From assembly GCF_009498275.1 (NCBI RefSeq), contig NZ_CP045643.1, positions 3,720,001-3,784,000 on the forward strand: a DNA stretch of 64,000 nt, given 5' to 3'. The DNA is from Streptomyces fagopyri (GTDB lineage Bacteria > Actinomycetota > Actinomycetes > Streptomycetales > Streptomycetaceae). The translations under genes were made by a program, and so were the position numbers. This document shows, piece after piece, positions 1 to 64,000 of the stretch. Under the pieces are notes generated by a model. It did no database searches, had not been told where the DNA came from, and saw only the letters and a program-made list of their open reading frames with translations. Every line of letters starts with the position of its first letter. The stretch's first letter is position 1.

Positions 1-540
1 GTTGTCGACGACGAGCCGGGCGCCCGCCTCACGCGCGATCTGCGCCACCGCGGTGATGTCGGTGATGCCGAGGAGGGGGTTGGAGGGTGTCTCGACCCAG
101 ATGGCCTTGGTCTTCGGGGTGAGGGCGGCCCGTACGGAGTCGGCGTCGCTGGTGTCGGCCACGGACCACTCCACGCCCCAGCGCGAGACGACCTTCGCGA
201 AGAGGCGGAAGGTGCCGCCGTAGGCGTCGTTGGGGATCACCACGTGGTCGCCGGGGCTCAGCAGCGTACGCAACAGGCAGTCCTCGGCCGCCAGTCCGGA
301 CGCGAACGCGAGGCCGCGGCGACCGCCCTCCAGGGCGGCGAGGTTCTCTTCCAGGGCGGTCCTGGTGGGGTTGGCGCTGCGGCTGTACTCGTAGCCGCCG
401 CGCAGCCCGCCGACGCCGTCCTGCTTGTAGGTCGAGACCTGGTAGATCGGCGGGACGACCGCGCCGGTCAGGGGATCCGCGGTGTTGCCCGCGTGGATCG
501 CGAGGGTCTCGAAGTGCTGACTGATGTGCCTGTCGCTCAT
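1..540 (-). CDS. metB: Cystathionine gamma-synthase/lyase, PLP enzyme (3' end outside window)
   Basis: Only the first 180 residues are inside the window; the gene starts at the ATG complementary to 538-540 and runs off the left edge. The N-terminus (HFETLAIHAGN), VPPIYQVSTY, YEYSRSANPT, the glycine-rich GGRRGLAFASG stretch and GDHVVIPNDAYGGT are diagnostic of the Cys/Met-metabolism PLP family; the YSR..NPT segment binds the cofactor phosphate of the partner subunit. The catalytic lysine lies beyond the edge. Family members join cysteine to an activated homoserine or cleave cystathionine, and the fragment cannot separate synthase from lyase; the synthase name follows usual Streptomyces annotation. 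It is divergent from the gene at 996 across a 455-bp G-rich gap containing a perfect 38-bp palindrome, and msrA nearby keeps a sulfur theme. Confidence 0.88.
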   Translation of the reverse strand, partial: MSDRHISQHFETLAIHAGNTADPLTGAVVPPIYQVSTYKQDGVGGLRGGYEYSRSANPTRTALEENLAALEGGRRGLAFASGLAAEDCLLRTLLSPGDHVVIPNDAYGGTFRLFAKVVSRWGVEWSVADTSDADSVRAALTPKTKAIWVETPSNPLLGITDITAVAQIAREAGARLVVDN

Positions 541-995
541 GGGTCCCGAGCGTAGTGCGCCCGCGGGGCTGGTGGCGGCCCACGGGCCCGGCCGGGGTGC
601 CGCGCGGCACCCCGGCCGGGCCTGCGTGGCCCCCCGGGGGCGGGGTGGGACCCCGGGGGCGGGGTGGGACCCGGGGGGGCGGGGCAGGGTTGGGCGAACG
701 GGCGGGTTCGTGTACGAGGCCGCGTGCGGGCCGATGGGGTTTCTGTACGAGTTCACCAGGGGCGGGCACGCGGGCCGGCGCGGGGCAGCGGGACGGTCCG
801 GCGCGGGGTGGGAACGCGGACCGGTGTGACGTGAGCACGCAGACCTGCGCGAGGGGGTGGGATGGGCCGGCGCGCCCGTGCGGGGCGGGGCGGTGGACCG
901 GCGCGGGATGGCCGGGCGGGTGTCCGCGGAACGGGACGCGGGCCCGCGTCCGACCGGGTTGGCCAATTGTCGGACCCGTCTGGTTCGCTTGAGGC
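541..995. other. 455-bp divergent intergenic region, G-rich
   Basis: No convincing gene. Besides the palindrome at 585-622 it carries dense runs of four or more G on the + strand at 633-700, including a repeated GGGGGCGGGGTGGGACCC unit, then GC-rich sequence up to the gene at 996. The promoters of both divergent genes must lie here. The only AT-containing patch is around 961-985, just before the 996 start. Confidence 0.6.
585..622. repeat. Perfect 38-bp palindrome upstream of metB
   Basis: Two 19-bp arms (585-603 and 604-622) are exact reverse complements with no spacer. The centre is 63 bp upstream of the metB ATG, so it would lie in the promoter or 5' leader. No gene ends into it, so a terminator for a neighbour is unlikely; an operator or leader hairpin is possible. 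Confidence 0.7.
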
Positions 996-2114
996 ATGCA
1001 AATTCTCTGGGTCCTGATGGCGCTGGCCCTGTTCAGCCTGGTCCTGCTGCCGGTTCTCAGGCGTCGGCGCGCCGGTATTCAGCTGGTCTCGCCCGGCGAC
1101 CCGGACGCCGCGGACCCGGCGAACTACGGATTCCTCCGGCAGGAGCAGCTGGACATCCGCATGCCGGGCCCGGACACGGATCTCCTCGACGTCCTGGACG
1201 TGGTGCAGCACACGCAGGACCACCATGCCGCCGCGCAGCTCCTGGCCGGCACCGAGACGGCGGGCGAGACCCGCTGGCAGCGGGTGCAGGCCTTCGCGGG
1301 CGCCGCGTCACTGGAGCTCCAGCAGCGCCCCGGCGGGGTCAGCGAGACTCCGGGCGGGCAGTGGCTTCGCGTGTGGCGGGCCGAGGCGCCCAAGGACGCG
1401 GGCGGCGCGGCGGTGCACGCGGAATTCCTGGTGCAGCAGGCGTGGCGGACGTCGACGCCGGGGACGGACGAGTTCCGGATCATCATGGAGGAGGCGAGGT
1501 CGGCCTGCGGCGAGGCGGCGCTGCTGTCCCCCGGTGACCCGATCCCGTACATCGTCGAGCTGTCGGTGGCCCGCGGTCTCGCCTATCCCCAGGCGGAGTT
1601 CGAGAAGCTGTGGCTGAAGATCCTGGACCGCGCGCCCTCCCACATGGGAGCGCACCTGGCGGCCCTCCACTACTGGTGCGAGAAGTGGCACGGCTCGCGT
1701 GACATGGCGTACTCGTTCGCGGAGGCCGCCGCCGCGCGCGCCCCGCGAGGATCCCTGCTCGCGGCCATGCCCCTCTTCGCGGTCTTCGAGCACCTCCCCG
1801 AGGTGAACCTGGTCCGCAGCTTCTACCAGAGCGAGGTCGTCACGAAGGCGGTCCACGGCGCGCTCTTCGCGGTGCACGCGGCCCGCCCGGACGACCCGAT
1901 GCTGGCGCACGTCCGCCACCTCCTGGTGTTCTTCCTGGTCTGCGGCGAGCGGTGGGCGGAGGCGATGAACCAGTTGGTGCACGTCGACGGCCACGTCGGC
2001 GCCCTCCCCTGGACCCTCACCGCCGACCCTGCGGCGGACTACGCGGTGTACCGCGCGCTGGCGGTGGCCGGGTACGAGGCGAACGGAGGCACTCCGGCGT
2101 CCCTCCCCCGCTGA
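996..2114 (+). CDS. Conserved membrane-anchored hypothetical protein, 372 aa
   Basis: I do not recognise a named family. Residues 3-20 form one hydrophobic helix ([17 protein letters not shown]) followed by RRRR, so the protein is probably N-terminally anchored with a cytoplasmic C-terminal body. The body is rich in Ala, Glu and Trp helices resembling superhelical (TPR-like) repeats, for example around residues 170-300, but no repeat is clear enough to name. The ATG at 996 has only a GAGG one base away, so translation may be leaderless or use a weak site. It lies between metB (divergent) and msrA (same strand, 109 bp downstream), a neighbourhood I remember from other streptomycetes; a role linked to methionine is not shown by the sequence. 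Confidence 0.7.
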
Positions 2115-2223
2115 GGCGAGGCGCCGCGCGCGTGCCGGGAGCCCCGACCGGAATGCCGGCCGGGGCTCCCGCGTTGTAGGCCGCGCCCCCCGGCCCCGTG
2201 CCCCGCGACCCCGTGGAGACCGC

Positions 2224-2898
2224 ATGTTCCTGTACAGCCGTACCCCGCAGCTCCCGACCGCCGAGCAGGCCCTGTCCGGCAGGTCCGAGCCGATCTTCAC
2301 GGTCCCCGACCGGCACACGGTCCTCGGCACCACCCTCCTCGGCCCCTATCCCGAGGGCCTGGAGGTCGCCGACTTCGGCCTGGGCTGTTTCTGGGGCGCT
2401 GAACGGAAGTTCTGGCAGCTGCCGAAGGGGGTGTACACGACCCTCGTCGGCTATCAGGGCGGCTTCACCGAGAACCCCACCTACGAGGAGGTCTGCTCGG
2501 GCCTGACCGGCCACACGGAGGTCGTCCGCGTGGTCCACGACCCGGCCGAGATCTCGTACGAGGAGCTGCTGAAGGTCTTCTGGGAGTCCCACAACCCGAC
2601 CCAGGGTTTCCGCCAGGGCAACGACTCCGGCACGCAGTACCGCTCCGCCGTCCACACCCACACCCCCGCCCAGGCAGCCGCCGCGACCGCCTCCCGCGAG
2701 GCCTACCAGAAGGTCCTCACGGGCTCGGGCCACGGCACGATCACCACGGAACTCCTCCCGGCGGAGGGCCGCCCCTTCTATCCGGCGGAGGCGTATCACC
2801 AGCAGTACCTCTCGGGCAGCAAAAACCCGGACGGGTACTGCGGCTTGGACGGGACGGGGGTGTCCTGCCCGATCGGTGTGGCCAGGGTGGATGGCTGA
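2224..2898 (+). CDS. msrA: Peptide-methionine (S)-S-oxide reductase MsrA
   Basis: MsrA reduces the S-epimer of methionine sulfoxide in proteins and free methionine using thioredoxin. The family signature GLGCFWGAE places the catalytic cysteine near residue 56; other conserved blocks are [52 protein letters not shown] and the C-terminal [17 protein letters not shown], whose Cys is a likely resolving residue. At 224 residues it has the normal length with the N-terminal extension common in actinobacteria. The ATG at 2224 follows GTGGAGACCGC (SD GGAG). It follows the membrane protein gene by 109 bp. Function is confident; redundancy with other Msr genes is unknown. Confidence 0.95.
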
Positions 2899-3375
2899 GC
2901 CGCTGTCGCCGGAAGCCGCGGCGACCCTGCGGGCGCTGCTGGCCTGCTCGGACCCGGTGAGCCACGCCCCGCCGGCTCAGATTCCCCACACGCGGCGCCG
3001 GAGTCGCTGCTGTGCGGTCCACCTCCAGATCGACCGTTGCACAGCCTCAGCCGCACCGGCGCACCACGGTGTGTGGGTCGACGGCAGACGGGATGGGGGC
3101 CGGGAAAAGTGGTGGGCCGATGAAGCGGAGGGCAAGTAAGCGGCCGCAAGCCTGACGCGCGGACGAAACGCAGAGGATCCAATCAAGAGTAGATCGTGCG
3201 CCGGCGACGACCCGGCGGCCTTCCGTCGGAGCCCATGGTGGGACGCCGATCGATTCCCGTGGTTCCCCGTGCGACCTGGCACGTGTCCGGCACGGCCCCT
3301 TCACGCGCGGAACGGGAGGTCGCGAACGGAGACCTCGGGGAGGAACATCGGAGTGACGTAGGCAAGGTGGTGTAT
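2899..3375. other. 477-bp intergenic region, no gene seen
   Basis: Short open frames on both strands have no family-like sequence and poor codon bias. It is less GC-rich than its neighbours (for example 3055-3195) and should contain the promoter of the PP2C-type sensor gene at 3376. No strong hairpin was found. Confidence 0.5.
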
Positions 3376-5811
3376 ATGGGGACGCCGTCGGTGCATTTCA
3401 GCGAGAGTCCTGAGGATCCGTTCGCCATCGGGCGTGGCGCCTCGGCTGCGCTCGACGGTCAGGGCACCGTGGTCGGCTGGAGCGCACGCGCTCAGGAGTT
3501 GCTGGGCTATCCGGCCAAGGAAGTGATCGGACGGGCGTGGCAGGACCTCCTCGTCGACGCCCGTGACCTGCCCGTCGCGCGATCCGTCGTCGTGGACGCC
3601 ATGCGGACGGGCGGCTGGTTCGGGGTCCTGCCCATCCGGCACCGTGACGGACGCCGGGTGGAGATGGGTTTCCGCGCCCGCGCGATCACCCGGGACGGGG
3701 ACCGTCAGGAGTGGATTCTGGTCGGGGCCCCCGCCGCGGAGGTCAGCGCCTGGCAGCGGGACCGCGCGCTGCTGGACGGCCTGTACCGCCGGTCCCCCAT
3801 CGGTCTGGTCACTTACGGTCCGGACAGGAAGGTGATCCGGGTCAACCGCGCGGTCGCGAAGGCGAGCGGCGTCCCGGCCGAGGCGCCGGTGGGCCGTCGC
3901 CCCCGCGAATTCATGGTCGACGAGGACGCGGGTCCGGCCGAGGAACGGGTACGGCACGTGCTGGAGACCGGCGAGCCGCTGATCTTCACGGAGCAGTCCG
4001 CCCGGGCACGCCACGATCCGGGCCGGGAGCGGATCGTGTCCGTCTCGGCGTTCCGGATGGAGGATTCCTCGGGCCGGGTACTCGGTGTGGCCGAGACGAT
4101 CGAGGACGTGACCGCCCGCCACCGGGGCCGCCGCAGGCTCGCCCTGCTGAACGAGGCGAGCGCCCGGATCGGAACCTCCCTGGACGTGACTCAGACCGCT
4201 CGGGAACTGGCCGAGGTGGCCGTCGACGGCCTGGCCGACTACTGCTCGGTGGACCTCCTCAAGCCGGTCACACAGGGTGACGAGCTGGGATGGGACACGT
4301 CGGGTCAGCTGCTCCGGGCCGCCCTCTCACCCCCGGAACACCGCGTCCCGTTCCAGGAGGGCGAGGTAGTCCCGCTGCTTCCGGGATCACCCCAGGCACG
4401 GTGCCTGTCCGAGCGTCGGCCCGTTCTCGAAGGCCTGCTGCGCCTCCGCCCCGAGTGGTACGCCATGGACCGGCGGCGGCTCGAGATCGCCCTGGGGCTC
4501 GGAGTTCATTCGCTGATCGCGGTGCCCCTGGTCGCACGTGGTCTGGTCCTGGGCGTGGTGAGTCTGTGGCGATCGCGCCATTCGGAGCCTTTCGAGGAGG
4601 ACGACGCCGCCGTGGCCCAGGAGCTCTCCTCGCGCGCGGCCGTCTGCATCGACAACGCGCGCCGCTTCACCGAGCAGCAGAACGCCGCCCTGACGCTGCA
4701 GCGCAGCCTGCTGCCGAGCGCGGCGTCCGACCTGCCGGCCGTCGAGGTGGCCTGCCGGTACCTCCCGGCGAGCGGTGAACCGGGCATCGGCGGTGACTGG
4801 TTCGACGTGATCCCGTTGTCAGGAAACCGGGTCGCCCTCGTCGTGGGGGACGTGGTCGGCCACGGGATCCACGCCGCGGCCTCGATGGGCCGCCTGCGCG
4901 CCGCCGTACGCACCCTGGCCAGCCTCGACCTGGAACCGGACGAGGTGGTGGCACGCCTGGACGATCTGGTCAGTCTGCTGGCCGGCGAGCTGGAGGCGAA
5001 CACCGACGGCAACGGGTCGGCGATCGAGCAGATGATCGGAGCCACCTGTGTCTACGCGGTCTACGATCCGGTCTCCCGGCACTGCTCCCTGGCACGCGCC
5101 GGCCACCCGGCACCGGTGGTGACCACGCCGGACGGCCAGGTGACCGTACTCGACCTGCCCGCGGGCCCGCCGCTCGGGCTGGGTGGACTGCCGTTCGAGA
5201 CGTACGACCTCGACCTCCCCGAGGGGAGCCTGCTCACGCTCTACACCAACGGTCTTCTGGAGGCGCGCAACGGCGACATCGACGCCGCGCTGGACCATCT
5301 GCACGAGTGTCTCGCCCACTCCGCCGATCCCCTGGACAGCACCTGCCACGCCGTGGTCGAGGCGCTGCTGCCCAAGGAGCACCTCCCCACCGACGACATC
5401 GCGCTGCTGATCGCCCGTACCCGGGTGCTGCCCCCGGAGAACGTCGCCTCGTGGCAGCTGCCCCTGGAAGCGACCGCCGCTGCCCGTGCCAGGCAGCTGA
5501 CCACGGCCAAACTGACCGAATGGGGACTTCCGGAACTGGCCTTCACCACCGAACTGGTCGCCAGCGAGCTCGTCACCAACGCCTACCGGTACGCGGCCGG
5601 CCCCGTCACCCTGCGCCTCATCCGTACGCATTGCCTGCTCTGTGAGGTGTCCGACACCAGCCACACATCCCCTCACCTGCGACGGGCCCTCAGCACGGAC
5701 GAGGGCGGCCGCGGGCTCTTCCTGGTCGCCCAGCTCACGGAGCGGTGGGGCACCCGTTACACCCACGACGGCAAGACCGTCTGGACGGAGCAGCATCTGC
5801 CGCACGCATGA
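3376..5811 (+). CDS. PAS-PAS-GAF sensor with SpoIIE-type PP2C phosphatase and anti-sigma HATPase domains
   Basis: An 811-residue soluble signalling protein. Two PAS domains (about 20-115 and 130-245) precede a GAF domain (about 255-420), an RsbU/SpoIIE-like PP2C phosphatase (about 440-680; GGDWFDV near 473, GDVVGHG at 492, DDIALL at 674) and a C-terminal RsbW-like HATPase (N-box ELVTNAYRYA near 732, G-box GGRGLFLVAQL). Such proteins dephosphorylate anti-anti-sigma factors and can bind or phosphorylate them, so kinase and phosphatase sit in one chain. I start at ATG 3376 because AAGGTGG lies five bases upstream; the frame stays open 180 bases further to a GTG at 3196. The usual YTDG of the phosphatase reads YTNG (Asn 625), which may weaken metal binding. 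No sigma or STAS gene is adjacent. Confidence 0.88.
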   Translation: MGTPSVHFSESPEDPFAIGRGASAALDGQGTVVGWSARAQELLGYPAKEVIGRAWQDLLVDARDLPVARSVVVDAMRTGGWFGVLPIRHRDGRRVEMGFRARAITRDGDRQEWILVGAPAAEVSAWQRDRALLDGLYRRSPIGLVTYGPDRKVIRVNRAVAKASGVPAEAPVGRRPREFMVDEDAGPAEERVRHVLETGEPLIFTEQSARARHDPGRERIVSVSAFRMEDSSGRVLGVAETIEDVTARHRGRRRLALLNEASARIGTSLDVTQTARELAEVAVDGLADYCSVDLLKPVTQGDELGWDTSGQLLRAALSPPEHRVPFQEGEVVPLLPGSPQARCLSERRPVLEGLLRLRPEWYAMDRRRLEIALGLGVHSLIAVPLVARGLVLGVVSLWRSRHSEPFEEDDAAVAQELSSRAAVCIDNARRFTEQQNAALTLQRSLLPSAASDLPAVEVACRYLPASGEPGIGGDWFDVIPLSGNRVALVVGDVVGHGIHAAASMGRLRAAVRTLASLDLEPDEVVARLDDLVSLLAGELEANTDGNGSAIEQMIGATCVYAVYDPVSRHCSLARAGHPAPVVTTPDGQVTVLDLPAGPPLGLGGLPFETYDLDLPEGSLLTLYTNGLLEARNGDIDAALDHLHECLAHSADPLDSTCHAVVEALLPKEHLPTDDIALLIARTRVLPPENVASWQLPLEATAAARARQLTTAKLTEWGLPELAFTTELVASELVTNAYRYAAGPVTLRLIRTHCLLCEVSDTSHTSPHLRRALSTDEGGRGLFLVAQLTERWGTRYTHDGKTVWTEQHLPHA

Positions 5812-6193
5812 CCCGCGACGAGGACGTGTCCGCGCGCCCCCGGCCGAGTGCTGACGCGACGCCGGCAGCGGTACGCATCGACCGCGGCACCGCACACGCT
5901 GTGCCGACGGGTGACATGAGCAAAAGGGTCGCCGAACCGATGGGCGACGGGGCAGAGGGCCGTGGCAGGATCGGGTCCGGCTCCGCCGGGTCGATCTGGT
6001 TCCGTGTCGACCGCTCGACGGGCAAAGCGGCGGAGAAGCGGGTCACCGGGAGATCCGGCGGCAGGACCACCGGCCAGGCCCCGCCCGGACCGAACCTTCG
6101 CGTCTTTCCGTCCGCGCTCCGCACGGGGTGGATGCCGGCGCCGCTCCCGAGCCGCCCGGCAACAGGCTCTCGCTCAAGGGGAAGCGGCTGTGG
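5812..6193. other. 382-bp convergent intergenic region
   Basis: It separates the PP2C gene from the convergent VOC gene. Open frames here are GC-driven and unconvincing. No clean terminator hairpin was recognised. Confidence 0.45.
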
Positions 6194-6577
6194 TCACAGA
6201 GGCCGGAGCCGGGTGTGCAGGAGGCAGAATTCGTTGCCTTCCGGGTCGGCCAGGACGTGCCAGCTCTCCGTGCCGGTCTGGCCGATGTCGACGGGCGTGG
6301 CGCCGAGAGCGAGCAGCCGCTCCAGTTCGGCGTCCTGGTCGCGGTCGGTGGCGTTGACGTCGATGTGCAGTCGGAGCTTCCCGGTCCGCGGCTCGCTGCT
6401 GGGACTGAGGACGAGGGTGGGCCGCGGGCCGCCGAAGCCGGCGTCGGGCGGCCCGATCTCGATGCTTCCGTCGTCCTCCCGGCCGAGTTCGACGTAGCCG
6501 AGGACCTCGCTCCAGAACGCGGCGAGCCGGTCGGGATCGGCGACGTCGATGACCAGTTCGCTGATACGGCATGCCAT
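6194..6577 (-). CDS. VOC (glyoxalase-like) domain protein, 127 aa
   Basis: A single vicinal-oxygen-chelate module: an N-terminal half (ISELVIDVADPDRLAAFWSE, GYVELGRE) and a C-terminal half (LRLHIDVNATDRDQDAELER, WHVLADPEGNEFCLLH) giving two beta-alpha-beta-beta-beta repeats. The terminal DPEGNEFCL is typical of the family. Members include glyoxalases, dioxygenases and antibiotic-binding resistance proteins, and the substrate cannot be told. The ATG complementary to 6575-6577 gives a full-length domain of normal size. It is monocistronic, divergent from the serine hydrolase at 6940. Confidence 0.85.
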   Translation of the reverse strand: MACRISELVIDVADPDRLAAFWSEVLGYVELGREDDGSIEIGPPDAGFGGPRPTLVLSPSSEPRTGKLRLHIDVNATDRDQDAELERLLALGATPVDIGQTGTESWHVLADPEGNEFCLLHTRLRPL

Positions 6578-6939
6578 GCCCGTCAGTGTACGTAGACGGC
6601 ACGAGCCGAGAGCCGGTCACGCGCGCGGTAGGACCGGCCGCGGGGCGTATCAGCGGAGCCCCGTCCGGCTCACCGTCAGCCCGGAGTTGCCTCAAGTAGG
6701 CTCCGATCACTTCTAGTTGGCGCGCGGCGGTCGACGTACCGGACGTACGTCCTCGCCGACGGCCTCACGGGCGGGACCGGGGGCGAGCCGCGCTCCGTAC
6801 GCGAAGGTCACGGTCGCGGGTGCGTGCGCAGGCTGCTGCCACTGCCTCCGTACGGTCTCGGGCCTGGAGCGCGCGACCGCGGGACCGCTGCCCGGGAATT
6901 CGGTTGCCCCGCGCGGCCGTCGCGGGCTAGAAACCAGGC
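6578..6939. other. 362-bp divergent promoter region
   Basis: No gene supported. It must hold promoters for the VOC protein and the serine hydrolase. A duplicated GACGTAC core occurs near 6731-6751 (GACGTACCGGACGTACGTC); its significance is unknown. Confidence 0.45.
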
Positions 6940-8046
6940 ATGGCCGACATCCAGGGCTCCTACGACGACCTGTTCACCGCCGTGCCCCGCGCGCTGTCCG
7001 CGCTGCTGGACGAGGGGGACGCCGGCGGCTCGGTGGCCGTCTTCGTGGACGGCGAACCGGTGGTGGACGTCTGGGGCGGTTTCGCCGACGCGGACCGCGC
7101 GAACCCGTGGCAGCGGGACACGATCACCAACGTCTGGTCCGTCACCAAGACGATGACGGCGCTGTGCGCGCTGATCCTCGTCGACCGCGGTGAACTCGAC
7201 CTGGACGCGCCGGTCGGCCGGTACTGGCCCGAGTTCGCCGGGGCGGGCAAGGAGAAGGTGCTGGTACGGCATGTGCTCGCGCACACCGCGGGTCTGCCCG
7301 ACTGGGACGGGCCGGTCGAGGAGCTCTACGACTGGCCGGCCGCCACGGCACGGCTGGCCGCGCGGACTCCGCAGTGGGAGCCCGGAAGCGCGGCCGGGTA
7401 CCACTCCCTCACCCAGGGGTTCCTCGTGGGCGAGGTCGTACGCCGGATCACCGGCCGCGGCCCGGGCGAGTTCTTCGCCGAGGAGGTGGCCGGACCGCTG
7501 CGCGCGGACTTCCACATCGGGCTGTCCGCCGAGCACGACCACCGGATGGCGCCCGCGATCCCGCCGGCCTCACACGACGAGGACTACGTCGCGGCGGCCG
7601 CCGACAGCGGGGCGCCTCCGACCGCCGGCACCCGTATGCGGGTCCGTGACGGCAACAGCGTGGCCTGGCGTCGCGCCGAGATCCCCGCCGCGAACGGAGT
7701 CGGCAACGCCCGCTCGGTCGGCCTCGTCCAGTCGGTGATGGCCTGCGGCGGAGCCGTGCGGGGGATGCGACTGCTGTCGCGGGCGGGCTGTGACCGTGCG
7801 AGGCAGGAGCAGTTCAGCGGCAAGGACCGCGTCCTGGGCATGCCGATCCGCTGGGGCCTGGGCTACGGGCTGTTCGACAACACCTTCGGCTGGGGCGGCT
7901 GGGGCGGTTCATTGGTCGTGATCGATCCCGAAGCACGTATGACGGTGGCCTACGTGACGAACCAGATGCGCGAGCCCGCGGACGACACCCGGGGGCTGGA
8001 GATGGTGATGGCCGCCTACGAGGGACTCCAGGGGCTGCGGACCTGA
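6940..8046 (+). CDS. Serine hydrolase, beta-lactamase/EstB-like (class C fold), 368 aa
   Basis: Penicillin-binding-protein/beta-lactamase fold. The SxxK motif is S67-V-T-K70 in NVWSVTKTM, the second-motif tyrosine is Y153 in GYHS, and a C-terminal glycine-tryptophan motif (GWGGWGG) occupies the KTG position. Related proteins are esterases, D-aminopeptidases or carboxypeptidases rather than true beta-lactamases. There is no signal peptide, so it is cytoplasmic. The ATG at 6940 follows the weak site GAAACCAGGC. It stands alone, with a perfect hairpin 8 bases after the stop. Substrate unknown. Confidence 0.85.
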   Translation: MADIQGSYDDLFTAVPRALSALLDEGDAGGSVAVFVDGEPVVDVWGGFADADRANPWQRDTITNVWSVTKTMTALCALILVDRGELDLDAPVGRYWPEFAGAGKEKVLVRHVLAHTAGLPDWDGPVEELYDWPAATARLAARTPQWEPGSAAGYHSLTQGFLVGEVVRRITGRGPGEFFAEEVAGPLRADFHIGLSAEHDHRMAPAIPPASHDEDYVAAAADSGAPPTAGTRMRVRDGNSVAWRRAEIPAANGVGNARSVGLVQSVMACGGAVRGMRLLSRAGCDRARQEQFSGKDRVLGMPIRWGLGYGLFDNTFGWGGWGGSLVVIDPEARMTVAYVTNQMREPADDTRGLEMVMAAYEGLQGLRT

Positions 8047-8054
8047 TCCGACGG

Positions 8055-8084
8055 GCCGACGCGTCGACAGGTCGACGCGTCGGC
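8055..8084 (+). terminator. Perfect hairpin after the serine hydrolase
   Basis: Two 14-bp arms (8055-8068, 8071-8084) with a 2-base loop form an exact inverted repeat. There is no T-run, as is common for Streptomyces terminators. It lies between convergent genes and could serve both. Confidence 0.6.
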
Positions 8085-8224
8085 AGCACGGGCTCAGCGG
8101 GATGAGGACGGGGGCCGAGCCGGGGGACCGCGGGTCGGGGGTCCGGGGTCGGGGCGGGCGGTTTGTTCGGGCCGGAACGGTGCGGCATGGGACGCGGGTG
8201 CGGATCGCGTTCGAGATGAGGCCG

Positions 8225-9124
8225 CTACGTCGGGAACAGCCATTCCAGCGCGGCGAGGCTCTTGTCGACGTACTTGCCCTGTCCCGTCTCGATGCCGTGT
8301 GCCAGGTCCTCGAAGACACTGCACCTGGCGTAGAACACGGCGCGCTCGCTGAGAGCCGCGAGGCCGTCGGTGTCGGTTCGACAGCCGCTGAGGGCGGCGC
8401 GGACGGCGGCAGGGCCGAGGTCGCGGAGGAGCAGCCCGAAGTCATGGGCCGGATCGACGACGGCCGCGTCGCTCCAGTCGATGATGCCGGTCACCGTCCA
8501 GGTGGCCGGGTCGATCAGAACGTGCTCGATCCCCAGATCGTTGTGGGAGAACGCCGGGGTGCATCCGCCGTGCGGTGGTGCGGCGCCCAGGAACGCCTCG
8601 ACGGGTCCGCGGTGCGCCACCGGTACCCGCCCGGCTACCGTCGCGTAGTTCTCCGTGGCCACGTGTCGCCACTCGGCCGGCGGCTGGTGGTCCGCTTCCA
8701 CCAGACCGGCCAGCCGATCGACCGGAACGGCATGCAGCGCGGCGAGCAGCTCACCGAGCGTGGCGGCGATCGACGTGCCGTGCGCCGATCGCCGGTGCCG
8801 GGGCATGTCCAACAGGGGCGTGCCGGGGAGCTTGCGGTAGGCCAGGCATCCCTGCTCCGCGACCGTGAACGCCGGTTCGGGGACGGGCAGGGGCGAGATG
8901 TCGGCGACGGCGGCGAGCACCCGGGCCTCGTGGCTCACCAGGGCGGTCCGCCGTGCCAGGTCGGGTTCCTTGCTGAAGCGCACGATCAGCTCACCGTTGA
9001 CCTCGTACGCCAGATTGTCCAGTCCCTCGCCGAGCGGCGCGACGGACTCGATCCAATAGTCGGGCATGTGCGCGACCACGACGCTGCGGACGTCTGCGAC
9101 GCGGTCACGGCTGCGACTGGTCAT
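8225..9124 (-). CDS. Aminoglycoside-phosphotransferase-family kinase, 299 aa
   Basis: APH/choline-kinase fold. The N-lobe has LGEGLDNLAYEVNGELIVRF and ALVSHEARVLAAV; the catalytic loop is HNDLGIEHVLID, where the last Asn of the Brenner motif is His as in the HNDLG-x-EH subgroup, and the metal-binding motif is IDWSDA. Such proteins phosphorylate small molecules (aminoglycosides, macrolides, sugars or amines); sequence alone does not show the substrate and resistance should not be assumed. The ATG is complementary to 9122-9124. A small reading frame lies just upstream on the same strand. Confidence 0.8.
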   Translation of the reverse strand: MTSRSRDRVADVRSVVVAHMPDYWIESVAPLGEGLDNLAYEVNGELIVRFSKEPDLARRTALVSHEARVLAAVADISPLPVPEPAFTVAEQGCLAYRKLPGTPLLDMPRHRRSAHGTSIAATLGELLAALHAVPVDRLAGLVEADHQPPAEWRHVATENYATVAGRVPVAHRGPVEAFLGAAPPHGGCTPAFSHNDLGIEHVLIDPATWTVTGIIDWSDAAVVDPAHDFGLLLRDLGPAAVRAALSGCRTDTDGLAALSERAVFYARCSVFEDLAHGIETGQGKYVDKSLAALEWLFPT

Positions 9125-9136
9125 CTGCCGACCGTA

Positions 9137-9499
9137 TCAATCGACCGCACGGGGGCCGGCGATCGTCGTCGGGGGCCGCGCGGTGCGAACTGGCGTCCCG
9201 TGGAGGGGTCTTCCACAGGGGGACGGAGGGAGGAGGCAGGCGGTCGGAGAGCTCCGGCGCCAGCACCGCACCCGCACCGGCTCCGGCGTCGGCGCCCGCA
9301 CTCGCACCCGCACCGGCGTTCGCGTCGGCACCCGCACCGGCGTCGGCGGTGTCGAGCGGCCGGCGCTGTCGAGCGGCCCGCGGCGACGGCCCCACCCGTG
9401 CACGGACGGGGCCGGGTCCGGTGGTCCGGCCGTCATCAGCATGGCGCCGACGACGAGGACCGCGGAGACGAGGAAAGCCCTGCGACGGTTGCCGGACAT
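9137..9499 (-). CDS. Small putative secreted protein, probably frameshifted
   Basis: The ATG complementary to 9497-9499 has a good ribosome site (AAGGGG) and opens a signal-peptide-like start (NRRRAFLVSAVLVVGAMLMT). After about 40 residues this frame becomes an Arg/Pro/Val repeat with unnatural composition, while another frame on the same strand reads an Ala/Gly/Asp-rich repeat and then a protein-like tail (VLAPELSDRLPPPSVPLW) ending near 9105, overlapping the APH start. I suspect the real product changes frame around 9380-9410, through a mutation or sequencing error in a G/C run. Family unknown. Confidence 0.4.
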   Translation of the reverse strand: MSGNRRRAFLVSAVLVVGAMLMTAGPPDPAPSVHGWGRRRGPLDSAGRSTPPTPVRVPTRTPVRVRVRAPTPEPVRVRCWRRSSPTACLLPPSPCGRPLHGTPVRTARPPTTIAGPRAVD

Positions 9500-9747
9500 G
9501 AAAGACCCCTTGGTGTCGAGAGGTCGGAGCCGAAGCGGTGCCGGCTCCTCGGTACGTGCTCGATCCCTGAGAAGGGATTACGGGCCGAGGGGATGCCGGT
9601 GTCGTCGTTCCACCGCACCGCCGTCACACGCTGGTGACATGGTCACGACGCGGAGGACGGCCGGGACCGGGGACGTGACTTCGCCGGGGCGTGGGGGGTG
9701 CGGCAGCGCACGGGCGGAGTTCGTTGTCCGCCTGACCTGTCCGGACA

Positions 9748-9801
9748 AGTGAGGGACGTACGGGACCTGCGCCAAGTGAGGGACGTACGGGACCTGCGCC
9801 T
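9748..9801. repeat. Two exact 27-bp tandem direct repeats
   Basis: Units 9748-9774 and 9775-9801 are identical and contain GAGGGACGTACGGGACCTG. They lie 116 bp upstream of the alkaline phosphatase start, so they may be regulator binding sites or a recent tandem duplication. Confidence 0.75.
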
Positions 9802-9840
9802 TTACCTGCCGCTGAAGATCTCGTCGCGTACTGGCCATCT

Positions 9841-9884
9841 GTTCTTGGTCAACCTCCCCCCAAAGAACCTTATGTTCACGGTCA
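9841..9884 (+). promoter_or_regulatory. PHO-box-like 11-mers upstream of alkaline phosphatase
   Basis: GTTCTTGGTCA (9841-9851) and GTTCACGGTCA (9874-9884) are similar 11-mers exactly 33 bp apart, three helical turns or three 11-bp units. PhoP of streptomycetes binds 11-bp direct repeats beginning GTTCA. The intervening 11-mers match poorly, so this is a degenerate candidate. The patch is AT-rich for the genome. Confidence 0.4.
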
Positions 9885-9916
9885 AATGATGGGCAAGAAC
9901 AGCAATGGAGGACGTT

Positions 9917-11209
9917 GTGTCCCTGGATGCCCGTAGGGCTCGGCGGTTCGCCGCTCCCGCAGCCGCCGCAGTCGCCGCCGCCGTCGTGACGATGGTGGTC
10001 AACCCGACGCTGGGCGCGTCGGCCTCGGCTCCGCAGGCCGCGGCCAAGGCCAAGGCCCCGACCGCCAAGAACGTCATCTTCATCAACGGCGACGGCATGG
10101 GTGCCGCCATGCGCCAGGCCGCCCGTCTGCACCTGGCCGGCCTGGGTGGCCAGCTCGCGATGGACAAGCTCCCCGTCTCGGGCCAGCTGACCACCGAGCC
10201 GGACGACCCGAAGGCCGTCGTCACCGACTCGGCCGCCGCGGCGACCGCGTGGGCCACCGGCGAGAAGACCTACAACGGCGCGATCAGCGTCGACGTGGAC
10301 GGCAACCCGCTGGCCACCCTCGGCCAGCAGGCCAAGGCGGCCGGCAAGGCCACCGGCCTGGTCACCACCGCGCAGGTCACCGACGCCTCGCCGGCGGCGT
10401 TCTTCTCGAACACCGCCAACCGTTCGGCGCAGGACGAGATCGCCCGCCAGTACATCGAGGTCAGCAAGCCCGACGTCATCCTGGGCGGTGGCGAGGACTG
10501 GTGGCTGCCCGCGGGCACCGCCGGCGCGTTCAAGGACCAGCCCGCCGAGGACCCGTCCGAGGCGAGCAAGGGCACCAAGGGCGACCTCATCAAGAAGGCC
10601 AAGAAGGCCGGTTACTCCTACGTCAACAGCGCGGACCAGCTCAGCCGCGCCAAGGACGGCAAGCTCCTCGGTCTTTTCGCCAACGAGGAGATGTTCCAGC
10701 AGCGTCCCGAGGGCCAGGGCGACGTGTACAGCCCGGTGGTCGGTCTCTCCACCATGACCAGCAAGGCCCTGAGCACGCTGGACAAGAACAAGAAGGGCTT
10801 CTTCCTCATGGTCGAGGAGGAGGGCACCGACGAGTTCGCGCACTCCAACAACGCCACCCGCACCCTGCAGTCCATGCAGGAGCTGGAGAAGGCCGTGGCC
10901 GTGGCCCGCGCGTACGTCGCCACCCACTCCGACACCCTGCTGGTCATCACCGGTGACCACGAGACCGGCGGCCTGGCCGTCGAGGAGTCGGACGCCGCCG
11001 ACGAGTCCGGCACCGGCATCTCCACCGAGGACGGTCCGTTCAGCATCCGCGGCAGCGAGAAGAGCTTCTACATCGACTGGACCACGTCCGGTCACACCGG
11101 CGTGGACGTGCCGGTGACCGCGGCCGGCCCGCTGTCCGACCGCTTCACCGGCAAGCACGCCAACACCCACGTGTACGACGTGCTGCGTGAGGCCCTGACG
11201 CGCCGCTGA
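9917..11209 (+). CDS. phoA: Secreted alkaline phosphatase (PhoA family)
   Basis: Phosphate monoester hydrolase of the metal-dependent alkaline phosphatase family, exported to scavenge phosphate. The nucleophile block is VTDSAAAATAWATGEKTYNG; VIFINGDGMG carries a metal aspartate, TGDHETGGL and SGHTGVDVPV the remaining metal ligands. I start at GTG 9917 because GGAGG lies five bases upstream; the ATG at 9905 overlaps that site and would add only four residues. This gives about 430 residues with an Arg-rich N-region (ARRARRFAAP) and a hydrophobic segment ending near Ala-Ser-Ala, a Sec or possibly Tat signal. A long perfect terminator follows. PhoP control is likely from family knowledge. Confidence 0.9.
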   Translation: MSLDARRARRFAAPAAAAVAAAVVTMVVNPTLGASASAPQAAAKAKAPTAKNVIFINGDGMGAAMRQAARLHLAGLGGQLAMDKLPVSGQLTTEPDDPKAVVTDSAAAATAWATGEKTYNGAISVDVDGNPLATLGQQAKAAGKATGLVTTAQVTDASPAAFFSNTANRSAQDEIARQYIEVSKPDVILGGGEDWWLPAGTAGAFKDQPAEDPSEASKGTKGDLIKKAKKAGYSYVNSADQLSRAKDGKLLGLFANEEMFQQRPEGQGDVYSPVVGLSTMTSKALSTLDKNKKGFFLMVEEEGTDEFAHSNNATRTLQSMQELEKAVAVARAYVATHSDTLLVITGDHETGGLAVEESDAADESGTGISTEDGPFSIRGSEKSFYIDWTTSGHTGVDVPVTAAGPLSDRFTGKHANTHVYDVLREALTRR

Positions 11210-11219
11210 GCGACACACC

Positions 11220-11269
11220 GACAGCGGCGGGGCCCCGGAGCGATCACGCTCCGGGGCCCCGCCGCTGTC
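11220..11269 (+). terminator. Perfect 23-bp-arm terminator hairpin
   Basis: Arms 11220-11242 and 11247-11269 are exact complements with the loop ATCA, starting 11 bases after the phosphatase stop. The G+C-rich stem without a U-tract is typical of Streptomyces; it may also stop transcription from the P450 operon on the other strand. Confidence 0.85.
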
Positions 11270-11402
11270 ACGGCATCCGGCGGCCGGGGCCGGTCACCGT
11301 ACGCGCCGGCCGACGGCGGTGGTCACCGCACCCGGCGGCCGACAGCGGCGGTCACGGAGTGCTCGGCGCTCCGCCGGCCGCACTCGCCGGCCCGGGCACT
11401 CA

Positions 11403-11438
11403 GCGCCCGGTACTCGGCGCCCGGTACTCGGCGCCCGG
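11403..11438. repeat. 14-bp tandem repeat, 2.6 copies
   Basis: The unit GCGCCCGGTACTCG occurs at 11403-11416 and 11417-11430 with a partial third copy to 11438, between the phosphatase terminator and the P450 stop. It sits in a degenerate GGCGGTCAC/GGCCGAC-rich stretch (11282-11400). Confidence 0.6.
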
Positions 11439-11453
11439 GCGTCCAGCGCGGGC

Positions 11454-12668
11454 TCAGCCCTGCTCGACGTGCAGATGGAGGGGACCCCGCAGGACGGGAC
11501 TGGGCCGGTACGGCGGCGGGTCGGCGACCAGTCCGGGCCGTTCGAGGCGGCGTACCAGCCCGGTCAGCGCGATCTGGGTCTCCAGCCGGGCCAGCGGTCC
11601 GCCGAAGCACAGATGGACACCACTGCCGAATCCCAGGTGCTGGTTGTCCTGCCGGTCGGGGGCGAAGCGGTCGGGGTCCTCGAAACGGTCCGGGTCACGA
11701 CTGCCCGAGGCGAGCATGAGCATGATCTGCGAGCCCTTGGGGATGACGGTGTCGCCGACCGTGATGTCGCTGTACGCCGCCCGCCAGGGAATGATCTGCA
11801 CCGGGGGCTCGTAGCGCAGCAGTTCCTCCACCAGCGGTACGACGAGGCCGGGTTCGGCGCGCAGCCGGCGCAGCACCTCGGGGTGGCGCAGCAGCGTCAG
11901 CATGCCGTTGGCGATGAGGTTGACGGTGGTCTCGTGGCCGGCGATGAGCAGCAGGTTGGCGGTGCTGATGATCTCCTCGTCGGTCATCCGCCCGTCGGGC
12001 CCGTCGTCGTTGGCCAGCCGGGTCAGCAGGTCGTCGCCGGGGTGGCCGTGGCGTACCTCCAGCAGACCGCCGAGGTACTCGCGCAGATCCTTGGTGGCCT
12101 GCACGCCGTTGTCCAGTTTCTCCTGGGGGTCGGTCCTCGGGTCGTAGTCGATCGACTCGATGATGGCGTTCACCCAGACGTGGAACCGCGGTTCGTCCTC
12201 CCGTGGTACGCCCAGCAGGCGGCAGATCACGGTGACGGGGAACGGGTAGGCGAACTCGTCGACGATGTCGATCCGCTGTTCGTCCGCGAAGCCGTCGATC
12301 AGGCCGCTGACGGTGGCGGTCAGGCCGGGTTCCATGCCGGAGACCAGTCCCGGGGTGTGCGGCGGCCCGAAGTGACGCATCGCCAGGCGTCGCAGGCGGT
12401 CGTGCTCGGGCGGGTCGAGGTTGATGAACGACGGCGTGGCGCGTCCCTCGACGGCCGCCATCGGCCGCGCCAGGTTGCGTACGTCGGAACTCAGGCGCGG
12501 GTCGTGGAGTATGCCGGTGAGTTCGCGGTAGGTGCTGATGACATAGCTGCCGTCCTCCTGCAGGGCCACCGGGGTCCTGCGCAGTTCGGCGTAGAGCGGG
12601 TACGGGTCGGCCCGGGAGGAGTGGTCGAGGATCCGGCGCAGGGTGTCGGGCCTCTCGGTCGTGGTCAT
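11454..12668 (-). CDS. Cytochrome P450, 404 aa
   Basis: A soluble class I bacterial P450. I-helix AGHETTVNL carries the oxygen-activating acid/threonine pair, EELLRYEPP supplies the ExxR motif, and the haem loop FGSGVHLCFGGPLARLE places the thiolate cysteine at residue 354. The ATG complementary to 12666-12668 is preceded by AGGAGGGA. It uses electrons from NAD(P)H through the ferredoxin and reductase encoded directly upstream, all on the minus strand. No biosynthetic enzyme adjoins, so the substrate may be a diffusible metabolite, fatty acid or xenobiotic. Assignment to a CYP family needs alignment. Confidence 0.93.
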   Translation of the reverse strand: MTTTERPDTLRRILDHSSRADPYPLYAELRRTPVALQEDGSYVISTYRELTGILHDPRLSSDVRNLARPMAAVEGRATPSFINLDPPEHDRLRRLAMRHFGPPHTPGLVSGMEPGLTATVSGLIDGFADEQRIDIVDEFAYPFPVTVICRLLGVPREDEPRFHVWVNAIIESIDYDPRTDPQEKLDNGVQATKDLREYLGGLLEVRHGHPGDDLLTRLANDDGPDGRMTDEEIISTANLLLIAGHETTVNLIANGMLTLLRHPEVLRRLRAEPGLVVPLVEELLRYEPPVQIIPWRAAYSDITVGDTVIPKGSQIMLMLASGSRDPDRFEDPDRFAPDRQDNQHLGFGSGVHLCFGGPLARLETQIALTGLVRRLERPGLVADPPPYRPSPVLRGPLHLHVEQG

Positions 12669-12770
12669 GTCGCTTCCCTCCTGCTTCCCTGTGCCGGACT
12701 TCGTCCCTCTCGTCACGGGACTTCGTCCTTCTGCCGATGAAGCCGTATGACAGCGCCGCGCCACCAGGGC

Positions 12771-12858
12771 GCCGCGTGACGGGGTGACGCGCTACCGGCG
12801 CCGCCGCGTGACGGTGACGGGCTACCGGTGCTGCCGCATGACGGTGACGCGCCGTTCG
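12771..12858. repeat. Imperfect ~30-bp tandem repeat between reductase and P450 genes
   Basis: Three similar units begin at 12771, 12803 and 12833, sharing GCCGCGTGACGG and GGTGACG. The third covers the last codons of the reductase gene and the first two lie in the 153-bp gap before the P450 start. It may have arisen by slippage. Confidence 0.5.
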
Positions 12859-14213
12859 CCCGGGTCGTGCCCGGTGACGACCACGGTGGCGCCCTGGGCG
12901 AGCAGCGTGGGGCCGGGGAAGTCGACGGGCACCGGTTTCGCGTCCGCGGGCTGGTCGGGTGTGGGGCAGGGCGGCGGGAAGGGCGCGGCCGTCTCGATCA
13001 ACCGCCGGTAGTGGTCGAGCCACTTGGCGTTGTTGAAGCTGACCGCCGCGGTGACCCTGCCCTGGTATCCGTACGCGGCGACGAAGCGGCGGTCGGACAC
13101 GGATCCCTGGGCGACGACGACCTCGTCCGCGTAGGTCGGTACACCGACGGACTTGATGTTGACGCCGAACTGGATCGACCAGAACGCCGGGATCGACAGG
13201 TGCGGCCAGCGGTCCGCCTGGGTGCTGACCATGTTGTGGGCCGCGATCTCGGCCTGTTCCACGGCGTTGGCCCAGTGCTCCAGGGAGATGAAGCGGTACT
13301 CGTAGATCGGGTTGGGGCTTCGTGCCACGTCTCCGGCGACGAAGATGTCGTCGGTGACCAGGCCGTTGAGGTCGAAGGCGCGGCAGCCCGCGTCGCAGGC
13401 GACGCCCCATACGCCCACCGCCAGTCCCGAGTCCCGCAGCCACTCGGTGTTGCGGATGCCTCCGAGCGCCACCACCGCCACTTCCGCGTCGACCGTGCCG
13501 CCGTCGGAGAAGTGGGCGCGGCGCAACCGCCCCTGCGCGTCGCCCTCCAGGCGGGTGACCTTGACCCCGCAGCGCAGGTCGACGCCGTGGGCGCGCTGCA
13601 TGTCGGCGGCGACCTCGCCGATCATCGCGCCGAGTCCACCGACCAGCGGGGCCGGTCCGAGTTCGGCGACGGTCACCGGCAGGCCGCGTTCGCGGCAGAC
13701 GGAGGCGATCTCGGAGCCGGTGAAGCCCGCGCCGATGATCAGGACACGGGAGGGTCCGGCGGCGATCGCCCGCTGCAGCCCGGCCGCGTCCTCACGTGTG
13801 CGGACGACGAACACGCCGTCCAGGGCGGCCTCGGCCTCGACGGGCCAGGGCCGGGCCCGTACCCCGGTGGCGATCAGCATGCGGTCGAAGGGGATCCTGC
13901 GGCCGTCGGCGAGCCGCACCTGGTCGGCCGCCAGGTCCAGGCCGTCGGCGGGAACGCCCAGGAGCCACTCCGCGTCGATGCCGCGCCGCCGCGGCAGTGT
14001 GGTGCCGTCGGCGGGCACCCATCCGGTCAGTACCTGCTTGGACAGCGGAGGGCGGTCGTAGGGCTCTCCCAGTTCGTCACCGATCATGGTCAAGGACCCC
14101 GTGAAGCCCTCGCCGCGCAGGGCCTCCGCGGCGCGCAGGCCCGCCAGTGACGCCCCGACGATCACGACGCGGCCGTCCCGCCTGAACCTCCGCAGGGTGT
14201 GCGCGCTGCTCAT
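12822..14213 (-). CDS. FAD-dependent ferredoxin reductase-like oxidoreductase, 463 aa
   Basis: NAD(P)H:ferredoxin reductase of the BphA4/putidaredoxin-reductase type. The FAD Rossmann motif is VIVGASLAGLRAAEAL, followed by the signature EPYDRPPLSKQVL; the nicotinamide motif is VLIIGAGFTGSEIASV, and DIFVAGDVARSPN is the second FAD contact. The C-terminal part is longer than the roughly 410-residue norm. The ATG complementary to 14211-14213 overlaps the ferredoxin stop by ATGA, showing translational coupling, so the pair passes electrons to the P450 153 bp downstream. Confidence in role is high because all three partners are adjacent. Confidence 0.88.
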   Translation of the reverse strand: MSSAHTLRRFRRDGRVVIVGASLAGLRAAEALRGEGFTGSLTMIGDELGEPYDRPPLSKQVLTGWVPADGTTLPRRRGIDAEWLLGVPADGLDLAADQVRLADGRRIPFDRMLIATGVRARPWPVEAEAALDGVFVVRTREDAAGLQRAIAAGPSRVLIIGAGFTGSEIASVCRERGLPVTVAELGPAPLVGGLGAMIGEVAADMQRAHGVDLRCGVKVTRLEGDAQGRLRRAHFSDGGTVDAEVAVVALGGIRNTEWLRDSGLAVGVWGVACDAGCRAFDLNGLVTDDIFVAGDVARSPNPIYEYRFISLEHWANAVEQAEIAAHNMVSTQADRWPHLSIPAFWSIQFGVNIKSVGVPTYADEVVVAQGSVSDRRFVAAYGYQGRVTAAVSFNNAKWLDHYRRLIETAAPFPPPCPTPDQPADAKPVPVDFPGPTLLAQGATVVVTGHDPGERRVTVMRQHR

Positions 14214-14437
14214 GACGGGGACGTCCCCACCGGCGCGTCCCGCCCTTCCGGCCGGTCGACCAGGATGGCCTGGAGCGGGCAGGCCGCCGCGGCGCGCAGG
14301 ACCTGCTCGCGCTGGGCGTCGTCGGGGTTCGGGGCGTACATCAGCGCTTCCTCGCCGTGCATCCGGAACGCGTCCGGGGCCAGGAACGCGCACTGGGCGT
14401 ACCCCTGGCAGCGGGAAAGATCGACGACAACTCTCAT
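14210..14437 (-). CDS. [3Fe-4S]-type ferredoxin, 75 aa
   Basis: A small ferredoxin of the kind that feeds bacterial P450s. Cys10-Q-G-Y13-A-Q-Cys16 (CxxYxxC) and Cys53-Pro supply three cluster ligands; the residue where a fourth Cys would sit in a [4Fe-4S] protein is Tyr13, so a [3Fe-4S] cluster is expected. The ATG complementary to 14435-14437 has GGAGG five bases upstream. It is the first gene of the ferredoxin-reductase-P450 operon, with its stop overlapping the reductase start. Acidic residues dominate, as usual for electron carriers. Confidence 0.92.
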   Translation of the reverse strand: MRVVVDLSRCQGYAQCAFLAPDAFRMHGEEALMYAPNPDDAQREQVLRAAAACPLQAILVDRPEGRDAPVGTSPS

Positions 14438-14800
14438 CCCGACCTCCATTTCACAGGGGCCGCACGGCAGCGGGTCCTGGGGCGACACCCTCGGGGCGCC
14501 CACGGCACCACCCCGGCGCCCAGAAGCGAGAGTCATGCCTTCGAGACATCGAGAAAAGGAATACGGCTGTCGCCCGCCCCTGCGCGCATACGGGGGACAC
14601 CACGCTCGTCGAAGGTCTTCGCGGGGAGAACCGGTCAGCACGGCCGAGGCTCCGGAGTCCGGGCCACCGCCCGGAGAACCTGGCCTCGCCGTCGAAAAGC
14701 GTATCCCGCGCGCACCTGGCCCGCACCCGGGACGGAGCCGGTCGAGCGCGTCCGGTGCCGGGCCGGGTCCGGCACCACCCACACCACCCGCACCACCGAA
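14438..14800. other. Promoter region of the P450 operon
   Basis: No gene supported. The segment lies upstream of the ferredoxin gene (minus strand) and should contain its promoter. It has somewhat lower GC around 14530-14640 than flanking genes. No clear operator was found. Confidence 0.4.
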
Positions 14801-14844
14801 AAGGAGGGCGCCGACCGGTCCCATGACCGGTCGGCGCCCTCCTT
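14801..14844 (-). terminator. Perfect 20-bp-arm terminator
   Basis: Arms 14801-14820 and 14825-14844 are exact complements around the loop CCAT, 16 bases beyond the alcohol dehydrogenase stop. The left flank starts with AAGGAGG and the right ends in CCTT, giving some U on the minus-strand transcript. Strong intrinsic terminator candidate. Confidence 0.85.
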
Positions 14845-14859
14845 GCGCACGTCGACCCA

Positions 14860-15900
14860 CTAGATCGTCGCGGTGTCGATCACGAAGCGGTAGCGGACGT
14901 CGCTCGACAGCACGCGCTCGTACGCGTCGTTGATCTCGGACGCGCTGATCAGTTCGATCTCCGCGCCGAGGCCGTGCTCGGCGCAGAAGTCGAGCATCTC
15001 CTGGGTCTCCTGGATGCCGCCGATTCCGGAGCCGGAGAGGGACTTGCGGCCGCCGATCACGGAGAAGAGGTTGAGGGAGATCGGCTCCTCGGGGGCGCCG
15101 ACGTTCACCAGCGCGCCGTCCGTCCGCAGCAGCGAGAGGATCGCACCGAAGTCGAGCGGTGCCGAGACCGTGGACAGGATGATGTCGAAGGTGCCGCGCA
15201 GTTCCTCGAAGGTCTTCGGGTCGCTGGTCGCGTAGTAGTGGTCGGCACCCAGCTTCAGGCCGTCGTCCTTCTTGCGCAGGGACTGCGACAGCACGGTCAC
15301 CTCGGCGCCGAGCGCGTGCGCGATCTTGACGCCCATGTGACCGAGGCCGCCCATGCCGAGGACCGCGACCTTCTTGCCGGGGCCGGCGTTCCAGTGCCGG
15401 AGCGGGGAGTACGTGGTGATGCCGGCGCACAGCAGGGGCGCGGCCACGTCGAGGGAGAGGCCGTCGGGAATGCGGACGGTGTAGTTCTCGTCGACGACGA
15501 TCTTCTCGGAGTAGCCGCCGTAGGTGGGCTCGCCGTTCTTGTCGAGGGCGTTGTAGGTGCCGACGTTGCCCTTGACGCAGTACTGCTCCAGGCCCGCCTT
15601 GCAGTTCTCGCACTCGCGGCAGGAGTCGACCATGCAGCCGACACCCACGCGGTCGCCGACCTCGAACCGGGTGACGCCGGGGCCGACCTCGGAGACGATG
15701 CCGGCGATCTCGTGTCCGGGCACCATCGGGAAGATCGCCTCACCCCAGCCCTCACGGGCCTGGTGGATGTCCGAGTGGCAGATACCGGCGAACTTGATGT
15801 CGATCAGGACGTCGAACTCGCCCACGGCGCGGCGCTCGATGGTGGTGCGCTCCAGCGGGGCCTTCGCGGCGGGGGCAGCGTACGCGGCAACAGTGGTCAT
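14860..15900 (-). CDS. Zinc-dependent alcohol dehydrogenase (cinnamyl-type MDR), 346 aa
   Basis: Medium-chain NAD(P)-dependent alcohol/aldehyde oxidoreductase. Catalytic zinc ligands are in GICHSDIHQ (Cys) and [10 protein letters not shown] (His-Glu); the structural zinc lobe is [15 protein letters not shown]. The Rossmann motif is [32 protein letters not shown] and the [12 protein letters not shown] block resemble broad-specificity aldehyde reductases of the AdhC/YahK type, usually NADP-linked. The ATG is complementary to 15898-15900, with AGGAGAACCCCCAGC upstream. It is divergent from the XRE regulator 173 bp away, which may control it, though no operator was identified. Physiological substrate unknown. 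Confidence 0.92.
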
Positions 15901-16073
15901 GCTGGGGGTTCTCCTAGGGAGGGGTCCGTGCCCGGCCGTCTTCTTCCGCCGGGCACGCTCACCAGCCTGCCCCGCCGTTCGACATTCACCCAGGCCACGG
16001 CTTTGCGTACGACCGGTGGTCCTACTACTGGCGGGGTCAGGCTCAGCCGCGTACGACCGTGAATACTGGACGT

Positions 16074-16988
16074 ATGAACGAGCAGCCCTTCCAGGAGATC
16101 GCCGGGGAAGCCGGGCAGCCGCTGGATCAGCGGGCCGAGCTCAGTGAGTTCCTGCGCACCCGTCGGGCCCGGCTGAAGCCGGACGACGTGGGGCTGCCCG
16201 ACTTCGGCCGGCACCGCCGGGTGCCGGGGCTGCGGCGCGAGGAGCTGGCCCAGCTGGCCGGGGTGTCCGTCGCGTACTACACGCGGCTCGAACAGGGCAA
16301 CGGACGGAACGTGTCGGCGGAGGTGCTCGACGCCATCGCCCGTGCCCTGCGCCTGTCGGACGCCGAGCACGCGCACCTGACCCACCTCGCCAAGCCCAAG
16401 CAGCACAAGAAGAGGCAGACGGCCCGGCCGCAGCAGGTGCGGGTGGCGCTGCGGCACCTGCTGGACATGCTGGACGGAGTGCCCGCGTACGTCACCGGCC
16501 GGCGGGCGGACATCCTGGTCTGGAACCGGATGGCGGCGGCCGTCTTCGGCGACTGGGCGGAGCTCGCGCCCAACGAGCGGAACTGGGCGCGGCTGGTGTT
16601 CCTGCGACCCGAGTACCGGGATCTGTTCGTGGACTGGGAGCAGAAGGCGATCGACATCGTGTGCATGCTGCGCATGGACGCGGGCTGTCACCCCGACGAT
16701 CCGCGGCTGTCGGCGCTGGTCGGGGAGCTCTCCGTCAAGAGCCCGGACTTCCGGCGGCTGTGGGCCACGCACGACGTGAAGGAGAAGAACCACGGCGTGA
16801 AGGAGCTGCGGCATCCGCTGGTGGGCGATCTCGACCTGCGGTTCGAGTCGTTCCGGATGACGGACGACAGCGAGCAGGCGCTGGTCACCTACCACGCGGA
16901 GCCGGGGTCCGCCTCGGCGGAGGCGCTGCGGCTGCTGGCCAGCTGGGGCACGGACGCGACCCGCGCGGGGGCCAACGCCCAGTCCTAG
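16074..16988 (+). CDS. XRE-family transcriptional regulator with C-terminal MmyB-like domain, 304 aa
   Basis: Residues about 25-100 form a helix-turn-helix ([22 protein letters not shown]), followed by the ligand-binding-like C-terminal domain of MmyB-type regulators ([26 protein letters not shown], and [16 protein letters not shown] near the end). Members of this class respond to small molecules, possibly fatty acids. ATG 16074 is chosen over the in-frame GTG at 16059; neither has a strong ribosome site. It is divergent from the alcohol dehydrogenase, the commonest arrangement for a regulator and its target, so that gene is the first candidate for control. Confidence 0.88.
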
Positions 16989-17070
16989 CCGCCCCCGGTA
17001 CGACGGTCACACCCGCCCCACGCCCGGTACGACCGTCACCCCCGTCCCACCCCCACGCCCGGTACGACCG

Positions 17071-17841
17071 TCACCCCCGGTACGGCGGTGCCGCCCCCCA
17101 CGTCCACCGGGGTACCGGCTGCTCCGCCGGAGGCACCGCGTCGGGGCCGGAGAAGTGCACGGCGAGCCGCGTACCCCACTCCGCGTAGGCGAGGAACGCG
17201 GAGCGGAACTCGGCGTCGGTGGGCAGTTCCGCGTCGTCCGCCGCGTCCTGGAGGAGGCCGACCCAGCGTCGGCGCTGCGTCTCGGTGATGTTCCTGCCGA
17301 AGTGCTTGGCGACCATGTGGCCGTGGCCGCCCTGGGTCTCGGAGTAGGCGGGCGGTCCGCCGAAGACCTCGCCGAGCCAGAGGGCGACGTGCGCCGCGTG
17401 TTCGGGCGCCATGCCGGCGAAGACGGGTGCGAGGACGTCGTCCTTGAGGACCTTGTCGTAGAAGACCTCGGTCAGCCGGACGAAGGCCTCCGCGCCGCCC
17501 GCCCACGCGTACAGGGTGGGGACCGCGGCGCCGGCGCCCCGTACCGTCGTCGCCTTGTAGTGGCGCCTCTCCTGGATGTGCGGCAGGTAGGGACGGAGCT
17601 CGGCGAGGAAGGCCGGGCAGAGCTCCGAGGCACGGAAGTCCTGTTCGCGGGCCTCGGTCGAGGTCCAGGTGATCCGCAGGACGAAATGTTCGAAGTCGTC
17701 CTCGCAGCGGGCGAGTTCGTGGTCGACGCACTGTGGGGCGGCGGCCAGCAGGGCCGCGGCCCGGGTGTGGGCGGCCAGGAACTCCGCGGACCGTTCCTCG
17801 GGTATGTGGTACCGGACGTACTCCACGGTGTGGGCGCTCAT
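17071..17841 (-). CDS. Fusion of ABM monooxygenase domain and group II truncated hemoglobin, 256 aa
   Basis: Two domains in one chain. Residues about 2-95 are an antibiotic-biosynthesis-monooxygenase (ABM) dimeric alpha/beta barrel (VEYVRYHIPEERSAEFLAAH, FEHFVLRITWTS). Residues about 110-240 are a truncated hemoglobin (LTEVFYDKVLKDDVLAPVF, HAAHVALWLGEVFGGPPAYS, GGHGHMVAKHF...RRRWVGLL), the His of AKHF being the likely proximal ligand and the aromatic FYD segment the B10 region. A chimera of this type was described in Streptomyces avermitilis, so the architecture is known but rare. The ATG complementary to 17839-17841 is preferred; an in-frame GTG at 17862 falls inside the terminator at 17861-17895. 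Role in oxygen chemistry is inferred only. Confidence 0.87.
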   Translation of the reverse strand: MSAHTVEYVRYHIPEERSAEFLAAHTRAAALLAAAPQCVDHELARCEDDFEHFVLRITWTSTEAREQDFRASELCPAFLAELRPYLPHIQERRHYKATTVRGAGAAVPTLYAWAGGAEAFVRLTEVFYDKVLKDDVLAPVFAGMAPEHAAHVALWLGEVFGGPPAYSETQGGHGHMVAKHFGRNITETQRRRWVGLLQDAADDAELPTDAEFRSAFLAYAEWGTRLAVHFSGPDAVPPAEQPVPRWTWGAAPPYRG

Positions 17842-17860
17842 GAGGACCACGGAAACACGC

Positions 17861-17895
17861 ACGGCCCGCCGGAAGCTGCTCTTCCGGCGGGCCGT
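17861..17895 (-). terminator. Perfect 15-bp-arm terminator
   Basis: Arms 17861-17875 and 17881-17895 are exact complements with the loop CTGCT. It lies 37 bases past the S8 protease stop and just upstream of the globin start on the same strand, so it should separate the two transcripts. Confidence 0.8.
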
Positions 17896-17932
17896 TCGCT
17901 ACGGGCTCACTTCACCCGGGCGCGGAGCGGAC

Positions 17933-20900
17933 TCACTTTCCGTAGTACGCGTTGTAGATCGAGACCGTCGACTTGTTGCCCTGCTTGTCGGTGATCTTCG
18001 CGTGGAAGGAGACTCCCTTGCCCTTCGCGGGGTTCTTGACGGTGATCTTTCCGTCCTTGACCTTGAGCATGGTCCAGGTCTGGCCGTAGTCGTACGAGAC
18101 GTACACGTACAGCGACTTGAGGTTCCGGCCCGCGGCCGAGCCCTGGACGGTGACGGGGATCGTCGTCGTCCGGCCTGCCTCGACGCGGCTGTCCAGGCCG
18201 GTCGCGGCGTTGAAGCGGACCGTGGACGTGGGCAGCTTCGTGAAGGCGGCCTTCTTGGACCTGAAGGTCCAGCTCGCGTCGATCCGGGTGGAGGCCGCGG
18301 CGACCTTCACGCTGCGTTTGACCGAGGTCGTCAGCCGGTACTCCGCCTCGCCGGCCGGGACCTTGAACTCCTTGTCCCCGAAGAGCGGGTCGTCGTTCGA
18401 TCCGATCTTCGCCCCGTTGCGGTACAGCGTCGTGGTGACCGAGCTGAACAGCGAGGACCCGGCGTGGGTGCTTCCGTCGGCGTACACCGGGAGGTAGCCG
18501 GCGATGCTGTCGCCGTCCCGGTAGACGCCGAACTCCGCGGTGATCTTCGGGCCGAAGACGGCCGTGTTGAACCGCTTCGTGTAGCTCTTGCCCGCGCTGA
18601 AGGTCTGCGGGGTGCCGAGCGTGTAGTACGCGTCGACGACCGGGAACCCGGAGGCGTCGGTGCCGGCGTGCTGCTCGAAGTCGAACGACCACTGGACCTT
18701 GTCACCGGTCGACAGGTACAGCGTGCGCGTGCTCGGCAGTTTCTGGTCGACGCCCACACCGAAGCTGTAGTCGTCGGGCAGACTGCCGTACGTGGTGATC
18801 GCGCCGGTCTTGCCGGGCGCCGCGGCCCCCATGTCCGCCCTGACCGTGCTCAGTTCGCTCGCCTTGTAGTGCTTGACGTGCGCGCCCTGGATCTTGCTGA
18901 CCTTGGCGCCGGTGAAGGTGTCGTACTCGGCGGTGGCGCCCTTGGTCCACTGTCCGGCCCAGCTCTGGAACAGGCCGGAGGGCAGCGCCGGGCCGACGTG
19001 CGCCATCCGCACGTTCTGGAAGGAGTCCAGACCGAGGCCGATGCCGAGGCCCGAGGCGTCGTCGAAGTAGCCGGCGACCGCCGACAGCGGCTCGGCCCGC
19101 GCGTCGGGCACCGTGATGTCGGCGCCCCTGGCGGTACGGGCGTCCAGTGTCAGCGTGGTGTTCGCGGTGACACTCAGCCGGGGCTGGACCAGCCAGTCGA
19201 CCCCGCCCTTCGCCTCCACCAGGTCCCGCACGGACAGGGAGTTGAGCTGGTACTTGCCCTTGGGCACCCGGAGGGTCACGGTGTCCGCGGTGTTCTGCGA
19301 CGCGTAGTCCCGCTCGGCGCCGAGCCCGGAGTAGCCCATCAGGTCGGTGAGGTGGGTGGGTGCCTGGCCGGCACGGTCGACGTACTTCAGGGTGACGTCG
19401 TACGACTCCGGCTCGCGCTCGGCCGCGAGTGCCGTGCGCACCGACTGGCCGCCGCCCGTCGCCGTCACGTACGCCGAGTACGCCCCGTCGAGTGTGCCGC
19501 CGAGCCTGGTGTTCGCGGTGACGCCGACGGACGCCCTGCCACCGGCCGGGACGGTGACCGTGGTGGCGCCGAGCTTGAAGAAGCCCGAGGGGGCCGTGTG
19601 GCCCTTGGGGTCGGTGGCCTTGACGCCGAGGGTCAGGGTGACGTCCTTCGTACCGAGGTTGCGGTACGTCAGCTGCCTGCTCAGGACCGTGTCGTCGGTG
19701 TGCGGCCACTGTGCGACGCCGAAGCTCACCGACGACGGGTCGGCGATCACGGTCTGCTTGATCGCCGAGTCGACGGCGATGCGGCCCGCGCCCTGCTGGA
19801 ACGGCGTGTAGGAGCCGCCCTTGGCGGACCCCGTCAGCGCGCCCTTGAGCTCGGTGTACGTCCAGTCCGGGTGTTCCTGCTTGAGGATGGCGGCGGCGCC
19901 CGCGACATGCGGGGTCGCCATCGACGTACCCGAGATGGTCAGGTAGCCCGCGGGATTCTCGCCGACCTCCGTGTCGATGACGCTGCCCGGGGCGGCGGCC
20001 GCGGTGATGTCCACTCCGGGGGCGGTGACGTCCGGCTTGATGGCGCCGTCACCGAGGCGGGGGCCGGTGCTGGAGAAGTCCGCCAGCTTGTCGTGATCGT
20101 CGACGGCGCCGACGGTGAGCGCGGCGTCCGCGCTGCCCGGCGAACCGATCGACTCGGGGCCGTCGTTGCCGGCCGCGATCGCGAAGAGGATGCCCTTCTC
20201 GGCCGAGAGCTTGTCGACCTCGGCCTCCAGCGGGTCCACGTCGGGGGTGTCCGGGCCGCCGAGGCTCAGGTTGACGACGTCGGCGCCCTGGTCGGCCGCC
20301 CACTCCATGCCCGCGAGGATGCCCGAGTCGTCACCGCTGCCGGTGTCGTCGAGGACCTTGCCGTTGAGGATCTTCGCGCCGGGCGCGACACCCTTGTACT
20401 TGCCGTTCGACTTGGCACCGGTGCCGGCCGCGATGGACGCGACGTGTGTGCCGTGGCCGAAGTGGTCGGTGGCGTCGGCGGCGGCCGAGAAGTTCCTGGA
20501 CGCGACGACCTGGTTCCTGAGGTCCGGGTGGGTCGCGTCGACCCCGGTGTCCAGGACGGCGATCTTGACGCCCTTGCCGTCGTAGCCGGCCGCCCAGGCC
20601 TTGGGGGCGCCGATCTGCGGCACGGACTTGTCGAGGCTCGCCCTGCGCACGCCGTCCAGCCAGACGTGCGCGATGCCGGAGGCCGCCCGGCCGTGGTCGG
20701 TGACCGCGGCCCACAGCTCGGCCGCGTCCCGCTGCGGCGTCCGTACGGCGTCCGCGTTCAGGGACTTCAGGGTCCGGCGGAGCGTGCCCGACTCCCGGAC
20801 GCCGGTCCGGGCGGCCGTCGCCGCGCCCTTGTAGCCGACGATGACCTTCAGACCCTGCTTCTGGGAGGCGCGGGTCGCCGCCTTGTTCAGCTCGGTGACG

Positions 20901-21232
20901 TCGAAGAGCCGGCGGTCCAGCTTGCCGGCGGCTATCAGCGCCTGCGCGTCGGCCGGCACCACGAGGGTGTGGCCGCCGGCCTTGCGGATCTGGACGGGCA
21001 CGTGTGCACGGCCCTCGGCCCGCTCGACGCCGACGACGCGCCCCTTGGTGTCGACGACCACCCGGTCACCGGTGATCAGCGTGATGCGGTGCTTGGCCGT
21101 GATCCCGGCCGCAGGAGTGGTGTCGGCCCGTCCGGCCTTCGCCGGGACCCTCGCGGACGCCGGGCTGGTCATTCCCGCCGCCAGCGCCACGGCGGCCGCC
21201 GTGGCGACGGTCGCCGCGCACGCTCTTTTCAC
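17933..21232 (-). CDS. Secreted subtilisin-like S8 serine protease, about 1,099 aa
   Basis: A large exported subtilase. From the GTG complementary to 21230-21232 the signal peptide is KRACAATVATAAAVALAAGM ending at ASA; a TTG 12 bases upstream, close to GGGGGAG, is an alternative start. A pro-region (about 45-200) precedes the catalytic domain with Asp228 (AVLDTGVDATHPDL), His263 (GHGTHVASIAAG) and Ser437 (SGTSMATPHVAG), with the oxyanion Asn in FAIAAGNDG. The remaining roughly 600 residues are beta-rich and end in YNAYYGK. It has its own terminator and two dyads in its promoter region. Probably an extracellular nutritional or processing protease. Confidence 0.93.
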   Translation of the reverse strand: MKRACAATVATAAAVALAAGMTSPASARVPAKAGRADTTPAAGITAKHRITLITGDRVVVDTKGRVVGVERAEGRAHVPVQIRKAGGHTLVVPADAQALIAAGKLDRRLFDVTELNKAATRASQKQGLKVIVGYKGAATAARTGVRESGTLRRTLKSLNADAVRTPQRDAAELWAAVTDHGRAASGIAHVWLDGVRRASLDKSVPQIGAPKAWAAGYDGKGVKIAVLDTGVDATHPDLRNQVVASRNFSAAADATDHFGHGTHVASIAAGTGAKSNGKYKGVAPGAKILNGKVLDDTGSGDDSGILAGMEWAADQGADVVNLSLGGPDTPDVDPLEAEVDKLSAEKGILFAIAAGNDGPESIGSPGSADAALTVGAVDDHDKLADFSSTGPRLGDGAIKPDVTAPGVDITAAAAPGSVIDTEVGENPAGYLTISGTSMATPHVAGAAAILKQEHPDWTYTELKGALTGSAKGGSYTPFQQGAGRIAVDSAIKQTVIADPSSVSFGVAQWPHTDDTVLSRQLTYRNLGTKDVTLTLGVKATDPKGHTAPSGFFKLGATTVTVPAGGRASVGVTANTRLGGTLDGAYSAYVTATGGGQSVRTALAAEREPESYDVTLKYVDRAGQAPTHLTDLMGYSGLGAERDYASQNTADTVTLRVPKGKYQLNSLSVRDLVEAKGGVDWLVQPRLSVTANTTLTLDARTARGADITVPDARAEPLSAVAGYFDDASGLGIGLGLDSFQNVRMAHVGPALPSGLFQSWAGQWTKGATAEYDTFTGAKVSKIQGAHVKHYKASELSTVRADMGAAAPGKTGAITTYGSLPDDYSFGVGVDQKLPSTRTLYLSTGDKVQWSFDFEQHAGTDASGFPVVDAYYTLGTPQTFSAGKSYTKRFNTAVFGPKITAEFGVYRDGDSIAGYLPVYADGSTHAGSSLFSSVTTTLYRNGAKIGSNDDPLFGDKEFKVPAGEAEYRLTTSVKRSVKVAAASTRIDASWTFRSKKAAFTKLPTSTVRFNAATGLDSRVEAGRTTTIPVTVQGSAAGRNLKSLYVYVSYDYGQTWTMLKVKDGKITVKNPAKGKGVSFHAKITDKQGNKSTVSIYNAYYGK

Positions 21233-21265
21233 TTGTCTGCGCAAGTCTCCCCCTGGAGATGAGGT

Positions 21266-21290
21266 CCGGGTGAATCCCCGATTCACCCGG
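21266..21290. promoter_or_regulatory. 11-bp inverted repeat upstream of the S8 protease
   Basis: CCGGGTGAATC (21266-21276) and GATTCACCCGG (21280-21290) are exact complements separated by CCC. It lies about 34-58 bp upstream of the GTG, in the 5' leader or core promoter, and is a candidate operator or leader hairpin. Confidence 0.55.
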
Positions 21291-21315
21291 CCGGGGGATG
21301 TCTCGTACACACGCA

Positions 21316-21358
21316 CGATCACCCCCGCGGAAACCGCAAGTATGCCGGGGGGTGATCG
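21316..21358. promoter_or_regulatory. Interrupted 11-bp inverted repeat, operator or terminator
   Basis: CGATCACCCCC (21316-21326) pairs exactly with GGGGGTGATCG (21348-21358) across 21 bases that contain a smaller GCGG-AAA-CCGC hairpin. It is downstream of the ABC ATPase stop and upstream of the protease, so it may end the ABC transcript, regulate the protease, or both. Confidence 0.5.
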
Positions 21359-21437
21359 GTCCCTCAAGAGCGGGACTGCGGTGAGGAGTTGACGGATTCG
21401 CTCCGCTAAGACCCTGAATTCTCTCTTTTGCGCGCTT

Positions 21438-22121
21438 TCACGCCCCCGCGTTCTCCTTGACGGTGATCTTTCCCTTGCGGATCGTCGCGACGCGCGGGGC
21501 CTTCCTCGCGATCGCGGAATCGTGGGTGACCATGACGAAGGTCAGCCCGCGCTCCTTCCACATGGTCTCCAGCACGTCCATGATCTCGTCGCGCATGGAC
21601 TCGTCGAGGTTGCCGGTGGGTTCGTCGGCGAGCAGCACCTTCGGCTGCTTGACCAGGGCACGGGCGATGGCGACGCGCTGCTGCTGACCGCCGGAGAGCT
21701 CGGCGGGCAGGTGTCCGAGCCGCTCGGCGAGCCCCACCGACTCCAGGGCCTCGGCGGCCCGCGCGCGCCGTTCCCTGCCCTTCACCCCGAGGGGTACGAG
21801 AGCCGTCTCCACATTCTCCTGGGCGGTGAGCGTGGGAATCAGGTTGAAGCTCTGGAAGACGAATCCGATGTTCTCGCTGCGCACCTTGGTGAGCTTCGCC
21901 TCGGACAGTTTCGCCAGATCGACGCCGTCGAGTCCGACGCTGCCCGCGGTGGGCCGGTCGAGTCCGCCGAGCATCTGCAGCAGGGTGGACTTTCCACCGC
22001 CCGTGGGCCCCTGGATGACGAGCCGGTCTCCGTCCGCGATGGTCAGATCGATGCCGGCGAGTGCCTCGACCGTGCCCTTGCCCCGCTGGTAGCGCTTGAT
22101 GACGCCACTGAGTTCGTACAT
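21438..22121 (-). CDS. ABC transporter ATPase (MacB/LolD type), 227 aa
   Basis: ATP-binding subunit paired with the FtsX-type permease upstream. Walker A is GPTGGGKS, the Q-loop FVFQSFNLIPTLTAQENV is typical of the lipoprotein/macrolide exporter class, the signature is LSGGQQQRVAIARA, Walker B is VLLADEPTGNLD, and the H-loop is MVTHDS. The ATG complementary to 22119-22121 has AGGAG eight bases upstream; a longer in-frame extension to 22172 has no such site. The gene lies 69 bp after the permease, in the same operon. Such pairs act on envelope substrates or relay cell-wall signals. Confidence 0.92.
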   Translation of the reverse strand: MYELSGVIKRYQRGKGTVEALAGIDLTIADGDRLVIQGPTGGGKSTLLQMLGGLDRPTAGSVGLDGVDLAKLSEAKLTKVRSENIGFVFQSFNLIPTLTAQENVETALVPLGVKGRERRARAAEALESVGLAERLGHLPAELSGGQQQRVAIARALVKQPKVLLADEPTGNLDESMRDEIMDVLETMWKERGLTFVMVTHDSAIARKAPRVATIRKGKITVKENAGA

Positions 22122-22190
22122 GGTGCTGCTCCTGGTTGTGCGTGAGGGGACCGCGCGGGTGTGTGGCCGCACGGCCCGTGCGGGGCCGGT

Positions 22191-23636
22191 CTATTCGACG
22201 CGGCGCAGGGCGTCCGCGGGCCGCAGCCGGGAGGCGCGCCAGCCACCGAAGGCGCCGGCGATCAGGCCGCCGGCGACGGCGAGGGCGACCGCGCCGGCGA
22301 TGGTGGAGAGACTGACGGGCGCGGTGAGCGTGACGTCCAGCGCCTTGGACGCGACGCGCCGGCCGGGACCGCCGAAGCCGCCCTGTCCACCGCCGCCTCC
22401 CGAACCGCCGACCTGTGCCTGCAGGCTGGGGCTGATCTCGGTGACCGCGTACGCGCCCGCCAGACCGAGCGCGATGCCGAGGACGCCGCCGACCAGTCCG
22501 TTGACGATGGCCTCACCGACGACCTGGCGGGTCACCCGGCCCGACTTCCAGCCGAGCGCCTTGAGGGTGCCGAACTCGCGCACACGCCGGGAGACGGCCG
22601 AGGAGGTGAGCAGACCGGCGACCAGGAACGCGGCCACGAGCACCGCGATCGAGAGCCACTTGCCGACGTTCGACGCGAGGTCGGAGGCGGTCGACAGGGA
22701 GCCGGAGACGGTGTTCGCGAGGTCCGCGGAGGTGGTGACCGTGGTCCCCGAGATGTTCTTCTGGATGGCGCTCTTGACGCTGGAGATCTGCTGCGAGTCG
22801 GAGGCCTTGACGTAGATCGTGGTGACCTTGTCCTTGGCGCCCGCCAGCGTCTGGGCCTGCTGGAGCGGCATGTAGAGATTGGCCGCCGCGTCGCCGCTGT
22901 CCGGGGTCGCGATCCCGATCACCTTGAACTTGACGCCCTTGACGGTGACGGTGCCGCCGACCGAGAGCTTCTTCTCCTTGGCGTACGACGTGTCGGCGAC
23001 GACCACCTCGGTGTTCGTCTCGGACGTCGTGAAGGTACGGCCGCTGGTGATCTTCGAGGAGGTCAGCGGGCCGAGCGCCGGCTTGGTGACGTCGGTGCCG
23101 TAGACGGAGTAGTTGTTGACGTCGAAGTCGGCGCCGCCGCCCTCCACGCGGCCCTGCGGGGGCTGCTGCCCGCCCTGGCGGCCGCCGCGGTTGCCGCCGC
23201 CGTTGCCGTTCTGCTGGAACTGGCCCCGGGTGAACTGCCCGTTGACCCGGATGACCTGGAGGCTGAGCCCGCCCACGGAGTCCGCGACGCCGTGCTGCGA
23301 GTCGACCTTGGAGACCGTCGAGGCGGCCAGGGTCTGGAATCCCTGGACCATGACGCGGTCGCTGCTCTGCTCCTTGTCGGAGCCGTTGTCGTTCGCGTCG
23401 AAGTTGAAGCGCGGGCGCTGACCGGTGCTCGTCGGCGGGGCCGCGGCCTTGGTGACGGTCATGTCCGTACCCAGCCCGTAGAGCGACTGGAGGACCTTGC
23501 CCTGGGCCTTCTCCATGCCGGACGACACGGAGCTGACCACGATGACCAGGGCGATGCCCAGGGCGAGCCCGGAGGCGACGACGAGCGCCGCCTTCCTGCG
23601 GCGGCGCAGTTCGCGCCTCAGGTAGGTGAAGAACAT
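22191..23636 (-). CDS. ABC transporter permease, FtsX/MacB family, 481 aa
   Basis: Architecture of a MacB-like permease: an N-terminal membrane helix (AALVVASGLALGIALVIVVSS, about residues 16-36), a long extracytoplasmic domain (about 40-325) with an Asn/Gly/Gln-rich loop (GNGGGNRGGRQGGQQPP), and three C-terminal helices (about 330-460) with a Gly-rich linker (GGSGGGGGQGG). It forms a transporter with the downstream ATPase. Family members use mechanotransmission to move lipoproteins, peptides or antibiotics or to activate hydrolases. The ATG is complementary to 23634-23636. The low-complexity loop is likely variable between species. Substrate unknown. Confidence 0.9.
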   Translation of the reverse strand: MFFTYLRRELRRRRKAALVVASGLALGIALVIVVSSVSSGMEKAQGKVLQSLYGLGTDMTVTKAAAPPTSTGQRPRFNFDANDNGSDKEQSSDRVMVQGFQTLAASTVSKVDSQHGVADSVGGLSLQVIRVNGQFTRGQFQQNGNGGGNRGGRQGGQQPPQGRVEGGGADFDVNNYSVYGTDVTKPALGPLTSSKITSGRTFTTSETNTEVVVADTSYAKEKKLSVGGTVTVKGVKFKVIGIATPDSGDAAANLYMPLQQAQTLAGAKDKVTTIYVKASDSQQISSVKSAIQKNISGTTVTTSADLANTVSGSLSTASDLASNVGKWLSIAVLVAAFLVAGLLTSSAVSRRVREFGTLKALGWKSGRVTRQVVGEAIVNGLVGGVLGIALGLAGAYAVTEISPSLQAQVGGSGGGGGQGGFGGPGRRVASKALDVTLTAPVSLSTIAGAVALAVAGGLIAGAFGGWRASRLRPADALRRVE

Positions 23637-23751
23637 GGCCGCAAGCTAGGTACGGCGCGTGATGAAGCCATAAGGCCGAAATAAGAGAACGATGAGAAGA
23701 CTGTGCCCGCACAGAAGTTCACCTGTGCGGGGCCCCGGAAGCCTGTGCGAA

Positions 23752-23791
23752 CGCCGATGGCGGCGGCCCGTGCGGGCCGCCGCCATCGGCG
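23752..23791 (-). terminator. Perfect 19-bp-arm terminator after the L,D-transpeptidase
   Basis: Arms 23752-23770 and 23773-23791 are exact complements with a 2-base loop, 27 bases past the stop of the L,D-transpeptidase gene. A second small dyad (23706-23714 / 23723-23731, CCCGCACAG/CTGTGCGGG) follows, nearer the permease start, and could be its operator. Confidence 0.8.
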
Positions 23792-23817
23792 GGGTTTCGG
23801 TGGGGCGGGTGCCGGCG

Positions 23818-25068
23818 TCAGGCCGCCGAACCGGCCTTCCAGGACGCCCAGTCCAGGTTCCAGCCGTTGAGGCCGTTGTCCGGGGCGACGGTCTTGTCGC
23901 CGGTGTTCTTGACGACCACGACGTCACCGATCAGCGAGTGGTTGTAGAACCAGGCCGCGGGGGTGTTCGCGTCGTCGGCACCCTTCGTGTCGGACAGGCC
24001 GACACAGCCGTGACTGGTGTTCACCGAGCCGAAGATGGACTTGGCGCCCCAGTAGTTGCCGTGCACGAAGGTGCCGGAGTTCGACAGACGCATGGCGTGC
24101 GGCACGTCCTTGATGTCGTACTCGCCCTTGCCGTCGGAGTTCGTGAAGCCGACCGTCGAGCCGTTCATCCGGGTCTCCTTGAACTTCTCGGAGATCACCA
24201 TCTGACCCTGGTACGTCTTGTGCTCCGGGGACCCCGAGGAGATCGGGATCGTCTTGATCGTCTTGCCGTCCTGCGTGACCTTCATGGTCTTGGTCTGCGC
24301 GTCGACGATCGAGACCTGGTTACGGCCGATCTTGAACGTGACCGTCTTCTGCTGTACGCCGTACACACCGCTCGCGCCCTGGACGCCGTCCAGGTTCAGC
24401 TTCAGGGTGACGGTGGAGCCGCCCGTCCAGTAGTTCTCCGGACGGAAGTCGAGACGGCTGGCGCCGAACCAGTGGCCGACGACCTCCTGGCCGCTGCTGG
24501 AGGAGACCGTGATCCCCTTCTGCACGGCGGCCTTGTCGGTGATCGCCTTGTTGAAGTTGATCGAGACGGGCATGCCGACGCCGACGGTGGAACCGTCCTC
24601 CGGCGTGAAGTTGCCGATGAAGCTGTTGGCCGGGGAGACCGTGGTGAACGAGGCGTTCTCGTGGGCCACCAGGCCCGCGGAGTCGGTGGCCTCGGCCGCG
24701 ACCTTGTACGTCGTGGCACGGTCCAGCTGGGCCGCGGGCTTCCAGCTCTTCTTGTCGGCCGATATCCGGCCGGAGACGGCCGTGCCGTCCGCCGTCTTCA
24801 TGGCGACGGAGGTGAGTGTGCCCTTGGTCACAGTGACCGCGGCGGCGTTGTTGATGGACGCGTTGTCGGAGCCGTCGGCCGGCGTGATCTTGATCTGCGC
24901 CTCCGAACTCTTCTTGGCCGCCGCCTCGTCGGCCTGGGCCTGCGAGGACCGGCCGCCGTCCGAGGCGTTGGCCTTGCTGCCGCCCCCGCTGCACGCAGAG
25001 AGCACCAGCACTCCGCCGAGCAGTGCGGACGCGGCCACCAGGCCTCGACCCCGCTTACTGTCCGTCAT
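23818..25068 (-). CDS. L,D-transpeptidase lipoprotein with Ig-like domains, 416 aa
   Basis: Peptidoglycan cross-linking enzyme (YkuD fold) forming 3-3 bonds. A lipobox (LVLSACSGG, Cys near residue 26) anchors it to the outer face of the membrane. Bacterial Ig-like domains cover about 50-280 (EDGSTVGVGMPVSINFNKAI), and the catalytic domain follows with MRLSNSGTFVHGNYW and SHGCVGLSD, where His353 and Cys355 are catalytic. I start at the ATG complementary to 25066-25068 because GGAGAAG lies just upstream; the earlier ATG at 25083 supplies part of that site. It is monocistronic with its own terminator. Confidence 0.93.
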   Translation of the reverse strand: MTDSKRGRGLVAASALLGGVLVLSACSGGGSKANASDGGRSSQAQADEAAAKKSSEAQIKITPADGSDNASINNAAAVTVTKGTLTSVAMKTADGTAVSGRISADKKSWKPAAQLDRATTYKVAAEATDSAGLVAHENASFTTVSPANSFIGNFTPEDGSTVGVGMPVSINFNKAITDKAAVQKGITVSSSSGQEVVGHWFGASRLDFRPENYWTGGSTVTLKLNLDGVQGASGVYGVQQKTVTFKIGRNQVSIVDAQTKTMKVTQDGKTIKTIPISSGSPEHKTYQGQMVISEKFKETRMNGSTVGFTNSDGKGEYDIKDVPHAMRLSNSGTFVHGNYWGAKSIFGSVNTSHGCVGLSDTKGADDANTPAAWFYNHSLIGDVVVVKNTGDKTVAPDNGLNGWNLDWASWKAGSAA

Positions 25069-25270
25069 CACACGCTTCTCCATCGTTGCCGAATCACCAA
25101 ATACCGCAATATTCCCGTAGGAACCTTCAACGTACGACCGCCTCGTCCCACTCCGCACTCCTCGGCCATGTGGGACGCACCACGCCGATCAACGGCGCCG
25201 ACCGGGCGGACCGGCGGCCGGACCGAACCCGTGGTGCGGAAGTGGCCCGTGCGTCGCCTGAGACGAACGA

Positions 25271-25298
25271 ACCCCGGGCGGCGGTTGCCACCCGGGGT
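25271..25298 (-). terminator. Hairpin downstream of the acidic protein gene
   Basis: ACCCCGGG (25271-25278) and CCCGGGGT (25291-25298) pair across a 12-base loop, 20 bases after the stop of the gene ending at 25319. Confidence 0.5.
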
Positions 25299-25318
25299 CA
25301 CGAATTTCCCAAGGCGCC

Positions 25319-25666
25319 TCAGCCGACTCCGACTTCTTCGTCGTCGTCCACGTCGTCATCATCCTCGTCGAGGTCCCATTCCGGCGAATCGGGGTCGTAG
25401 TCGATCGGCTCGCTGCTCCAGGACGCCTGGGCGAGTTCGACCCCGGGCACCTCGCTGACCAGGTCGAACGGATCGACGAGATACGCGAGGGCTTCGGCCG
25501 TGTCTTCCGTCACGGCGTTCTCGGCGTGCGCCCGCTCGTCGGACTGCATGCCGGAGTCGTCCGCGAGGCGACGCAGCGCGGCCTTGGTGACGGCGTCCGC
25601 GTCGTCGACTTCCAGTACCAGCTCCACACGAAGCCGGACAAACCGTGATGTCTCAGGAGTACTCAT
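25319..25666 (-). CDS. Acidic conserved hypothetical protein, 115 aa
   Basis: Function unknown. From the ATG complementary to 25664-25666 the protein has a beta-strand-rich start (RFVRLRVELVLEVDDADAV), an Ala/Glu helical middle and an extremely acidic tail (WDLDEDDDDVDDDEEVGVG). There is no signal peptide. The tail could bind basic partners or metal, but that is inference. Codon use is normal, supporting a real gene. It is divergent from the LAXTG protein at 25777. I recall similar small proteins in other Streptomyces at this locus but cannot name a family. Confidence 0.75.
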   Translation of the reverse strand: MSTPETSRFVRLRVELVLEVDDADAVTKAALRRLADDSGMQSDERAHAENAVTEDTAEALAYLVDPFDLVSEVPGVELAQASWSSEPIDYDPDSPEWDLDEDDDDVDDDEEVGVG

Positions 25667-25776
25667 GAGACGGAGCGTACGGCCCGAGGTCCCCACGACT
25701 TTCCCACGACCCGCGCCTTTCATTAGCATCGGGCCGCACGGCCAATTCGCCAGCGCCACAAGGGGATCGATATTAC

Positions 25777-26127
25777 GTGTCCGCCGCACGTCGCTCGTTG
25801 CTGACCGCCACCGCAGCGGGGACCCTCCTGGGAGCCCTGTGGTTCGTCCCGTCCGCCAACGCGACTCCGGAACATCCTGTTCAGCACGGGTCGGCACCGG
25901 CCGCCGACGGGTCGGCCGCCACCACGACGGCCGCCACCACGGCGACCACGACCACGGCCGGCAGAACGGACGGGGCCGTCACCGGGCCGGGCGACGACCA
26001 GACCCGGCTCGCCGACACCGGAAGCGTCAACACGACGCCGTACGTCGTCGGCGGCACCCTCTTCCTCGGCCTCGGCGCCGGCTTTGTGACCTACTCGGTG
26101 CGCCGGGAACGCACGGCGGCCTTCTGA
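25777..26127 (+). CDS. Small sortase substrate with LAXTG-like signal, 116 aa
   Basis: Exported, probably wall-anchored small protein. A signal peptide spans about 1-30 (LLTATAAGTLLGALWFV, cleavage near ANA), then a Thr/Ala-rich linker (TTTAATTATTTTAG), then the sorting signal LADTG at about residue 82, a hydrophobic helix (YVVGGTLFLGLGAGFVTY) and the basic tail RRERTAAF. Class E sortases of high-GC actinobacteria prefer LAXTG over LPXTG, so SrtE-type anchoring fits. No sortase gene is in the window. The start is GTG 25777, and a DUF2625 gene follows after 30 bp, probably co-transcribed. The exposed part is only about 50 residues. Confidence 0.85.
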   Translation: MSAARRSLLTATAAGTLLGALWFVPSANATPEHPVQHGSAPAADGSAATTTAATTATTTTAGRTDGAVTGPGDDQTRLADTGSVNTTPYVVGGTLFLGLGAGFVTYSVRRERTAAF

Positions 26128-26157
26128 GCGCAGCGCTCCGGCCCGGAACCCCACGGG

Positions 26158-26898
26158 ATGCCCATGCGAGACCTGACCGAGCTGACCGATGTCGAGGAGC
26201 CCGCATGGCCCCTCCTGTCCGAGGCGATCTCCACCAGCAGGGTGTCCCTGGAGGTGCTCCCGGTGGAGCCGGCCCAGGCCCGCGCCTCCCTGCTGCAACT
26301 ACAGGTCACCGCGCGCTCCTGGCTCGGCGCCTTCGTCCTCAACTGCGGCGGCGTGTCACTGGACAGCGGCTGGCTGCGCATCTACGGAAGTCCGGGCCGC
26401 GGCTCGCCCAAGGGCCCGCCGGGCATCGCGGACGTCAACGAGTTCCCCGACCGGTTCGACCCGGTGTGGCGGCCGGACGGCGGGCTCGTCGTCGGCCATG
26501 ACGTCCTCGGCGGGACCTATGCGCTCAACGGACCCGAGCCGGGCGCGGTGGGCCGCCCCGGAGGGCCCGGCGAGGTGCTCTACTTCGCGCCGGACGCACT
26601 GCGCTGGGAGGCACTCGGCGTGGGCCACGCGGCCTGGCTCAGCTGGCTCCTGGAAGGCGGCGCCGAGGAGTTCTACGACAATCTGCGCTGGCCCGGCTGG
26701 CGGGCCGAGACGGGCCCGCTCCCCGGCTCCCAGGGCATCACGTTCGACCCGGTGCTGTGGTCGGCCGACGCCCGCCGTGACCTGCCCGCGGCCCGCCGCC
26801 GCGCCCTGCACATGACCGAACTCCTCGATCTGCACCGGGACGTCGGCCTGGAGCTCGACAAGATCGACCCGGGTTTCCTCGGCAACTTCCACCCCTGA
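26158..26898 (+). CDS. DUF2625 family protein, 246 aa
   Basis: The N-terminus (RDLTELTDVEEPAWPLLSEA), EVLPVEPAQARASLLQLQVT, LGAFVLNCGGVSLDSGWLRIYG and FDPVLWSADARRDLP are characteristic of the uncharacterised DUF2625 family. It is soluble, without signal peptide or membrane helix. ATG 26158 or ATG 26164 could be the start; the sequence after the second matches the family. It lies 30 bp downstream of the LAXTG protein, suggesting an operon, and a bidirectional hairpin follows. No biochemical role is established for the family to my knowledge. Confidence 0.85.
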   Translation: MPMRDLTELTDVEEPAWPLLSEAISTSRVSLEVLPVEPAQARASLLQLQVTARSWLGAFVLNCGGVSLDSGWLRIYGSPGRGSPKGPPGIADVNEFPDRFDPVWRPDGGLVVGHDVLGGTYALNGPEPGAVGRPGGPGEVLYFAPDALRWEALGVGHAAWLSWLLEGGAEEFYDNLRWPGWRAETGPLPGSQGITFDPVLWSADARRDLPAARRRALHMTELLDLHRDVGLELDKIDPGFLGNFHP

Positions 26899-26906
26899 GA
26901 GACCTG

Positions 26907-26942
26907 ACGGGTCCCGGTCTCCCGAAGGAGTCCGGGACCCGT
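26907..26942. terminator. Bidirectional hairpin between DUF2625 and the helicase
   Basis: ACGGGTCCCGG (26907-26917) pairs exactly with CCGGGACCCGT (26932-26942) across 14 bases. It sits in the 92-bp gap of two convergent genes and can serve both. Confidence 0.65.
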
Positions 26943-26990
26943 GGAGTCCGAGACCGGCGCACATGGCCGGGAGCCGGCCCGGCCGGGCGC

Positions 26991-28646
26991 CTACGCGGCG
27001 CGCCGGCCGCCGCCCTGTCCGCCACGCTCCGTACGGCGCTGCGGAGCACGCCCACGGGCGCCGCCGCCGGCCCCGCTCCCACCGCCGGTACGACGTCCAC
27101 CGGTGGCGCCGCCGGCACCGCCGGTGGCACCGCCCGTGCCGCGCTGCGGCTGGCGTCCCTGCCCCTGCCGGCCCTGCGACTCCGCGCCCGTTCCCGAACC
27201 CGCGGGGCGCCGTGCGCCGCCGCCCGTCCGGGGCCGCGACCGGGGCCGCTGCTTCGGCTGCTCGGCGGGCTGGGGCACCTCGATGACGACCGGAACCCCG
27301 GAGGGCTCGCGGGCGCCGGTGAGACGGGCCAGTTCCTCGTCGCTCGACTTGACCCGGGCGGAGCGCGGGGTGATGCCCGCGTCCGCCATCAGACGCGTCA
27401 TCTCCCGCCGCTGCTCGGGCAGGACGAGGGTGACGACGCTGCCGGACTCGCCGGCCCGCGCGGTACGGCCGCCCCGGTGCAGGTAGTCCTTGTGGTCCGT
27501 CGGCGGGTCGACGTTGACGACGAGGTCGAGGTCGTCGATGTGGATGCCACGAGCGGCCACGTTGGTGGCGACCAGCGCGGTGACCTGTCCGTTCTTGAAC
27601 TGGTCGAGGGTCCGGTTGCGCTGCGGCTGGCTGCGCCCGCCGTGCAGCGCGGAGGCCCGTACACCGTTGGCCAGCAGCCGCTTGGTGAACCGGTCGGCAC
27701 CGCGCTTGGTGTCCACGAACAGGATCACGCGGCCGTCGCGCGCGGCGATCCGCAGCGCCACGGCCTTCTTGTCGGTCTCGTCGGCGACGTGCAGCACGTG
27801 GTGCTCCATGGTCGTCACCGCGCCCGCCGACGGGTCGACGGAGTGCACCACGGGGTCCGTCAGGAACATCCGGACGAGCCGGTCGATGTTCTTGTCCAGC
27901 GTCGCCGAGAAGAGCAGTCGCTGACCGTCCGGCTCGACCTGCTGGAGCAGCGCGGTGACCTGCGGCATGAAGCCCATGTCGGCCATCTGGTCGGCCTCGT
28001 CGAGGACGGTGATCGCGACCTGGCCGAGCGTGCAGTCGCCGCGCTCGATGAGGTCCTTCAGCCGCCCGGGGGTGGCCACGAGCACCTCGGCGCCGCGGCG
28101 CAGCGTACCGGCCTGGCGGCCGATCGACATGCCGCCGACCGCGGTGACGACACGCAGGTTCACGGCGGTCGCGTACGGCGTCAGCGCGTCGTCGACCTGC
28201 TGGGCCAGCTCACGCGTGGGCACCAGGACGAGGGCGAGCGGTGCCCTCGGTTCGGCGCGCCGGCCGGCGGTGCGGGCCAGCAGCGCGAGCCCGAAGGCGA
28301 GCGTCTTGCCGGAGCCGGTCCGGCCCCGGCCCAGGACGTCGCGTCCGGCCAGCGAGTTGGGCAGGGTCGCGCCCTGGATCGGGAAGGGCTCGGTGACACC
28401 CTGCGCCGCGAGGGTCTTGGTCAGGGCGGCCGGCATGTCCAGCGCGTCGAAGGAGTCGACGGCGGGCAGGGCCGGGGTGATGGTCTCGGGCAGGGAGAAC
28501 TCCTGCGGTGCCGCCGCCTTGCGGGCGGGGCCCTGGCCGGCGCCCCGGCCGCCACCGCGGCCCGCGTTCCTCGCGGAGCCGCCGGTCTGGGCGCCGCCAC
28601 GCGCATTCGCCGGCCGCTTACGGACGGGACGTTCGGATCGAGTCAT
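26991..28646 (-). CDS. DEAD-box RNA helicase with RGG-like tail, 551 aa
   Basis: ATP-dependent RNA helicase. Motifs in order: Q motif FPIQGATLPN, motif I GRTGSGKT, Ia VPTRELAQQV, Ib ATPGRL, motif II LDEADQMADMGF, motif III FSATL, motif IV VILFVDTKRG, V TNVAARGIHI and VI HRGGRTARAG. The N-terminal 60 residues and C-terminal 110 residues are Gly/Arg/Gln-rich disordered tails (GGATGGAGGATGGRRTGGG) that likely bind RNA. The ATG complementary to 28644-28646 has AAGGAAA upstream. It lies downstream of a cold-shock gene on the same strand, separated by a hairpin, consistent with a shared RNA-remodelling role in cold. Confidence 0.93.
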   Translation of the reverse strand: MTRSERPVRKRPANARGGAQTGGSARNAGRGGGRGAGQGPARKAAAPQEFSLPETITPALPAVDSFDALDMPAALTKTLAAQGVTEPFPIQGATLPNSLAGRDVLGRGRTGSGKTLAFGLALLARTAGRRAEPRAPLALVLVPTRELAQQVDDALTPYATAVNLRVVTAVGGMSIGRQAGTLRRGAEVLVATPGRLKDLIERGDCTLGQVAITVLDEADQMADMGFMPQVTALLQQVEPDGQRLLFSATLDKNIDRLVRMFLTDPVVHSVDPSAGAVTTMEHHVLHVADETDKKAVALRIAARDGRVILFVDTKRGADRFTKRLLANGVRASALHGGRSQPQRNRTLDQFKNGQVTALVATNVAARGIHIDDLDLVVNVDPPTDHKDYLHRGGRTARAGESGSVVTLVLPEQRREMTRLMADAGITPRSARVKSSDEELARLTGAREPSGVPVVIEVPQPAEQPKQRPRSRPRTGGGARRPAGSGTGAESQGRQGQGRQPQRGTGGATGGAGGATGGRRTGGGSGAGGGARGRAPQRRTERGGQGGGRRAA

Positions 28647-28738
28647 GCTGGATCTGGATTTCCTTCCTGGGGCCCCACGGACTGCACGCACAGCGCCCGC
28701 CGCCTTTATGCGCGGCATTCATGAGCACTCACAGCACG

Positions 28739-28774
28739 AGCCGGGACCCGCACCCGAAGGTGCGGGCCCCGGCT
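28739..28774 (-). terminator. 16-bp-arm hairpin after the cold-shock gene
   Basis: Arms 28739-28754 and 28759-28774 pair with a single mismatch around CGAA, a stable tetraloop. It is 23 bases beyond the cold-shock stop and upstream of the helicase. Confidence 0.75.
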
Positions 28775-28796
28775 CTGGAAAAGCGCGTCCCCGAAA

Positions 28797-29000
28797 TCAG
28801 GCGGGGATGATGTTCTCCGCCTGCAGGCCCTTCTGGCCCTGCGCGACGTCGAACGAGACCTTCTGGCCCTCCAGCAGCTCACGGAAGCCGGAGCTGGCGA
28901 TGTTGGAGTAGTGGGCGAAGACGTCGGGGCCGCCGCCGTCCTGCTCGATGAAGCCGAAGCCCTTTTCCGAGTTGAACCACTTCACGGTGCCGGTAGCCAT
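28797..29000 (-). CDS. csp: Cold-shock domain protein, 67 aa
   Basis: Single OB-fold nucleic-acid chaperone. RNP1-like [11 protein letters not shown] and RNP2-like VFAHYSNI are present after the standard [13 protein letters not shown] start. Length 67 is exact for the family. The ATG complementary to 28998-29000 has AGGAGA seven bases upstream. About 200 bases separate it from hutH, enough for the long structured 5' leader that many csp genes use for temperature control; the leader is less GC-rich than average (29040-29150). Codon use is strongly biased, as for highly expressed genes. Confidence 0.96.
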
Positions 29001-29217
29001 GTTTCTCTCCTGAACAGGTAGGGCCCCAATCCGGAGATGCACCGGGAAATGCCGGAGATGCCGGTAAAACAAAACGCGCCTGCGGAGGATTCCGATCAGG
29101 CGCACAAAGTAAATGGGTACCAAAAACGTATCAATGAGACAGTAGCACACTCTGCGGCCCCGTGAGGGCGCGCCGGCCGTCCGGCGGCGCCCTCCGCGGC
29201 GTACGACAGCGGGCGGG

Positions 29218-30762
29218 CTACAGCAGCGGACCGGTGACCGGTTCGACCGCGGTCACGACCAGGCCGGCGCGCACGAAGGCGTCGGCCGCCTCCAGGTCCG
29301 GGGAGAGGAACCGGTCGGGACCCGGCCCCTGGACGCCGGCCGCGCGGACGGCGTCGATCACGGCGCGCGACGCCGGGGCGGGGGCCAGACCCTCGCGCAG
29401 TTCGATCGCGCGGGTGGCGGCGTACAGCTCGATCGCGACGATGCGGGTGAGGTTGTCCACCGCGGTGCGCAGCTTGCGCGCGGCCGACCACCCCATGGAG
29501 ACGTGGTCCTCCTGCATGGCGGAGGACGGGATGGAGTCCACGGACGCCGGTACGGCGAGCCGCTTCATCTCGCTGACCAGCGCGGCCTGCGTGTACTGGG
29601 CGATCATCAGACCGGAGTCGACGCCCGCGTCGTCCGCGAGGAACGGCGGCAGTCCGTGCGAGCGGTTCTTGTCGAGCAGCCGGTCGGTGCGGCGCTCGGA
29701 GATGGAACCCAGGTCGGCGGCGGCGATGGCCAGGAAGTCGAGGACGTAGGCGACCGGCGCACCGTGGAAGTTGCCGTTCGACTCGACACGGCCGTCCGGC
29801 AGCACGAGCGGGTTGTCGACGGCGGCGGCGAGTTCGCGCTCCGCGACGAGCCGGGCGTGCGCGAGGGTGTCGCGGCCGGCGCCCGCGACCTGCGGGGCGC
29901 AGCGCACGGAGTAGGCGTCCTGGACGCGCGGGGCGCCGTCCTGGTGGTGGCCGGTGAGCTCCGAACCCTTGAGCACGGCCAGCATGTTGGCGGCCGAGGC
30001 GCCCTGTCCGGGGTGCGGGCGGATGGCGTGCAGCTCGGGGGCGAGGACCTTGTCGGTGCCGAGCAGGGCTTCGAGGGAGAGGGCCGCGGTGACGTCGGCG
30101 GACTTGTAGAGCGTGTCCAGGTCGGCGAGGGCCATGACCAGCATGCCGAGCATGCCGTCGGTGCCGTTGAGAAGGGCGAGGCCCTCCTTCTCGCGCAGTT
30201 CGACGGGCTTGATGCCGTGCTCGGCGAGGAGTTCGCCGGCGGGGCGGACCGTGCCGTCCGGGCCCTCCGCGTCGCCCTCGCCCATCAGCGTCAGCGCGCA
30301 GTGGGAGAGCGGTGCCAGGTCGCCGGAGCAGCCCAGCGAACCGTACTCGTGCACGACCGGGGTGATGCCCGCGTTGAGGATGTCGGCCATGGTCCGCGCG
30401 ACCTCGGGCCGGACGCCGGTGTGCCCCGAGCAGACGGTCTTGAGCCGCAGGAACATCAGCGCGCGCACGACCTCGCGCTCGACGCGCGGGCCCATCCCGG
30501 CGGCGTGCGAGCGGACGATGTTGCGCTGCAGCTGGGCGCGGAGTTCCGGGCTGATGTGCCGGCTCGCGAGCGCGCCGAAGCCGGTCGAGACGCCGTAGAC
30601 GGGCTCCGGCTTGGCGGCCAGCGCGTCCACGATCTCGCGGGCCGCGGCCAGGGCCGTCACCGCCTCGTCGGCGAGCTCGATCCGGGCGCCGCCGCGCGCC
30701 ACGGCGAGAACGTCGGACGCGGTCACGCCGGACGTCCCCACCACCACAGTATGCATATCCAT
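29218..30762 (-). CDS. hutH: Histidine ammonia-lyase HutH, 514 aa
   Basis: Converts L-histidine to urocanate, the first step of histidine use. The start (ATG complementary to 30760-30762, MDMHTVVVG) and length 514 agree with the S. griseus enzyme as I recall it. The MIO-forming triad, usually Ala-Ser-Gly, is Cys145-Ser146-Gly147 here (GCSGDLAPL); Ser146 would still be the dehydroalanine source. Other family blocks are [12 protein letters not shown] near the N-terminus, [20 protein letters not shown] and QEDHVSMG. It is monocistronic; other hut genes are not in the window, as is usual in Streptomyces, where hut genes are scattered and repressor-controlled. Confidence 0.95.
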
Positions 30763-30880
30763 ATTCAGGAGCGTACGCAGTGAATTCCGCGATGTCACTA
30801 GTGGTGTCACTAGTGGATGGCCCCTTCGCCCCTTACTTCGGATACGTCACGGCGTCACGCCTCCGGAGGACGGCACGGCG

Positions 30881-32062
30881 TCATGGACGGCGCTGCTCGT
30901 GACGCCCCCGGAAGCGGCGGCGCTCCCCCTCGGCCGGGGGCGGCGCGTCGGCCAGACGCACGACCGGGTCGTCGGGTCCCGCCCGCCCGGCGACGACGGG
31001 CCGTGCCGCGCGTACCGCCTTCGCCCGGTACTGGGCGGCGTCGGCCAGCCGGAAGAGCCGGCGTGCCGAACGCACCGGCCCGATCGGGTCCCCGGTCGAG
31101 GCGACCCCGCACGCCACCCCCTCGCCCAGTTCCAAGTCGGCCGCGCGGCGGCAGAGTTCGGCGGCGACGCGCACGACCTCGTCGGCCGGCGGCCCGACCG
31201 CGAGAAGACAGAACTCGTCACCGCCGAGGCGCGCGGCGAGGGTGCCCGGCAGCATCGCCCCGCACAGCGACAGCACCGACCCGAACCGCTCCAGGAGCCG
31301 GTCTCCGACGGCGTGCCCGCGGGTGTCGTTCACGCGCTTGAGCCCGTTGAGGTCGCAGACCACGAGACTGACCACGACGCCCTCCGCCCGGTGCCTCCCG
31401 ATCGCCTCGTCCAGGCGCACGTCCACCGCGCGGCGGTTGGCGAGGCCGGTGAGGGCGTCCGTGAACGCCAGCCGCCGGGCCTCCTCCAACTGCTCGGTCT
31501 GGGCGATCCCGGCCGCGACGACGGAGGCGAGCACGGTCGCGAAGTCCGCGTCGGGCCGGTCGAAGAAGGGCTCCGACGCGGGGCGGGCCACGTACAGCTC
31601 GCCCCAGGCGCGTCCGTGCAGCACGACCGGGGCGACCACGCAGCAGCCGCGCCCGCGCCTGCGCAGGGCGGCGACCCTCCCGCAGCCGGCACTGGGAGGC
31701 GCCCCCGGACCGCGCTCTCCGGCCCGGTCCCCCGCCGGGCCGTCCGCGGTCTCCACCCAGGCGTTCGGGCCACCGCCACCGGCCCAGCGCTCGTGCAGGA
31801 ACTCGACGATCTCCGGGAACTGATGCACCGGGTAGGCCTCCCCCTCGGGGAACTCCTCCTCGTCCGGCGCGCGTTCACCCACGTTCACCAGGACGCGCAA
31901 CCGGCCGAGTTCGCGCTCCCACACGGAGAGCGCGGCGAAGCTCCCGCTGAGCGCGTGGCAGGCACCGAGCGCCGCGGCCCGCCACGATTCGCGTGGGGTC
32001 TGCGCCGCCGCCATCCCCTGCGCCAGCTCCACCACGGCCCTCAGCCGTCTGTCCTCACCCAT
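30881..32062 (-). CDS. GAF-GGDEF diguanylate cyclase
   Basis: Likely makes c-di-GMP, the messenger that holds Streptomyces in vegetative growth through BldD. A GAF-like sensor (about 15-200, with the low-complexity insert GPAGDRAGERGPGAPP) is followed by the GGDEF domain (about 215-345): FTDALTGLANRRA, CDLNGLKRVNDTRGHAVGD and the active-site loop ARLGGDEFCLLA. The five residues before GGDEF are preceded by LPGT, not RxxD, so no inhibitory I-site exists. No transmembrane helix. The start may be the ATG complementary to 32060-32062 or the adjacent GTG. I believe this corresponds to the protein called CdgE in other streptomycetes, but that identity is from memory. Confidence 0.88.
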   Translation of the reverse strand: MGEDRRLRAVVELAQGMAAAQTPRESWRAAALGACHALSGSFAALSVWERELGRLRVLVNVGERAPDEEEFPEGEAYPVHQFPEIVEFLHERWAGGGGPNAWVETADGPAGDRAGERGPGAPPSAGCGRVAALRRRGRGCCVVAPVVLHGRAWGELYVARPASEPFFDRPDADFATVLASVVAAGIAQTEQLEEARRLAFTDALTGLANRRAVDVRLDEAIGRHRAEGVVVSLVVCDLNGLKRVNDTRGHAVGDRLLERFGSVLSLCGAMLPGTLAARLGGDEFCLLAVGPPADEVVRVAAELCRRAADLELGEGVACGVASTGDPIGPVRSARRLFRLADAAQYRAKAVRAARPVVAGRAGPDDPVVRLADAPPPAEGERRRFRGRHEQRRP

Positions 32063-32230
32063 CACTACAGGCTAGGGACATTTACGTACATTTGGCGCGT
32101 CGGTAGGGCGAATGGGATGCCGGTACGGCGAACAGGGGCCCGAGTGGCCGTACGGGCGCGGCGGGCACCCGCGAACGCCCGGCGCCGCGCCGTGCGGCCG
32201 GCGGGGCGCCGCCGTGCCGCTGCCCGGGAA

Positions 32231-33037
32231 CTACCGGCCGGGCCACTGCGGCTTGCGCTTCTCGTTGAAGGCCGCGACCCCCTCCGCCCGGTCCCCGGAG
32301 AAGGCGACCGACCGCCAGGCGGCGTCCTCGACCTCCAGGCCCGCACGGAGGTCGAGCCCCTGCCCGAGCCGCAGCGCCCGCTTGGCGGCCCGCAGACCGA
32401 CGGGCGAGTTGGCGGCGACACGGGCGGCGAGCGCCAGCGCCTCCGCACGGTCCCGGCCCTCCTCCACGAGTTCGTCGACGAGCCCCAACTCCCGCGCCTC
32501 GACCGCCTCCAGACGGCGCGCCGAGAAGATCAGCTCGGCCGCGCGGGCCGCACCGACGCGGCGCGGCAGCAACTGCGTACCGCCGCCTCCCGGGATCACC
32601 CCGACCGACACCTCGGGCAGCCCGAGCACCGCCGTACGGTCGGCCACGATCAGGTCGCAGGAGAGCGCCAGCTCGAACCCGCCGCCGAGCGCGAAGCCGT
32701 GCACGGCGGCGACGGTCGGCATCGGCAGCTCCAGAACGCCGGTGTACGCGGCCCGCGCCACGGGGCGCTGCCGCATCAGGTCGGCGTCGGTGAAGGAGTT
32801 GCGCTCCTTCAGGTCGGCGCCCACGCAGAAGGCCCGCTCGTGGGTGGAGGTCAGCACCACGACCCGTACGTCGGGGTCGGCGGCCAGCGCCGCGCAGGCG
32901 CCGGCGAGGGAACGGGCCATCTCCGTGGACACGGCGTTCATGGCCTTCGGCCGGTCGAGGGCCAGCTCCGCGACGTACTCGTGCCGACGCACGGCGACGA
33001 ACTCCCCGAACCGCCGCTCGTCTCCCTGTTCCACCAT
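32231..33037 (-). CDS. Enoyl-CoA hydratase/isomerase (crotonase family), 268 aa
   Basis: Hydrates trans-2-enoyl-CoA in fatty-acid or amino-acid breakdown. The crotonase oxyanion-hole motifs are AFCVGADLKERNSF and HGFALGGGFELALSCDL; LPEVSVGVIPGGGGTQ carries the catalytic glutamate and the glycine run. The acyl-tail helix is near the C-terminus (FNEKRKPQWPGR). The ATG complementary to 33035-33037 has GGGAGGG six bases upstream. It lies upstream of the GGDEF gene on the same strand with 168 bp between. Exact chain length or branched-chain preference cannot be told. Confidence 0.92.
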   Translation of the reverse strand: MVEQGDERRFGEFVAVRRHEYVAELALDRPKAMNAVSTEMARSLAGACAALAADPDVRVVVLTSTHERAFCVGADLKERNSFTDADLMRQRPVARAAYTGVLELPMPTVAAVHGFALGGGFELALSCDLIVADRTAVLGLPEVSVGVIPGGGGTQLLPRRVGAARAAELIFSARRLEAVEARELGLVDELVEEGRDRAEALALAARVAANSPVGLRAAKRALRLGQGLDLRAGLEVEDAAWRSVAFSGDRAEGVAAFNEKRKPQWPGR

Positions 33038-33247
33038 GACACCCTCCCTGTGAACGGTTAACGCGGGTTAACTTCCGCCTCCCCCGATCATCGCAGCCGG
33101 TGCCCTCCGGCGGAACCCGCCCCTTCGGCCGCACCTCCCCGTTCGGGTGACATCTCGCCCAACTCCCGCCCCAGGCCCCCAAAAGACGCATAACCTGCGC
33201 ACCGCCCAGGGCTTCGGGGGACGTCCGCACACCGGGGAGGGATGACC

Positions 33248-34174
33248 ATGACGAACGGCACGACGACCGACGTGGCAAGGGAGCCGAGAGCGCGGGTGGC
33301 CTCGGTCCCCATGGGGTCCACGGAGCCCACCACCCGCGTGGCAACGCTCTCCCAGGCGCTCGGCTCCCCCCGGCCGGGGGGAGCCGCCGCGCCGCGGCCA
33401 CCGGCCCGGCCGCGCGGCGGGGAACCGCCCCGCCCCGAGCCGGTCAGGGCCCCCGCCCCGCCCGGACCGACCCGGGACGCCGGCACCCCGCCGGACGCCC
33501 CGAACCGCGCCCCGGCGACGGCGGAGGCGGCCGATACCGTCCCCCCGGCGCTCGCGCGGCGCACCGGCCGTGGGCGGCACCGCAGGCCGCGTCCGCGCCG
33601 GGCGCTCCTCGCGGTGGGCGGCCTCGCACTGGCCGCCGGCGCGCTGAGCCTCGCGCGGATGGCTCCGGACGGAGTCACCGGGATCGGCGGGGGCGCGGAG
33701 GCGGAGCCCAGACCGGGGGTCGCCGACGACGGGGCGCTCGACGCCTCGCCGACCGTCTGGGCCGCGCCCTCCGCGCGTCCCGCGACCGCCGGCGCACCCG
33801 CGCGGGGCGGGGCGGGCGCGACCCCGGCAGCGGGCGCGAGTCCCGGCGCGACGGCATCGACGGGACCGTCCGGAGCGGCCGGAGCGACGGGACCAACAGG
33901 ACGGGCCGGGACGACGGGCCCCTCGGCCACGGCTCGGCCCGGGGCGCGTCCGCCGGGCGGCGCGGGCGCGCCCGTGGACGACGCGCCGGACACCACCGGC
34001 ATCCCCACGGCACCCGTACCGTCGCAGCCGCCGGCCGCGCCCGCGCCGCATCCCACGCCCGGCGCCACCACCCACGCCCCGGCCCCGGCCCCGAAGCCCG
34101 CTTCCCCCGGCCTCTGCGTGCCGATCGTGGGAATCTGCGTCAACAGCCTGACGGACCCGCTGGGACACGGGTAG
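33248..34174 (+). CDS. Low-complexity single-pass membrane/secreted protein, 308 aa
   Basis: I do not recognise a family. A Pro/Ala/Arg-rich cytoplasmic N-terminal segment of about 115 residues is followed by a basic stretch (RRTGRGRHRRPRPRR) and one hydrophobic helix (ALLAVGGLALAAGALSLA), then an extracytoplasmic Ala/Gly/Pro/Thr-rich tail with collagen-like triplets (GATGPTGRAGTTGPS) and a conserved-looking end (LCVPIVGICVNSLTDPLG) with two Cys that may form a disulfide. ATG 33248 is chosen because GGGGAGGG ends six bases before it; ATG 33242 abuts that site. Probably a wall-spanning stalk with a short terminal cap. Confidence 0.7.
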   Translation: MTNGTTTDVAREPRARVASVPMGSTEPTTRVATLSQALGSPRPGGAAAPRPPARPRGGEPPRPEPVRAPAPPGPTRDAGTPPDAPNRAPATAEAADTVPPALARRTGRGRHRRPRPRRALLAVGGLALAAGALSLARMAPDGVTGIGGGAEAEPRPGVADDGALDASPTVWAAPSARPATAGAPARGGAGATPAAGASPGATASTGPSGAAGATGPTGRAGTTGPSATARPGARPPGGAGAPVDDAPDTTGIPTAPVPSQPPAAPAPHPTPGATTHAPAPAPKPASPGLCVPIVGICVNSLTDPLGHG

Positions 34175-34495
34175 CGGGGGCACGGCCGGACGCCGGGAGC
34201 GGCCGGCGGGAAAGAATCCGGCGGAGGAACGATCCGGCAGGGTGAGGAGGACGGCCCTGCGGGACGGGACGTACGGCCGGGGGCCGCCCCGTGACCGCAC
34301 GGGGGTACGACGGCGGCCACGGCACCTCGCCGCGCCGCCCGATCGCCCGGACCGGATCGCCCGGACCGGCCCGCCCCCTACGAGGACGCGCCCTCGCCCC
34401 GCTCCCGCCCCTTCGCCGCCCCGCTCCGGGGCCCGCCCGTGTCCGACGCCGCCCGCTGGCGCGCCGGACGTCGCTCGGGGATCACGGGCCGGCCC
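34175..34495. other. 321-bp convergent intergenic region
   Basis: Between the low-complexity protein and the adenylate cyclase gene. No gene is supported, and short frames are Arg/Pro-rich GC artefacts. No clean hairpin recognised. Confidence 0.45.
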
Positions 34496-35860
34496 TCAGG
34501 GCGTGTCCGACAGCTCCCGGCGGGCCAGCAGCCACGGTTCGACCACGCCGAGGCCGCGGACCGGGCGCTGCCACATCGGCTGGAGGGCGAAGCGGTAGGC
34601 GGGCGGCTCCTCGCCCTCCTTCTCCGCGGTGGCCGCCGCCTCGGCGGCCTCGGCCTCGGAGACGGGGGCGTCCTTGGTCCGCACCAGTTCCTCCGCGAAG
34701 GCGCCGTCGACCAGGACGGCGTCCCGAGGCGCTATCGACGTGAGGCGGGAGGCGAGGTTCACCGTCGTGCCGAAGACGTCGCCCATCCGGGTCGTGACGG
34801 TGCCGAAGGCGATACCGACACGCAGCTCCGGCATGGTCTCGTCGTTGGCCATCGTCTCGATGAGCCGCAGGGCGATCTCGGCGGCGACACCCGCGTCGTC
34901 AGCGGAGTACAGCACCTCGTCGCCGAGGGTCTTGATGAGCCGGCCCCCGTGCGCGGCCACCAGGTCCGCCGCGGTGGTCTCGAACGCCTCGACGAGCTCG
35001 CCGAGCTCCTCCTCCTCCATGCGGCGGGTCAGCCGGGTGAACCCGACGAGGTCCGCGAAGCCGACGGCGAGGCGGCGGTCGACCATCTCCTCGTCGTCAC
35101 CGGCCTGCACGACCCGGCCGGTCGCGGCGGCGAGCTGGCGCCGCCAGACGTAGACGATGAACTCCTCCAGCTCGGGCAGGAGCAGCTCGATCAGGGGGTA
35201 CGTCACCTCGGTGCGCGTCATCCCCGGTTCCGGGGGCTCGGTCAGCCCCTCCAGGAACGAGTCGATCTGCCACTCGGCCAGCCGTGCCGTGGTCTGGCCG
35301 GTCGACCGGGCGACCTGCACCGCCATCGCCTCGCTGAGCAGGCCCGCCTCGACGAGACCCGCCAGCCGGCGCAGGGCCAGGACGTCGGCCTCGGTCAGCG
35401 CCTTGGCCTGACCTATGTCGGCGAAGCCCATGGCCCGCCAGAAGCGGGAGGCCAGCTCCATGGAGACACCGGCGCTGCGGGCGGCCTGGAAGGGCGTGTA
35501 GCGGCGCTCGGCGCCCAGGATGAGCTGTTCCAGGCGCAGGGCGAGGGGATCCTCCCCGGAGTCGGCGGCCTGCTCGTCCAGCCGGTTCTGCGCGTCCAGC
35601 CGGCCCTGGGCGTCCAGCCGCCCCTGCGGGTCCGGCGGCGGGCTCGGGGTGTCCGACAGATTCCGATCCGCGCGCGTGTCCGTATCCGGCCGCTCCTGAG
35701 GGTCCGCGGCGTTCCCGGGGGCCCCGGCGTGCTCGTCACGCCGCAGGTCGGCTTCACCGGCCGCGGGCGCCGGGTCGGTGGCCGACCCGGCGGTACGCCC
35801 CGGCTCACCGTCGGGAGCGGGGTGCGCACCCGTGCCGGAGCCCGTGTCGTCGACGGTCAC
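34496..35860 (-). CDS. cya: Class III adenylate cyclase Cya, 454 aa
   Basis: Soluble cAMP synthase. The N-terminal 100 residues are disordered, with a repeated RLDAQG/RLDAQN/RLDEQ segment. A helical region with a MerR-like or pH-sensing-like fold (YTPFQAARSAGVSMELASRFW) covers about 110-230. The cyclase homology domain (about 255-400) has the metal motif VGFADLVGFTRL, GGRLIKTLGDEVLYSADD and GIAFGTVTTRMGDVFGTTVNLASRL. The start is the GTG complementary to 35858-35860. In S. coelicolor the orthologue makes the cAMP needed for germination. It is immediately downstream of birA on the same strand, 159 bp apart. Confidence 0.92.
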   Translation of the reverse strand: MTVDDTGSGTGAHPAPDGEPGRTAGSATDPAPAAGEADLRRDEHAGAPGNAADPQERPDTDTRADRNLSDTPSPPPDPQGRLDAQGRLDAQNRLDEQAADSGEDPLALRLEQLILGAERRYTPFQAARSAGVSMELASRFWRAMGFADIGQAKALTEADVLALRRLAGLVEAGLLSEAMAVQVARSTGQTTARLAEWQIDSFLEGLTEPPEPGMTRTEVTYPLIELLLPELEEFIVYVWRRQLAAATGRVVQAGDDEEMVDRRLAVGFADLVGFTRLTRRMEEEELGELVEAFETTAADLVAAHGGRLIKTLGDEVLYSADDAGVAAEIALRLIETMANDETMPELRVGIAFGTVTTRMGDVFGTTVNLASRLTSIAPRDAVLVDGAFAEELVRTKDAPVSEAEAAEAAATAEKEGEEPPAYRFALQPMWQRPVRGLGVVEPWLLARRELSDTP

Positions 35861-36019
35861 GCCTGCTGCCTTTCCGATCTGCCACGGTCAGGTATCGACC
35901 GCGCTCAACTCTACGGCAGGTGTGCGCTGGCTCACTCCTGACTCGTACACCTGACCGGGGCCCGGGACCACGACCGGGTGCCCGCCCACCGCTGAGTACG
36001 GCCCGCCGGCCTCCTTCGC

Positions 36020-36895
36020 TCAGGCCGGCCTCAGGTGGACGATGTCTCCGGCGCCCACCGGCTGCTGCACCCCCTCCTCCGTGGCCAGGACCAGACGTCC
36101 GTCCCCGTCGACGGCCACCGCCTCCCCGGTGATCGACCTGTCGCCCGGAAGTTCGGCCCGCACCACTCGTCCGAGCGTCGCGCACCCGGCGGCATATGTC
36201 TCCTGGAGACCGGAGGCGTCGGGGTCGCCGCCGGCGGCGACCCACTTCCCGTACCACTGCTCCAGCGAGCGCAGCACGGCCCGCAGCACGGTGTCACGGT
36301 CCGTGGTCGTCGCTCCGGCGAGGGCGAGCGACCCCGCGCCCGGCACCGGGAGCTCGTCCTCGCGCAGGGTGACGTTGATGCCGATGCCGACCACGACCGC
36401 GTCGCTGCCGGCGCGTTCGGCGAGGATGCCGCCCGCCTTGCGTTCCCCGCCGTCCACCGTGACCAGAAGGTCGTTGGGCCACTTGAGTGCCGTGTCGACA
36501 CCCGCGACCCGGGACAGGGCCGTCGCCACCGCGACCCCGGTCAGCAGCGGGAGCCAGCCCCAGCGCTCGACGGGGACCCCGGTGGGTTTGAGCAGGACGG
36601 AGAAGAACAGGCCCGAGCGGGCCGGCGCCGTCCATCGCCGGTCCAGGCGGCCGCGCCCGGCGTTCTGCTCCTCGGCGACGAGCACGGTCCCCTCGTCCGC
36701 TTTCCCGGAGACGGCCAGCCCGACCAGGTCGCTGTTGGTGGATCCGGTACCGGCCACGACCTGGAGATCGCTCCAGAGCCCGCCGTCCGCGCCGTCGCGC
36801 ACCAGCGCCCGGCGCAGGGCGGTGGCGTTGAGGGGCGGACGGTCCAGGTCGGACCATCGGTTGTCGTTCGCGTCTGAGGCATCTCGCGGCGTCAT
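36020..36895 (-). CDS. birA: Biotin-[acetyl-CoA-carboxylase] ligase BirA, 291 aa
   Basis: Activates biotin to biotinyl-AMP and attaches it to the carrier lysine of acyl-CoA carboxylases. The biotin/adenylate loop is [28 protein letters not shown] and KAGGILAE are other active-site blocks, and a C-terminal SH3-like domain is present (about 240-291). There is no N-terminal DNA-binding domain, so it is the monofunctional type. The ATG is complementary to 36893-36895. It is divergent from pccB, 130 bp away; the biotinylated partner is encoded by accA2 4.5 kb downstream. Confidence 0.93.
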
Positions 36896-37025
36896 GCAAC
36901 CCACCCTAGGTGTGGTAAACGCCGCACTGCCGAACCGTATCGGCACCACTACCCTACGAGTCAGTAGCAACCCCCTGAGCACATCACCCTCACGTCCCAC
37001 TGAGCAGGCAGGGAGCCGCATCCCG

Positions 37026-38627
37026 ATGTCCGAGCCGGAAGAGCTGCACCACCCCGACATCCACACGACCGCGGGCAAACTCGCGGATCTGCGGCGCCGC
37101 GTCCAGGAGGCGACGCACGCCGGCTCGGCGCGTGCCGTCGAAAAGCAGCACGCCAAAGGAAAACTGACGGCCCGTGAGCGGATCGATCTGCTGATCGACG
37201 AGGGCTCCTTCGTCGAGCTCGACGAGTTCGCGCAGCACCGCTCGACCGACTTCGGCATGGAGCAGAACCGCCCGTACGGCGACGGTGTCGTCACCGGGTA
37301 CGGCATGGTCGACGGCCGCCCCGTCGCCGTCTTCTCGCAGGACTTCACGGTCTTCGGAGGCGCCCTCGGCGAGGTGTTCGGGCAGAAGATCATGAAGGTG
37401 ATGGACTTCGCGCTGAAGACCGGCTGTCCGGTCATCGGCATCAACGACTCGGGCGGCGCCCGCATCCAGGAGGGCGTCTCGGCCCTCGGCATGTACGGCG
37501 AGATCTTCCGCCGCAACACCCATGCCTCGGGCGTGATCCCGCAGATCAGCCTGGTCGTCGGGCCCTGCGCGGGCGGCGCGGTCTACTCCCCCGCGATCAC
37601 CGACTTCACGGTCATGGTCGACCAGACCTCGCACATGTTCATCACGGGTCCGGACGTCATCAAGACCGTGACGGGCGAGGACGTCGGCTTCGAGGAGCTC
37701 GGCGGCGCCCGCACGCACAACGCGGTGTCGGGTGTGGCCCACCACATGGCGGGCGACGAGAAGGACGCCATCGAGTACGTCAAGCAGCTGCTGTCGTACC
37801 TGCCGTCCAACAACCTCAGCGAGCCCCCGGTGTTCCCGGAGGAGGCGGACCTCGCGATCACCGACGAGGACCGCGAGCTGGACACGATCGTGCCGGACAG
37901 CGCGAACCAGCCGTACGACATGCACACGGTGATCGAACACGTCCTGGACGACGCCGAGTTCTTCGAGACGCAGCCGCTGTTCGCGCCGAACATCCTGACC
38001 GGCTTCGGCCGGGTCGAGGGCCGGCCGGTGGGGATCGTCGCCAACCAGCCCATGCAGTTCGCCGGTTGCCTGGACATCGACGCCTCGGAGAAGGCGGCCC
38101 GCTTCGTCCGCACCTGCGACGCCTTCAACGTCCCGGTCATCACCTTCGTGGACGTCCCCGGCTTCCTCCCGGGCGTCGGCCAGGAGCACACCGGCATCAT
38201 CCGCCGCGGCGCCAAGCTGATCTACGCGTACGCCGAGGCCACCGTCCCGCTCATCACGGTCATCACCCGCAAGGCCTTCGGCGGCGCGTACGACGTCATG
38301 GGCTCCAAGCACCTCGGGGCCGACCTCAACCTCGCCTGGCCCACCGCCCAGATCGCCGTCATGGGCGCCCAGGGCGCGGTGAACATCCTGCACCGGCGCA
38401 CCATCGCCGCCGTCACGGACCCCGACGAGGCGGAGGCCACCCGGGCCCGGCTGATCCAGGAGTACGAGGACGCGCTGCTCAACCCCTACACGGCGGCCGA
38501 GCGCGGCTACATCGACGCGGTGATCATGCCCTCCGACACCCGCTCCCACCTCGTACGGGGCCTGCGTCAGCTGCGCACGAAGCGGGAATCACTCCCTCCG
38601 AAGAAGCACGGCAACATCCCCCTGTAG
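37026..38627 (+). CDS. pccB: Propionyl-CoA carboxylase beta subunit PccB, 533 aa
   Basis: Carboxyltransferase subunit that moves CO2 from biotin on the alpha subunit to propionyl-CoA, giving methylmalonyl-CoA for polyketides and odd-chain metabolism. The N domain has [20 protein letters not shown] and [16 protein letters not shown], with the [12 protein letters not shown] oxyanion glycines. The C domain has [20 protein letters not shown] and [13 protein letters not shown]. The Asp at residue 423 of the last block matches Asp422 of the S. coelicolor enzyme, which sets preference for propionyl-CoA, so this is Pcc- rather than Acc-type. I start at ATG 37026; the frame remains open far upstream inside the birA gene, but AGGGAG supports this start. 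pccE follows 24 bp later. Confidence 0.96.
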
Positions 38628-38651
38628 ACCATCGGACCCCTGGGAGCGGAC

Positions 38652-38861
38652 ATGAACATCAAGGTCGTACGGGGCAATCCGACCCCCGAGGAGCTGGCCG
38701 CCGCACTGGCGGTGGTCCAGGTCCGCGCCGCGGCGGCGGCCGGCACGCCGTCCGGCGCGGCGGGAACCAGGGACGCGTGGGCGGACCCGTCCCGCATCGC
38801 CACCCGCCGTCTGCCGCGGCCGGGCGCGTCGACCTGGACCCGGACCTACTGGCCGGCCTAG
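38652..38861 (+). CDS. pccE: Acyl-CoA carboxylase epsilon subunit PccE, 69 aa
   Basis: Small accessory subunit found only in actinobacterial acyl-CoA carboxylases; in S. coelicolor it increases PccB complex activity. The start (NIKVVRGNPTPEELAAALAV) is the family hallmark, followed by an Ala-rich helix and a basic/aromatic tail (STWTRTYWPA). ATG 38652 follows GGGAGCGGAC and lies 24 bp after the pccB stop, so it is translated from the same mRNA. Confidence 0.94.
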   Translation: MNIKVVRGNPTPEELAAALAVVQVRAAAAAGTPSGAAGTRDAWADPSRIATRRLPRPGASTWTRTYWPA

Positions 38862-38913
38862 ACCCGCACCCGCCGGCCCGCTTCGGCCGGTGCGCCCCCT
38901 GCGGGGGCACGGA

Positions 38914-38946
38914 CCGTGCGAGGGCGACTCCGCCGCGCTCGCACGG
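38914..38946 (+). terminator. Hairpin downstream of pccE
   Basis: CCGTGCGAG (38914-38922) pairs with CTCGCACGG (38938-38946) across 15 bases, about 50 bases after pccE. A smaller hairpin (GTGC..CCCC/GGGG..GCAC) precedes it at about 38890-38910. Together they are a plausible terminator. Confidence 0.5.
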
Positions 38947-39140
38947 CCCGTCGTGGTCCGCCGCGGACTCCGTGGCCCCTGCGACCTCCGCGACCTCCGT
39001 GGCCCCTACGGCCTCCGTGGCCTCCGTCGTCGGCCGTGCCCCCCATCGGCCCCCGTGGGACCCAGGGCCCCAAGGGCCGCCAAGAGCCGCGCCGCCATGG
39101 ACCGTCCGCGCCTACCAGGAGGCGGCGACCGCCTCGGCCA

Positions 39141-39524
39141 TCACCCCGTACCCCCGGTCGTGACGGCGTCGAGGTGGAGGGTGACGGTGACCGACTCCAG
39201 GGGTTCCAGGGCGAGTTCCGCCGGGTCGCTGACGATCTGTCCGCGCGCCGGGACGCTGACGCCGGCCGCGCCCCCGAAGGTGAGCCGCCGCAGCGAGCCG
39301 GGCTCGACCGCCGCACCCGCGCCGGCGCGCGCCACCGTGGCCCCGGCGATCCGCAGCGGTGAGGTCCCGTAGGCGTGCGAGAGCCGCACACGGACCCGGC
39401 CGCCGCCCGCGCCGACCCTGACGACCTGGCGCAGCGACTGCCGCCGGAAACCCTCCCGCGACCAGTTGGGGGTGAAGCCCTCGCTGGGGAGCTGGGGCGA
39501 TGCGGTCCAGGCGCTGATGAACAC
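39141..39524 (-). pseudogene. Truncated SGNH/GDSL-type hydrolase, N-terminal 127 aa only
   Basis: The sequence starts like secreted-type SGNH hydrolases of Streptomyces (ISAWTASPQLPSEGFTP, then RQSLRQVVRVGAGGGRVRVR, LSHAYGTSPLRIAGATVARA), the beta-rich N-terminal module that precedes the GDSL block in that family. It stops after 127 residues, before any GDS nucleophile motif, and the 280 bases downstream contain only degenerate triplet-like sequence in all minus frames. Full-length relatives are near 400 residues. The GTG complementary to 39522-39524 has GGGAG in place, so the remnant may still be translated. Recent truncation or a small stand-alone module are the two readings; I favour truncation. 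Confidence 0.65.
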
Positions 39525-39535
39525 GGCAGCTCCCT

Positions 39536-39599
39536 ACTAAAAGGGCCTCCAGTTCCTTTAGTGAGGGGCGCAACCGTAGCAGGCACCGGACCACTAAGG
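39536..39599. promoter_or_regulatory. Three ACTAAAGG-like motifs upstream of the SGNH remnant
   Basis: ACTAAAAGG at 39536-39544, its inverse CCTTTAGT at 39555-39562 and ACTAAGG at 39593-39599 stand out in GC-rich DNA. The last two form an imperfect inverted repeat (TTCCTTTAGTG / CACTAAGGAA). They occupy the promoter region of the truncated hydrolase and look like operator half-sites. Confidence 0.5.
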
Positions 39600-39686
39600 A
39601 AACCCAAGACCCGTTTACAGGGTGGGAGGCAAGTTGAGTACGCGTACTCAGGCGCCGGGCGCCCGACCCGCCGCACGATCGGGGAC

Positions 39687-39815
39687 ATGCTGTGGTCCGA
39701 CCCCGAGAACGAGCCCCCCAAGGAGTTGCGCGACATGCAGGACATGTTGCGGCGGCTCGGCGTTCTCATGGCACTGGCCATGCTGCTCGCGATGATCGTC
39801 CTCGGGCTGATGTGA
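39687..39815 (+). CDS. Small single-pass membrane protein, 42 aa
   Basis: A soluble acidic/basic N-terminus ([20 protein letters not shown]) is followed by one hydrophobic helix ([19 protein letters not shown]) to the C-terminus, so it is probably a membrane protein with N-in topology. ATG 39687 follows the weak site GGGGAC. I recall nearly identical short proteins annotated in many Streptomyces between the carboxylase genes and maf, some as a morphogenic membrane protein, but I cannot verify the name. The strong sequence character despite tiny size argues for a real gene. It precedes maf by 41 bp and is probably co-transcribed. Confidence 0.78.
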
Positions 39816-39856
39816 GCGGGCGGCGGGCGACACGCCCGCGCCGATACGCTGACCGC

Positions 39857-40477
39857 ATGACCGATCAGCCGCGCCGCCGCCTCGTACTCGCCTCGCAGTC
39901 CCCCGCACGGCTCAACCTGCTGCGTCAGGCCGGACTCGCCCCCGAGGTGATCGTGAGCGGGGTCGACGAGGACGCCGTCTCCGCCCCCACACCCGCCGAA
40001 CTCGCGCTCGCCCTGGCCGAGGCCAAGGCCTCCGTCGTGGCCGCGCGGCCCGAGGTGAGCGGCGCCCTGGTGATCGGCTGCGACTCGGTCCTCGATCTGG
40101 ACGGCCAGGCACTCGGCAAGCCGGCGGACGCCGAGGAGGCCACCGCGCGATGGAAGGCGATGCGCGGCCGGGCCGGGACCCTCCAGACGGGTCACTGCAT
40201 CCACGACACGGCGACCAAGCGCTACGCGTCGGCGACCGCGTCCACCGTGGTCCGCTTCGGCGAGCCGACCGACGCCGAGATCGCCGCGTACGTCGCCTCG
40301 GGCGAACCGCTCCACGTCGCCGGCGCCTTCACGCTCGACGGCCGTTCGGCCCCGTTCATCGAGGGCATCGACGGCGACCACGGCAACGTCATCGGCATCT
40401 CCCTGCCGCTCGTGCGCCGACTGCTGGGCGAACTGGGCGTCGGCATCACGGAGTTGTGGACACCGCGGGAGAAGTGA
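39857..40477 (+). CDS. maf: Maf-family nucleotide pyrophosphatase, 206 aa
   Basis: Maf proteins hydrolyse non-canonical or dTTP/UTP nucleotides and influence septation. The N-terminal [18 protein letters not shown] contains the signature SxSxxR nucleotide-binding motif; [13 protein letters not shown] carries the metal aspartate, and [19 protein letters not shown] and TGHCIHD follow. The end [19 protein letters not shown] is standard. ATG 39857 is taken, giving normal length. It is downstream of the 42-aa membrane protein and convergent with the four-helix membrane protein gene, whose end is 15 bp away. Confidence 0.94.
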
Positions 40478-40492
40478 CGGCCTCGGGCGCGG

Positions 40493-40993
40493 TCAGGACG
40501 CGCTGGGCGCCGGAGGGGCCGCGACCGGGGCTCCTCCACCGCCGCCGTTCGCCCCGTCCGCGCCACTGCCACCGTCCACCGGCGCCGCGTCGGCGGGACC
40601 CGCCGCGGGGCCGAACGCCAGCAGCGTGAACACGATCAGCCCGACCACCACCATCATGAACGCGAACGCGCCCCAGCCCACCAGGCCGACCGTGAACGCG
40701 CCGAGCAGGCCGTGCACCACGGCGGCGCTGATCAGCAGGATGCGCCCGAGGACCCCCGGAGCACGGCCCCGCAACGCGACGAGCAGGGCGGCGACCCCGC
40801 ACAGCGCGAAGTAGAGGCCGAAGACCAGCCCCCCGATCTTCGACGAGGCGGACATCATGTCCGAGTCCAGCCCCGCCAGGGACATGTTCTGCCGGTCGAC
40901 GACCACGCCGAGGAACCAGTTCAGCAGCGCGATACCGACCGCCTCCACGAAAAGCACGATCGCCGCCACCCACGCCACCGGTCTGCGTACCAC
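40493..40993 (-). CDS. Four-helix integral membrane protein, 166 aa
   Basis: Function unknown. Four hydrophobic segments are visible (about 8-30 AWVAAIVLFVEAVGIALLNW, 53-72 GLVFGLYFALCGVAALLVAL, 82-100 LGRILLISAAVVHGLLGAF, and 105-128 GWGAFAFMMVVVGLIVFTLL), then a Gly/Ala/Pro-rich cytoplasmic tail (GGSGADGANGGGGGAP). There are no catalytic motifs. The start is complementary to 40991-40993. It is divergent from accA2 and convergent with maf. It is probably the same conserved protein found at this position in other streptomycetes. Confidence 0.8.
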   Translation of the reverse strand: MVRRPVAWVAAIVLFVEAVGIALLNWFLGVVVDRQNMSLAGLDSDMMSASSKIGGLVFGLYFALCGVAALLVALRGRAPGVLGRILLISAAVVHGLLGAFTVGLVGWGAFAFMMVVVGLIVFTLLAFGPAAGPADAAPVDGGSGADGANGGGGGAPVAAPPAPSAS

Positions 40994-41347
40994 CGGTTCC
41001 CACCCACTTCCGAGTGCTGTTACCCCAAGTACGTTCTAGACATCCGAACGCTACTAACGGGTAAACCACGGGACAAGGGTTCTGCCGAGGGCAAAGAATC
41101 GTTGGGCCATTCGTAGGGACTCCACAAAGAAACGATGTGCGGCGCGGCACAGCCGCACAGAGACCTTGACCACACAGGGGGGCTAGGGTTCAACCAAGGA
41201 TTCCTGCGTACCACGGTGTGACAAGGGATCTCGCGGGTCGAGCGAGCCTCGAATCACGCTCCGTGTGGGCAAGCTCACCATTGGGGACGGGTCGAAAGGC
41301 CGTGTCGGCAGTCCCTAAACTCGGCTTGTTTCAAGGAGGGAGCCATC
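40994..41347. other. 354-bp leader region of accA2
   Basis: The most AT-rich gap in this part of the window. It contains an 8-bp-arm hairpin (TGTGCGGC 41136-41143 with GCCGCACA 41152-41159), a TAGGGT -10-like hexamer at 41184-41189 without a well-spaced -35, and the ribosome site AAGGAGG before GTG 41348. A leader RNA or stacked promoters for accA2 are likely; no riboswitch family was recognised. Confidence 0.5.
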
Positions 41348-43120
41348 GTGCGCAAGGTGCTCATCGCCAACCGTGGCGAAATCGCTGTCCGCGTGGCCCG
41401 GGCGTGCCGGGATGCCGGGATCGCGAGCGTTGCCGTGTATGCGGAACCGGACCGGGACGCTGTGCATGTCCGAGCGGCGGACGAGGCGTTCGCGTTGGGC
41501 GGTGACACCCCGGCCACCAGTTATCTGGACATCGCGAAGGTTCTGAAGGCCGCCGGGGACTCGGGGGCGGACGCGGTCCATCCGGGTTACGGCTTCCTGT
41601 CCGAGAACGCGGAGTTCGCGCAGGCGGTCCTGGACGCCGGGCTGATCTGGATCGGCCCGCCGCCGCAGGCCATCCGTGACCTGGGGGACAAGGTCGCCGC
41701 CCGGCACATCGCGCAGCGCGCGGGTGCTCCGCTGGTCGCGGGTACTCCCGATCCGGTCTCCGGCGCGGACGAGGTCGTGGCCTTCGCGAAGGAGCACGGT
41801 CTGCCGATCGCGATCAAGGCGGCGTTCGGGGGTGGCGGGCGCGGGCTGAAGGTGGCCCGCACCCTGGAGGAGGTCCCGGAGCTGTACGACTCCGCGGTCC
41901 GGGAGGCGGTCGCCGCGTTCGGGCGCGGTGAGTGCTTCGTCGAGCGCTATCTCGACAAGCCCCGCCATGTGGAGACCCAGTGCCTGGCCGACACGCACGG
42001 CAACGTGGTCGTCGTGTCCACCCGGGACTGCTCGCTGCAGCGCCGCCACCAGAAGCTGGTGGAGGAGGCTCCCGCGCCGTTCCTGTCCGACGCGCAGGTC
42101 GCCGAGCTGTACTCGTCGTCCAAGGCCATCCTCAAGGAGGCCGGTTACGTCGGCGCGGGCACCGTGGAGTTCCTCGTCGGCATGGACGGCACGATCTCCT
42201 TCCTGGAGGTCAACACCCGGCTGCAGGTCGAGCACCCGGTCACCGAGGAGGTCGCCGGGATCGACCTGGTCCGGGAGATGTTCCGGATCGCGGACGGCGC
42301 GGAACTCGGCTACGGCGATCCCGAACTGCGCGGCCACTCCTTCGAGTTCCGTATCAACGGTGAGGACCCCGGCCGGGGCTTCCTGCCCGCCCCGGGCACC
42401 GTCACCACCTTCGCCCCGCCCTCCGGCCCCGGCGTCCGACTCGACGCCGGCGTCGAGTCGGGTTCGGTCATCGGCCCCGCCTGGGACTCGCTGCTGGCCA
42501 AGCTGATCGTCACCGGCGCCACCCGCGAGCAGGCACTCCAGCGCGCCGCCCGCGCCCTCGACGAGTTCACCGTCGAGGGCATGGCGACCGCGATCCCGTT
42601 CCACCGCGCGGTCGTACGGGACCCGGCGTTCGCCCCGGAGCTGACCGGTTCCGCGGACCCGTTCACGGTCCACACCCGGTGGATCGAGACCGAGTTCGTC
42701 AACGAGATCCCCGCCTTCACCGCCCCCGCGGACACGGACACCGACGACGAGACGGGCCGCGAGACGGTCGTCGTCGAGGTGGGCGGCAAGCGCCTGGAGG
42801 TGTCGCTGCCGTCCTCGCTCGGCATGTCGCTGGCCCGCACCGGACTCGCCGCGGGCGCCAAGCCGAAGCGCCGCGCCGCCAAGAAGTCCGGCCCGGTCGC
42901 CTCCGGTGACACCCTCGCCTCGCCCATGCAGGGCACGATCGTCAAGATCGCGGTCGAGGAGGGCCAGGAGGTCAAGGAGGGCGATCTCATCGTCGTCCTG
43001 GAGGCCATGAAGATGGAGCAGCCCCTCAACGCCCACCGCTCCGGCACCGTCAAGGGCCTGAGCGCGGAGGTCGGCGCCTCCATCACGTCGGGTGCCGCGA
43101 TCTGCGAGATCAAGGACTGA
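41348..43120 (+). CDS. accA2: Acyl-CoA carboxylase alpha subunit (biotin carboxylase + BCCP), AccA2-type, 590 aa
   Basis: Carboxylates its own biotin using ATP and bicarbonate, then docks to PccB or AccB. Biotin carboxylase (1-450) begins [20 protein letters not shown], has the ATP-grasp glycine loop [14 protein letters not shown], and [18 protein letters not shown]. The biotin carrier domain (about 520-590) has the EAMKMEQ motif with the modified lysine at residue 555. The Ala/Lys linker [13 protein letters not shown] joins them. GTG 41348 has AAGGAGG nine bases upstream. It serves both acetyl- and propionyl-CoA carboxylases in S. coelicolor and is expressed from its own leader. Confidence 0.96.
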
Positions 43121-43159
43121 GACACCGTCGTACGGACCGGTCCGGGTCCGTACGGCATC

Positions 43160-43202
43160 GAAGCGCCCGGTGGACCGGAACGGTCGGTCTGCCGGGCGCT
43201 TC
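43160..43202 (+). terminator. Hairpin after accA2
   Basis: GAAGCGCCCGG (43160-43170) pairs exactly with CCGGGCGCTTC (43192-43202); the intervening bases contain GGACCG/CGGTC complementarity, extending the stem. It lies 40 bases after the accA2 stop. Confidence 0.75.
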
Positions 43203-43862
43203 GCCGTGTCCGGGGCGGGGTCAGGTCCGGGTCTATGTCCGGGGGGGCCGGGTCCGGGTCCGGGCCGGCGTCCGGAGCCGCGTCCGGGACCCGGGTATAG
43301 GTCGGTGTCCGGGGCCTGGACCCGGGCAGAGGTCGGCGTCCGGAGCCGCGTCCCGTCGGGTCCGGGCCCCGGGTCAGCGTCCAGGGTCACGTCCGGGTCC
43401 CGTTGCGGGTCAGCATCCGGGCCCAGCTACAGGTCGGCGTCCGGGGCCAGGTCGTGGTCCCGGCCCGGCTCGCGCGGACGGGTATCGCGCGGGTGAGCGG
43501 CGGCGCGGCGGAGGGGTTCGCCCGTTGGGGTGAACGTGGAGACCGGCGGAGGCGTACCGCGCTCCCGACTGGTCCTGAGAACGCGGGCCGATGGGCTCAC
43601 CTGGGGACGGGCCGCCGGGCGGCCGTCCGCGGGACGGCTCCCCCATGGGCCGTCACGACCCCATGGGCCACACGACGGGCGGTCGGCAACGGGCGACCGG
43701 CCTCACCGGCGGTCAGGAGGGCTCGAACGGTCGCGTTCGGCCACTGGGCCGCCGCGTGCTGTCAAAGGTCACCACAAGGCCGTCACGAACCGTCACGGCC
43801 ACGGTGGCAGGTGCCTCGATCGCCGCCGTACGGCGGTGGCTCGACCCCCGCGCCGGAAGACG
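43203..43862. other. 660-bp gap with GTCCGGG-rich repetitive sequence
   Basis: No gene supported. From 43215 to 43460 the + strand is a patchwork of GTCCGGG, GGTCGGCGTCCGG and CCCGGGTC words; CGGCGTCCGGAGCCGCGTCC occurs exactly at 43266-43285 and 43334-43353, 68 bp apart. From 43500 to 43860 sequence is ordinary GC-rich with no coding signal I trust. It may be decayed coding or slippage-prone spacer DNA. Confidence 0.5.
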
Positions 43863-44006
43863 CCTCGGGCTGTCCGCCGGGCTGCGCCTCGGCCTGCGCC
43901 TCGGGCTGTCCGACGGTCTGTGCCTCGGCCTGCGCCTCGGGCTGTCCGACGGTCTGTGCCTCGGTCAGCGCCTCGGGCTGTCCGACGGTCTGTGCCTCGG
44001 TCAGCG
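43863..44006. repeat. 36-bp tandem repeat, four copies, abutting deoR stop
   Basis: Units begin at 43863, 43899, 43935 and 43971, each starting CCTCGGGCTGTCCG. On the minus strand one frame reads a clean 12-residue repeat (EAQTVGQPEAQA). The deoR stop at 44001-44003 falls inside the last copy in a different frame. Not CRISPR: no spacers and perfect codon-length periodicity. Confidence 0.75.
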
Positions 44007-44963
44007 GCGGCGTAAATCCGCCACCCGCGCCCGCTCTCCGGGAGACTGCTCTCCCAGGGAGGTCGCGCTGCGCAACTGCGGCCCGGCGCCCGGGACCTGA
44101 CCGCGCCGCGGACCGGGGAGGGGCACGTCCCGGCGCGGCTGACGCCCCGCCGGGGCCGTATCGCCCCCCGTACCACCGCCCGACTGCCCCGCCACCGCGA
44201 TCTGCACGCCCTGATCCGCCAGCGCCTGCAGTTCGGTGACCGCGCGATCGTCGTGCGCGGGCGGCTCATCGGTCACCAGACGGGTGATCAGATCGGTCGG
44301 TACCGTCTGGAACATGGTGTCGGTGCCGAGCTTGGTGTGGTCGGCGAGGACCACGACCTCCCCGGCGGCCTGCACCAGCGCGCGGTCGACGGACGCCGAC
44401 AGCATGTTGGAGGTGGACAGGCCCCGCTCGGCGGTGAGCCCACTGCCCGACAGGAAGGCCCGGGACACCCGCAGCCCCTGGAGGGACTGCTCGGCACCGC
44501 TGCCCACCAGCGCGTAGTTGGAGCCGCGCAAGGTGCCACCCGTCATGACGACCTCGACACGGTTGGCGTGGGCCAACGCCTGGGCCACCAGCAGGGAATT
44601 GGTGACGACGGTCAGCCCGGGCACCCGCGCGAGCCGGCGAGCCAGCTCCTGCGTCGTGGTACCCGCGCCCACCACAATGGCCTCGCCCTCTTCGACGAGA
44701 CCCGCGGCGAGATCGGCGATGGCCGTCTTCTCGGCGGTCGCGAGATGCGATTTCTGCGGAAAGCCGGACTCCCGCGTGAACCCGCCCGGCAATACCGCAC
44801 CGCCATGCCGGCGGTCGAGGAGTCCTTCTGCCTCCAGTGCGCGCACGTCCCGCCGTACGGTCACTTCGGAGGTCTGGACGACGCGGGCGAGCTCACGGAG
44901 CGACACGGCCCCGTTCGCTCGCACCATTTCGAGGATCAATTGGCGACGTTCTGCAGCGAACAC
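44001..44963 (-). CDS. DeoR-family transcriptional regulator, 320 aa
   Basis: The N-terminal winged helix-turn-helix (ERRQLILEMVRANGAVSLRE, TSEVTVRRDVRALEAEGLLD) and the sugar-phosphate-binding DeoR domain (about 75-250; VVGAGTTTQELARRL, VVTNSLLVAQAL, ADHTKLG) are complete. Family members sense phosphorylated sugars or nucleoside-derived pentose phosphates. The usual length is about 255; residues 260-320 are a Gly/Pro/Arg-rich tail ending RVADLRRR at the edge of a tandem repeat, and the tail may continue in another frame in relatives. It lies 3-9 kb from pnp and deoC and is a candidate regulator of them, unproven. Confidence 0.88.
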   Translation of the reverse strand: MFAAERRQLILEMVRANGAVSLRELARVVQTSEVTVRRDVRALEAEGLLDRRHGGAVLPGGFTRESGFPQKSHLATAEKTAIADLAAGLVEEGEAIVVGAGTTTQELARRLARVPGLTVVTNSLLVAQALAHANRVEVVMTGGTLRGSNYALVGSGAEQSLQGLRVSRAFLSGSGLTAERGLSTSNMLSASVDRALVQAAGEVVVLADHTKLGTDTMFQTVPTDLITRLVTDEPPAHDDRAVTELQALADQGVQIAVAGQSGGGTGGDTAPAGRQPRRDVPLPGPRRGQVPGAGPQLRSATSLGEQSPGERARVADLRRR

Positions 44964-45130
44964 GAAACTGACAGTAACCCCAACGACCGTCTGCTTTCAG
45001 CAGTTTGCGCCGAATAACAGAAGTTGTTCGCATGGCAGGGTACGAAGTGGTATACGCGTCTACTCGCGCCGCCTATGCCGCGGGAATGGGCGGCGACTCC
45101 CCGTGACCAGCGGGAAATCGCTTTCGCCCG

Positions 45131-46579
45131 TCAGCCCTCGTCGGTCAGCTTACGGGTGTGCAACTGCCGTGCCACCTCGGCGATCGAGCCCGAGAGGGAG
45201 GGATACACGGTGAACGCGTTCGCGATCTGTTCGACCGTCAGATTGTTGTCGACCGCGATCGAGATGGGGTGGATCAGTTCCGAGGCGCGCGGCGCGACGA
45301 CCACACCGCCGACCACGATCCCGGTGCCCGGACGGCAGAAGATCTTCACGAAGCCGTCCCGGATGCCCTGCATCTTGGCGCGCGGGTTGCGCAGCAGGGG
45401 CAGCTTGACGACCCGGGCGTCGATCTTGCCCGCGTCGACGTCGGCCTGCGAGTACCCCACGGTGGCGATCTCGGGGTCGGTGAAGACGTTGGAGGACACC
45501 GTCTTGAGGTTCAGCGGCGTGACCGCGTCGCCGAGGAAGTGGTACATGGCGATACGTCCCTGCATCGCCGCCACCGAGGCGAGGGCGAAGATGCCGGTCA
45601 CGTCACCGGCCGCGTACACGCCCGGGGCCGTGGTCCTGGACACCTTGTCGGTCCAGATGTGCCCGGAGTCCCTGACCTTGACCCCGGCCTCCTCCAGACC
45701 CATGCCGCTGCTGTTCGGAATGGCGCCGACGGCCATCAGGCAGTGCGAGCCGCTGATGACGCGGCCGTCGGAGAGGGTGACCTCCACCCGGTCGCCGACC
45801 CGCTTGGCGGACTCGGCGCGCGAACGGGCCATGACGTTCATGCCACGGCGCCGGAAGACGTCCTCCAGCACCGCCGCCGCGTCCGGGTCCTCGCCCGGCA
45901 GCACGCGGTCACGGCTGGAGACGAGGGTGACGCGCGAGCCGAGCGCCTGGTAGGCGCCGGCGAACTCGGCTCCGGTGACACCGGACCCGACCACGATGAG
46001 CTCCTCGGGCAGCTCGTCCAGGTCGTACACCTGCGTCCAGTTCAGGATCCGTTCGCCGTCCGGCTGCGCGTCGGGCAGCTCACGGGGGTGCCCGCCGGTG
46101 GCGATGAGGACGGCGTCGGCGACGAGTGTCTCCTCCGTACCGTCCGCGGCGCGCACGACGACCTTGCGCGAGCCGTCCAGGGACTGCATGCCCTCCAGCC
46201 GGCCCCGGCCGCGCAGCACGCGCGCGCCGGCCCGGGTGACGGAGGCGGTGATGTCGTGCGACTGGGCCAGCGCCAGCCGCTTCACCCGGCGGTTGACCTT
46301 GCCGAGGTCGACCCCGACCACCCGCGCGGACCGCTCCGACGGCGGGGTGTCGTCGGCGACGATGATGCCGAGCTCCTCGTACGACGAATCGAAGGTCGTC
46401 ATCACCTCGGCCGTGGCGATGAGGGTCTTCGACGGCACGCAGTCGGTGAGCACCGACGCCCCGCCCAGGCCGTCGCAGTCGACGACGGTCACCTCCGCGC
46501 CGAGCTGGGCGGCCACCAGGGCCGCCTCGTATCCGCCGGGTCCGCCACCGATGATCACGATCCGAGTCACGTACTCCAT
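45131..46579 (-). CDS. lpdA: NAD(P)H-quinone dehydrogenase, LpdA-type flavoprotein, 482 aa
   Basis: Member of the pyridine nucleotide-disulfide reductase fold. The FAD motif is IVIIGGGPGGYEAALVAAQL; the NAD motif is ELIVVGSGVTGAEFAGAYQA; APGVYAAGDVTGIFALAS is the C-terminal FAD contact, followed by the dimerisation domain. At the redox site the sequence is GGASVLTDCVPSKTL, with only one cysteine, so the CxxxxC disulfide of lipoamide dehydrogenase is absent. This matches Rv3303c-like flavoproteins that reduce quinones. I start at the ATG complementary to 46577-46579; GTG 46570 is possible. It is divergent from the cyclotransferase gene by 108 bp. Confidence 0.9.
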   Translation of the reverse strand: MEYVTRIVIIGGGPGGYEAALVAAQLGAEVTVVDCDGLGGASVLTDCVPSKTLIATAEVMTTFDSSYEELGIIVADDTPPSERSARVVGVDLGKVNRRVKRLALAQSHDITASVTRAGARVLRGRGRLEGMQSLDGSRKVVVRAADGTEETLVADAVLIATGGHPRELPDAQPDGERILNWTQVYDLDELPEELIVVGSGVTGAEFAGAYQALGSRVTLVSSRDRVLPGEDPDAAAVLEDVFRRRGMNVMARSRAESAKRVGDRVEVTLSDGRVISGSHCLMAVGAIPNSSGMGLEEAGVKVRDSGHIWTDKVSRTTAPGVYAAGDVTGIFALASVAAMQGRIAMYHFLGDAVTPLNLKTVSSNVFTDPEIATVGYSQADVDAGKIDARVVKLPLLRNPRAKMQGIRDGFVKIFCRPGTGIVVGGVVVAPRASELIHPISIAVDNNLTVEQIANAFTVYPSLSGSIAEVARQLHTRKLTDEG

Positions 46580-46687
46580 TGTCCCGCACGCTTCAAGGTG
46601 CCGGCGCCCCGGGGGCCGCCGACCGCGTATTCGAGCCGCTTCTGTTACGCGGGAGGCGTACGTGTTCACTGCCGTACCCTCGACCAC

Positions 46688-47125
46688 ATGTCGCTCTACG
46701 CCGCGTACGCCGGCAATCTCGACCCGCGGCTCATGACGCGCCGCGCCCCGCACTCGCCGCTGCGCGCCACCGGCTGGCTGAACGGCTGGCGGCTGACCTT
46801 CGGGGGCGAGCACATGGGGTGGGAGGGTGCGCTCGTGACCCTCGTCGAGGCGCCCCGTTCGCAGGTTTTCGTGGCCCTGTACGACATCGCTCCCCTGGAC
46901 GAGGACTCCATGGACCGCTGGGAGGGCGTGGGCCTCGACATCTACCGCAGGATGCGGGTACGGGTGCACACGCTGGAGGGCGAGGAACCCGCGTGGGTGT
47001 ACGTCCTGAACGGGTACGAGGGCGGCCTCCCCTCCGCTCGCTACCTCGGTGAGATCGCCGACGCGGCGGAGTCGGCGGGAGCGCCGCACGACTATGTGAT
47101 GGAGCTGCGCAAGCGCCCCTGCTGA
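46688..47125 (+). CDS. Gamma-glutamylcyclotransferase-like protein, 145 aa
   Basis: GGCT fold. The start [20 protein letters not shown] contains the substrate-binding YAGNL (YGSN-like) loop; [40 protein letters not shown] and [16 protein letters not shown] are characteristic, and a catalytic glutamate is expected within the DRWEG region. Members release 5-oxoproline from gamma-glutamyl groups or have unknown substrates. ATG 46688 is the start. It lies between lpdA and pnp. Substrate unknown; mycothiol-producing actinobacteria lack glutathione, so a glutathione role is unlikely. Confidence 0.85.
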
Positions 47126-47188
47126 CAGGTGCGCTCCCTCTCGTCGGAAACGACAAGACAACGATCGCAAGACCGTGAGCTCTGGCAT

Positions 47189-47200
47189 CTACGCGCGTAG
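47189..47200. promoter_or_regulatory. CTACGCGCGTAG palindrome upstream of pnp (candidate operator)
   Basis: A perfect 12-bp palindrome 20-31 bp before the pnp ATG, just upstream of a TACCCT -10-like hexamer (47213-47218). The identical palindrome is in the deoC promoter at 52915-52926. A repressor bound here would cover the -35 region. Confidence 0.6.
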
Positions 47201-47219
47201 GCCCCGACCGGCTACCCTC

Positions 47220-48050
47220 ATGCGCGTGAACGCATCTCTTCTTCCGGACGACATCCACGGCGACCCCTACGCCGCTGCCGACGCCGCCGCCACACGCCTG
47301 CGGGAGCTCACGGGCGCCGAGACCCACGACGTCGCGCTCGTGATGGGCTCCGGCTGGGCTCCGGCCGCGGACGCCCTCGGCTCCCCCGAGGCCGAGTTCC
47401 CGGTCACCGAGCTGCCCGGGTTCCCCCCGCCCGCGGTCGAGGGCCACGGCGGCAAGGTCCGCTCGTACCTGATCGGCGACAAGCGGGCCCTGGTCTTCCT
47501 CGGGCGCACCCACTACTACGAGGGCCGCGGTGTCGCCGCCGTCGCGCACGGTGTCCGTACGGCCGTCGCCGCGGGCTGCAAGACCCTCGTGCTCACCAAC
47601 GGCTGTGGTGGCCTGCGCGCGGACATGCGTCCCGGCCAGCCGGTGCTGATCAGCGACCACATCAACCTGACGGCGACCTCCCCGATCGTCGGGGCGAACT
47701 TCGTCGACCTCACCGACCTCTACTCCCCGCGTCTGCGCGCCCTCTGCAAGGAGGTGGACCCCACCCTGGAGGAGGGCGTCTACGCGCAGTTCACCGGGCC
47801 GCACTACGAGACGCCGGCCGAGATCCGGATGGCCCGCGCCATCGGGGCCGACCTCGTCGGCATGTCCACGGTCCTGGAGGCCATCGCCGCGCGCGAGGCC
47901 GGGGCCGAGGTGCTGGGCATCTCCCTGGTCACGAACCTCGCCGCCGGTATGACGGGCGAGCCGCTGAACCACGAGGAGGTCCTCCAGGCGGGCCGTGACT
48001 CCGCGACCCGCATGGGCGCGCTGCTCACCCAGGTCCTGGACCGCCTGTAG
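47220..48050 (+). CDS. Purine-nucleoside phosphorylase (trimeric type), 276 aa
   Basis: Splits purine (deoxy)ribonucleosides with phosphate to base and (deoxy)ribose-1-phosphate. Signature blocks: [11 protein letters not shown] with the phosphate-binding Ser, [54 protein letters not shown] and [18 protein letters not shown]. Length fits the low-molecular-mass trimeric class. ATG 47220 or GTG 47226 may be used; TACCCT lies seven bases before the GTG, so leaderless translation from 47226 is possible. An operator-like palindrome sits just upstream. Downstream are a phosphosugar mutase and, further, deoC, completing a route for the sugar. Confidence 0.94.
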
Positions 48051-48380
48051 GAGCCACGCCCCTGCCCCCCGGCGCGCCCCGGTCCCCGGGTGTGCCTCGG
48101 TCCCCTGACGCGCCCCGGTCCCCAGGTGTGCCGTGCGACGGTGTGCCGTCCGGCCGCGGGCGGGCGGGGCCGGACATGCGGTTCCCCCCTGCTCCCCGGG
48201 CGGGGTCGCGTCCCGGATCTCCGGGCGGGCGGAACAGGACCCGGGCGGGTGCGGTCGCGTGGGGGCCGGTCGCGCGTTTCCCCGCGCCTCCGGAACGGGC
48301 AGGGAAGGCGGCGGGGGCGGACAAGCCCGCCGCGGCCGGGGTATACAGCAAGGCACCACAGACAGAGAGGTACACCCGAC
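48051..48380. other. 330-bp gap with a short direct repeat
   Basis: No gene supported. Near-identical 24-mers begin at 48073 and 48109 (CGCGCCCCGGTCCCC-GGTGTGCC), 36 bp apart. The phosphomutase ribosome site and promoter should lie in the last 60 bases, which are less GC-rich (48340-48380). Confidence 0.5.
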
Positions 48381-50018
48381 GTGCAGGACGAACTCATCGC
48401 GCGGGCCGAGGCGTGGCTGGCCGAGGACCCCGACGCGGAGACCCGTGAGGAACTCGCCAAGCTCATCGACGCCCGCGACGTCACCGAGCTCGCCGCACGC
48501 TTCAGCGGCACCCTCCAGTTCGGCACCGCGGGTTTGCGGGGCGAACTCGGCGCGGGCCCGATGCGTATGAACCGCGCGGTGGTCATCCGCGCCGCCGCCG
48601 GCCTGGCCGCGTACCTCAAGGCGAAGGGCGAGACGGGCGGTCTCGTCGTCATCGGCTACGACGCCCGCCACAAGTCCGCCGACTTCGCGCGCGACACCGC
48701 CGCGGTGATGACGGGCGCGGGCCTGCGGGCCGCCGTGCTCCCCCGCCCCCTCCCCACGCCCGTCCTGGCCTACGCCGTACGGCACCTCGGTGCCGTGGCG
48801 GGCGTCGAGGTCACCGCCAGCCACAACCCGCCCCGCGACAACGGCTACAAGGTGTACCTGGGCGACGGCTCCCAGATCGTCCCCCCGGCGGACGCCGGGA
48901 TCGCGGCCGAGATCGACGCCGTCACCCGCCTCGACACCGTCCCCCGCCCGGACAGCGGCTGGGAGACCCTCGACGAGGGCGTCCTGAACGCCTATCTGGC
49001 CCGTACGGACGCGGTACTCGACGAGGGCTCCCCCCGCACCGCCCGCACCGTCTACACGGCGATGCACGGCGTCGGCAAGGACGTCCTGCTCGCCGCGTTC
49101 GCCCGCGCCGGCTTCCCCGCCCCCGTACTGGTCGCCGAACAGGCCGAGCCGGACCCGGATTTCCCCACCGTCGCCTTCCCGAACCCGGAAGAGCCCGGCG
49201 CGATGGACCTCGCCTTCGCGAAAGCCCGTGAGACGGATCCCGATCTGATCATCGCCAACGACCCCGACGCGGACCGCTGCGCGGTGGCCGTGAAGGGCCG
49301 CGAGGGAACGGACTGGCGGATGCTGCGCGGCGACGAGGTCGGCACGCTGCTCGCCCGGCACCTGGTCGACCGCGGAGCCCGCGGCACCTTCGCCGAGTCG
49401 ATCGTCTCCTCCTCCCTCCTCGGCCGGATCGCCGAGAAGGCGGGTCTGGCGTACGAGGAGACCCTGACCGGCTTCAAGTGGATCGCCCGCGTGGAGGACC
49501 TGCGCTACGGCTACGAGGAGGCGCTCGGCTACTGCGTCGACCCCGAGGGCGTGCGTGACAAGGACGGCATCACCGCGGCCCTCCTGATCACGGAGCTCGC
49601 CTCCCGGCTCAAGGAGGACGGCCGCACCCTGCTGGACCTGCTCGACGACATCGCCGTGGAGCACGGCCTGCACGCCACGGACCAGCTCTCCGTCCGGGTC
49701 GAGGACCTCTCGGTGATCGCGAACGCCATGCGCAGCCTGCGCGAGCGGCCTCCGACGCTGCTGGCGGGCCTGCCCGTCACCAAGGCCGAGGACCTCACCC
49801 TGGGCACGGACAGGCTCCCGCCCACGGACGGTCTGCGCTACACGCTGGACGGCGCCCGCGTCATCGTCCGCCCCAGCGGCACGGAGCCGAAGCTGAAGTG
49901 CTACCTGGAGGTCGTGGTCCCGGTCGGCTCGCACGCCGGACTCCCCGCGGCCCACGCCGAGGCCGCCGAGCTGCTCACCGCCATCAAGCGCGACCTGTCG
50001 GCGGCGGCCGGCATCTGA
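48381..50018 (+). CDS. Alpha-D-phosphohexomutase-family phosphosugar mutase, candidate phosphopentomutase, 545 aa
   Basis: Full PGM/PMM-fold enzyme. The phosphoserine loop is VTASHNPPRDNGYKVY; the start FGTAGLRGELGAGPMRMN binds phosphosugar; the metal loop is NDPDADRCAVAV; the sugar loop GFKWIARVEDLRYGYEEALGY and the phosphate-binding RPSGTEPKLKCYLEV complete the four domains. Usually called phosphomannomutase, but its place right after pnp and before deoC, mirrored by pmmB beside deoD in mycobacteria as I recall, suggests it interconverts (deoxy)ribose-1- and -5-phosphate. That is inference. GTG 48381 has GAGAGG ten bases upstream; the frame is open further upstream without coding character. 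Confidence 0.9.
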   Translation: MQDELIARAEAWLAEDPDAETREELAKLIDARDVTELAARFSGTLQFGTAGLRGELGAGPMRMNRAVVIRAAAGLAAYLKAKGETGGLVVIGYDARHKSADFARDTAAVMTGAGLRAAVLPRPLPTPVLAYAVRHLGAVAGVEVTASHNPPRDNGYKVYLGDGSQIVPPADAGIAAEIDAVTRLDTVPRPDSGWETLDEGVLNAYLARTDAVLDEGSPRTARTVYTAMHGVGKDVLLAAFARAGFPAPVLVAEQAEPDPDFPTVAFPNPEEPGAMDLAFAKARETDPDLIIANDPDADRCAVAVKGREGTDWRMLRGDEVGTLLARHLVDRGARGTFAESIVSSSLLGRIAEKAGLAYEETLTGFKWIARVEDLRYGYEEALGYCVDPEGVRDKDGITAALLITELASRLKEDGRTLLDLLDDIAVEHGLHATDQLSVRVEDLSVIANAMRSLRERPPTLLAGLPVTKAEDLTLGTDRLPPTDGLRYTLDGARVIVRPSGTEPKLKCYLEVVVPVGSHAGLPAAHAEAAELLTAIKRDLSAAAGI

Positions 50019-50027
50019 CACCGGTCC

Positions 50028-50062
50028 GGTGGGCCCACCGAGCTGGACCGGGTGGGCCCACC
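50028..50062 (+). repeat. Twin GGTGGGCCCACC palindromes after the phosphomutase
   Basis: The 12-bp palindrome occurs at 50028-50039 and 50051-50062, each followed by GAGC. The first is 10 bases past the stop. Paired hairpins may terminate transcription or attenuate read-through into the membrane protein gene. Confidence 0.55.
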
Positions 50063-50237
50063 GAGCGGGTCACGCGGCCCCACGGAGCGGGGCCGGGCCC
50101 ACCGGGCGCCCCGCACCACCCCTCCACCGCCCTTACGGGTGATTTCCGCCCGGCACTTGACGCAGCGCTCCCGTGCGCCGCCACCCGACCGAGGAACGGT
50201 TACCGGTAGCGCACCGCCGAGTCCCAGGAGCTGCCGC

Positions 50238-51461
50238 GTGTCCCCGACCGCTTCCCGGCCGACATCCGCCCCGTCCCGGAACTCCCCCGGCGGCCTCCTC
50301 CCGGACGCCACCCCGAGCGGCCGGCTCCCCGGGGCCGCGGCCGGCCTCGCGGCCTCTCTCCGCACCCAGCTGGGCCGGGCCGCCCCCGCGCTGCTCGCCT
50401 ACGCGGCCGTACGTCTGGTGGGGCTGCTCGTCCTCGCGCTCTGGGCGCACGCCCAGCACCACGGCGTCCGGCCGATCCTGGCGACGCAGTGGGACGCGAA
50501 CTGGTACCTGGGCATCGCGCGGCACGGCTACGCACACCGGCTGGGCACGGCCCACGACGCCAACAACCTCGCCTTCTTCCCGCTCTACCCGTTCCTGGTG
50601 AGGGCGGTCGCGGCGCTGACGCCGGGCACCGCCGCGACGGCGGGCCTGCTGATCACGGTGGCCGCCTCCTTCCTCGCCGCGTGGGGGGTCTTCGCCGTCG
50701 GACACCGTCTCCACGGCCGCCGCGCGGCCGTGCTGCTGACCGTCCTGTGGGCGGCCCTCCCGGTCGGTCTCGTGCAGTGGATGGGGTACACGGAGTCCCT
50801 GTTCACCGCGTTCGCGGCCTGGTCGCTGTACGCGGTGCTCAGCGAACGCTGGCTCTGGGCGGGCTGGCTGGCGGCGCTGTCCGGCCTGACCCGCCCCACC
50901 GGCATCGCGGTCGCGGCCGCCGTCACCGTCACGGCGCTGCTCGCACTGCGCCACCGCTTCTCCTCCCGTGCCCTCGTGGCCGCCGCCGTCGCCCCCGCCG
51001 GCTGGCTCGCCTACGTCGGCTGGGTGGGGCTGCGCCTCGGCCGCTGGGACGGCTACTTCGCCGTACAGCGCCTCTGGCACAACGAGTGGGACGGCGGCGC
51101 CGAGACCCTGCGCCGGATGCGGGAGGTACTCGTCACCGACTCGACGCCCGAGCTGTTCCTGGTGATGGTGACGGTGACGCTGGCGGCCTGCACGGCGCTC
51201 TACGTCCTGTGCGTCTGGGACCGCCAGCCGCTCCCCCTGCTGCTCTTCACCGGCGTCCTGCTGCTCATCGTGCTGGGCAGCGGCGGCGTCTACTTCCCCC
51301 GGGCCCGCTTCCTCCTGCCGGGCTTCCCGCTGCTGCTCCCGGTGGCCCTGTACCTGTCGCGGGCGTCACGCCGCTTCCTGACGCTGGCCCTGGGCACCGC
51401 GGTACTGGGAGGCGCGTACTGCGGCGCGTACATGGTCCTGGTCTGGCCGAGCGCGCCCTGA
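50238..51461 (+). CDS. PIG-V-like membrane mannosyltransferase-family protein, 407 aa
   Basis: Polytopic membrane protein with about nine hydrophobic segments (for example ALLAYAAVRLVGLLVLALWA, AATAGLLITVAASFLAAWGV, LPLLLFTGVLLLIVLGSGGV). The extracytoplasmic loop after helix 1 has WDANWYLGIARHGY, corresponding to the acidic loop of GT-C glycosyltransferases of the PIG-V type. In actinobacteria such enzymes use polyprenyl-phosphate sugars to modify lipids or proteins. GTG 50238 has AGGAG eight bases upstream; a longer frame to 50052 lacks coding character. Donor and acceptor unknown. Confidence 0.82.
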   Translation: MSPTASRPTSAPSRNSPGGLLPDATPSGRLPGAAAGLAASLRTQLGRAAPALLAYAAVRLVGLLVLALWAHAQHHGVRPILATQWDANWYLGIARHGYAHRLGTAHDANNLAFFPLYPFLVRAVAALTPGTAATAGLLITVAASFLAAWGVFAVGHRLHGRRAAVLLTVLWAALPVGLVQWMGYTESLFTAFAAWSLYAVLSERWLWAGWLAALSGLTRPTGIAVAAAVTVTALLALRHRFSSRALVAAAVAPAGWLAYVGWVGLRLGRWDGYFAVQRLWHNEWDGGAETLRRMREVLVTDSTPELFLVMVTVTLAACTALYVLCVWDRQPLPLLLFTGVLLLIVLGSGGVYFPRARFLLPGFPLLLPVALYLSRASRRFLTLALGTAVLGGAYCGAYMVLVWPSAP

Positions 51462-51520
51462 ACGGCGTCCGCCGGGTGTCCCGAGCCCCCCTCGCCCCGC
51501 GACGCGGGATGCCGCGCACG

Positions 51521-51541
51521 GGCCGGACACGGGGTCCGGCC
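51521..51541 (+). terminator. Possible terminator after the PIG-V-like gene
   Basis: GGCCGGAC (51521-51528) pairs with GTCCGGCC (51534-51541) around ACGGG, 60 bases past the stop. Confidence 0.4.
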
Positions 51542-51560
51542 GGCCCCGCCCGGCCCCGCC

Positions 51561-51710
51561 CTATCCGAAACGCCCGTTCACGTAGTCCGTCGTACGCGGG
51601 TCCCGCGGGTCCCGCGGGTCCCGCGGGTTGTCGAACATCGCGTCCGTGGACTCGTGTTCGACGATGCCACCGGGAGTGCCCTGCTCGGCGAGGAAGAACG
51701 CGCCGCCGGG
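51561..51710 (-). pseudogene. C-terminal remnant of phosphate ABC transporter ATPase pstB
   Basis: The last about 49 codons on the minus strand read GGAFFLAEQGTPGGIVEHES, then TDAMFDNP, then RTTDYVNGRFG at a TAG stop. The FF..GxIVE...DxxFxNPxDpRTxDYVxGRFG pattern is the conserved C-terminus of PstB. Upstream no Walker or signature motif is present in any frame, so it is a 3'-end fragment. Between NP and RTT the tripeptide DPR is repeated, from three extra exact 9-bp TCCCGCGGG units at 51601-51627. It lies between unrelated genes and suggests a lost duplicate of pstB. Confidence 0.7.
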
Positions 51711-51962
51711 CTGCCGGAGCCCCTCGCGAGCCGGTCCTTCACCACGTCGCGGTGAGCGTCGTCCGCTGGTGGGCCTCACGGGCGACCCGGCGCCGTCGGG
51801 GAGGCGGACGGACGGGACAACGGGCGATCGGGGCTGCGGACCGGCGGGACGGCCGGCGGTCGTACGCGGCGGCCACGCTCCTCACCCACCCCGGCGAACG
51901 GGCACCGCCCGGCCACCACCCCGGTGAACCGGCGACAGCCCACCCGTCTCAGCTCCGTGGCG

Positions 51963-52610
51963 TCAGCCCACCGCGAGCAGGATGGCCAGCACCACGGCCC
52001 CCGCGAGCGCGGGACCCATGACCTCGTACGCCCAGCGCACGCTGACCGCGCCCTGCCCCCCTTCGGTGGCCGGGTGCGCCTCGGCGAGCTCGCGCAGGTC
52101 GTCCATGGCCTGGTCGGCCTGGGCGCGCGCGGGCGCGGGCGACGCCGTGGCCGGGGACACGCGCCCGCCGCTGTCGGCCGCCGCCCCCCGCGCCTGCCGC
52201 TTGGCCGCGCGCTTGCGGGAGCGCAGCGAGACGGGGATCGACCACAGTTGGTACTTGGCGCCGTCGGTGGTGACGACCTCGTTGGAGTAGCCGGAGCGCA
52301 GCGTGGCGATCGCGCTCCAGGGCACCACGATCACGCGGAACGGGTTGCGCACGCGCAGCCGCTCCTCGTTCGCGAAGACGGCCGGGCGCAGGGTGAAGGC
52401 GCTCACCAGCGGAACCAGCAGGATCAGCGCGGCGAGCGTCAGCCACGGGGTGCGCCCGTGTCCCGAGACCAGCGCGTCGATGCCGAGCCAGCCGATGATG
52501 GCGAGCAGCACCACGCCGCCCGCGATGCCGGCGGACGACCGGTAGATCCGGTCCCTCGACTCGGGGTGCGAGGCGTCCGGCGGGGGTGGCTGGTGATCGG
52601 GCGTCGTCAT
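51963..52610 (-). CDS. PH-domain membrane protein, 215 aa
   Basis: Two N-terminal helices (IAGGVVLLAIIGWLGIDAL and LTLAALILLVPLVSAFTL) are followed by a bacterial PH-like domain (EERLRVRNPFRVIVVPWSAI, LRSGYSNEVVTTDGAKYQLW) and an Arg/Ala-rich stretch, then a final helix (AYEVMGPALAGAVVLAILLA). The ATG is complementary to 52608-52610. Such proteins are common single genes in Streptomyces; proposed roles are membrane stress sensing or scaffolding, not established. It is divergent from deoC across an extremely C-rich gap. Confidence 0.82.
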   Translation of the reverse strand: MTTPDHQPPPPDASHPESRDRIYRSSAGIAGGVVLLAIIGWLGIDALVSGHGRTPWLTLAALILLVPLVSAFTLRPAVFANEERLRVRNPFRVIVVPWSAIATLRSGYSNEVVTTDGAKYQLWSIPVSLRSRKRAAKRQARGAAADSGGRVSPATASPAPARAQADQAMDDLRELAEAHPATEGGQGAVSVRWAYEVMGPALAGAVVLAILLAVG

Positions 52611-52914
52611 GCCCCCGATTCTGCCCGACGGTCGACGGCGGCCTCCTCCGCCCCCGCCGCGACGCCCGTTCCCCCACCCCCGCGACCTCGCCGCTTCCCA
52701 CCGAGCGGCCGCACCACCCCGCCACCGCCCACCGACCCGCCACGCCGCCCGCCGCCGCCCGCCCGCCGCGCCGCACCGGCCGCGCCGCCGCCCCACCCGC
52801 GACGCCGCCCCGCCGCCGACCCGCGCACCACCCGCCACCCGCCACCCGCCTCCACACCCCGCCCGCCCCTCTCCCCCGCTTTCCCCCATCACCCGTCCCG
52901 GGGCTGTACAGCCG
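52611..52914. other. Extremely C-rich intergenic region
   Basis: From about 52640 to 52890 the + strand is built almost wholly of CCGCC/CCACC words, strongly C over G, giving Pro/Arg/Ala frames that are compositional artefacts. No gene supported. It separates the PH-domain gene from deoC. Confidence 0.6.
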
Positions 52915-52926
52915 CTACGCGCGTAG
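52915..52926 (+). promoter_or_regulatory. CTACGCGCGTAG palindrome overlapping the deoC -10 region (candidate operator)
   Basis: Identical to the palindrome before pnp. It overlaps TAGATAT (52924-52930), a good -10 element, with in-frame GTG 52937/52940 and ATG 52946 just downstream. A bound repressor would block RNA polymerase. Confidence 0.62.
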
Positions 52927-52945
52927 ATATGCTCGGGTGGTGACC

Positions 52946-53941
52946 ATGCCCACCACCGCACCCTCCCCCAAGCACTCGACATCGCTCGAGCAGGGTGGTG
53001 CCCCCACCCACGCACTCGGCGACGTGACCTCGTCCGACAGCACCCTGCGCCGCTTCCTGCACGGGTTGCCCGGCGTCGACGCGGTCGGCCTGGAGGCGCG
53101 CGCCGCCTCGCTCGGCACCCGTTCCATCAAGACGACCGCGAAGGCGTACGCGATCGACCTCGCCATCTCGATGGTCGACCTGACGACGCTGGAAGGCGCG
53201 GACACCCCGGGCAAGGTCCGGGCGCTCGGCGTCAAGGCGGTCCACCCGGACCCGACCGACCGCACGGCGCCCGCCACCGCCGCGGTCTGCGTCTATCCCG
53301 ACATGGTGGCCACCGCCAAGGAGGCCGTGGCCGGCTCCGGTGTGAAGGTCGCCTCCGTGGCCACCGCCTTCCCGGCGGGACGCGCCGCGCTCGACGTGAA
53401 GCTGGCCGACGTGCGGGACGCCGTCGCCGCGGGCGCCGACGAGATCGACATGGTCATCGACCGCGGGGCGTTCCTCGCGGGCCACTACCTGAAGGTGTAC
53501 GACGAGATCGTCGCGGTGAAGGAGGCCTCGGGCGCCGCCCGCCTGAAGGTCATCTTCGAGACCGGCGAGCTGTCCACCTACGACAACATCCGCCGGGCCT
53601 CCTGGCTCGGCATGCTGGCCGGCGCGGACTTCATCAAGACGTCCACCGGCAAGGTGGCCGTCAACGCGACGCCGTCGAACACGCTGCTCATGCTGGAGGC
53701 GGTCCGCGACTTCCGCGCGCAGACCGGCGTCCAGGTCGGCGTGAAGCCGGCCGGCGGCATCCGTACCACCAAGGACGCCGTCAAGTTCCTGGTCCTGGTG
53801 AACGAGACCGCGGGCGAGGACTGGCTGGACAACCACTGGTTCCGCTTCGGCGCGTCCTCGCTCCTGAACGACCTGCTGATGCAGCGTCAGAAGCTGGCCA
53901 CCGGCCGCTACTCCGGCCCCGACTACGTGACGGTGGACTGA
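52946..53941 (+). CDS. deoC: Deoxyribose-phosphate aldolase DeoC, 331 aa
   Basis: Cleaves 2-deoxyribose-5-phosphate to acetaldehyde and glyceraldehyde-3-phosphate. The class I aldolase Schiff-base lysine is in GADFIKTSTGKV, the activating lysine in GVKPAGGIRT, and the catalytic Asp in the EIDMVIDRG block. At 331 residues it is the long actinobacterial form with an N-terminal extension. Start ATG 52946 has GGGTGG upstream; GTG 52937 or 52940 are possible leaderless starts from the TAGATAT promoter. The aldehyde dehydrogenase follows after 5 bp, so its acetaldehyde can be oxidised at once. Confidence 0.95.
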   Translation: MPTTAPSPKHSTSLEQGGAPTHALGDVTSSDSTLRRFLHGLPGVDAVGLEARAASLGTRSIKTTAKAYAIDLAISMVDLTTLEGADTPGKVRALGVKAVHPDPTDRTAPATAAVCVYPDMVATAKEAVAGSGVKVASVATAFPAGRAALDVKLADVRDAVAAGADEIDMVIDRGAFLAGHYLKVYDEIVAVKEASGAARLKVIFETGELSTYDNIRRASWLGMLAGADFIKTSTGKVAVNATPSNTLLMLEAVRDFRAQTGVQVGVKPAGGIRTTKDAVKFLVLVNETAGEDWLDNHWFRFGASSLLNDLLMQRQKLATGRYSGPDYVTVD

Positions 53942-53946
53942 TCACC

Positions 53947-55383
53947 ATGGCATCTGCATTCGAGTACGCGCCCGCGCCCGAGTCCCGCGCGGTCGTCGAC
54001 ATCGCCCCCTCGTACGGCCTGTTCATCGACGGTGAGTTCACCGAGGCGGCGGACGGCAAGGTCTTCAAGACGGTCAGCCCCAGCACGGAGGAGGTCCTCT
54101 CCGAGGTCGCCCGGGCGGGCGCCGAGGACGTCGACCGCGGCGTGAAGGCGGCCCGCAGGGCCTTCGAGAAGTGGTCGGCGCTGCCCGGTTCCGAGCGCGC
54201 CAAGTACCTCTTCCGCATCGCCCGCATCATCCAGGAGCGCTCCCGCGAGCTCGCCGTCCTGGAGACCCTGGACAACGGCAAGCCCATCAAGGAGACCCGC
54301 GACGCCGACCTCCCCCTGGTCGCCGCGCACTTCTTCTACTACGCGGGCTGGGCCGACAAGCTCGACCACGCCGGTTTCGGCGCGAACCCGCGTCCGCTGG
54401 GCGTGGCGGGCCAGGTCATCCCCTGGAACTTCCCGCTGCTGATGCTGGCCTGGAAGATCGCCCCGGCGCTGGCGACCGGCAACACCGTCGTCCTCAAGCC
54501 CGCCGAGACCACGCCCCTGTCGGCGCTGTTCTTCGCGGACATCTGCCGCCAGGCGGGCCTGCCCAAGGGCGTCGTCAACATCCTTCCGGGATACGGCGAC
54601 GCGGGCGCGGCCCTCGTCGAGCACCCGGACGTGAACAAGGTCGCCTTCACCGGCTCCACGGCCGTCGGCAAGGCGATCGCCCGCCAGGTGGCCGGCACCG
54701 ACAAGAAGGTCACGCTCGAACTGGGCGGCAAGGGCGCGAACATCGTCTTCGACGACGCCCCCATCGACCAGGCCGTCGAGGGCATCGTCACCGGGATCTT
54801 CTTCAACCAGGGCCAGGTCTGCTGCGCCGGCAGCCGGCTCCTCGTCCAGGAGTCGATCCAGGACGAGCTGCTGGACGCCCTCAAGCGCAGGCTCTCCACC
54901 CTGCGGCTGGGCGACCCGCTCGACAAGAACACCGACATCGGCGCGATCAACTCCGCCGAGCAGCTGGCCCGAATCACCTCGCTCGTCGAGCAGGGCGCGG
55001 CCGAGGGCGCCGAGCGCTGGTCCCCGGCGTGCGAACTGCCCTCCTCCGGTTACTGGTTCGCCCCGACGCTGTTCACCAACGTCACCCAGGCGCACACCAT
55101 CGCCCGCGACGAGATCTTCGGCCCGGTGCTGTCCGTCCTCACCTTCCGTACCCCGGACGAGGCCGTCGCCAAGGCCAACAACTCCCAGTACGGCCTGTCG
55201 GCGGGCATCTGGACGGAGAAGGGTTCCCGGATCCTGGCCGTCGCGGGCAAGCTGCGCGCGGGCGTCATCTGGTCCAACACGTTCAACAAGTTCGACCCGA
55301 CCTCGCCGTTCGGCGGATACAAGGAGTCGGGCTTCGGCCGCGAGGGCGGTCGCCACGGCCTGGAGGCGTACCTCGATGTCTGA
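53947..55383 (+). CDS. Aldehyde dehydrogenase, 478 aa
   Basis: NAD(P)-dependent oxidation of aldehydes to acids. PWNFPLLMLAWKIAPALATG binds the cofactor, FTGSTAVGKAI is the nucleotide loop, LELGGKGANIV carries the catalytic Glu, and NQGQVCCAGSRL holds the nucleophile Cys292 (with Cys293 next to it). EIFGPVLSVLTFRTPDEAV and the PFGGYKESGFGREGG end are canonical. The gene begins 5 bp after deoC and overlaps the next gene by 8 bp, so the three are one operon. Acetaldehyde from DeoC is the obvious substrate, making acetate. Confidence 0.94.
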   Translation: MASAFEYAPAPESRAVVDIAPSYGLFIDGEFTEAADGKVFKTVSPSTEEVLSEVARAGAEDVDRGVKAARRAFEKWSALPGSERAKYLFRIARIIQERSRELAVLETLDNGKPIKETRDADLPLVAAHFFYYAGWADKLDHAGFGANPRPLGVAGQVIPWNFPLLMLAWKIAPALATGNTVVLKPAETTPLSALFFADICRQAGLPKGVVNILPGYGDAGAALVEHPDVNKVAFTGSTAVGKAIARQVAGTDKKVTLELGGKGANIVFDDAPIDQAVEGIVTGIFFNQGQVCCAGSRLLVQESIQDELLDALKRRLSTLRLGDPLDKNTDIGAINSAEQLARITSLVEQGAAEGAERWSPACELPSSGYWFAPTLFTNVTQAHTIARDEIFGPVLSVLTFRTPDEAVAKANNSQYGLSAGIWTEKGSRILAVAGKLRAGVIWSNTFNKFDPTSPFGGYKESGFGREGGRHGLEAYLDV

Positions 55384-56275
55384 CAAGTCCGAAGAGCAGC
55401 GTCTGAGTGTCTTCAAGACCTACAAGCTGTACGTGGGCGGGAAGTTCCCGCGTTCCGAGAGCGGCCGGGTGTACGAGGTGACGGACTCGAAGGGCAAGTG
55501 GCTGGCGAACGCCCCGCAGTCGAGCCGCAAGGACGCCCGTGACGCGGTGGTCGCCGCGCGCAAGGCGTTCGGCGGCTGGTCCGGCGCGACCGCGTACAAC
55601 CGCGGCCAGATCCTCTACCGCGTCGCCGAGATGCTGGAGGGCCGCCGGGACCAGTTCGCGCGCGAGGTCGCGGACGCGGAGGGCCTGTCGAAGGCGAAGG
55701 CGGCCGCCCAGGTCGACGCGGCCGTCGACCGCTGGGTCTGGTACGCGGGCTGGACCGACAAGATCGCCCAGGTCGTGGGCGGGGCCAACCCGGTCGCGGG
55801 CCCGTTCTTCAACCTGTCGACCCCGGAGCCGACCGGTGTCGTCACCGTCCTCGCGCCCCAGGAGTCCTCGTTCCTCGGCCTGGTCTCGGTGGTCGCCCCG
55901 GTGATCGCGACCGGTAACACGGCCGTGGTGATCGCGAGCGAGAGGTCGCCGCTGCCGGCGCTGTCGCTCGGCGAGGTGCTGGCGACCTCCGACCTCCCGG
56001 GCGGTGTCGTCAACGTCCTCTCCGGCAGGACGGCGGAGATCGCCGCTCCCCTCGCCGCCCACCAGGACGTCAACGCGATCGACCTCGCGGGCGCGGACGA
56101 CGTGCTGGCGAAGGAACTGGAGATCGCCGCGGCCGACAACCTGAAGCGGGTCCTGCGTCCACAGCCTGTGGACTACGCGGCGACCCCCGGCATCGAGCGA
56201 CTCACGGCCTTCCTCGAGACGAAGACCGTCTGGCACCCGACCGGTTCACTGGGCGCGTCGGGCTCGTCGTACTGA
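55376..56275 (+). CDS. Catalytically incomplete aldehyde dehydrogenase homologue, 299 aa
   Basis: Aligns with the N-terminal cofactor half of aldehyde dehydrogenases (YKLYVGGKFPRSESGRVYEV, NRGQILYRVAEMLEGRRDQF, TGVVTVLAPQESSFLGLVSV, IATGNTAVVIASERSPLPAL), but after the nucleotide-binding half it lacks the LELGGK glutamate, the cysteine loop and the FGP block, and ends with a short tail (KTVWHPTGSLGASGSSY). It is not a fresh truncation: the reading frame and codon bias are intact to the stop, and it overlaps the catalytic paralogue by 8 bp. I recall the same pairing in other actinobacteria. Likely a structural partner or regulator of the neighbouring enzyme. Confidence 0.85.
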   Translation: MSDKSEEQRLSVFKTYKLYVGGKFPRSESGRVYEVTDSKGKWLANAPQSSRKDARDAVVAARKAFGGWSGATAYNRGQILYRVAEMLEGRRDQFAREVADAEGLSKAKAAAQVDAAVDRWVWYAGWTDKIAQVVGGANPVAGPFFNLSTPEPTGVVTVLAPQESSFLGLVSVVAPVIATGNTAVVIASERSPLPALSLGEVLATSDLPGGVVNVLSGRTAEIAAPLAAHQDVNAIDLAGADDVLAKELEIAAADNLKRVLRPQPVDYAATPGIERLTAFLETKTVWHPTGSLGASGSSY

Positions 56276-56278
56276 GAT

Positions 56279-56312
56279 GGTTCCCCGCGCCCCCCGAGGG
56301 GCGCGGGGAACC
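56279..56312 (+). terminator. Perfect 15-bp-arm terminator of the deoC operon
   Basis: Arms 56279-56293 and 56298-56312 pair exactly around CCGA, 3 bases after the stop. It also lies directly after the convergent small secreted protein stop and can serve both. Confidence 0.8.
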
Positions 56313-56720
56313 TCACGCACTCCCCAGCACCCCGAGCGCCTGCCCCACCACCGGCATGCTGCCCAGCGACGGTGCCTGCGCCAGCGGCCGCGTCAGGGAC
56401 TGCGAGCTCAGCGGCTTGAAGTCGGCCAGCTGGGCGCCGATCCCGTTGTCGAGCGGGTCGACACCGGTGCCCGCGAGCGGGTTGGGCTTGAGTCCCGAGA
56501 GCGGACCCGTGATGTATCCGAGCGTGCCGCTCAGCGCCTGCACGCCCGCCTGCGGGTCGAGGTTGCCCGCCGACGCGGGCCGGGTGCGCGTCATGTCGAC
56601 GGCCGGAGCCGTGTCCGCGGCGGCCGTGCCCGCGCCCGCCCCGAGTGCCGCACCCGCGGTCGCGAGGGCGGCCAGCGCGCGCCGCGCGGTCGGGTTCTTG
56701 CCTGATGCGTGTCGTGCCAT
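56313..56720 (-). CDS. Small secreted Ala/Gly/Pro/Leu-rich protein, 135 aa
   Basis: A signal peptide (ALAALATAGAALGAGAGTAAA, cut near residue 37) precedes a mature region with repeated short hydrophobic segments (LSGTLGYITGPLSGLKPNPL, LAQAPSLGSMPVVGQALGVL). There is no cysteine and no catalytic motif. Similar in type to the protein at 62682-63035; such proteins are sometimes annotated loosely as ATP-binding, which the sequence does not support. The ATG is complementary to 56718-56720. It is divergent from the P-loop gene at 56848. Confidence 0.72.
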   Translation of the reverse strand: MARHASGKNPTARRALAALATAGAALGAGAGTAAADTAPAVDMTRTRPASAGNLDPQAGVQALSGTLGYITGPLSGLKPNPLAGTGVDPLDNGIGAQLADFKPLSSQSLTRPLAQAPSLGSMPVVGQALGVLGSA

Positions 56721-56847
56721 GACGGGTGCCACCTTCTGCCGCGCAAAGTAATCGATTCATTGCGAAGGGTAGTTGAGGTGTGATGTGCGCTCCAACGACG
56801 ACCCGCAGGGTCCGCACCGGTCGCGTGATGCCTCAGACTGGTGTCTC

Positions 56848-57480
56848 GTGAGTCCTCCTCCCCCGATACCGACCCGTGTGGCGCTGCTCTGCGGCCCCTC
56901 CGGCTCGGGCAAGTCCCTCGTCGCCGCCCACTCCGGCCTGCCCGTGCTGCGCCTGGACGACTTCTACAAGGAGGGCGACGACCCGACACTGCCGCTGGTG
57001 GACGGGAGTTCGGACATCGACTGGGACCACCCGCGGTCGTGGGACGCGGAGAGGGCGGTCGCCGCGATCGAGGAACTGTGCCGTACCGGACGTACGACCG
57101 TTCCCGTGTACGACATCTCGCTGAGCGCCCGTACCGGCGCGGAGGCGCTGCGCATCGAACGGACGCCGCTGTTCATCGCGGAGGGCATCTTCGCCGCCGA
57201 GATCGTCGAGCACTGCCGTGAACTGGGTCTGCTGGGCGACGCGCTGTGCCTGTCCCGCGGTCCGGTGACGACGTTCCGCCGGCGCTTCGTGCGGGATCTC
57301 AAGGAGGGCCGCAAGTCGGTCCCGTTCCTGCTCCGTCGCGGCTGGCGCCTGATGCGCGCCGAACGCTCGATCGTGGCGCGTCAGACCACGTTGGGCGCAC
57401 ACCCGTGCGACAAGGACGAGGCCCTGGGCCGGCTGGCCGCGGCGGCCGGCGCCACGCACAGCCGTACGGCGGCGGCGTAG
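56848..57480 (+). CDS. Uridine-kinase-like P-loop protein, 210 aa
   Basis: Walker A is ALLCGPSGSGKS near the N-terminus, followed by LPVLRLDDFYKEGDDPTLPL, the uridine/cytidine-kinase type substrate loop with the DDFY acid pair, and IDWDHPRSWD. LFIAEGIFAAEIV is the equivalent of Walker B, and RRRFVRDLKEGRKS is the lid arginine region. It probably phosphorylates uridine or a related small molecule, but specificity is not proven. The GTG at 56848 has no clear ribosome site; the frame extends to an ATG at 56773 with non-coding-like sequence. A hairpin with a T-run follows. It fits the nucleoside-salvage theme. Confidence 0.82.
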   Translation: MSPPPPIPTRVALLCGPSGSGKSLVAAHSGLPVLRLDDFYKEGDDPTLPLVDGSSDIDWDHPRSWDAERAVAAIEELCRTGRTTVPVYDISLSARTGAEALRIERTPLFIAEGIFAAEIVEHCRELGLLGDALCLSRGPVTTFRRRFVRDLKEGRKSVPFLLRRGWRLMRAERSIVARQTTLGAHPCDKDEALGRLAAAAGATHSRTAAA

Positions 57481-57520
57481 CCGCGGGCCTCGGCGACACG
57501 CCGGGCCCGCACACGAAAAG

Positions 57521-57554
57521 AGGCCCAGGCGGACCCCCCGGTCCGCCCGGACCT
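57521..57554 (+). terminator. Hairpin plus T-run after the uridine-kinase-like gene
   Basis: AGGCCCAGGCGGACC (57521-57535) pairs with GGTCCGCCCGGACCT (57540-57554) with two mismatches, followed by TTTT. It may also stop sigQ transcription from the other side. Confidence 0.7.
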
Positions 57555-57628
57555 TTTCCGTTTCCCCCGTGGTTCCCCGCGGTCCCCCCGGAACCGTTCC
57601 CCGCGCGAACCGCTTTCCCCCGCTGCCT

Positions 57629-58405
57629 TCAGGCGACGAGCTCCCCGAAGGACTCCTCCTCGTCACGGCCGAAGCTGAGGACCTCGTCCTCGCGCATCCG
57701 GCGCAGCGACCGCCAGATGCTCGACTTGACCGTGCCGACACTGATGTCGAGGATCTGCGCGATCTCCGGGTCCGTGCGGCCCTCGTAGTAACGGAGGACC
57801 AGCATGGTGCGCTGGAGTTCGGGCAGCCGGGCCAGCGCCTGCCACAGCACGGCGCGCAGCTCGGTGCCGCGCATCGCGTCCGTGTCACCCGCGGTCTCCG
57901 GCAGTTCCTCGGTCGGATATTCGTTCAGTTTGCGGCGGCGCCACGCGCTGATGTGCAGATTCGTCATCGTGCGACGGAGGTAGCCCCCGACCGCCGCCTT
58001 GTCACTGATCCGCTCCCAGGCCCGGTACGTCGAGAACAGTGCGCTCTGCAACAGGTCCTCGGCCTCGAAACGATCCCCCGTCAGGTGGTAGGCGGTCGCG
58101 TACAGGGAGGCGCGGCGCTCCTGGACGTAGGCGGTGAACTCCGCCTCCGACAGGGAGCGACGCTCCCCCGTGCCCTCCCCGTAGGCGGCTCCCCCGTGAG
58201 CTCCGCCGACCGTGCCCGCGGCGGTGGCCGCCGCGGTGTTCTCCCCCGTGAGACCGTCAACCACCGTCATGTACGCGGTGTGCTGACGCCCGGTGCCGCG
58301 AGCGCACCCCCGCGGGCTCACGGCACCGGACTTCTCGGTGCCCCGGGTGACGTCGTGGAGCCGCGTGACAACTGCGCTCGTGCTGGTGCCGTGCAGCGTG
58401 TTCAT
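57629..58405 (-). CDS. sigQ: ECF-type RNA polymerase sigma factor SigQ, 258 aa
   Basis: Sigma-70 family, group IV (SigE-like). An unusual N-terminal extension (about 95 residues) precedes region 2 (YATAYHLTGDRFEAEDLLQS, RAWERISDKAAVGGYLRRTM) and region 4 (LQRTMLVLRYYEGRTDPEIA, LDISVGTVKSSIWRSLRRMR). It is divergent from afsQ1. In S. coelicolor SigQ opposes AfsQ1/Q2-activated antibiotic synthesis under glutamate-based or nitrogen-stress growth, and AfsQ1 activates sigQ. The start is complementary to 58403-58405 (MNTLHGT). No anti-sigma gene is adjacent, which fits two-component control. Confidence 0.93.
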   Translation of the reverse strand: MNTLHGTSTSAVVTRLHDVTRGTEKSGAVSPRGCARGTGRQHTAYMTVVDGLTGENTAAATAAGTVGGAHGGAAYGEGTGERRSLSEAEFTAYVQERRASLYATAYHLTGDRFEAEDLLQSALFSTYRAWERISDKAAVGGYLRRTMTNLHISAWRRRKLNEYPTEELPETAGDTDAMRGTELRAVLWQALARLPELQRTMLVLRYYEGRTDPEIAQILDISVGTVKSSIWRSLRRMREDEVLSFGRDEEESFGELVA

Positions 58406-58545
58406 CTCGCGCCCCCCGTCGTGGAGTCCCGGTTTCATTCCAACGCGCCCGGAGCCTGTCGTGCCTCGGCCCCGCGCTCGCTCCGTGCTTCCTTGCTTGT
58501 GTCGAAAAGCTTGCCCGGGCCACTTCATGGCCGTGTCCGCCGACT

Positions 58546-58561
58546 GTCACAGACCTGTCAC
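58546..58561. promoter_or_regulatory. AfsQ1 box GTCAC-n6-GTCAC
   Basis: GTCAC (58546-58550) and GTCAC (58557-58561) are spaced by six bases, exactly the GTnAC-n6-GTnAC direct repeat reported for AfsQ1. It lies about 141 bp before sigQ and 152 bp before afsQ1, central to the divergent promoters. Confidence 0.7.
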
Positions 58562-58580
58562 AGGGCCCCCTCGCGGGCGC

Positions 58581-58596
58581 GTCACAGCGCGATCAC
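58581..58596. promoter_or_regulatory. Second, degenerate AfsQ1-like box
   Basis: GTCAC (58581-58585) and ATCAC (58592-58596) with six bases between, 35 bp downstream of the first box on the same face pattern. One mismatch to GTnAC, so lower confidence. Confidence 0.45.
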
Positions 58597-58712
58597 GGAG
58601 AAGAACGGTAGGGCCGCTCGGGCGCCCTCCGATGCGTCCCTTCTGTGCGAGAGATGGGTGGGAGCGCTCCAACTGTCGAAAGACCCCCTCACCATGGGCC
58701 AGAATGACGTCC

Positions 58713-59390
58713 GTGCCTTCCCTGTTGCTGATCGAGGACGACGACGCCATCCGTACGGCCCTGGAGCTCTCTTTGACTCGCCAGGGACACCGTGTGGCCA
58801 CCGCTGCCACCGGCGAGGACGGTCTGAAGCTGCTGCGTGAGCAGCGGCCGGACCTGATCGTGCTGGATGTGATGCTGCCCGGCATCGACGGGTTCGAGGT
58901 GTGCCGGCGCATCCGGCGCACGGACCAGTTGCCCATCATTCTGCTGACCGCGCGCAGCGACGACATCGACGTGGTGGTCGGGCTGGAGTCCGGCGCCGAC
59001 GACTATGTCGTCAAACCGGTGCAGGGACGGGTGCTCGACGCCCGTATCAGGGCCGTGCTGCGCCGAGGCGAGCGCGAGGCCAACGACTCGGCGTCGTTCG
59101 GCTCCCTCGTCATCGACCGGGCGGCGATGACGGTCACCAAGAACGGCGAGGACCTCCAGCTGACGCCCACCGAGCTGCGGCTGCTCCTGGAGCTGAGCCG
59201 CCGTCCCGGACAGGCGCTGTCCCGCCAGCAGTTGCTGCGACTGGTCTGGGAGCACGACTACCTGGGCGACTCGCGTCTGGTGGACGCGTGTGTGCAGCGG
59301 CTGCGCGCGAAGGTCGAGGACGTCCCGTCCTCCCCCACGCTCATCCGTACGGTCCGCGGGGTCGGCTACCGGCTGGACAGTCCTCAGTGA
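58713..59390 (+). CDS. afsQ1: Response regulator AfsQ1 (OmpR type), 225 aa
   Basis: Receiver domain (1-120) with acidic pocket Glu8-Asp9-Asp10 (LLIEDDDA), phosphoacceptor Asp52 (LIVLDVMLPG) and Lys in VVKPVQG, then an OmpR winged helix (about 130-225: LTPTELRLLLELSRRPGQAL, VDACVQRLRAKVED, RTVRGVGYRL). GTG 58713 is chosen because it places the phosphorylation site at Asp52, the number used for S. coelicolor AfsQ1, and gives 225 residues; ATG 58704 is three codons upstream. It activates antibiotic regulators and sigQ. It overlaps afsQ2 by GTGA. Confidence 0.96.
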   Translation: MPSLLLIEDDDAIRTALELSLTRQGHRVATAATGEDGLKLLREQRPDLIVLDVMLPGIDGFEVCRRIRRTDQLPIILLTARSDDIDVVVGLESGADDYVVKPVQGRVLDARIRAVLRRGEREANDSASFGSLVIDRAAMTVTKNGEDLQLTPTELRLLLELSRRPGQALSRQQLLRLVWEHDYLGDSRLVDACVQRLRAKVEDVPSSPTLIRTVRGVGYRLDSPQ

Positions 59391-60958
59391 CCCCACCGCA
59401 GGACGGGCTCCGCGGCTGGGCCGCGGCGCGCAAGGCGATACTCGCGGGTCTCCGCTTCACCAGTCTGCGGCTGCGGCTGGTCGTCGTCTTCGGACTCGTC
59501 GCGCTCACCGCCGCGGTGTCGGCGTCCGGCATCGCCTACTGGCTCAACCGCGAGGCCGTGCTGACGCGTACGCAGGACGCGGTGCTGCGTGACTTCCAGC
59601 AGGAGATGCGCAACCACGCGAGCCTGCTGCCGATGCGCCCGGCGCAGGACGAACTGCAGCGCGCCGCTGGGCAGATGGCGAACAGCAGCCAGCGCTTCAG
59701 CGTGCTGCTGGTGGCCCAGGACAACAGCGGCAGGACCGTGGTGGGCAATTCGGAGCTGGACACCTTCACGCTGGAGGACGTGCCCGCGTCCCTCCAGAAG
59801 GCGGTGAACAAGCAGCAGTCGCTCTCCTCGAACAACAAGTCGGCCTATCACCTGTACTGGCAGCGCGTCACCGACCACGACAAGCCGTATCTGGTGGGCG
59901 GGGCCAAGGTGATCGGCGGGACCACGACCGGCTACATGCTCAAGTCGCTGGAGCCGGAGGCCAAGGACCTCAACTCGCTGGCCTGGTCGCTCGGTATCGC
60001 CACCGGCCTCGCCCTGATCGGCTCGGCGCTGCTCGCGCAGGCCGCCGCGACGACGGTCCTGAAGCCGGTGCACCGCCTCGGCATCGCCGCCCGCCGCCTC
60101 GGCGAGGGCAAGCTCGACACCCGGCTGCGCGTGTCGGGGACGGACGAACTCGCCGATCTGTCACGGACGTTCAACCACACGGCGGAGGCGCTCGAGAAGC
60201 GCGTCGAGGACATGAGCGCCCGCGACGAGGCGTCCCGCCGTTTCGTGGCGGACATGTCCCACGAACTCCGTACGCCCCTCACCGCGATCACCGCGGTGAC
60301 GGAGATCCTGGAGGAGGAGCTGGACGCGGAGACCGGCAGCGTCGATCCCATGATCGAGCCCGCCGTGCGTCTGGTCGTCAGTGAGACCCGCCGTCTGAAC
60401 GACCTGGTCGAGAACCTCATGGAAGTCACCCGCTTCGACGCGGGCACCGCCCGGCTCGTCCTCGACGACGTGGACATCGCCGACCAGATCACCGCCTGCA
60501 TCGACGCCCGCGCCTGGCTGGACGCGGTGGACCTGGACGCGGAGCGCGGCATCATGGCGCGTCTCGACCCGCGCCGCCTCGACGTGATCCTGGCCAACCT
60601 GATCGGCAACGCGCTCAAGCACGGCGGCAGTCCGGTACGCGTCTCGGTCCGGGAAGAGGCGGACGACCTGCTGATCGAGGTCCAGGACCACGGTCCGGGC
60701 ATCCCCGAGGACGTCCTGCCGCACGTCTTCGACCGCTTCTACAAGGCGAGCGCTTCCCGCCCGCGTTCCGAGGGCAGTGGCCTCGGACTGTCGATCGCCC
60801 TGGAGAACGCGCACATCCACGGCGGCGAGATCACCGCCGCGAACTCCCCCGAGGGGGGCGCGGTGTTCACGCTCCGGCTTCCGCAGGGCGACTCGGAGCT
60901 GCTCGCCGACGACGAACGCGAGCGGAACGGGAACGGCACGGAGGGCGGCGCCGGATGA
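59387..60958 (+). CDS. afsQ2: Sensor histidine kinase AfsQ2, 523 aa
   Basis: Partner kinase of AfsQ1. Two membrane helices (about 28-50 LVVVFGLVALTAAVSASGIA and 200-222 LGIATGLALIGSALLAQAAA) enclose an extracytoplasmic sensor, followed by HAMP (LKPVHRLGIAARRLGEGKLD), the phosphoacceptor His292 (ADMSHELRTPLTAI) and an HATPase with N-box ANLIGNALKHGG, DHGPGIPED and SGLGLSIALE. GTG 59387 overlaps the afsQ1 stop by four bases, so the pair is translationally coupled. The C-terminal stop overlaps the lipoprotein start. The signal sensed is unknown; nitrogen source matters in S. coelicolor. Confidence 0.95.
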   Translation: MTPPQDGLRGWAAARKAILAGLRFTSLRLRLVVVFGLVALTAAVSASGIAYWLNREAVLTRTQDAVLRDFQQEMRNHASLLPMRPAQDELQRAAGQMANSSQRFSVLLVAQDNSGRTVVGNSELDTFTLEDVPASLQKAVNKQQSLSSNNKSAYHLYWQRVTDHDKPYLVGGAKVIGGTTTGYMLKSLEPEAKDLNSLAWSLGIATGLALIGSALLAQAAATTVLKPVHRLGIAARRLGEGKLDTRLRVSGTDELADLSRTFNHTAEALEKRVEDMSARDEASRRFVADMSHELRTPLTAITAVTEILEEELDAETGSVDPMIEPAVRLVVSETRRLNDLVENLMEVTRFDAGTARLVLDDVDIADQITACIDARAWLDAVDLDAERGIMARLDPRRLDVILANLIGNALKHGGSPVRVSVREEADDLLIEVQDHGPGIPEDVLPHVFDRFYKASASRPRSEGSGLGLSIALENAHIHGGEITAANSPEGGAVFTLRLPQGDSELLADDERERNGNGTEGGAG

Positions 60959-61584
60959 CGACCGTACGACGTCGAGGCGCGCGCCGGTGGCCGGCCGTCC
61001 CGCTCCTCGCGCTGCTGCTCGCGGGCTGCGGCATCCGCTCCACCCAGGTCCCCACGGACTTCGGTCCGGCGCCCTCCCGGGTCCCGTGCACCCTGTCCGG
61101 CCCGGACATCACCACCCAGGCCTCCCGCGGCATCCCGGTGCAGGTGTTCCTGCTCTGCTCGGGACAGCTGGTGACCGTCGACCGGTCCGTACGGGTGCCC
61201 GACGGCGCGACGGAGGGCGCCCGGCGTGTCCTGGTGGCGCAGGGGCTCCTCGACGAGCTCGCCGGGTCGCCCTCCACTCCGGAGCAGCAGGCGGGGTACA
61301 CGACGGACGTGCGCGGCGGCATGACGGTGAGCGGGCCCCGCCCGCGCGGCCCGAAGGAGCCGGAGGACGCGCTCCGGCTGAGCACCCCGCCCCGGGAACT
61401 GACCCCGGCGGCCCTGGCCCAGATCGTCTGCACCTTCTCCGACTCCGCCGCGGCGGAGGACGACGGTTCGGTGATCCTCGGCGGCCCCGACGCGACCGCG
61501 CTGCGCCGTTACCGGTGCACGTCGGACGTCCGTTCCGACCCCGCCACGAAGTCCCCGCCGTCCACGGCGCTCGACGGCTCCTGA
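60955..61584 (+). CDS. AfsQ-associated lipoprotein, 209 aa
   Basis: Membrane-anchored lipoprotein co-transcribed with afsQ1/Q2. Signal and lipobox PLLALLLAGCG put the lipid-modified cysteine near residue 25. The mature part (SRGIPVQVFLLCSGQLVTVD, ARRVLVAQGLLDELAGSPST) resembles a GerMN-like fold in composition, with two further Cys that may pair. ATG 60955 overlaps the afsQ2 stop. In S. coelicolor the neighbouring lipoprotein belongs to the same operon, so it may present a signal to the kinase; this is inference. Confidence 0.88.
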   Translation: MTTVRRRGARRWPAVPLLALLLAGCGIRSTQVPTDFGPAPSRVPCTLSGPDITTQASRGIPVQVFLLCSGQLVTVDRSVRVPDGATEGARRVLVAQGLLDELAGSPSTPEQQAGYTTDVRGGMTVSGPRPRGPKEPEDALRLSTPPRELTPAALAQIVCTFSDSAAAEDDGSVILGGPDATALRRYRCTSDVRSDPATKSPPSTALDGS

Positions 61585-61603
61585 CCACCGGACCAGGGGT
61601 GTC

Positions 61604-61630
61604 TCCCCGGCCTCCGCGGAGAGCCCGGGG
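61604..61630 (+). terminator. Possible hairpin after the AfsQ operon
   Basis: CCCCGG..CTCCGCGGAG..CCCGGGG forms an imperfect stem about 20 bases past the lipoprotein stop. Confidence 0.4.
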
Positions 61631-61753
61631 AACCGTGTGTGTGGCGCACGCCTCACCCCTGGGCGCCAAGCCCGCCGACAACCCGGAACCGATCCTGCCG
61701 GCCGCCGCGTCTTGGGAGGCGTGCAACGTCAAGGCGAAGGCGGCGGCAGCGCC

Positions 61754-62272
61754 GTGATCCGCGTCCGTGCGGCAGGAGCTCTCCTCCTCGTCGCGCATCT
61801 CGCGCTCGTCGCCTGGATCACGCTGCGCCCCCTGGACGTCCCCTGGGTGAGCCCCGCGAACCTGCGCCCGTTCGCCGGTATCAGGGCGGACCTCGCCCTG
61901 GGTCCCGCGCAGGCCGCCCGCCGCATCGGCGAGGGGCTGGGGCTGCTCGCCCCGCTCGGTGTCCTGCTCCCGTTGGCGGGCGGCAGGCTGTCCGCGTCCC
62001 CCCTCGGGTCCCTGGTCCGCACGATCGCCGCCGGCGCCCTGCTCTCGCTGGGCATAGAGCTGCTGCAGACCGGCGTTCCCGGGCAGGTCGTGGACGTCGA
62101 CTCGCTGCTGCTCAACACCGTCGGGGTGGCACTGGCCCATGCCGCGATCGTGCCCGCCGCCAGGGTGCGGCTCCGCCGCCGGGCCGAGACCAGGCGCCGC
62201 GCGGCCCTCCCCCGGGAGGACACGGTTCAGGGTCGGACCCCGACGATTCCCAGGGTCGGCATCGCACCGTAG
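61754..62272 (+). CDS. VanZ-family membrane protein, 172 aa
   Basis: Four predicted helices (ALLLVAHLALVAWITL, LGLLAPLGVLLPLAG, VRTIAAGALLSLGIELLQ, VDVDSLLLNTVGVALAHAA) with the VanZ signature NLRPF near the start and SLGIELLQTGVPGQVVDVDS, including the conserved Glu-Leu-Leu-Gln and Asp-Val-Asp pattern. VanZ proteins reduce teicoplanin binding in some bacteria, but most homologues are uncharacterised. GTG 61754 is preferred over GTG 61721, whose SD-like GGGAGG lies only one base away. It ends with a basic Arg-rich tail. Confidence 0.82.
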   Translation: MIRVRAAGALLLVAHLALVAWITLRPLDVPWVSPANLRPFAGIRADLALGPAQAARRIGEGLGLLAPLGVLLPLAGGRLSASPLGSLVRTIAAGALLSLGIELLQTGVPGQVVDVDSLLLNTVGVALAHAAIVPAARVRLRRRAETRRRAALPREDTVQGRTPTIPRVGIAP

Positions 62273-62365
62273 AGCGACGCTTCGTCCGCTTCGTCACCGT
62301 AGCGTTGAAGACATCGAGGCCGGACGTCCGGCACACACGCAGCCACGGTTCACGAAGGAGTCCTC

Positions 62366-62566
62366 ATGAGCGCCCTTGCCCGCCCCACCGACGGCCGGAT
62401 GATCGGCGGAGTGTGCGCAGCGCTGGCGCGGCGCTTCGGCACCTCCGCGACGACGATGCGCGTGATCTTCGTACTCTCCTGCCTGCTGCCCGGCCCGCAG
62501 TTCCTGCTCTACATAGCGCTGTGGATCCTGTTCCCGTCCGAGGACAAGGTCCGCACCGCCTGGTAG
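62366..62566 (+). CDS. PspC-domain protein, 66 aa
   Basis: Single PspC domain: a short basic/cytoplasmic start (ARPTDGRMIGGVCAALARRF), the helix VIFVLSCLLPGPQFLLYIAL and the tail LFPSEDKV. PspC proteins of actinobacteria respond to envelope stress together with other Psp components that are not in this window. AAGGAG lies seven bases before ATG 62366. It stands between the VanZ gene and a terminator, probably monocistronic. Confidence 0.93.
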   Translation: MSALARPTDGRMIGGVCAALARRFGTSATTMRVIFVLSCLLPGPQFLLYIALWILFPSEDKVRTAW

Positions 62567-62603
62567 TCACGCGCCGGCGAGGTTCTCGCCGGACGGCACG
62601 AAG

Positions 62604-62644
62604 CGCCGGTGGGGCGCACCCGAGTCGGGTGCGCCCCACCGGCG
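62604..62644 (+). terminator. Perfect 18-bp-arm terminator after the PspC gene
   Basis: Arms 62604-62621 and 62627-62644 are exact complements around GAGTC, 38 bases after the PspC stop. It also lies 38 bases before the convergent small protein stop. Confidence 0.82.
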
Positions 62645-62681
62645 TTGTCGCGTGTGCGGGCCGGGGCCCGCGGAGTGCGCG

Positions 62682-63035
62682 TCAGCCGAGCGGCAGTCCG
62701 TTCACCGGCAGGCCGTGCGTCGGCAGGCCCTGCAGCGGCAGGCCGCCGAGCAGTCCGGCCACCGGCGCGGTGGGACCGCTCGCGAGCACCTTCTCGGCGG
62801 CGGGCTGGGCGGCCGCCACACCCGCACCGAGCGCGCTCTGACCCTGGGCAAGCGCCTGGCCCGCGCCCGGCAGCGCACCGGCCAGGTTCTGCGTGGGCAG
62901 CGCCTGGGTGACGGTGCCCAGCGCCGAGGAGGCGTCCGGCACGGCCGGTGCCGCGTTCGCGGCGCCGGCGCCCGCGGCGGCGAAAGCGGCACCGAGAGCG
63001 GCGACACCGAGGGTCTTGGCAGCAGACTGCTTCAT
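62682..63035 (-). CDS. Small secreted GLP-repeat protein, 117 aa
   Basis: A Sec-type signal (TLGVAALGAAFAAAGAGAAN, cut near ANA) precedes an Ala/Gly/Pro-rich mature protein ending in repeated GLP units (GLPLQGLPTHGLPVNGLPLG). It has no Cys or catalytic motif. It resembles the protein at 56313-56720 in architecture, suggesting a paralogous class of exported hydrophobic low-complexity proteins, possibly associated with the cell surface as some aerial-mycelium proteins are; that is speculation. The ATG is complementary to 63033-63035 with AAGGA upstream. It is 142 bp from the adenosine deaminase gene on the same strand. Confidence 0.75.
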   Translation of the reverse strand: MKQSAAKTLGVAALGAAFAAAGAGAANAAPAVPDASSALGTVTQALPTQNLAGALPGAGQALAQGQSALGAGVAAAQPAAEKVLASGPTAPVAGLLGGLPLQGLPTHGLPVNGLPLG

Positions 63036-63176
63036 ATGGAATGCGTCCTTGGATCCGTGTGACGGGGAGGTGAGCGGTCCAAAACCGTAAACACGCAAAG
63101 CGGCACTCCGCAAACATCGAAAACCGGTCGAGTCATGGAGAATGAGTGAAGACCGGACCCGTCACCGCTGCTTCGC

Positions 63177-64000
63177 TCAGACCTGATCCTCCGAAGAACC
63201 CCTGGTGGAAGCAGTCTGCTGGAACAGCCATTCGGACTTCAGCTCGGCATATCCGGGCTTGATCACGTCATTGATCATCGCGAGTCGTTCATCGAAAGGA
63301 ATGAATGCTGACTTCATAGCATTGACCGAGAACCACTGGAGATCGTCGAGCGAATAACCGAACGCGTCGACAAGATGCTCGAATTCACCGCTCATGCTGG
63401 TCCCGGACATGAGCCGGTTGTCCGTGTTCACCGTGACCCGGAAGTGCAACCGCCGCAACAACCCGATCGGGTGCTCGGCGTAGGAGTCGGCCGCGCCGGT
63501 CTGGAGGTTGGAACTGGGACAGAGCTCCAGCGGGACGCGCTTGTCGCGGACGTACGAGGCGAGGCGCCCGAGCGTCACCGAGCCGTCCTGCGCGACCTCG
63601 ATGTCGTCGATGATCCGGACACCGTGGCCGAGCCGGTCCGCCCCGCACCACTGGAGCGCCTGCCAGATGGACGGCAGCCCGAAGGCCTCGCCCGCGTGAA
63701 TGGTGAAATGGTTGTTCTCGCGCTTGAGGTACTCGAACGCGTCGAGGTGCCGGGTGGGCGGGAAGCCGGCCTCGGCCCCCGCGATGTCGAACCCGACGAC
63801 ACCCATGTCCCGGTAACGGTTGGCCAGTTCGGCGATCTCCAGCGAGCGGGCCGCGTGCCGCATCGCGGTGAGCAGCGCGCCCACCCGGACGCGGTGGCCG
63901 TTCTCCCGCGCCCGGCGCTCACCCTCGCGGAAGCCCTCGTTGACCGCCTCCACGACCTCTTCGAGGGTGAGTCCGCGCTCCAGGTGCTGCTCGGGGGCGT
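63177..64000 (-). CDS. add: Adenosine deaminase (5' end outside window)
   Basis: The C-terminal 273 residues are present and the start lies beyond the right edge. The zinc-site acidic motif [15 protein letters not shown] carries the catalytic glutamate; [20 protein letters not shown] and [19 protein letters not shown], with the active-site Asp, are intact. It converts (deoxy)adenosine to (deoxy)inosine, which PNP (47220) can phosphorolyse. No frameshift is seen. An upstream operator cannot be checked here. Confidence 0.93.

Follow-up and report, generated by a model that had tools for sequence, protein, structure and literature searches.

Genes and promoters at the locus

The window analysed here is a stretch of 64,000 nucleotides (positions 3720001–3784000 of a single-contig Streptomyces genome of 8,880,330 bp). 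It contains a perfect 12-bp palindrome, CTACGCGCGTAG, at 47189–47200, in front of a purine nucleoside phosphorylase gene (pnp), and again without a mismatch at 52915–52926, in front of a deoxyribose-phosphate aldolase gene (deoC); both positions agree with the first-pass annotation. The features, in window coordinates, are as follows.

44001..44963, minus strand, DeoR-family regulator with domains PF08220 and PF00455, candidate repressor
47189..47200, unstranded, candidate operator CTACGCGCGTAG over the −35 position of the pnp promoter, exact in 80/80 named loci
47213..47218, plus strand, predicted pnp −10 element TACCCT (consensus of 80 loci, GcTACcCTC...gcgtgAacgc)
47226..48050, plus strand, pnp, purine nucleoside phosphorylase (NCBIfam TIGR01698, 346.8 bits; cut-off, 302.6)
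48090..50018, plus strand, phosphomannomutase-family protein (all matches below curated cut-offs)
52901..52912, unstranded, second dyad GGCTGTACAGCC, directly 5′ of the deoC candidate operator, holding the putative −35 element TGTACA (61-locus consensus, TgTACAgCC)
52915..52926, unstranded, candidate operator CTACGCGCGTAG between −35 and −10 of the deoC promoter, exact in 61/61 loci
52929..52934, plus strand, predicted deoC −10 element TATGCT (61-locus consensus)
52940..53941, plus strand, deoC, deoxyribose-phosphate aldolase (Pfam PF01791)
53947..55383, plus strand, aldehyde dehydrogenase, 5 bp past deoC (Pfam PF00171)
55376..56275, plus strand, second aldehyde dehydrogenase-family gene, overlapping the first (Pfam PF00171)
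63177..64000, minus strand, 3′ part of add, adenosine deaminase (Pfam PF00962); a third copy of the palindrome lies just outside the window

The conserved start of pnp is an apparently leaderless GTG at 47226, and not the ATG at 47220. The phosphomannomutase-family gene, 40 bp past pnp, is likely to belong to the same operon, and its product is possibly a phosphopentomutase. At deoC, the best conserved promoter consists of TGTACA (52905–52910), an 18-bp spacer and TATGCT, followed by a predicted leaderless GTG at 52940; the adjoining aldehyde dehydrogenase gene (53947–55383) is likely to be cotranscribed with it. The deoC palindrome, previously placed over a TAGATAT −10 element, falls in this spacer and would overlap a −10 element only if the alternative TAGATA were used. 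At add, the site lies four bases 5′ of TACAGT (TTAGAGT in relatives), ahead of a predicted leaderless ATG. In eight other genomes, a second add gene carries the site across codons 3–7 (G007, G026, G033, G063, G067, G099, G162 and G189; membership of the adenosine deaminase family was checked in one of the eight). Because the site occupies the −35 position, the −35/−10 spacer or the first codons, its positions suit repression, and those at pnp, deoC and add are consistent with the repressor reading that had been put forward on promoter layout.

Elsewhere in the window, the only other match to CTACGCGCGTAG with two or fewer mismatches is at 59301 (two mismatches). Five further perfect palindromes of 12 bp are likewise present in two copies in the window. 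Since 6 of the 39 distinct types of such palindromes repeat in this GC-rich stretch, repetition alone is weak evidence, and the original argument that an exact 12-mer at two promoters of one pathway is improbable by chance is less strong than it seems; its conclusion stands, on genome-wide placement and conservation.

Placement in the genome

From mononucleotide composition, 0.007 copies of CTACGCGCGTAG are expected in the window and 0.97 genome-wide. The genome holds four exact copies, and none of the reversed control pattern. All four lie inside 29 kb, each at an operon for nucleoside catabolism or uptake, at these genome coordinates.

3767189, pnp
3772915, deoC
3784348–3784359, add
3796332, an operon of ABC-transporter, cdd-type and deoA-type genes

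No exact copy lies anywhere else, so the palindrome is not scattered through the genome, and the add, deoA, cdd and transporter genes named in advance as places to look are represented in the third and fourth copies. The fourth copy precedes genes for an ABC ATPase, two permeases, and cytidine-deaminase-type and pyrimidine-nucleoside-phosphorylase-type proteins, all on the same strand, and their spacing suggests a single operon. A gene for a PnrA-like lipoprotein adjoins these transporter genes. The product of SCO4885 has been described as a putative nucleoside-binding lipoprotein (PMC6593405). Phosphorylase, deaminase, aldolase and transporter operons share the site and account for four of the four exact genome copies. 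Allowing up to two mismatches gives 301 matches to CTACGCGCGTAG in the genome versus 591 to the reversed control, so imperfect copies, taken together, show no numerical enrichment. Sites with one mismatch number 14.

Conservation of the site

Every sampled genome of the genus (101/101) contains the exact site, in 2–6 copies each, with 384 exact matches in total versus 56 for the reversed control. Across the family, 120 of 121 genomes have it; in the exception (G109), the deoC site has one mismatch and the pnp site two. The fairer measure comes from loci picked by protein match to pnp, and not by the site. Among the best 80 of 574 relatives, all named Streptomyces, the exact site stands at a fixed distance from pnp in 80/80 loci, and it is at deoC in all 61 of those loci that have a deoC match. 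When loci were fetched by pnp protein match among 80 genomes of the order, 30/30 had the exact site, the genome studied here included; both this set and the 80-locus set are close relatives of the window, with pnp identities of about 91% or more. The window pnp protein itself shares up to 96% identity with its counterpart in a named Streptomyces. The palindrome is thus retained at orthologous pnp and deoC promoters. In the named loci, each palindrome column carries 2.00 bits of information versus 0.26–1.47 bits in the flanks. The outer T and A of a 14-mer consensus proposed at first differ from site to site.

For add and the transporter operon, conservation was seen only at loci found through the site itself. 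Loci mostly fetched for holding the site, whose counts are therefore not an unbiased rate, comprised 34 exact, three one-mismatch and one two-mismatch sites upstream of pnp, seven exact and one one-mismatch upstream of deoC, 27 exact and one without a site upstream of add, and 11 exact and seven without upstream of the ABC genes. In those seven ABC loci and the one add locus, the site is present further from the predicted start.

Outside the family, 7 of 181 genomes in a class-level sample have the exact site, six with one copy and one (G298) with three. The copies in four of these genomes (G298, G291, G364 and G318) had no match to any of 16 cluster query proteins nearby, and those in the others (G313, G323 and G376) had no cluster gene starting within 400 bp. 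Ten outgroup stretches from two families of the same order keep biotin carboxylase, lpd, pnp and pmm, and eight of them also have deoC in order; a site within one mismatch is absent throughout all ten. Three of 15 outgroup genomes hold one exact 12-mer each, none of them near a cluster gene.

A DeoR-family protein as candidate regulator

The protein encoded at 44001–44963 belongs to the DeoR family by its domains, with a PF08220 helix–turn–helix (HTH) at 53.6 bits (cut-off, 21) and a PF00455 sensor at 167.6 bits (cut-off, 31.8). It falls short of the equivalog of the Escherichia coli type (NF007961; 73.4 bits versus a cut-off of 244), and AgaR, the NCBIfam family that it matches best, likewise falls under its cut-off, with 184.8 of 260 bits. 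The sensor region matches a PDB chain named deoxyribose operon repressor (7l6l; E = 1.2e-7).

A match to this protein occurs in 121/121 family genomes, and its gene lies 1.8–3.0 kb from pnp in each of the 78 named loci with both genes. The best match crosses a stop codon in 12 family genomes, and in one with four exact sites (G176) it is split over two frames; a stop before residue 258 was found in 0 of 100 loci. Of 83 distinct proteins, most come from Streptomyces, and four other genera contribute a single locus each; across this set, 59 of the 60 N-terminal residues, which contain the HTH, are invariant versus 111 of 198 in the rest. In the outgroups, the gap between lpd and biotin carboxylase contains no DeoR gene in nine of ten stretches, and the tenth (L312) ends 0.9 kb beyond lpd with none in that part; the 15 outgroup genomes contain DeoR relatives only at 44% identity or less. 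The gain of the site and of the DeoR gene may be one shared event on one branch, and not many independent ones.

The promoter of the DeoR gene has no site with fewer than three mismatches in any of the 78 named or 22 other loci, and we rejected autoregulation through this palindrome for the loci examined. DeoR relatives outside the family, at 54–68% identity and with a similar HTH, have different gene surroundings, in some cases with ABC-transporter genes next to them. In 14 stretches around them, there was no site within one mismatch, and several with two. The Streptomyces coelicolor DeoR protein SCO4920 is the centre of a network module, in the account of which nucleosides are not mentioned (PMC3224704), and it appears in a table of glucose-responsive regulators (PMC4848846).

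Synteny, co-occurrence and the nearly invariant HTH favour the DeoR protein, which had been named from the outset as a possible binder; it is the best candidate, and is still a candidate. We consider it likely, although well short of certain, that CTACGCGCGTAG serves in the Streptomyces family as the operator of a regulon for nucleosides and probably nucleic-acid scavenging, bound by the DeoR protein encoded at 44001–44963, which a sugar phosphate would release. The part of this reading that sequence comparison supports directly is the exact conservation at pnp and deoC, the copies at add and the transporter operon, and the one-mismatch copies. In the mechanism we propose, the DeoR protein would bind CTACGCGCGTAG as a dimer and would repress by covering the −35 element, the −35/−10 spacer or the first codons. 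The DeoR sensor family binds sugar phosphates. Given the sensor family and the pathway, a pentose phosphate from nucleoside phosphorolysis (deoxyribose-5-phosphate or a ribose phosphate) would then release it.

Other explanations for the palindrome

The strongest competitor, which we regard as unlikely but worth serious weight, is that the operator is real and is bound by another, unlinked regulator (of the LacI, GntR or TetR family, or similar), the DeoR gene being a bystander kept by gene order. A short palindrome with a central CG such as CTACGCGCGTAG resembles the sites of LacI-type regulators; the DeoR gene has no operator copy of its own, and relatives of it outside the family are found next to other genes, in stretches without such a site. 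DeoR-family rhamnose regulators from four taxonomic groups, moreover, have direct-repeat motifs (PMC3870299). Against this, the DeoR gene is the only regulator that was found always beside the cluster among the loci examined, it was not found in the outgroup loci that are without the site, and its HTH is nearly invariant. Its sensor family binding sugar phosphates also counts against a bystander role.

Binding by the LysR-type regulator that adjoins add is very improbable. Its gene is also found immediately 5′ of add in distant genera (L156, L183 and L184), but we disfavour it because one genome with four exact sites (G106) gave no match to it at E ≤ 1e-50; the best one in G109 reaches just 47% identity. 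A chance repeat in GC-rich DNA, for which the five other repeated palindromes of the window would speak, is refuted by genome-wide placement and conservation and can practically be dismissed.

Probable reach of the proposed regulon

Eight of the 14 one-mismatch sites in the genome lie at genes that fit the proposed regulon, a raw count that has no random-site background for these gene classes.

L010, L012 and L016, proteins that combine a 5′-nucleotidase C-terminal domain with a metallophosphatase domain and seem to have export signals; two of the three are closest to 2′,3′-cyclic-nucleotide phosphodiesterase/3′-nucleotidase
L019, ExeM/NucH-type extracellular endonuclease, a partial piece below the curated cut-off
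L014, exported-looking protein with an HNH-like GmrSD_C domain; the site is within the first codons
L013, xanthine/uracil-type permease
L011, purS, above cut-off
L020, secreted protein with no assigned function, whose relatives carry the exact site

The other six (L007, L008, L009, L015, L017 and L018) have no clear fit. They include the 5′ region of rpoB (L009) and an oligopeptide permease operon (L008), neither with a clear link. A carbon–nitrogen hydrolase (L007) was considered as an enzyme of pyrimidine breakdown and is counted as uncertain because its best match is N-carbamoylputrescine amidase, below cut-off.

Conservation of the imperfect sites was judged only through relatives that carry exact sites. 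Six genomes have the exact site at a relative of the L020 protein (L158, L160, L163, L165, L170 and L179), one has it at purS (G154; L095), and four, all from a single other genus, have it at purN (L157 and L162 assigned by Pfam, L161 by translation and L164 by promoter similarity only). It also occurs at a HAD phosphatase in two genomes (L171 by Pfam and L033 by translation). Family genomes contain at least 34 extra exact sites, and 22 of those examined fall in such gene classes: eight second add genes, six secreted proteins, four purN, one purS, two HAD phosphatases and one Opp operon, the last two being weak classes. Two of the 34 are second copies at deoC, and ten are unexplained (L056, L061, L083, L159, L167, L168, L174, L175, L176 and L177). 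The Opp-type ABC operons of L008 and of G011 (L169) cannot be called orthologues with confidence (permease, 44% identity; binding protein, 30%; ATPase, up to 65%).

Because eight of the 14 one-mismatch sites are at fitting genes, the regulon probably extends to genes of nucleic-acid scavenging that encode secreted nucleotidase- and nuclease-type proteins. The initial reading of the palindrome as a nucleoside-catabolism operator was, on this comparative evidence, largely right, and the regulon appears to be wider than was proposed. More tentatively, and with slightly more doubt than confidence, we suggest that, in the Streptomyces family, one DeoR-family repressor governs every stage by which nucleic acid outside the cell reaches central metabolism, covering secreted nucleases and nucleotidases, uptake of nucleosides and bases, phosphorylases, deaminases and the aldolase, and that it also touches purine synthesis (purS and purN). 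If so, the recycling of nucleic acid from dying mycelium would be tied to a pentose-phosphate signal.

Relation to known systems

In E. coli, the repressors DeoR and CytR control genes of nucleoside catabolism and uptake, and DeoR responds to a sugar phosphate derived from nucleosides. As proposed here, phosphorylases, deaminases, an aldolase and transporters are under common control in that system. The two differ in the operator (the E. coli DeoR site is TGTTAGAATTCTAACA, compared with CTACGCGCGTAG here), in the protein, which scores far below the E. coli equivalog cut-off, and in that the 12-bp palindrome also marks secreted nucleotidase- and nuclease-type genes and purS. By analogy, the proposed control would work like that of the deo systems of Bacillus.

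NupR of Bacillus thuringiensis likewise regulates nucleoside transport, but belongs to a different protein family (GntR/HutC) and host (PMC9430930). PunR of E. coli is a regulator of the transport of purines and purine nucleosides; by the title of the report it concerns one transporter, punC, and no link to CTACGCGCGTAG was seen (PMC8376909). The DeoR-family RhaR proteins resemble the present case in controlling a sugar pathway and in having motifs that were derived from genome comparison, and differ in that their motifs are imperfect direct repeats with a period of 10–11 bp, compared with a 12-bp palindrome here (PMC3870299). Among the matches listed for open-access papers, we found neither CTACGCGCGTAG as a regulatory site in Streptomyces nor a Streptomyces regulator of nucleoside salvage; two papers that contain the 12-mer concern, as far as the matched text goes, DNA structures and GapR.

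A family-wide operator offers a handle on its regulator and a list of targets that includes secreted proteins with no assigned function, together with a testable link between nucleic-acid recycling in ageing colonies and primary metabolism. As Streptomyces are major producers of antibiotics, some of them nucleoside antibiotics, there is practical interest, too, in how the uptake and breakdown of nucleosides are controlled.

Published expression data

In Streptomyces lividans making a heterologous cellulase, SCO4917 (pnp), SCO4914 (deoC) and SCO4901 (add) are upregulated, with log2 values of 3.70, 3.24 and 2.16; they account for 3 of the 30 rows of a table that covers one condition, from which the transporter operon, cdd and deoA are absent (PMC6302529, Table 3). 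For SCO4901 and three putative nucleases, much higher abundance, by up to 10-fold, is reported in S. coelicolor compared with S. lividans (PMC7244524). These co-induction and abundance data are in keeping with co-regulation of the genes and do not name its cause. Since the SCO4914 promoter is listed as bound and repressed by WblC (PMC7157823), and an argR mutant contains less of the SCO4914 protein (PMC3293853), deoC has other inputs too.

The probable operator: copies and neighbouring dyads

At two loci the deoC operator is present as two oppositely oriented copies, 323 bp apart at L173 (genome G063) and 70 bp apart at L181 (G012), an arrangement that resembles an inverted duplication of the promoter region. 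A second dyad lies beside the operator:

Window 52901–52912: second perfect 12-bp dyad, GGCTGTACAGCC, directly adjoining the deoC operator

This dyad is partially conserved across the 61 deoC-containing Streptomyces loci, and may contain the −35 element of deoC or, alternatively, be the site for a second regulator. At L159, a locus in another genome of the family (G190), a run of three related palindromes (CACTACATATGTAGTG, CACTACGCGCGTAGTG and CACTACGTGCGTAGTG) is probably the site of another regulator.

The operator also occurs within the promoters of a secreted protein family, in relatives (L158, L160, L163, L165, L170 and L179) and at the S. fagopyri locus L020. Five aligned sequences share invariant AGNADWIISTS and SDHTxxDRNNDG motifs; a role for this family in nucleic-acid scavenging is possible.

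Start codon of the transporter ATPase gene

L005 (S. fagopyri) 14642–16303, genome 3794642–3796303, just beyond the window, minus strand: nucleoside ABC ATPase gene

This gene seems to start at ATC (AUC), which is conserved and preceded by a conserved AGGAG. Between the upstream in-frame stop and the ATC there is no in-frame ATG, GTG or TTG at 7 of 11 loci; at the remaining four, the closest lies 84–216 bases 5′ of the ATC.
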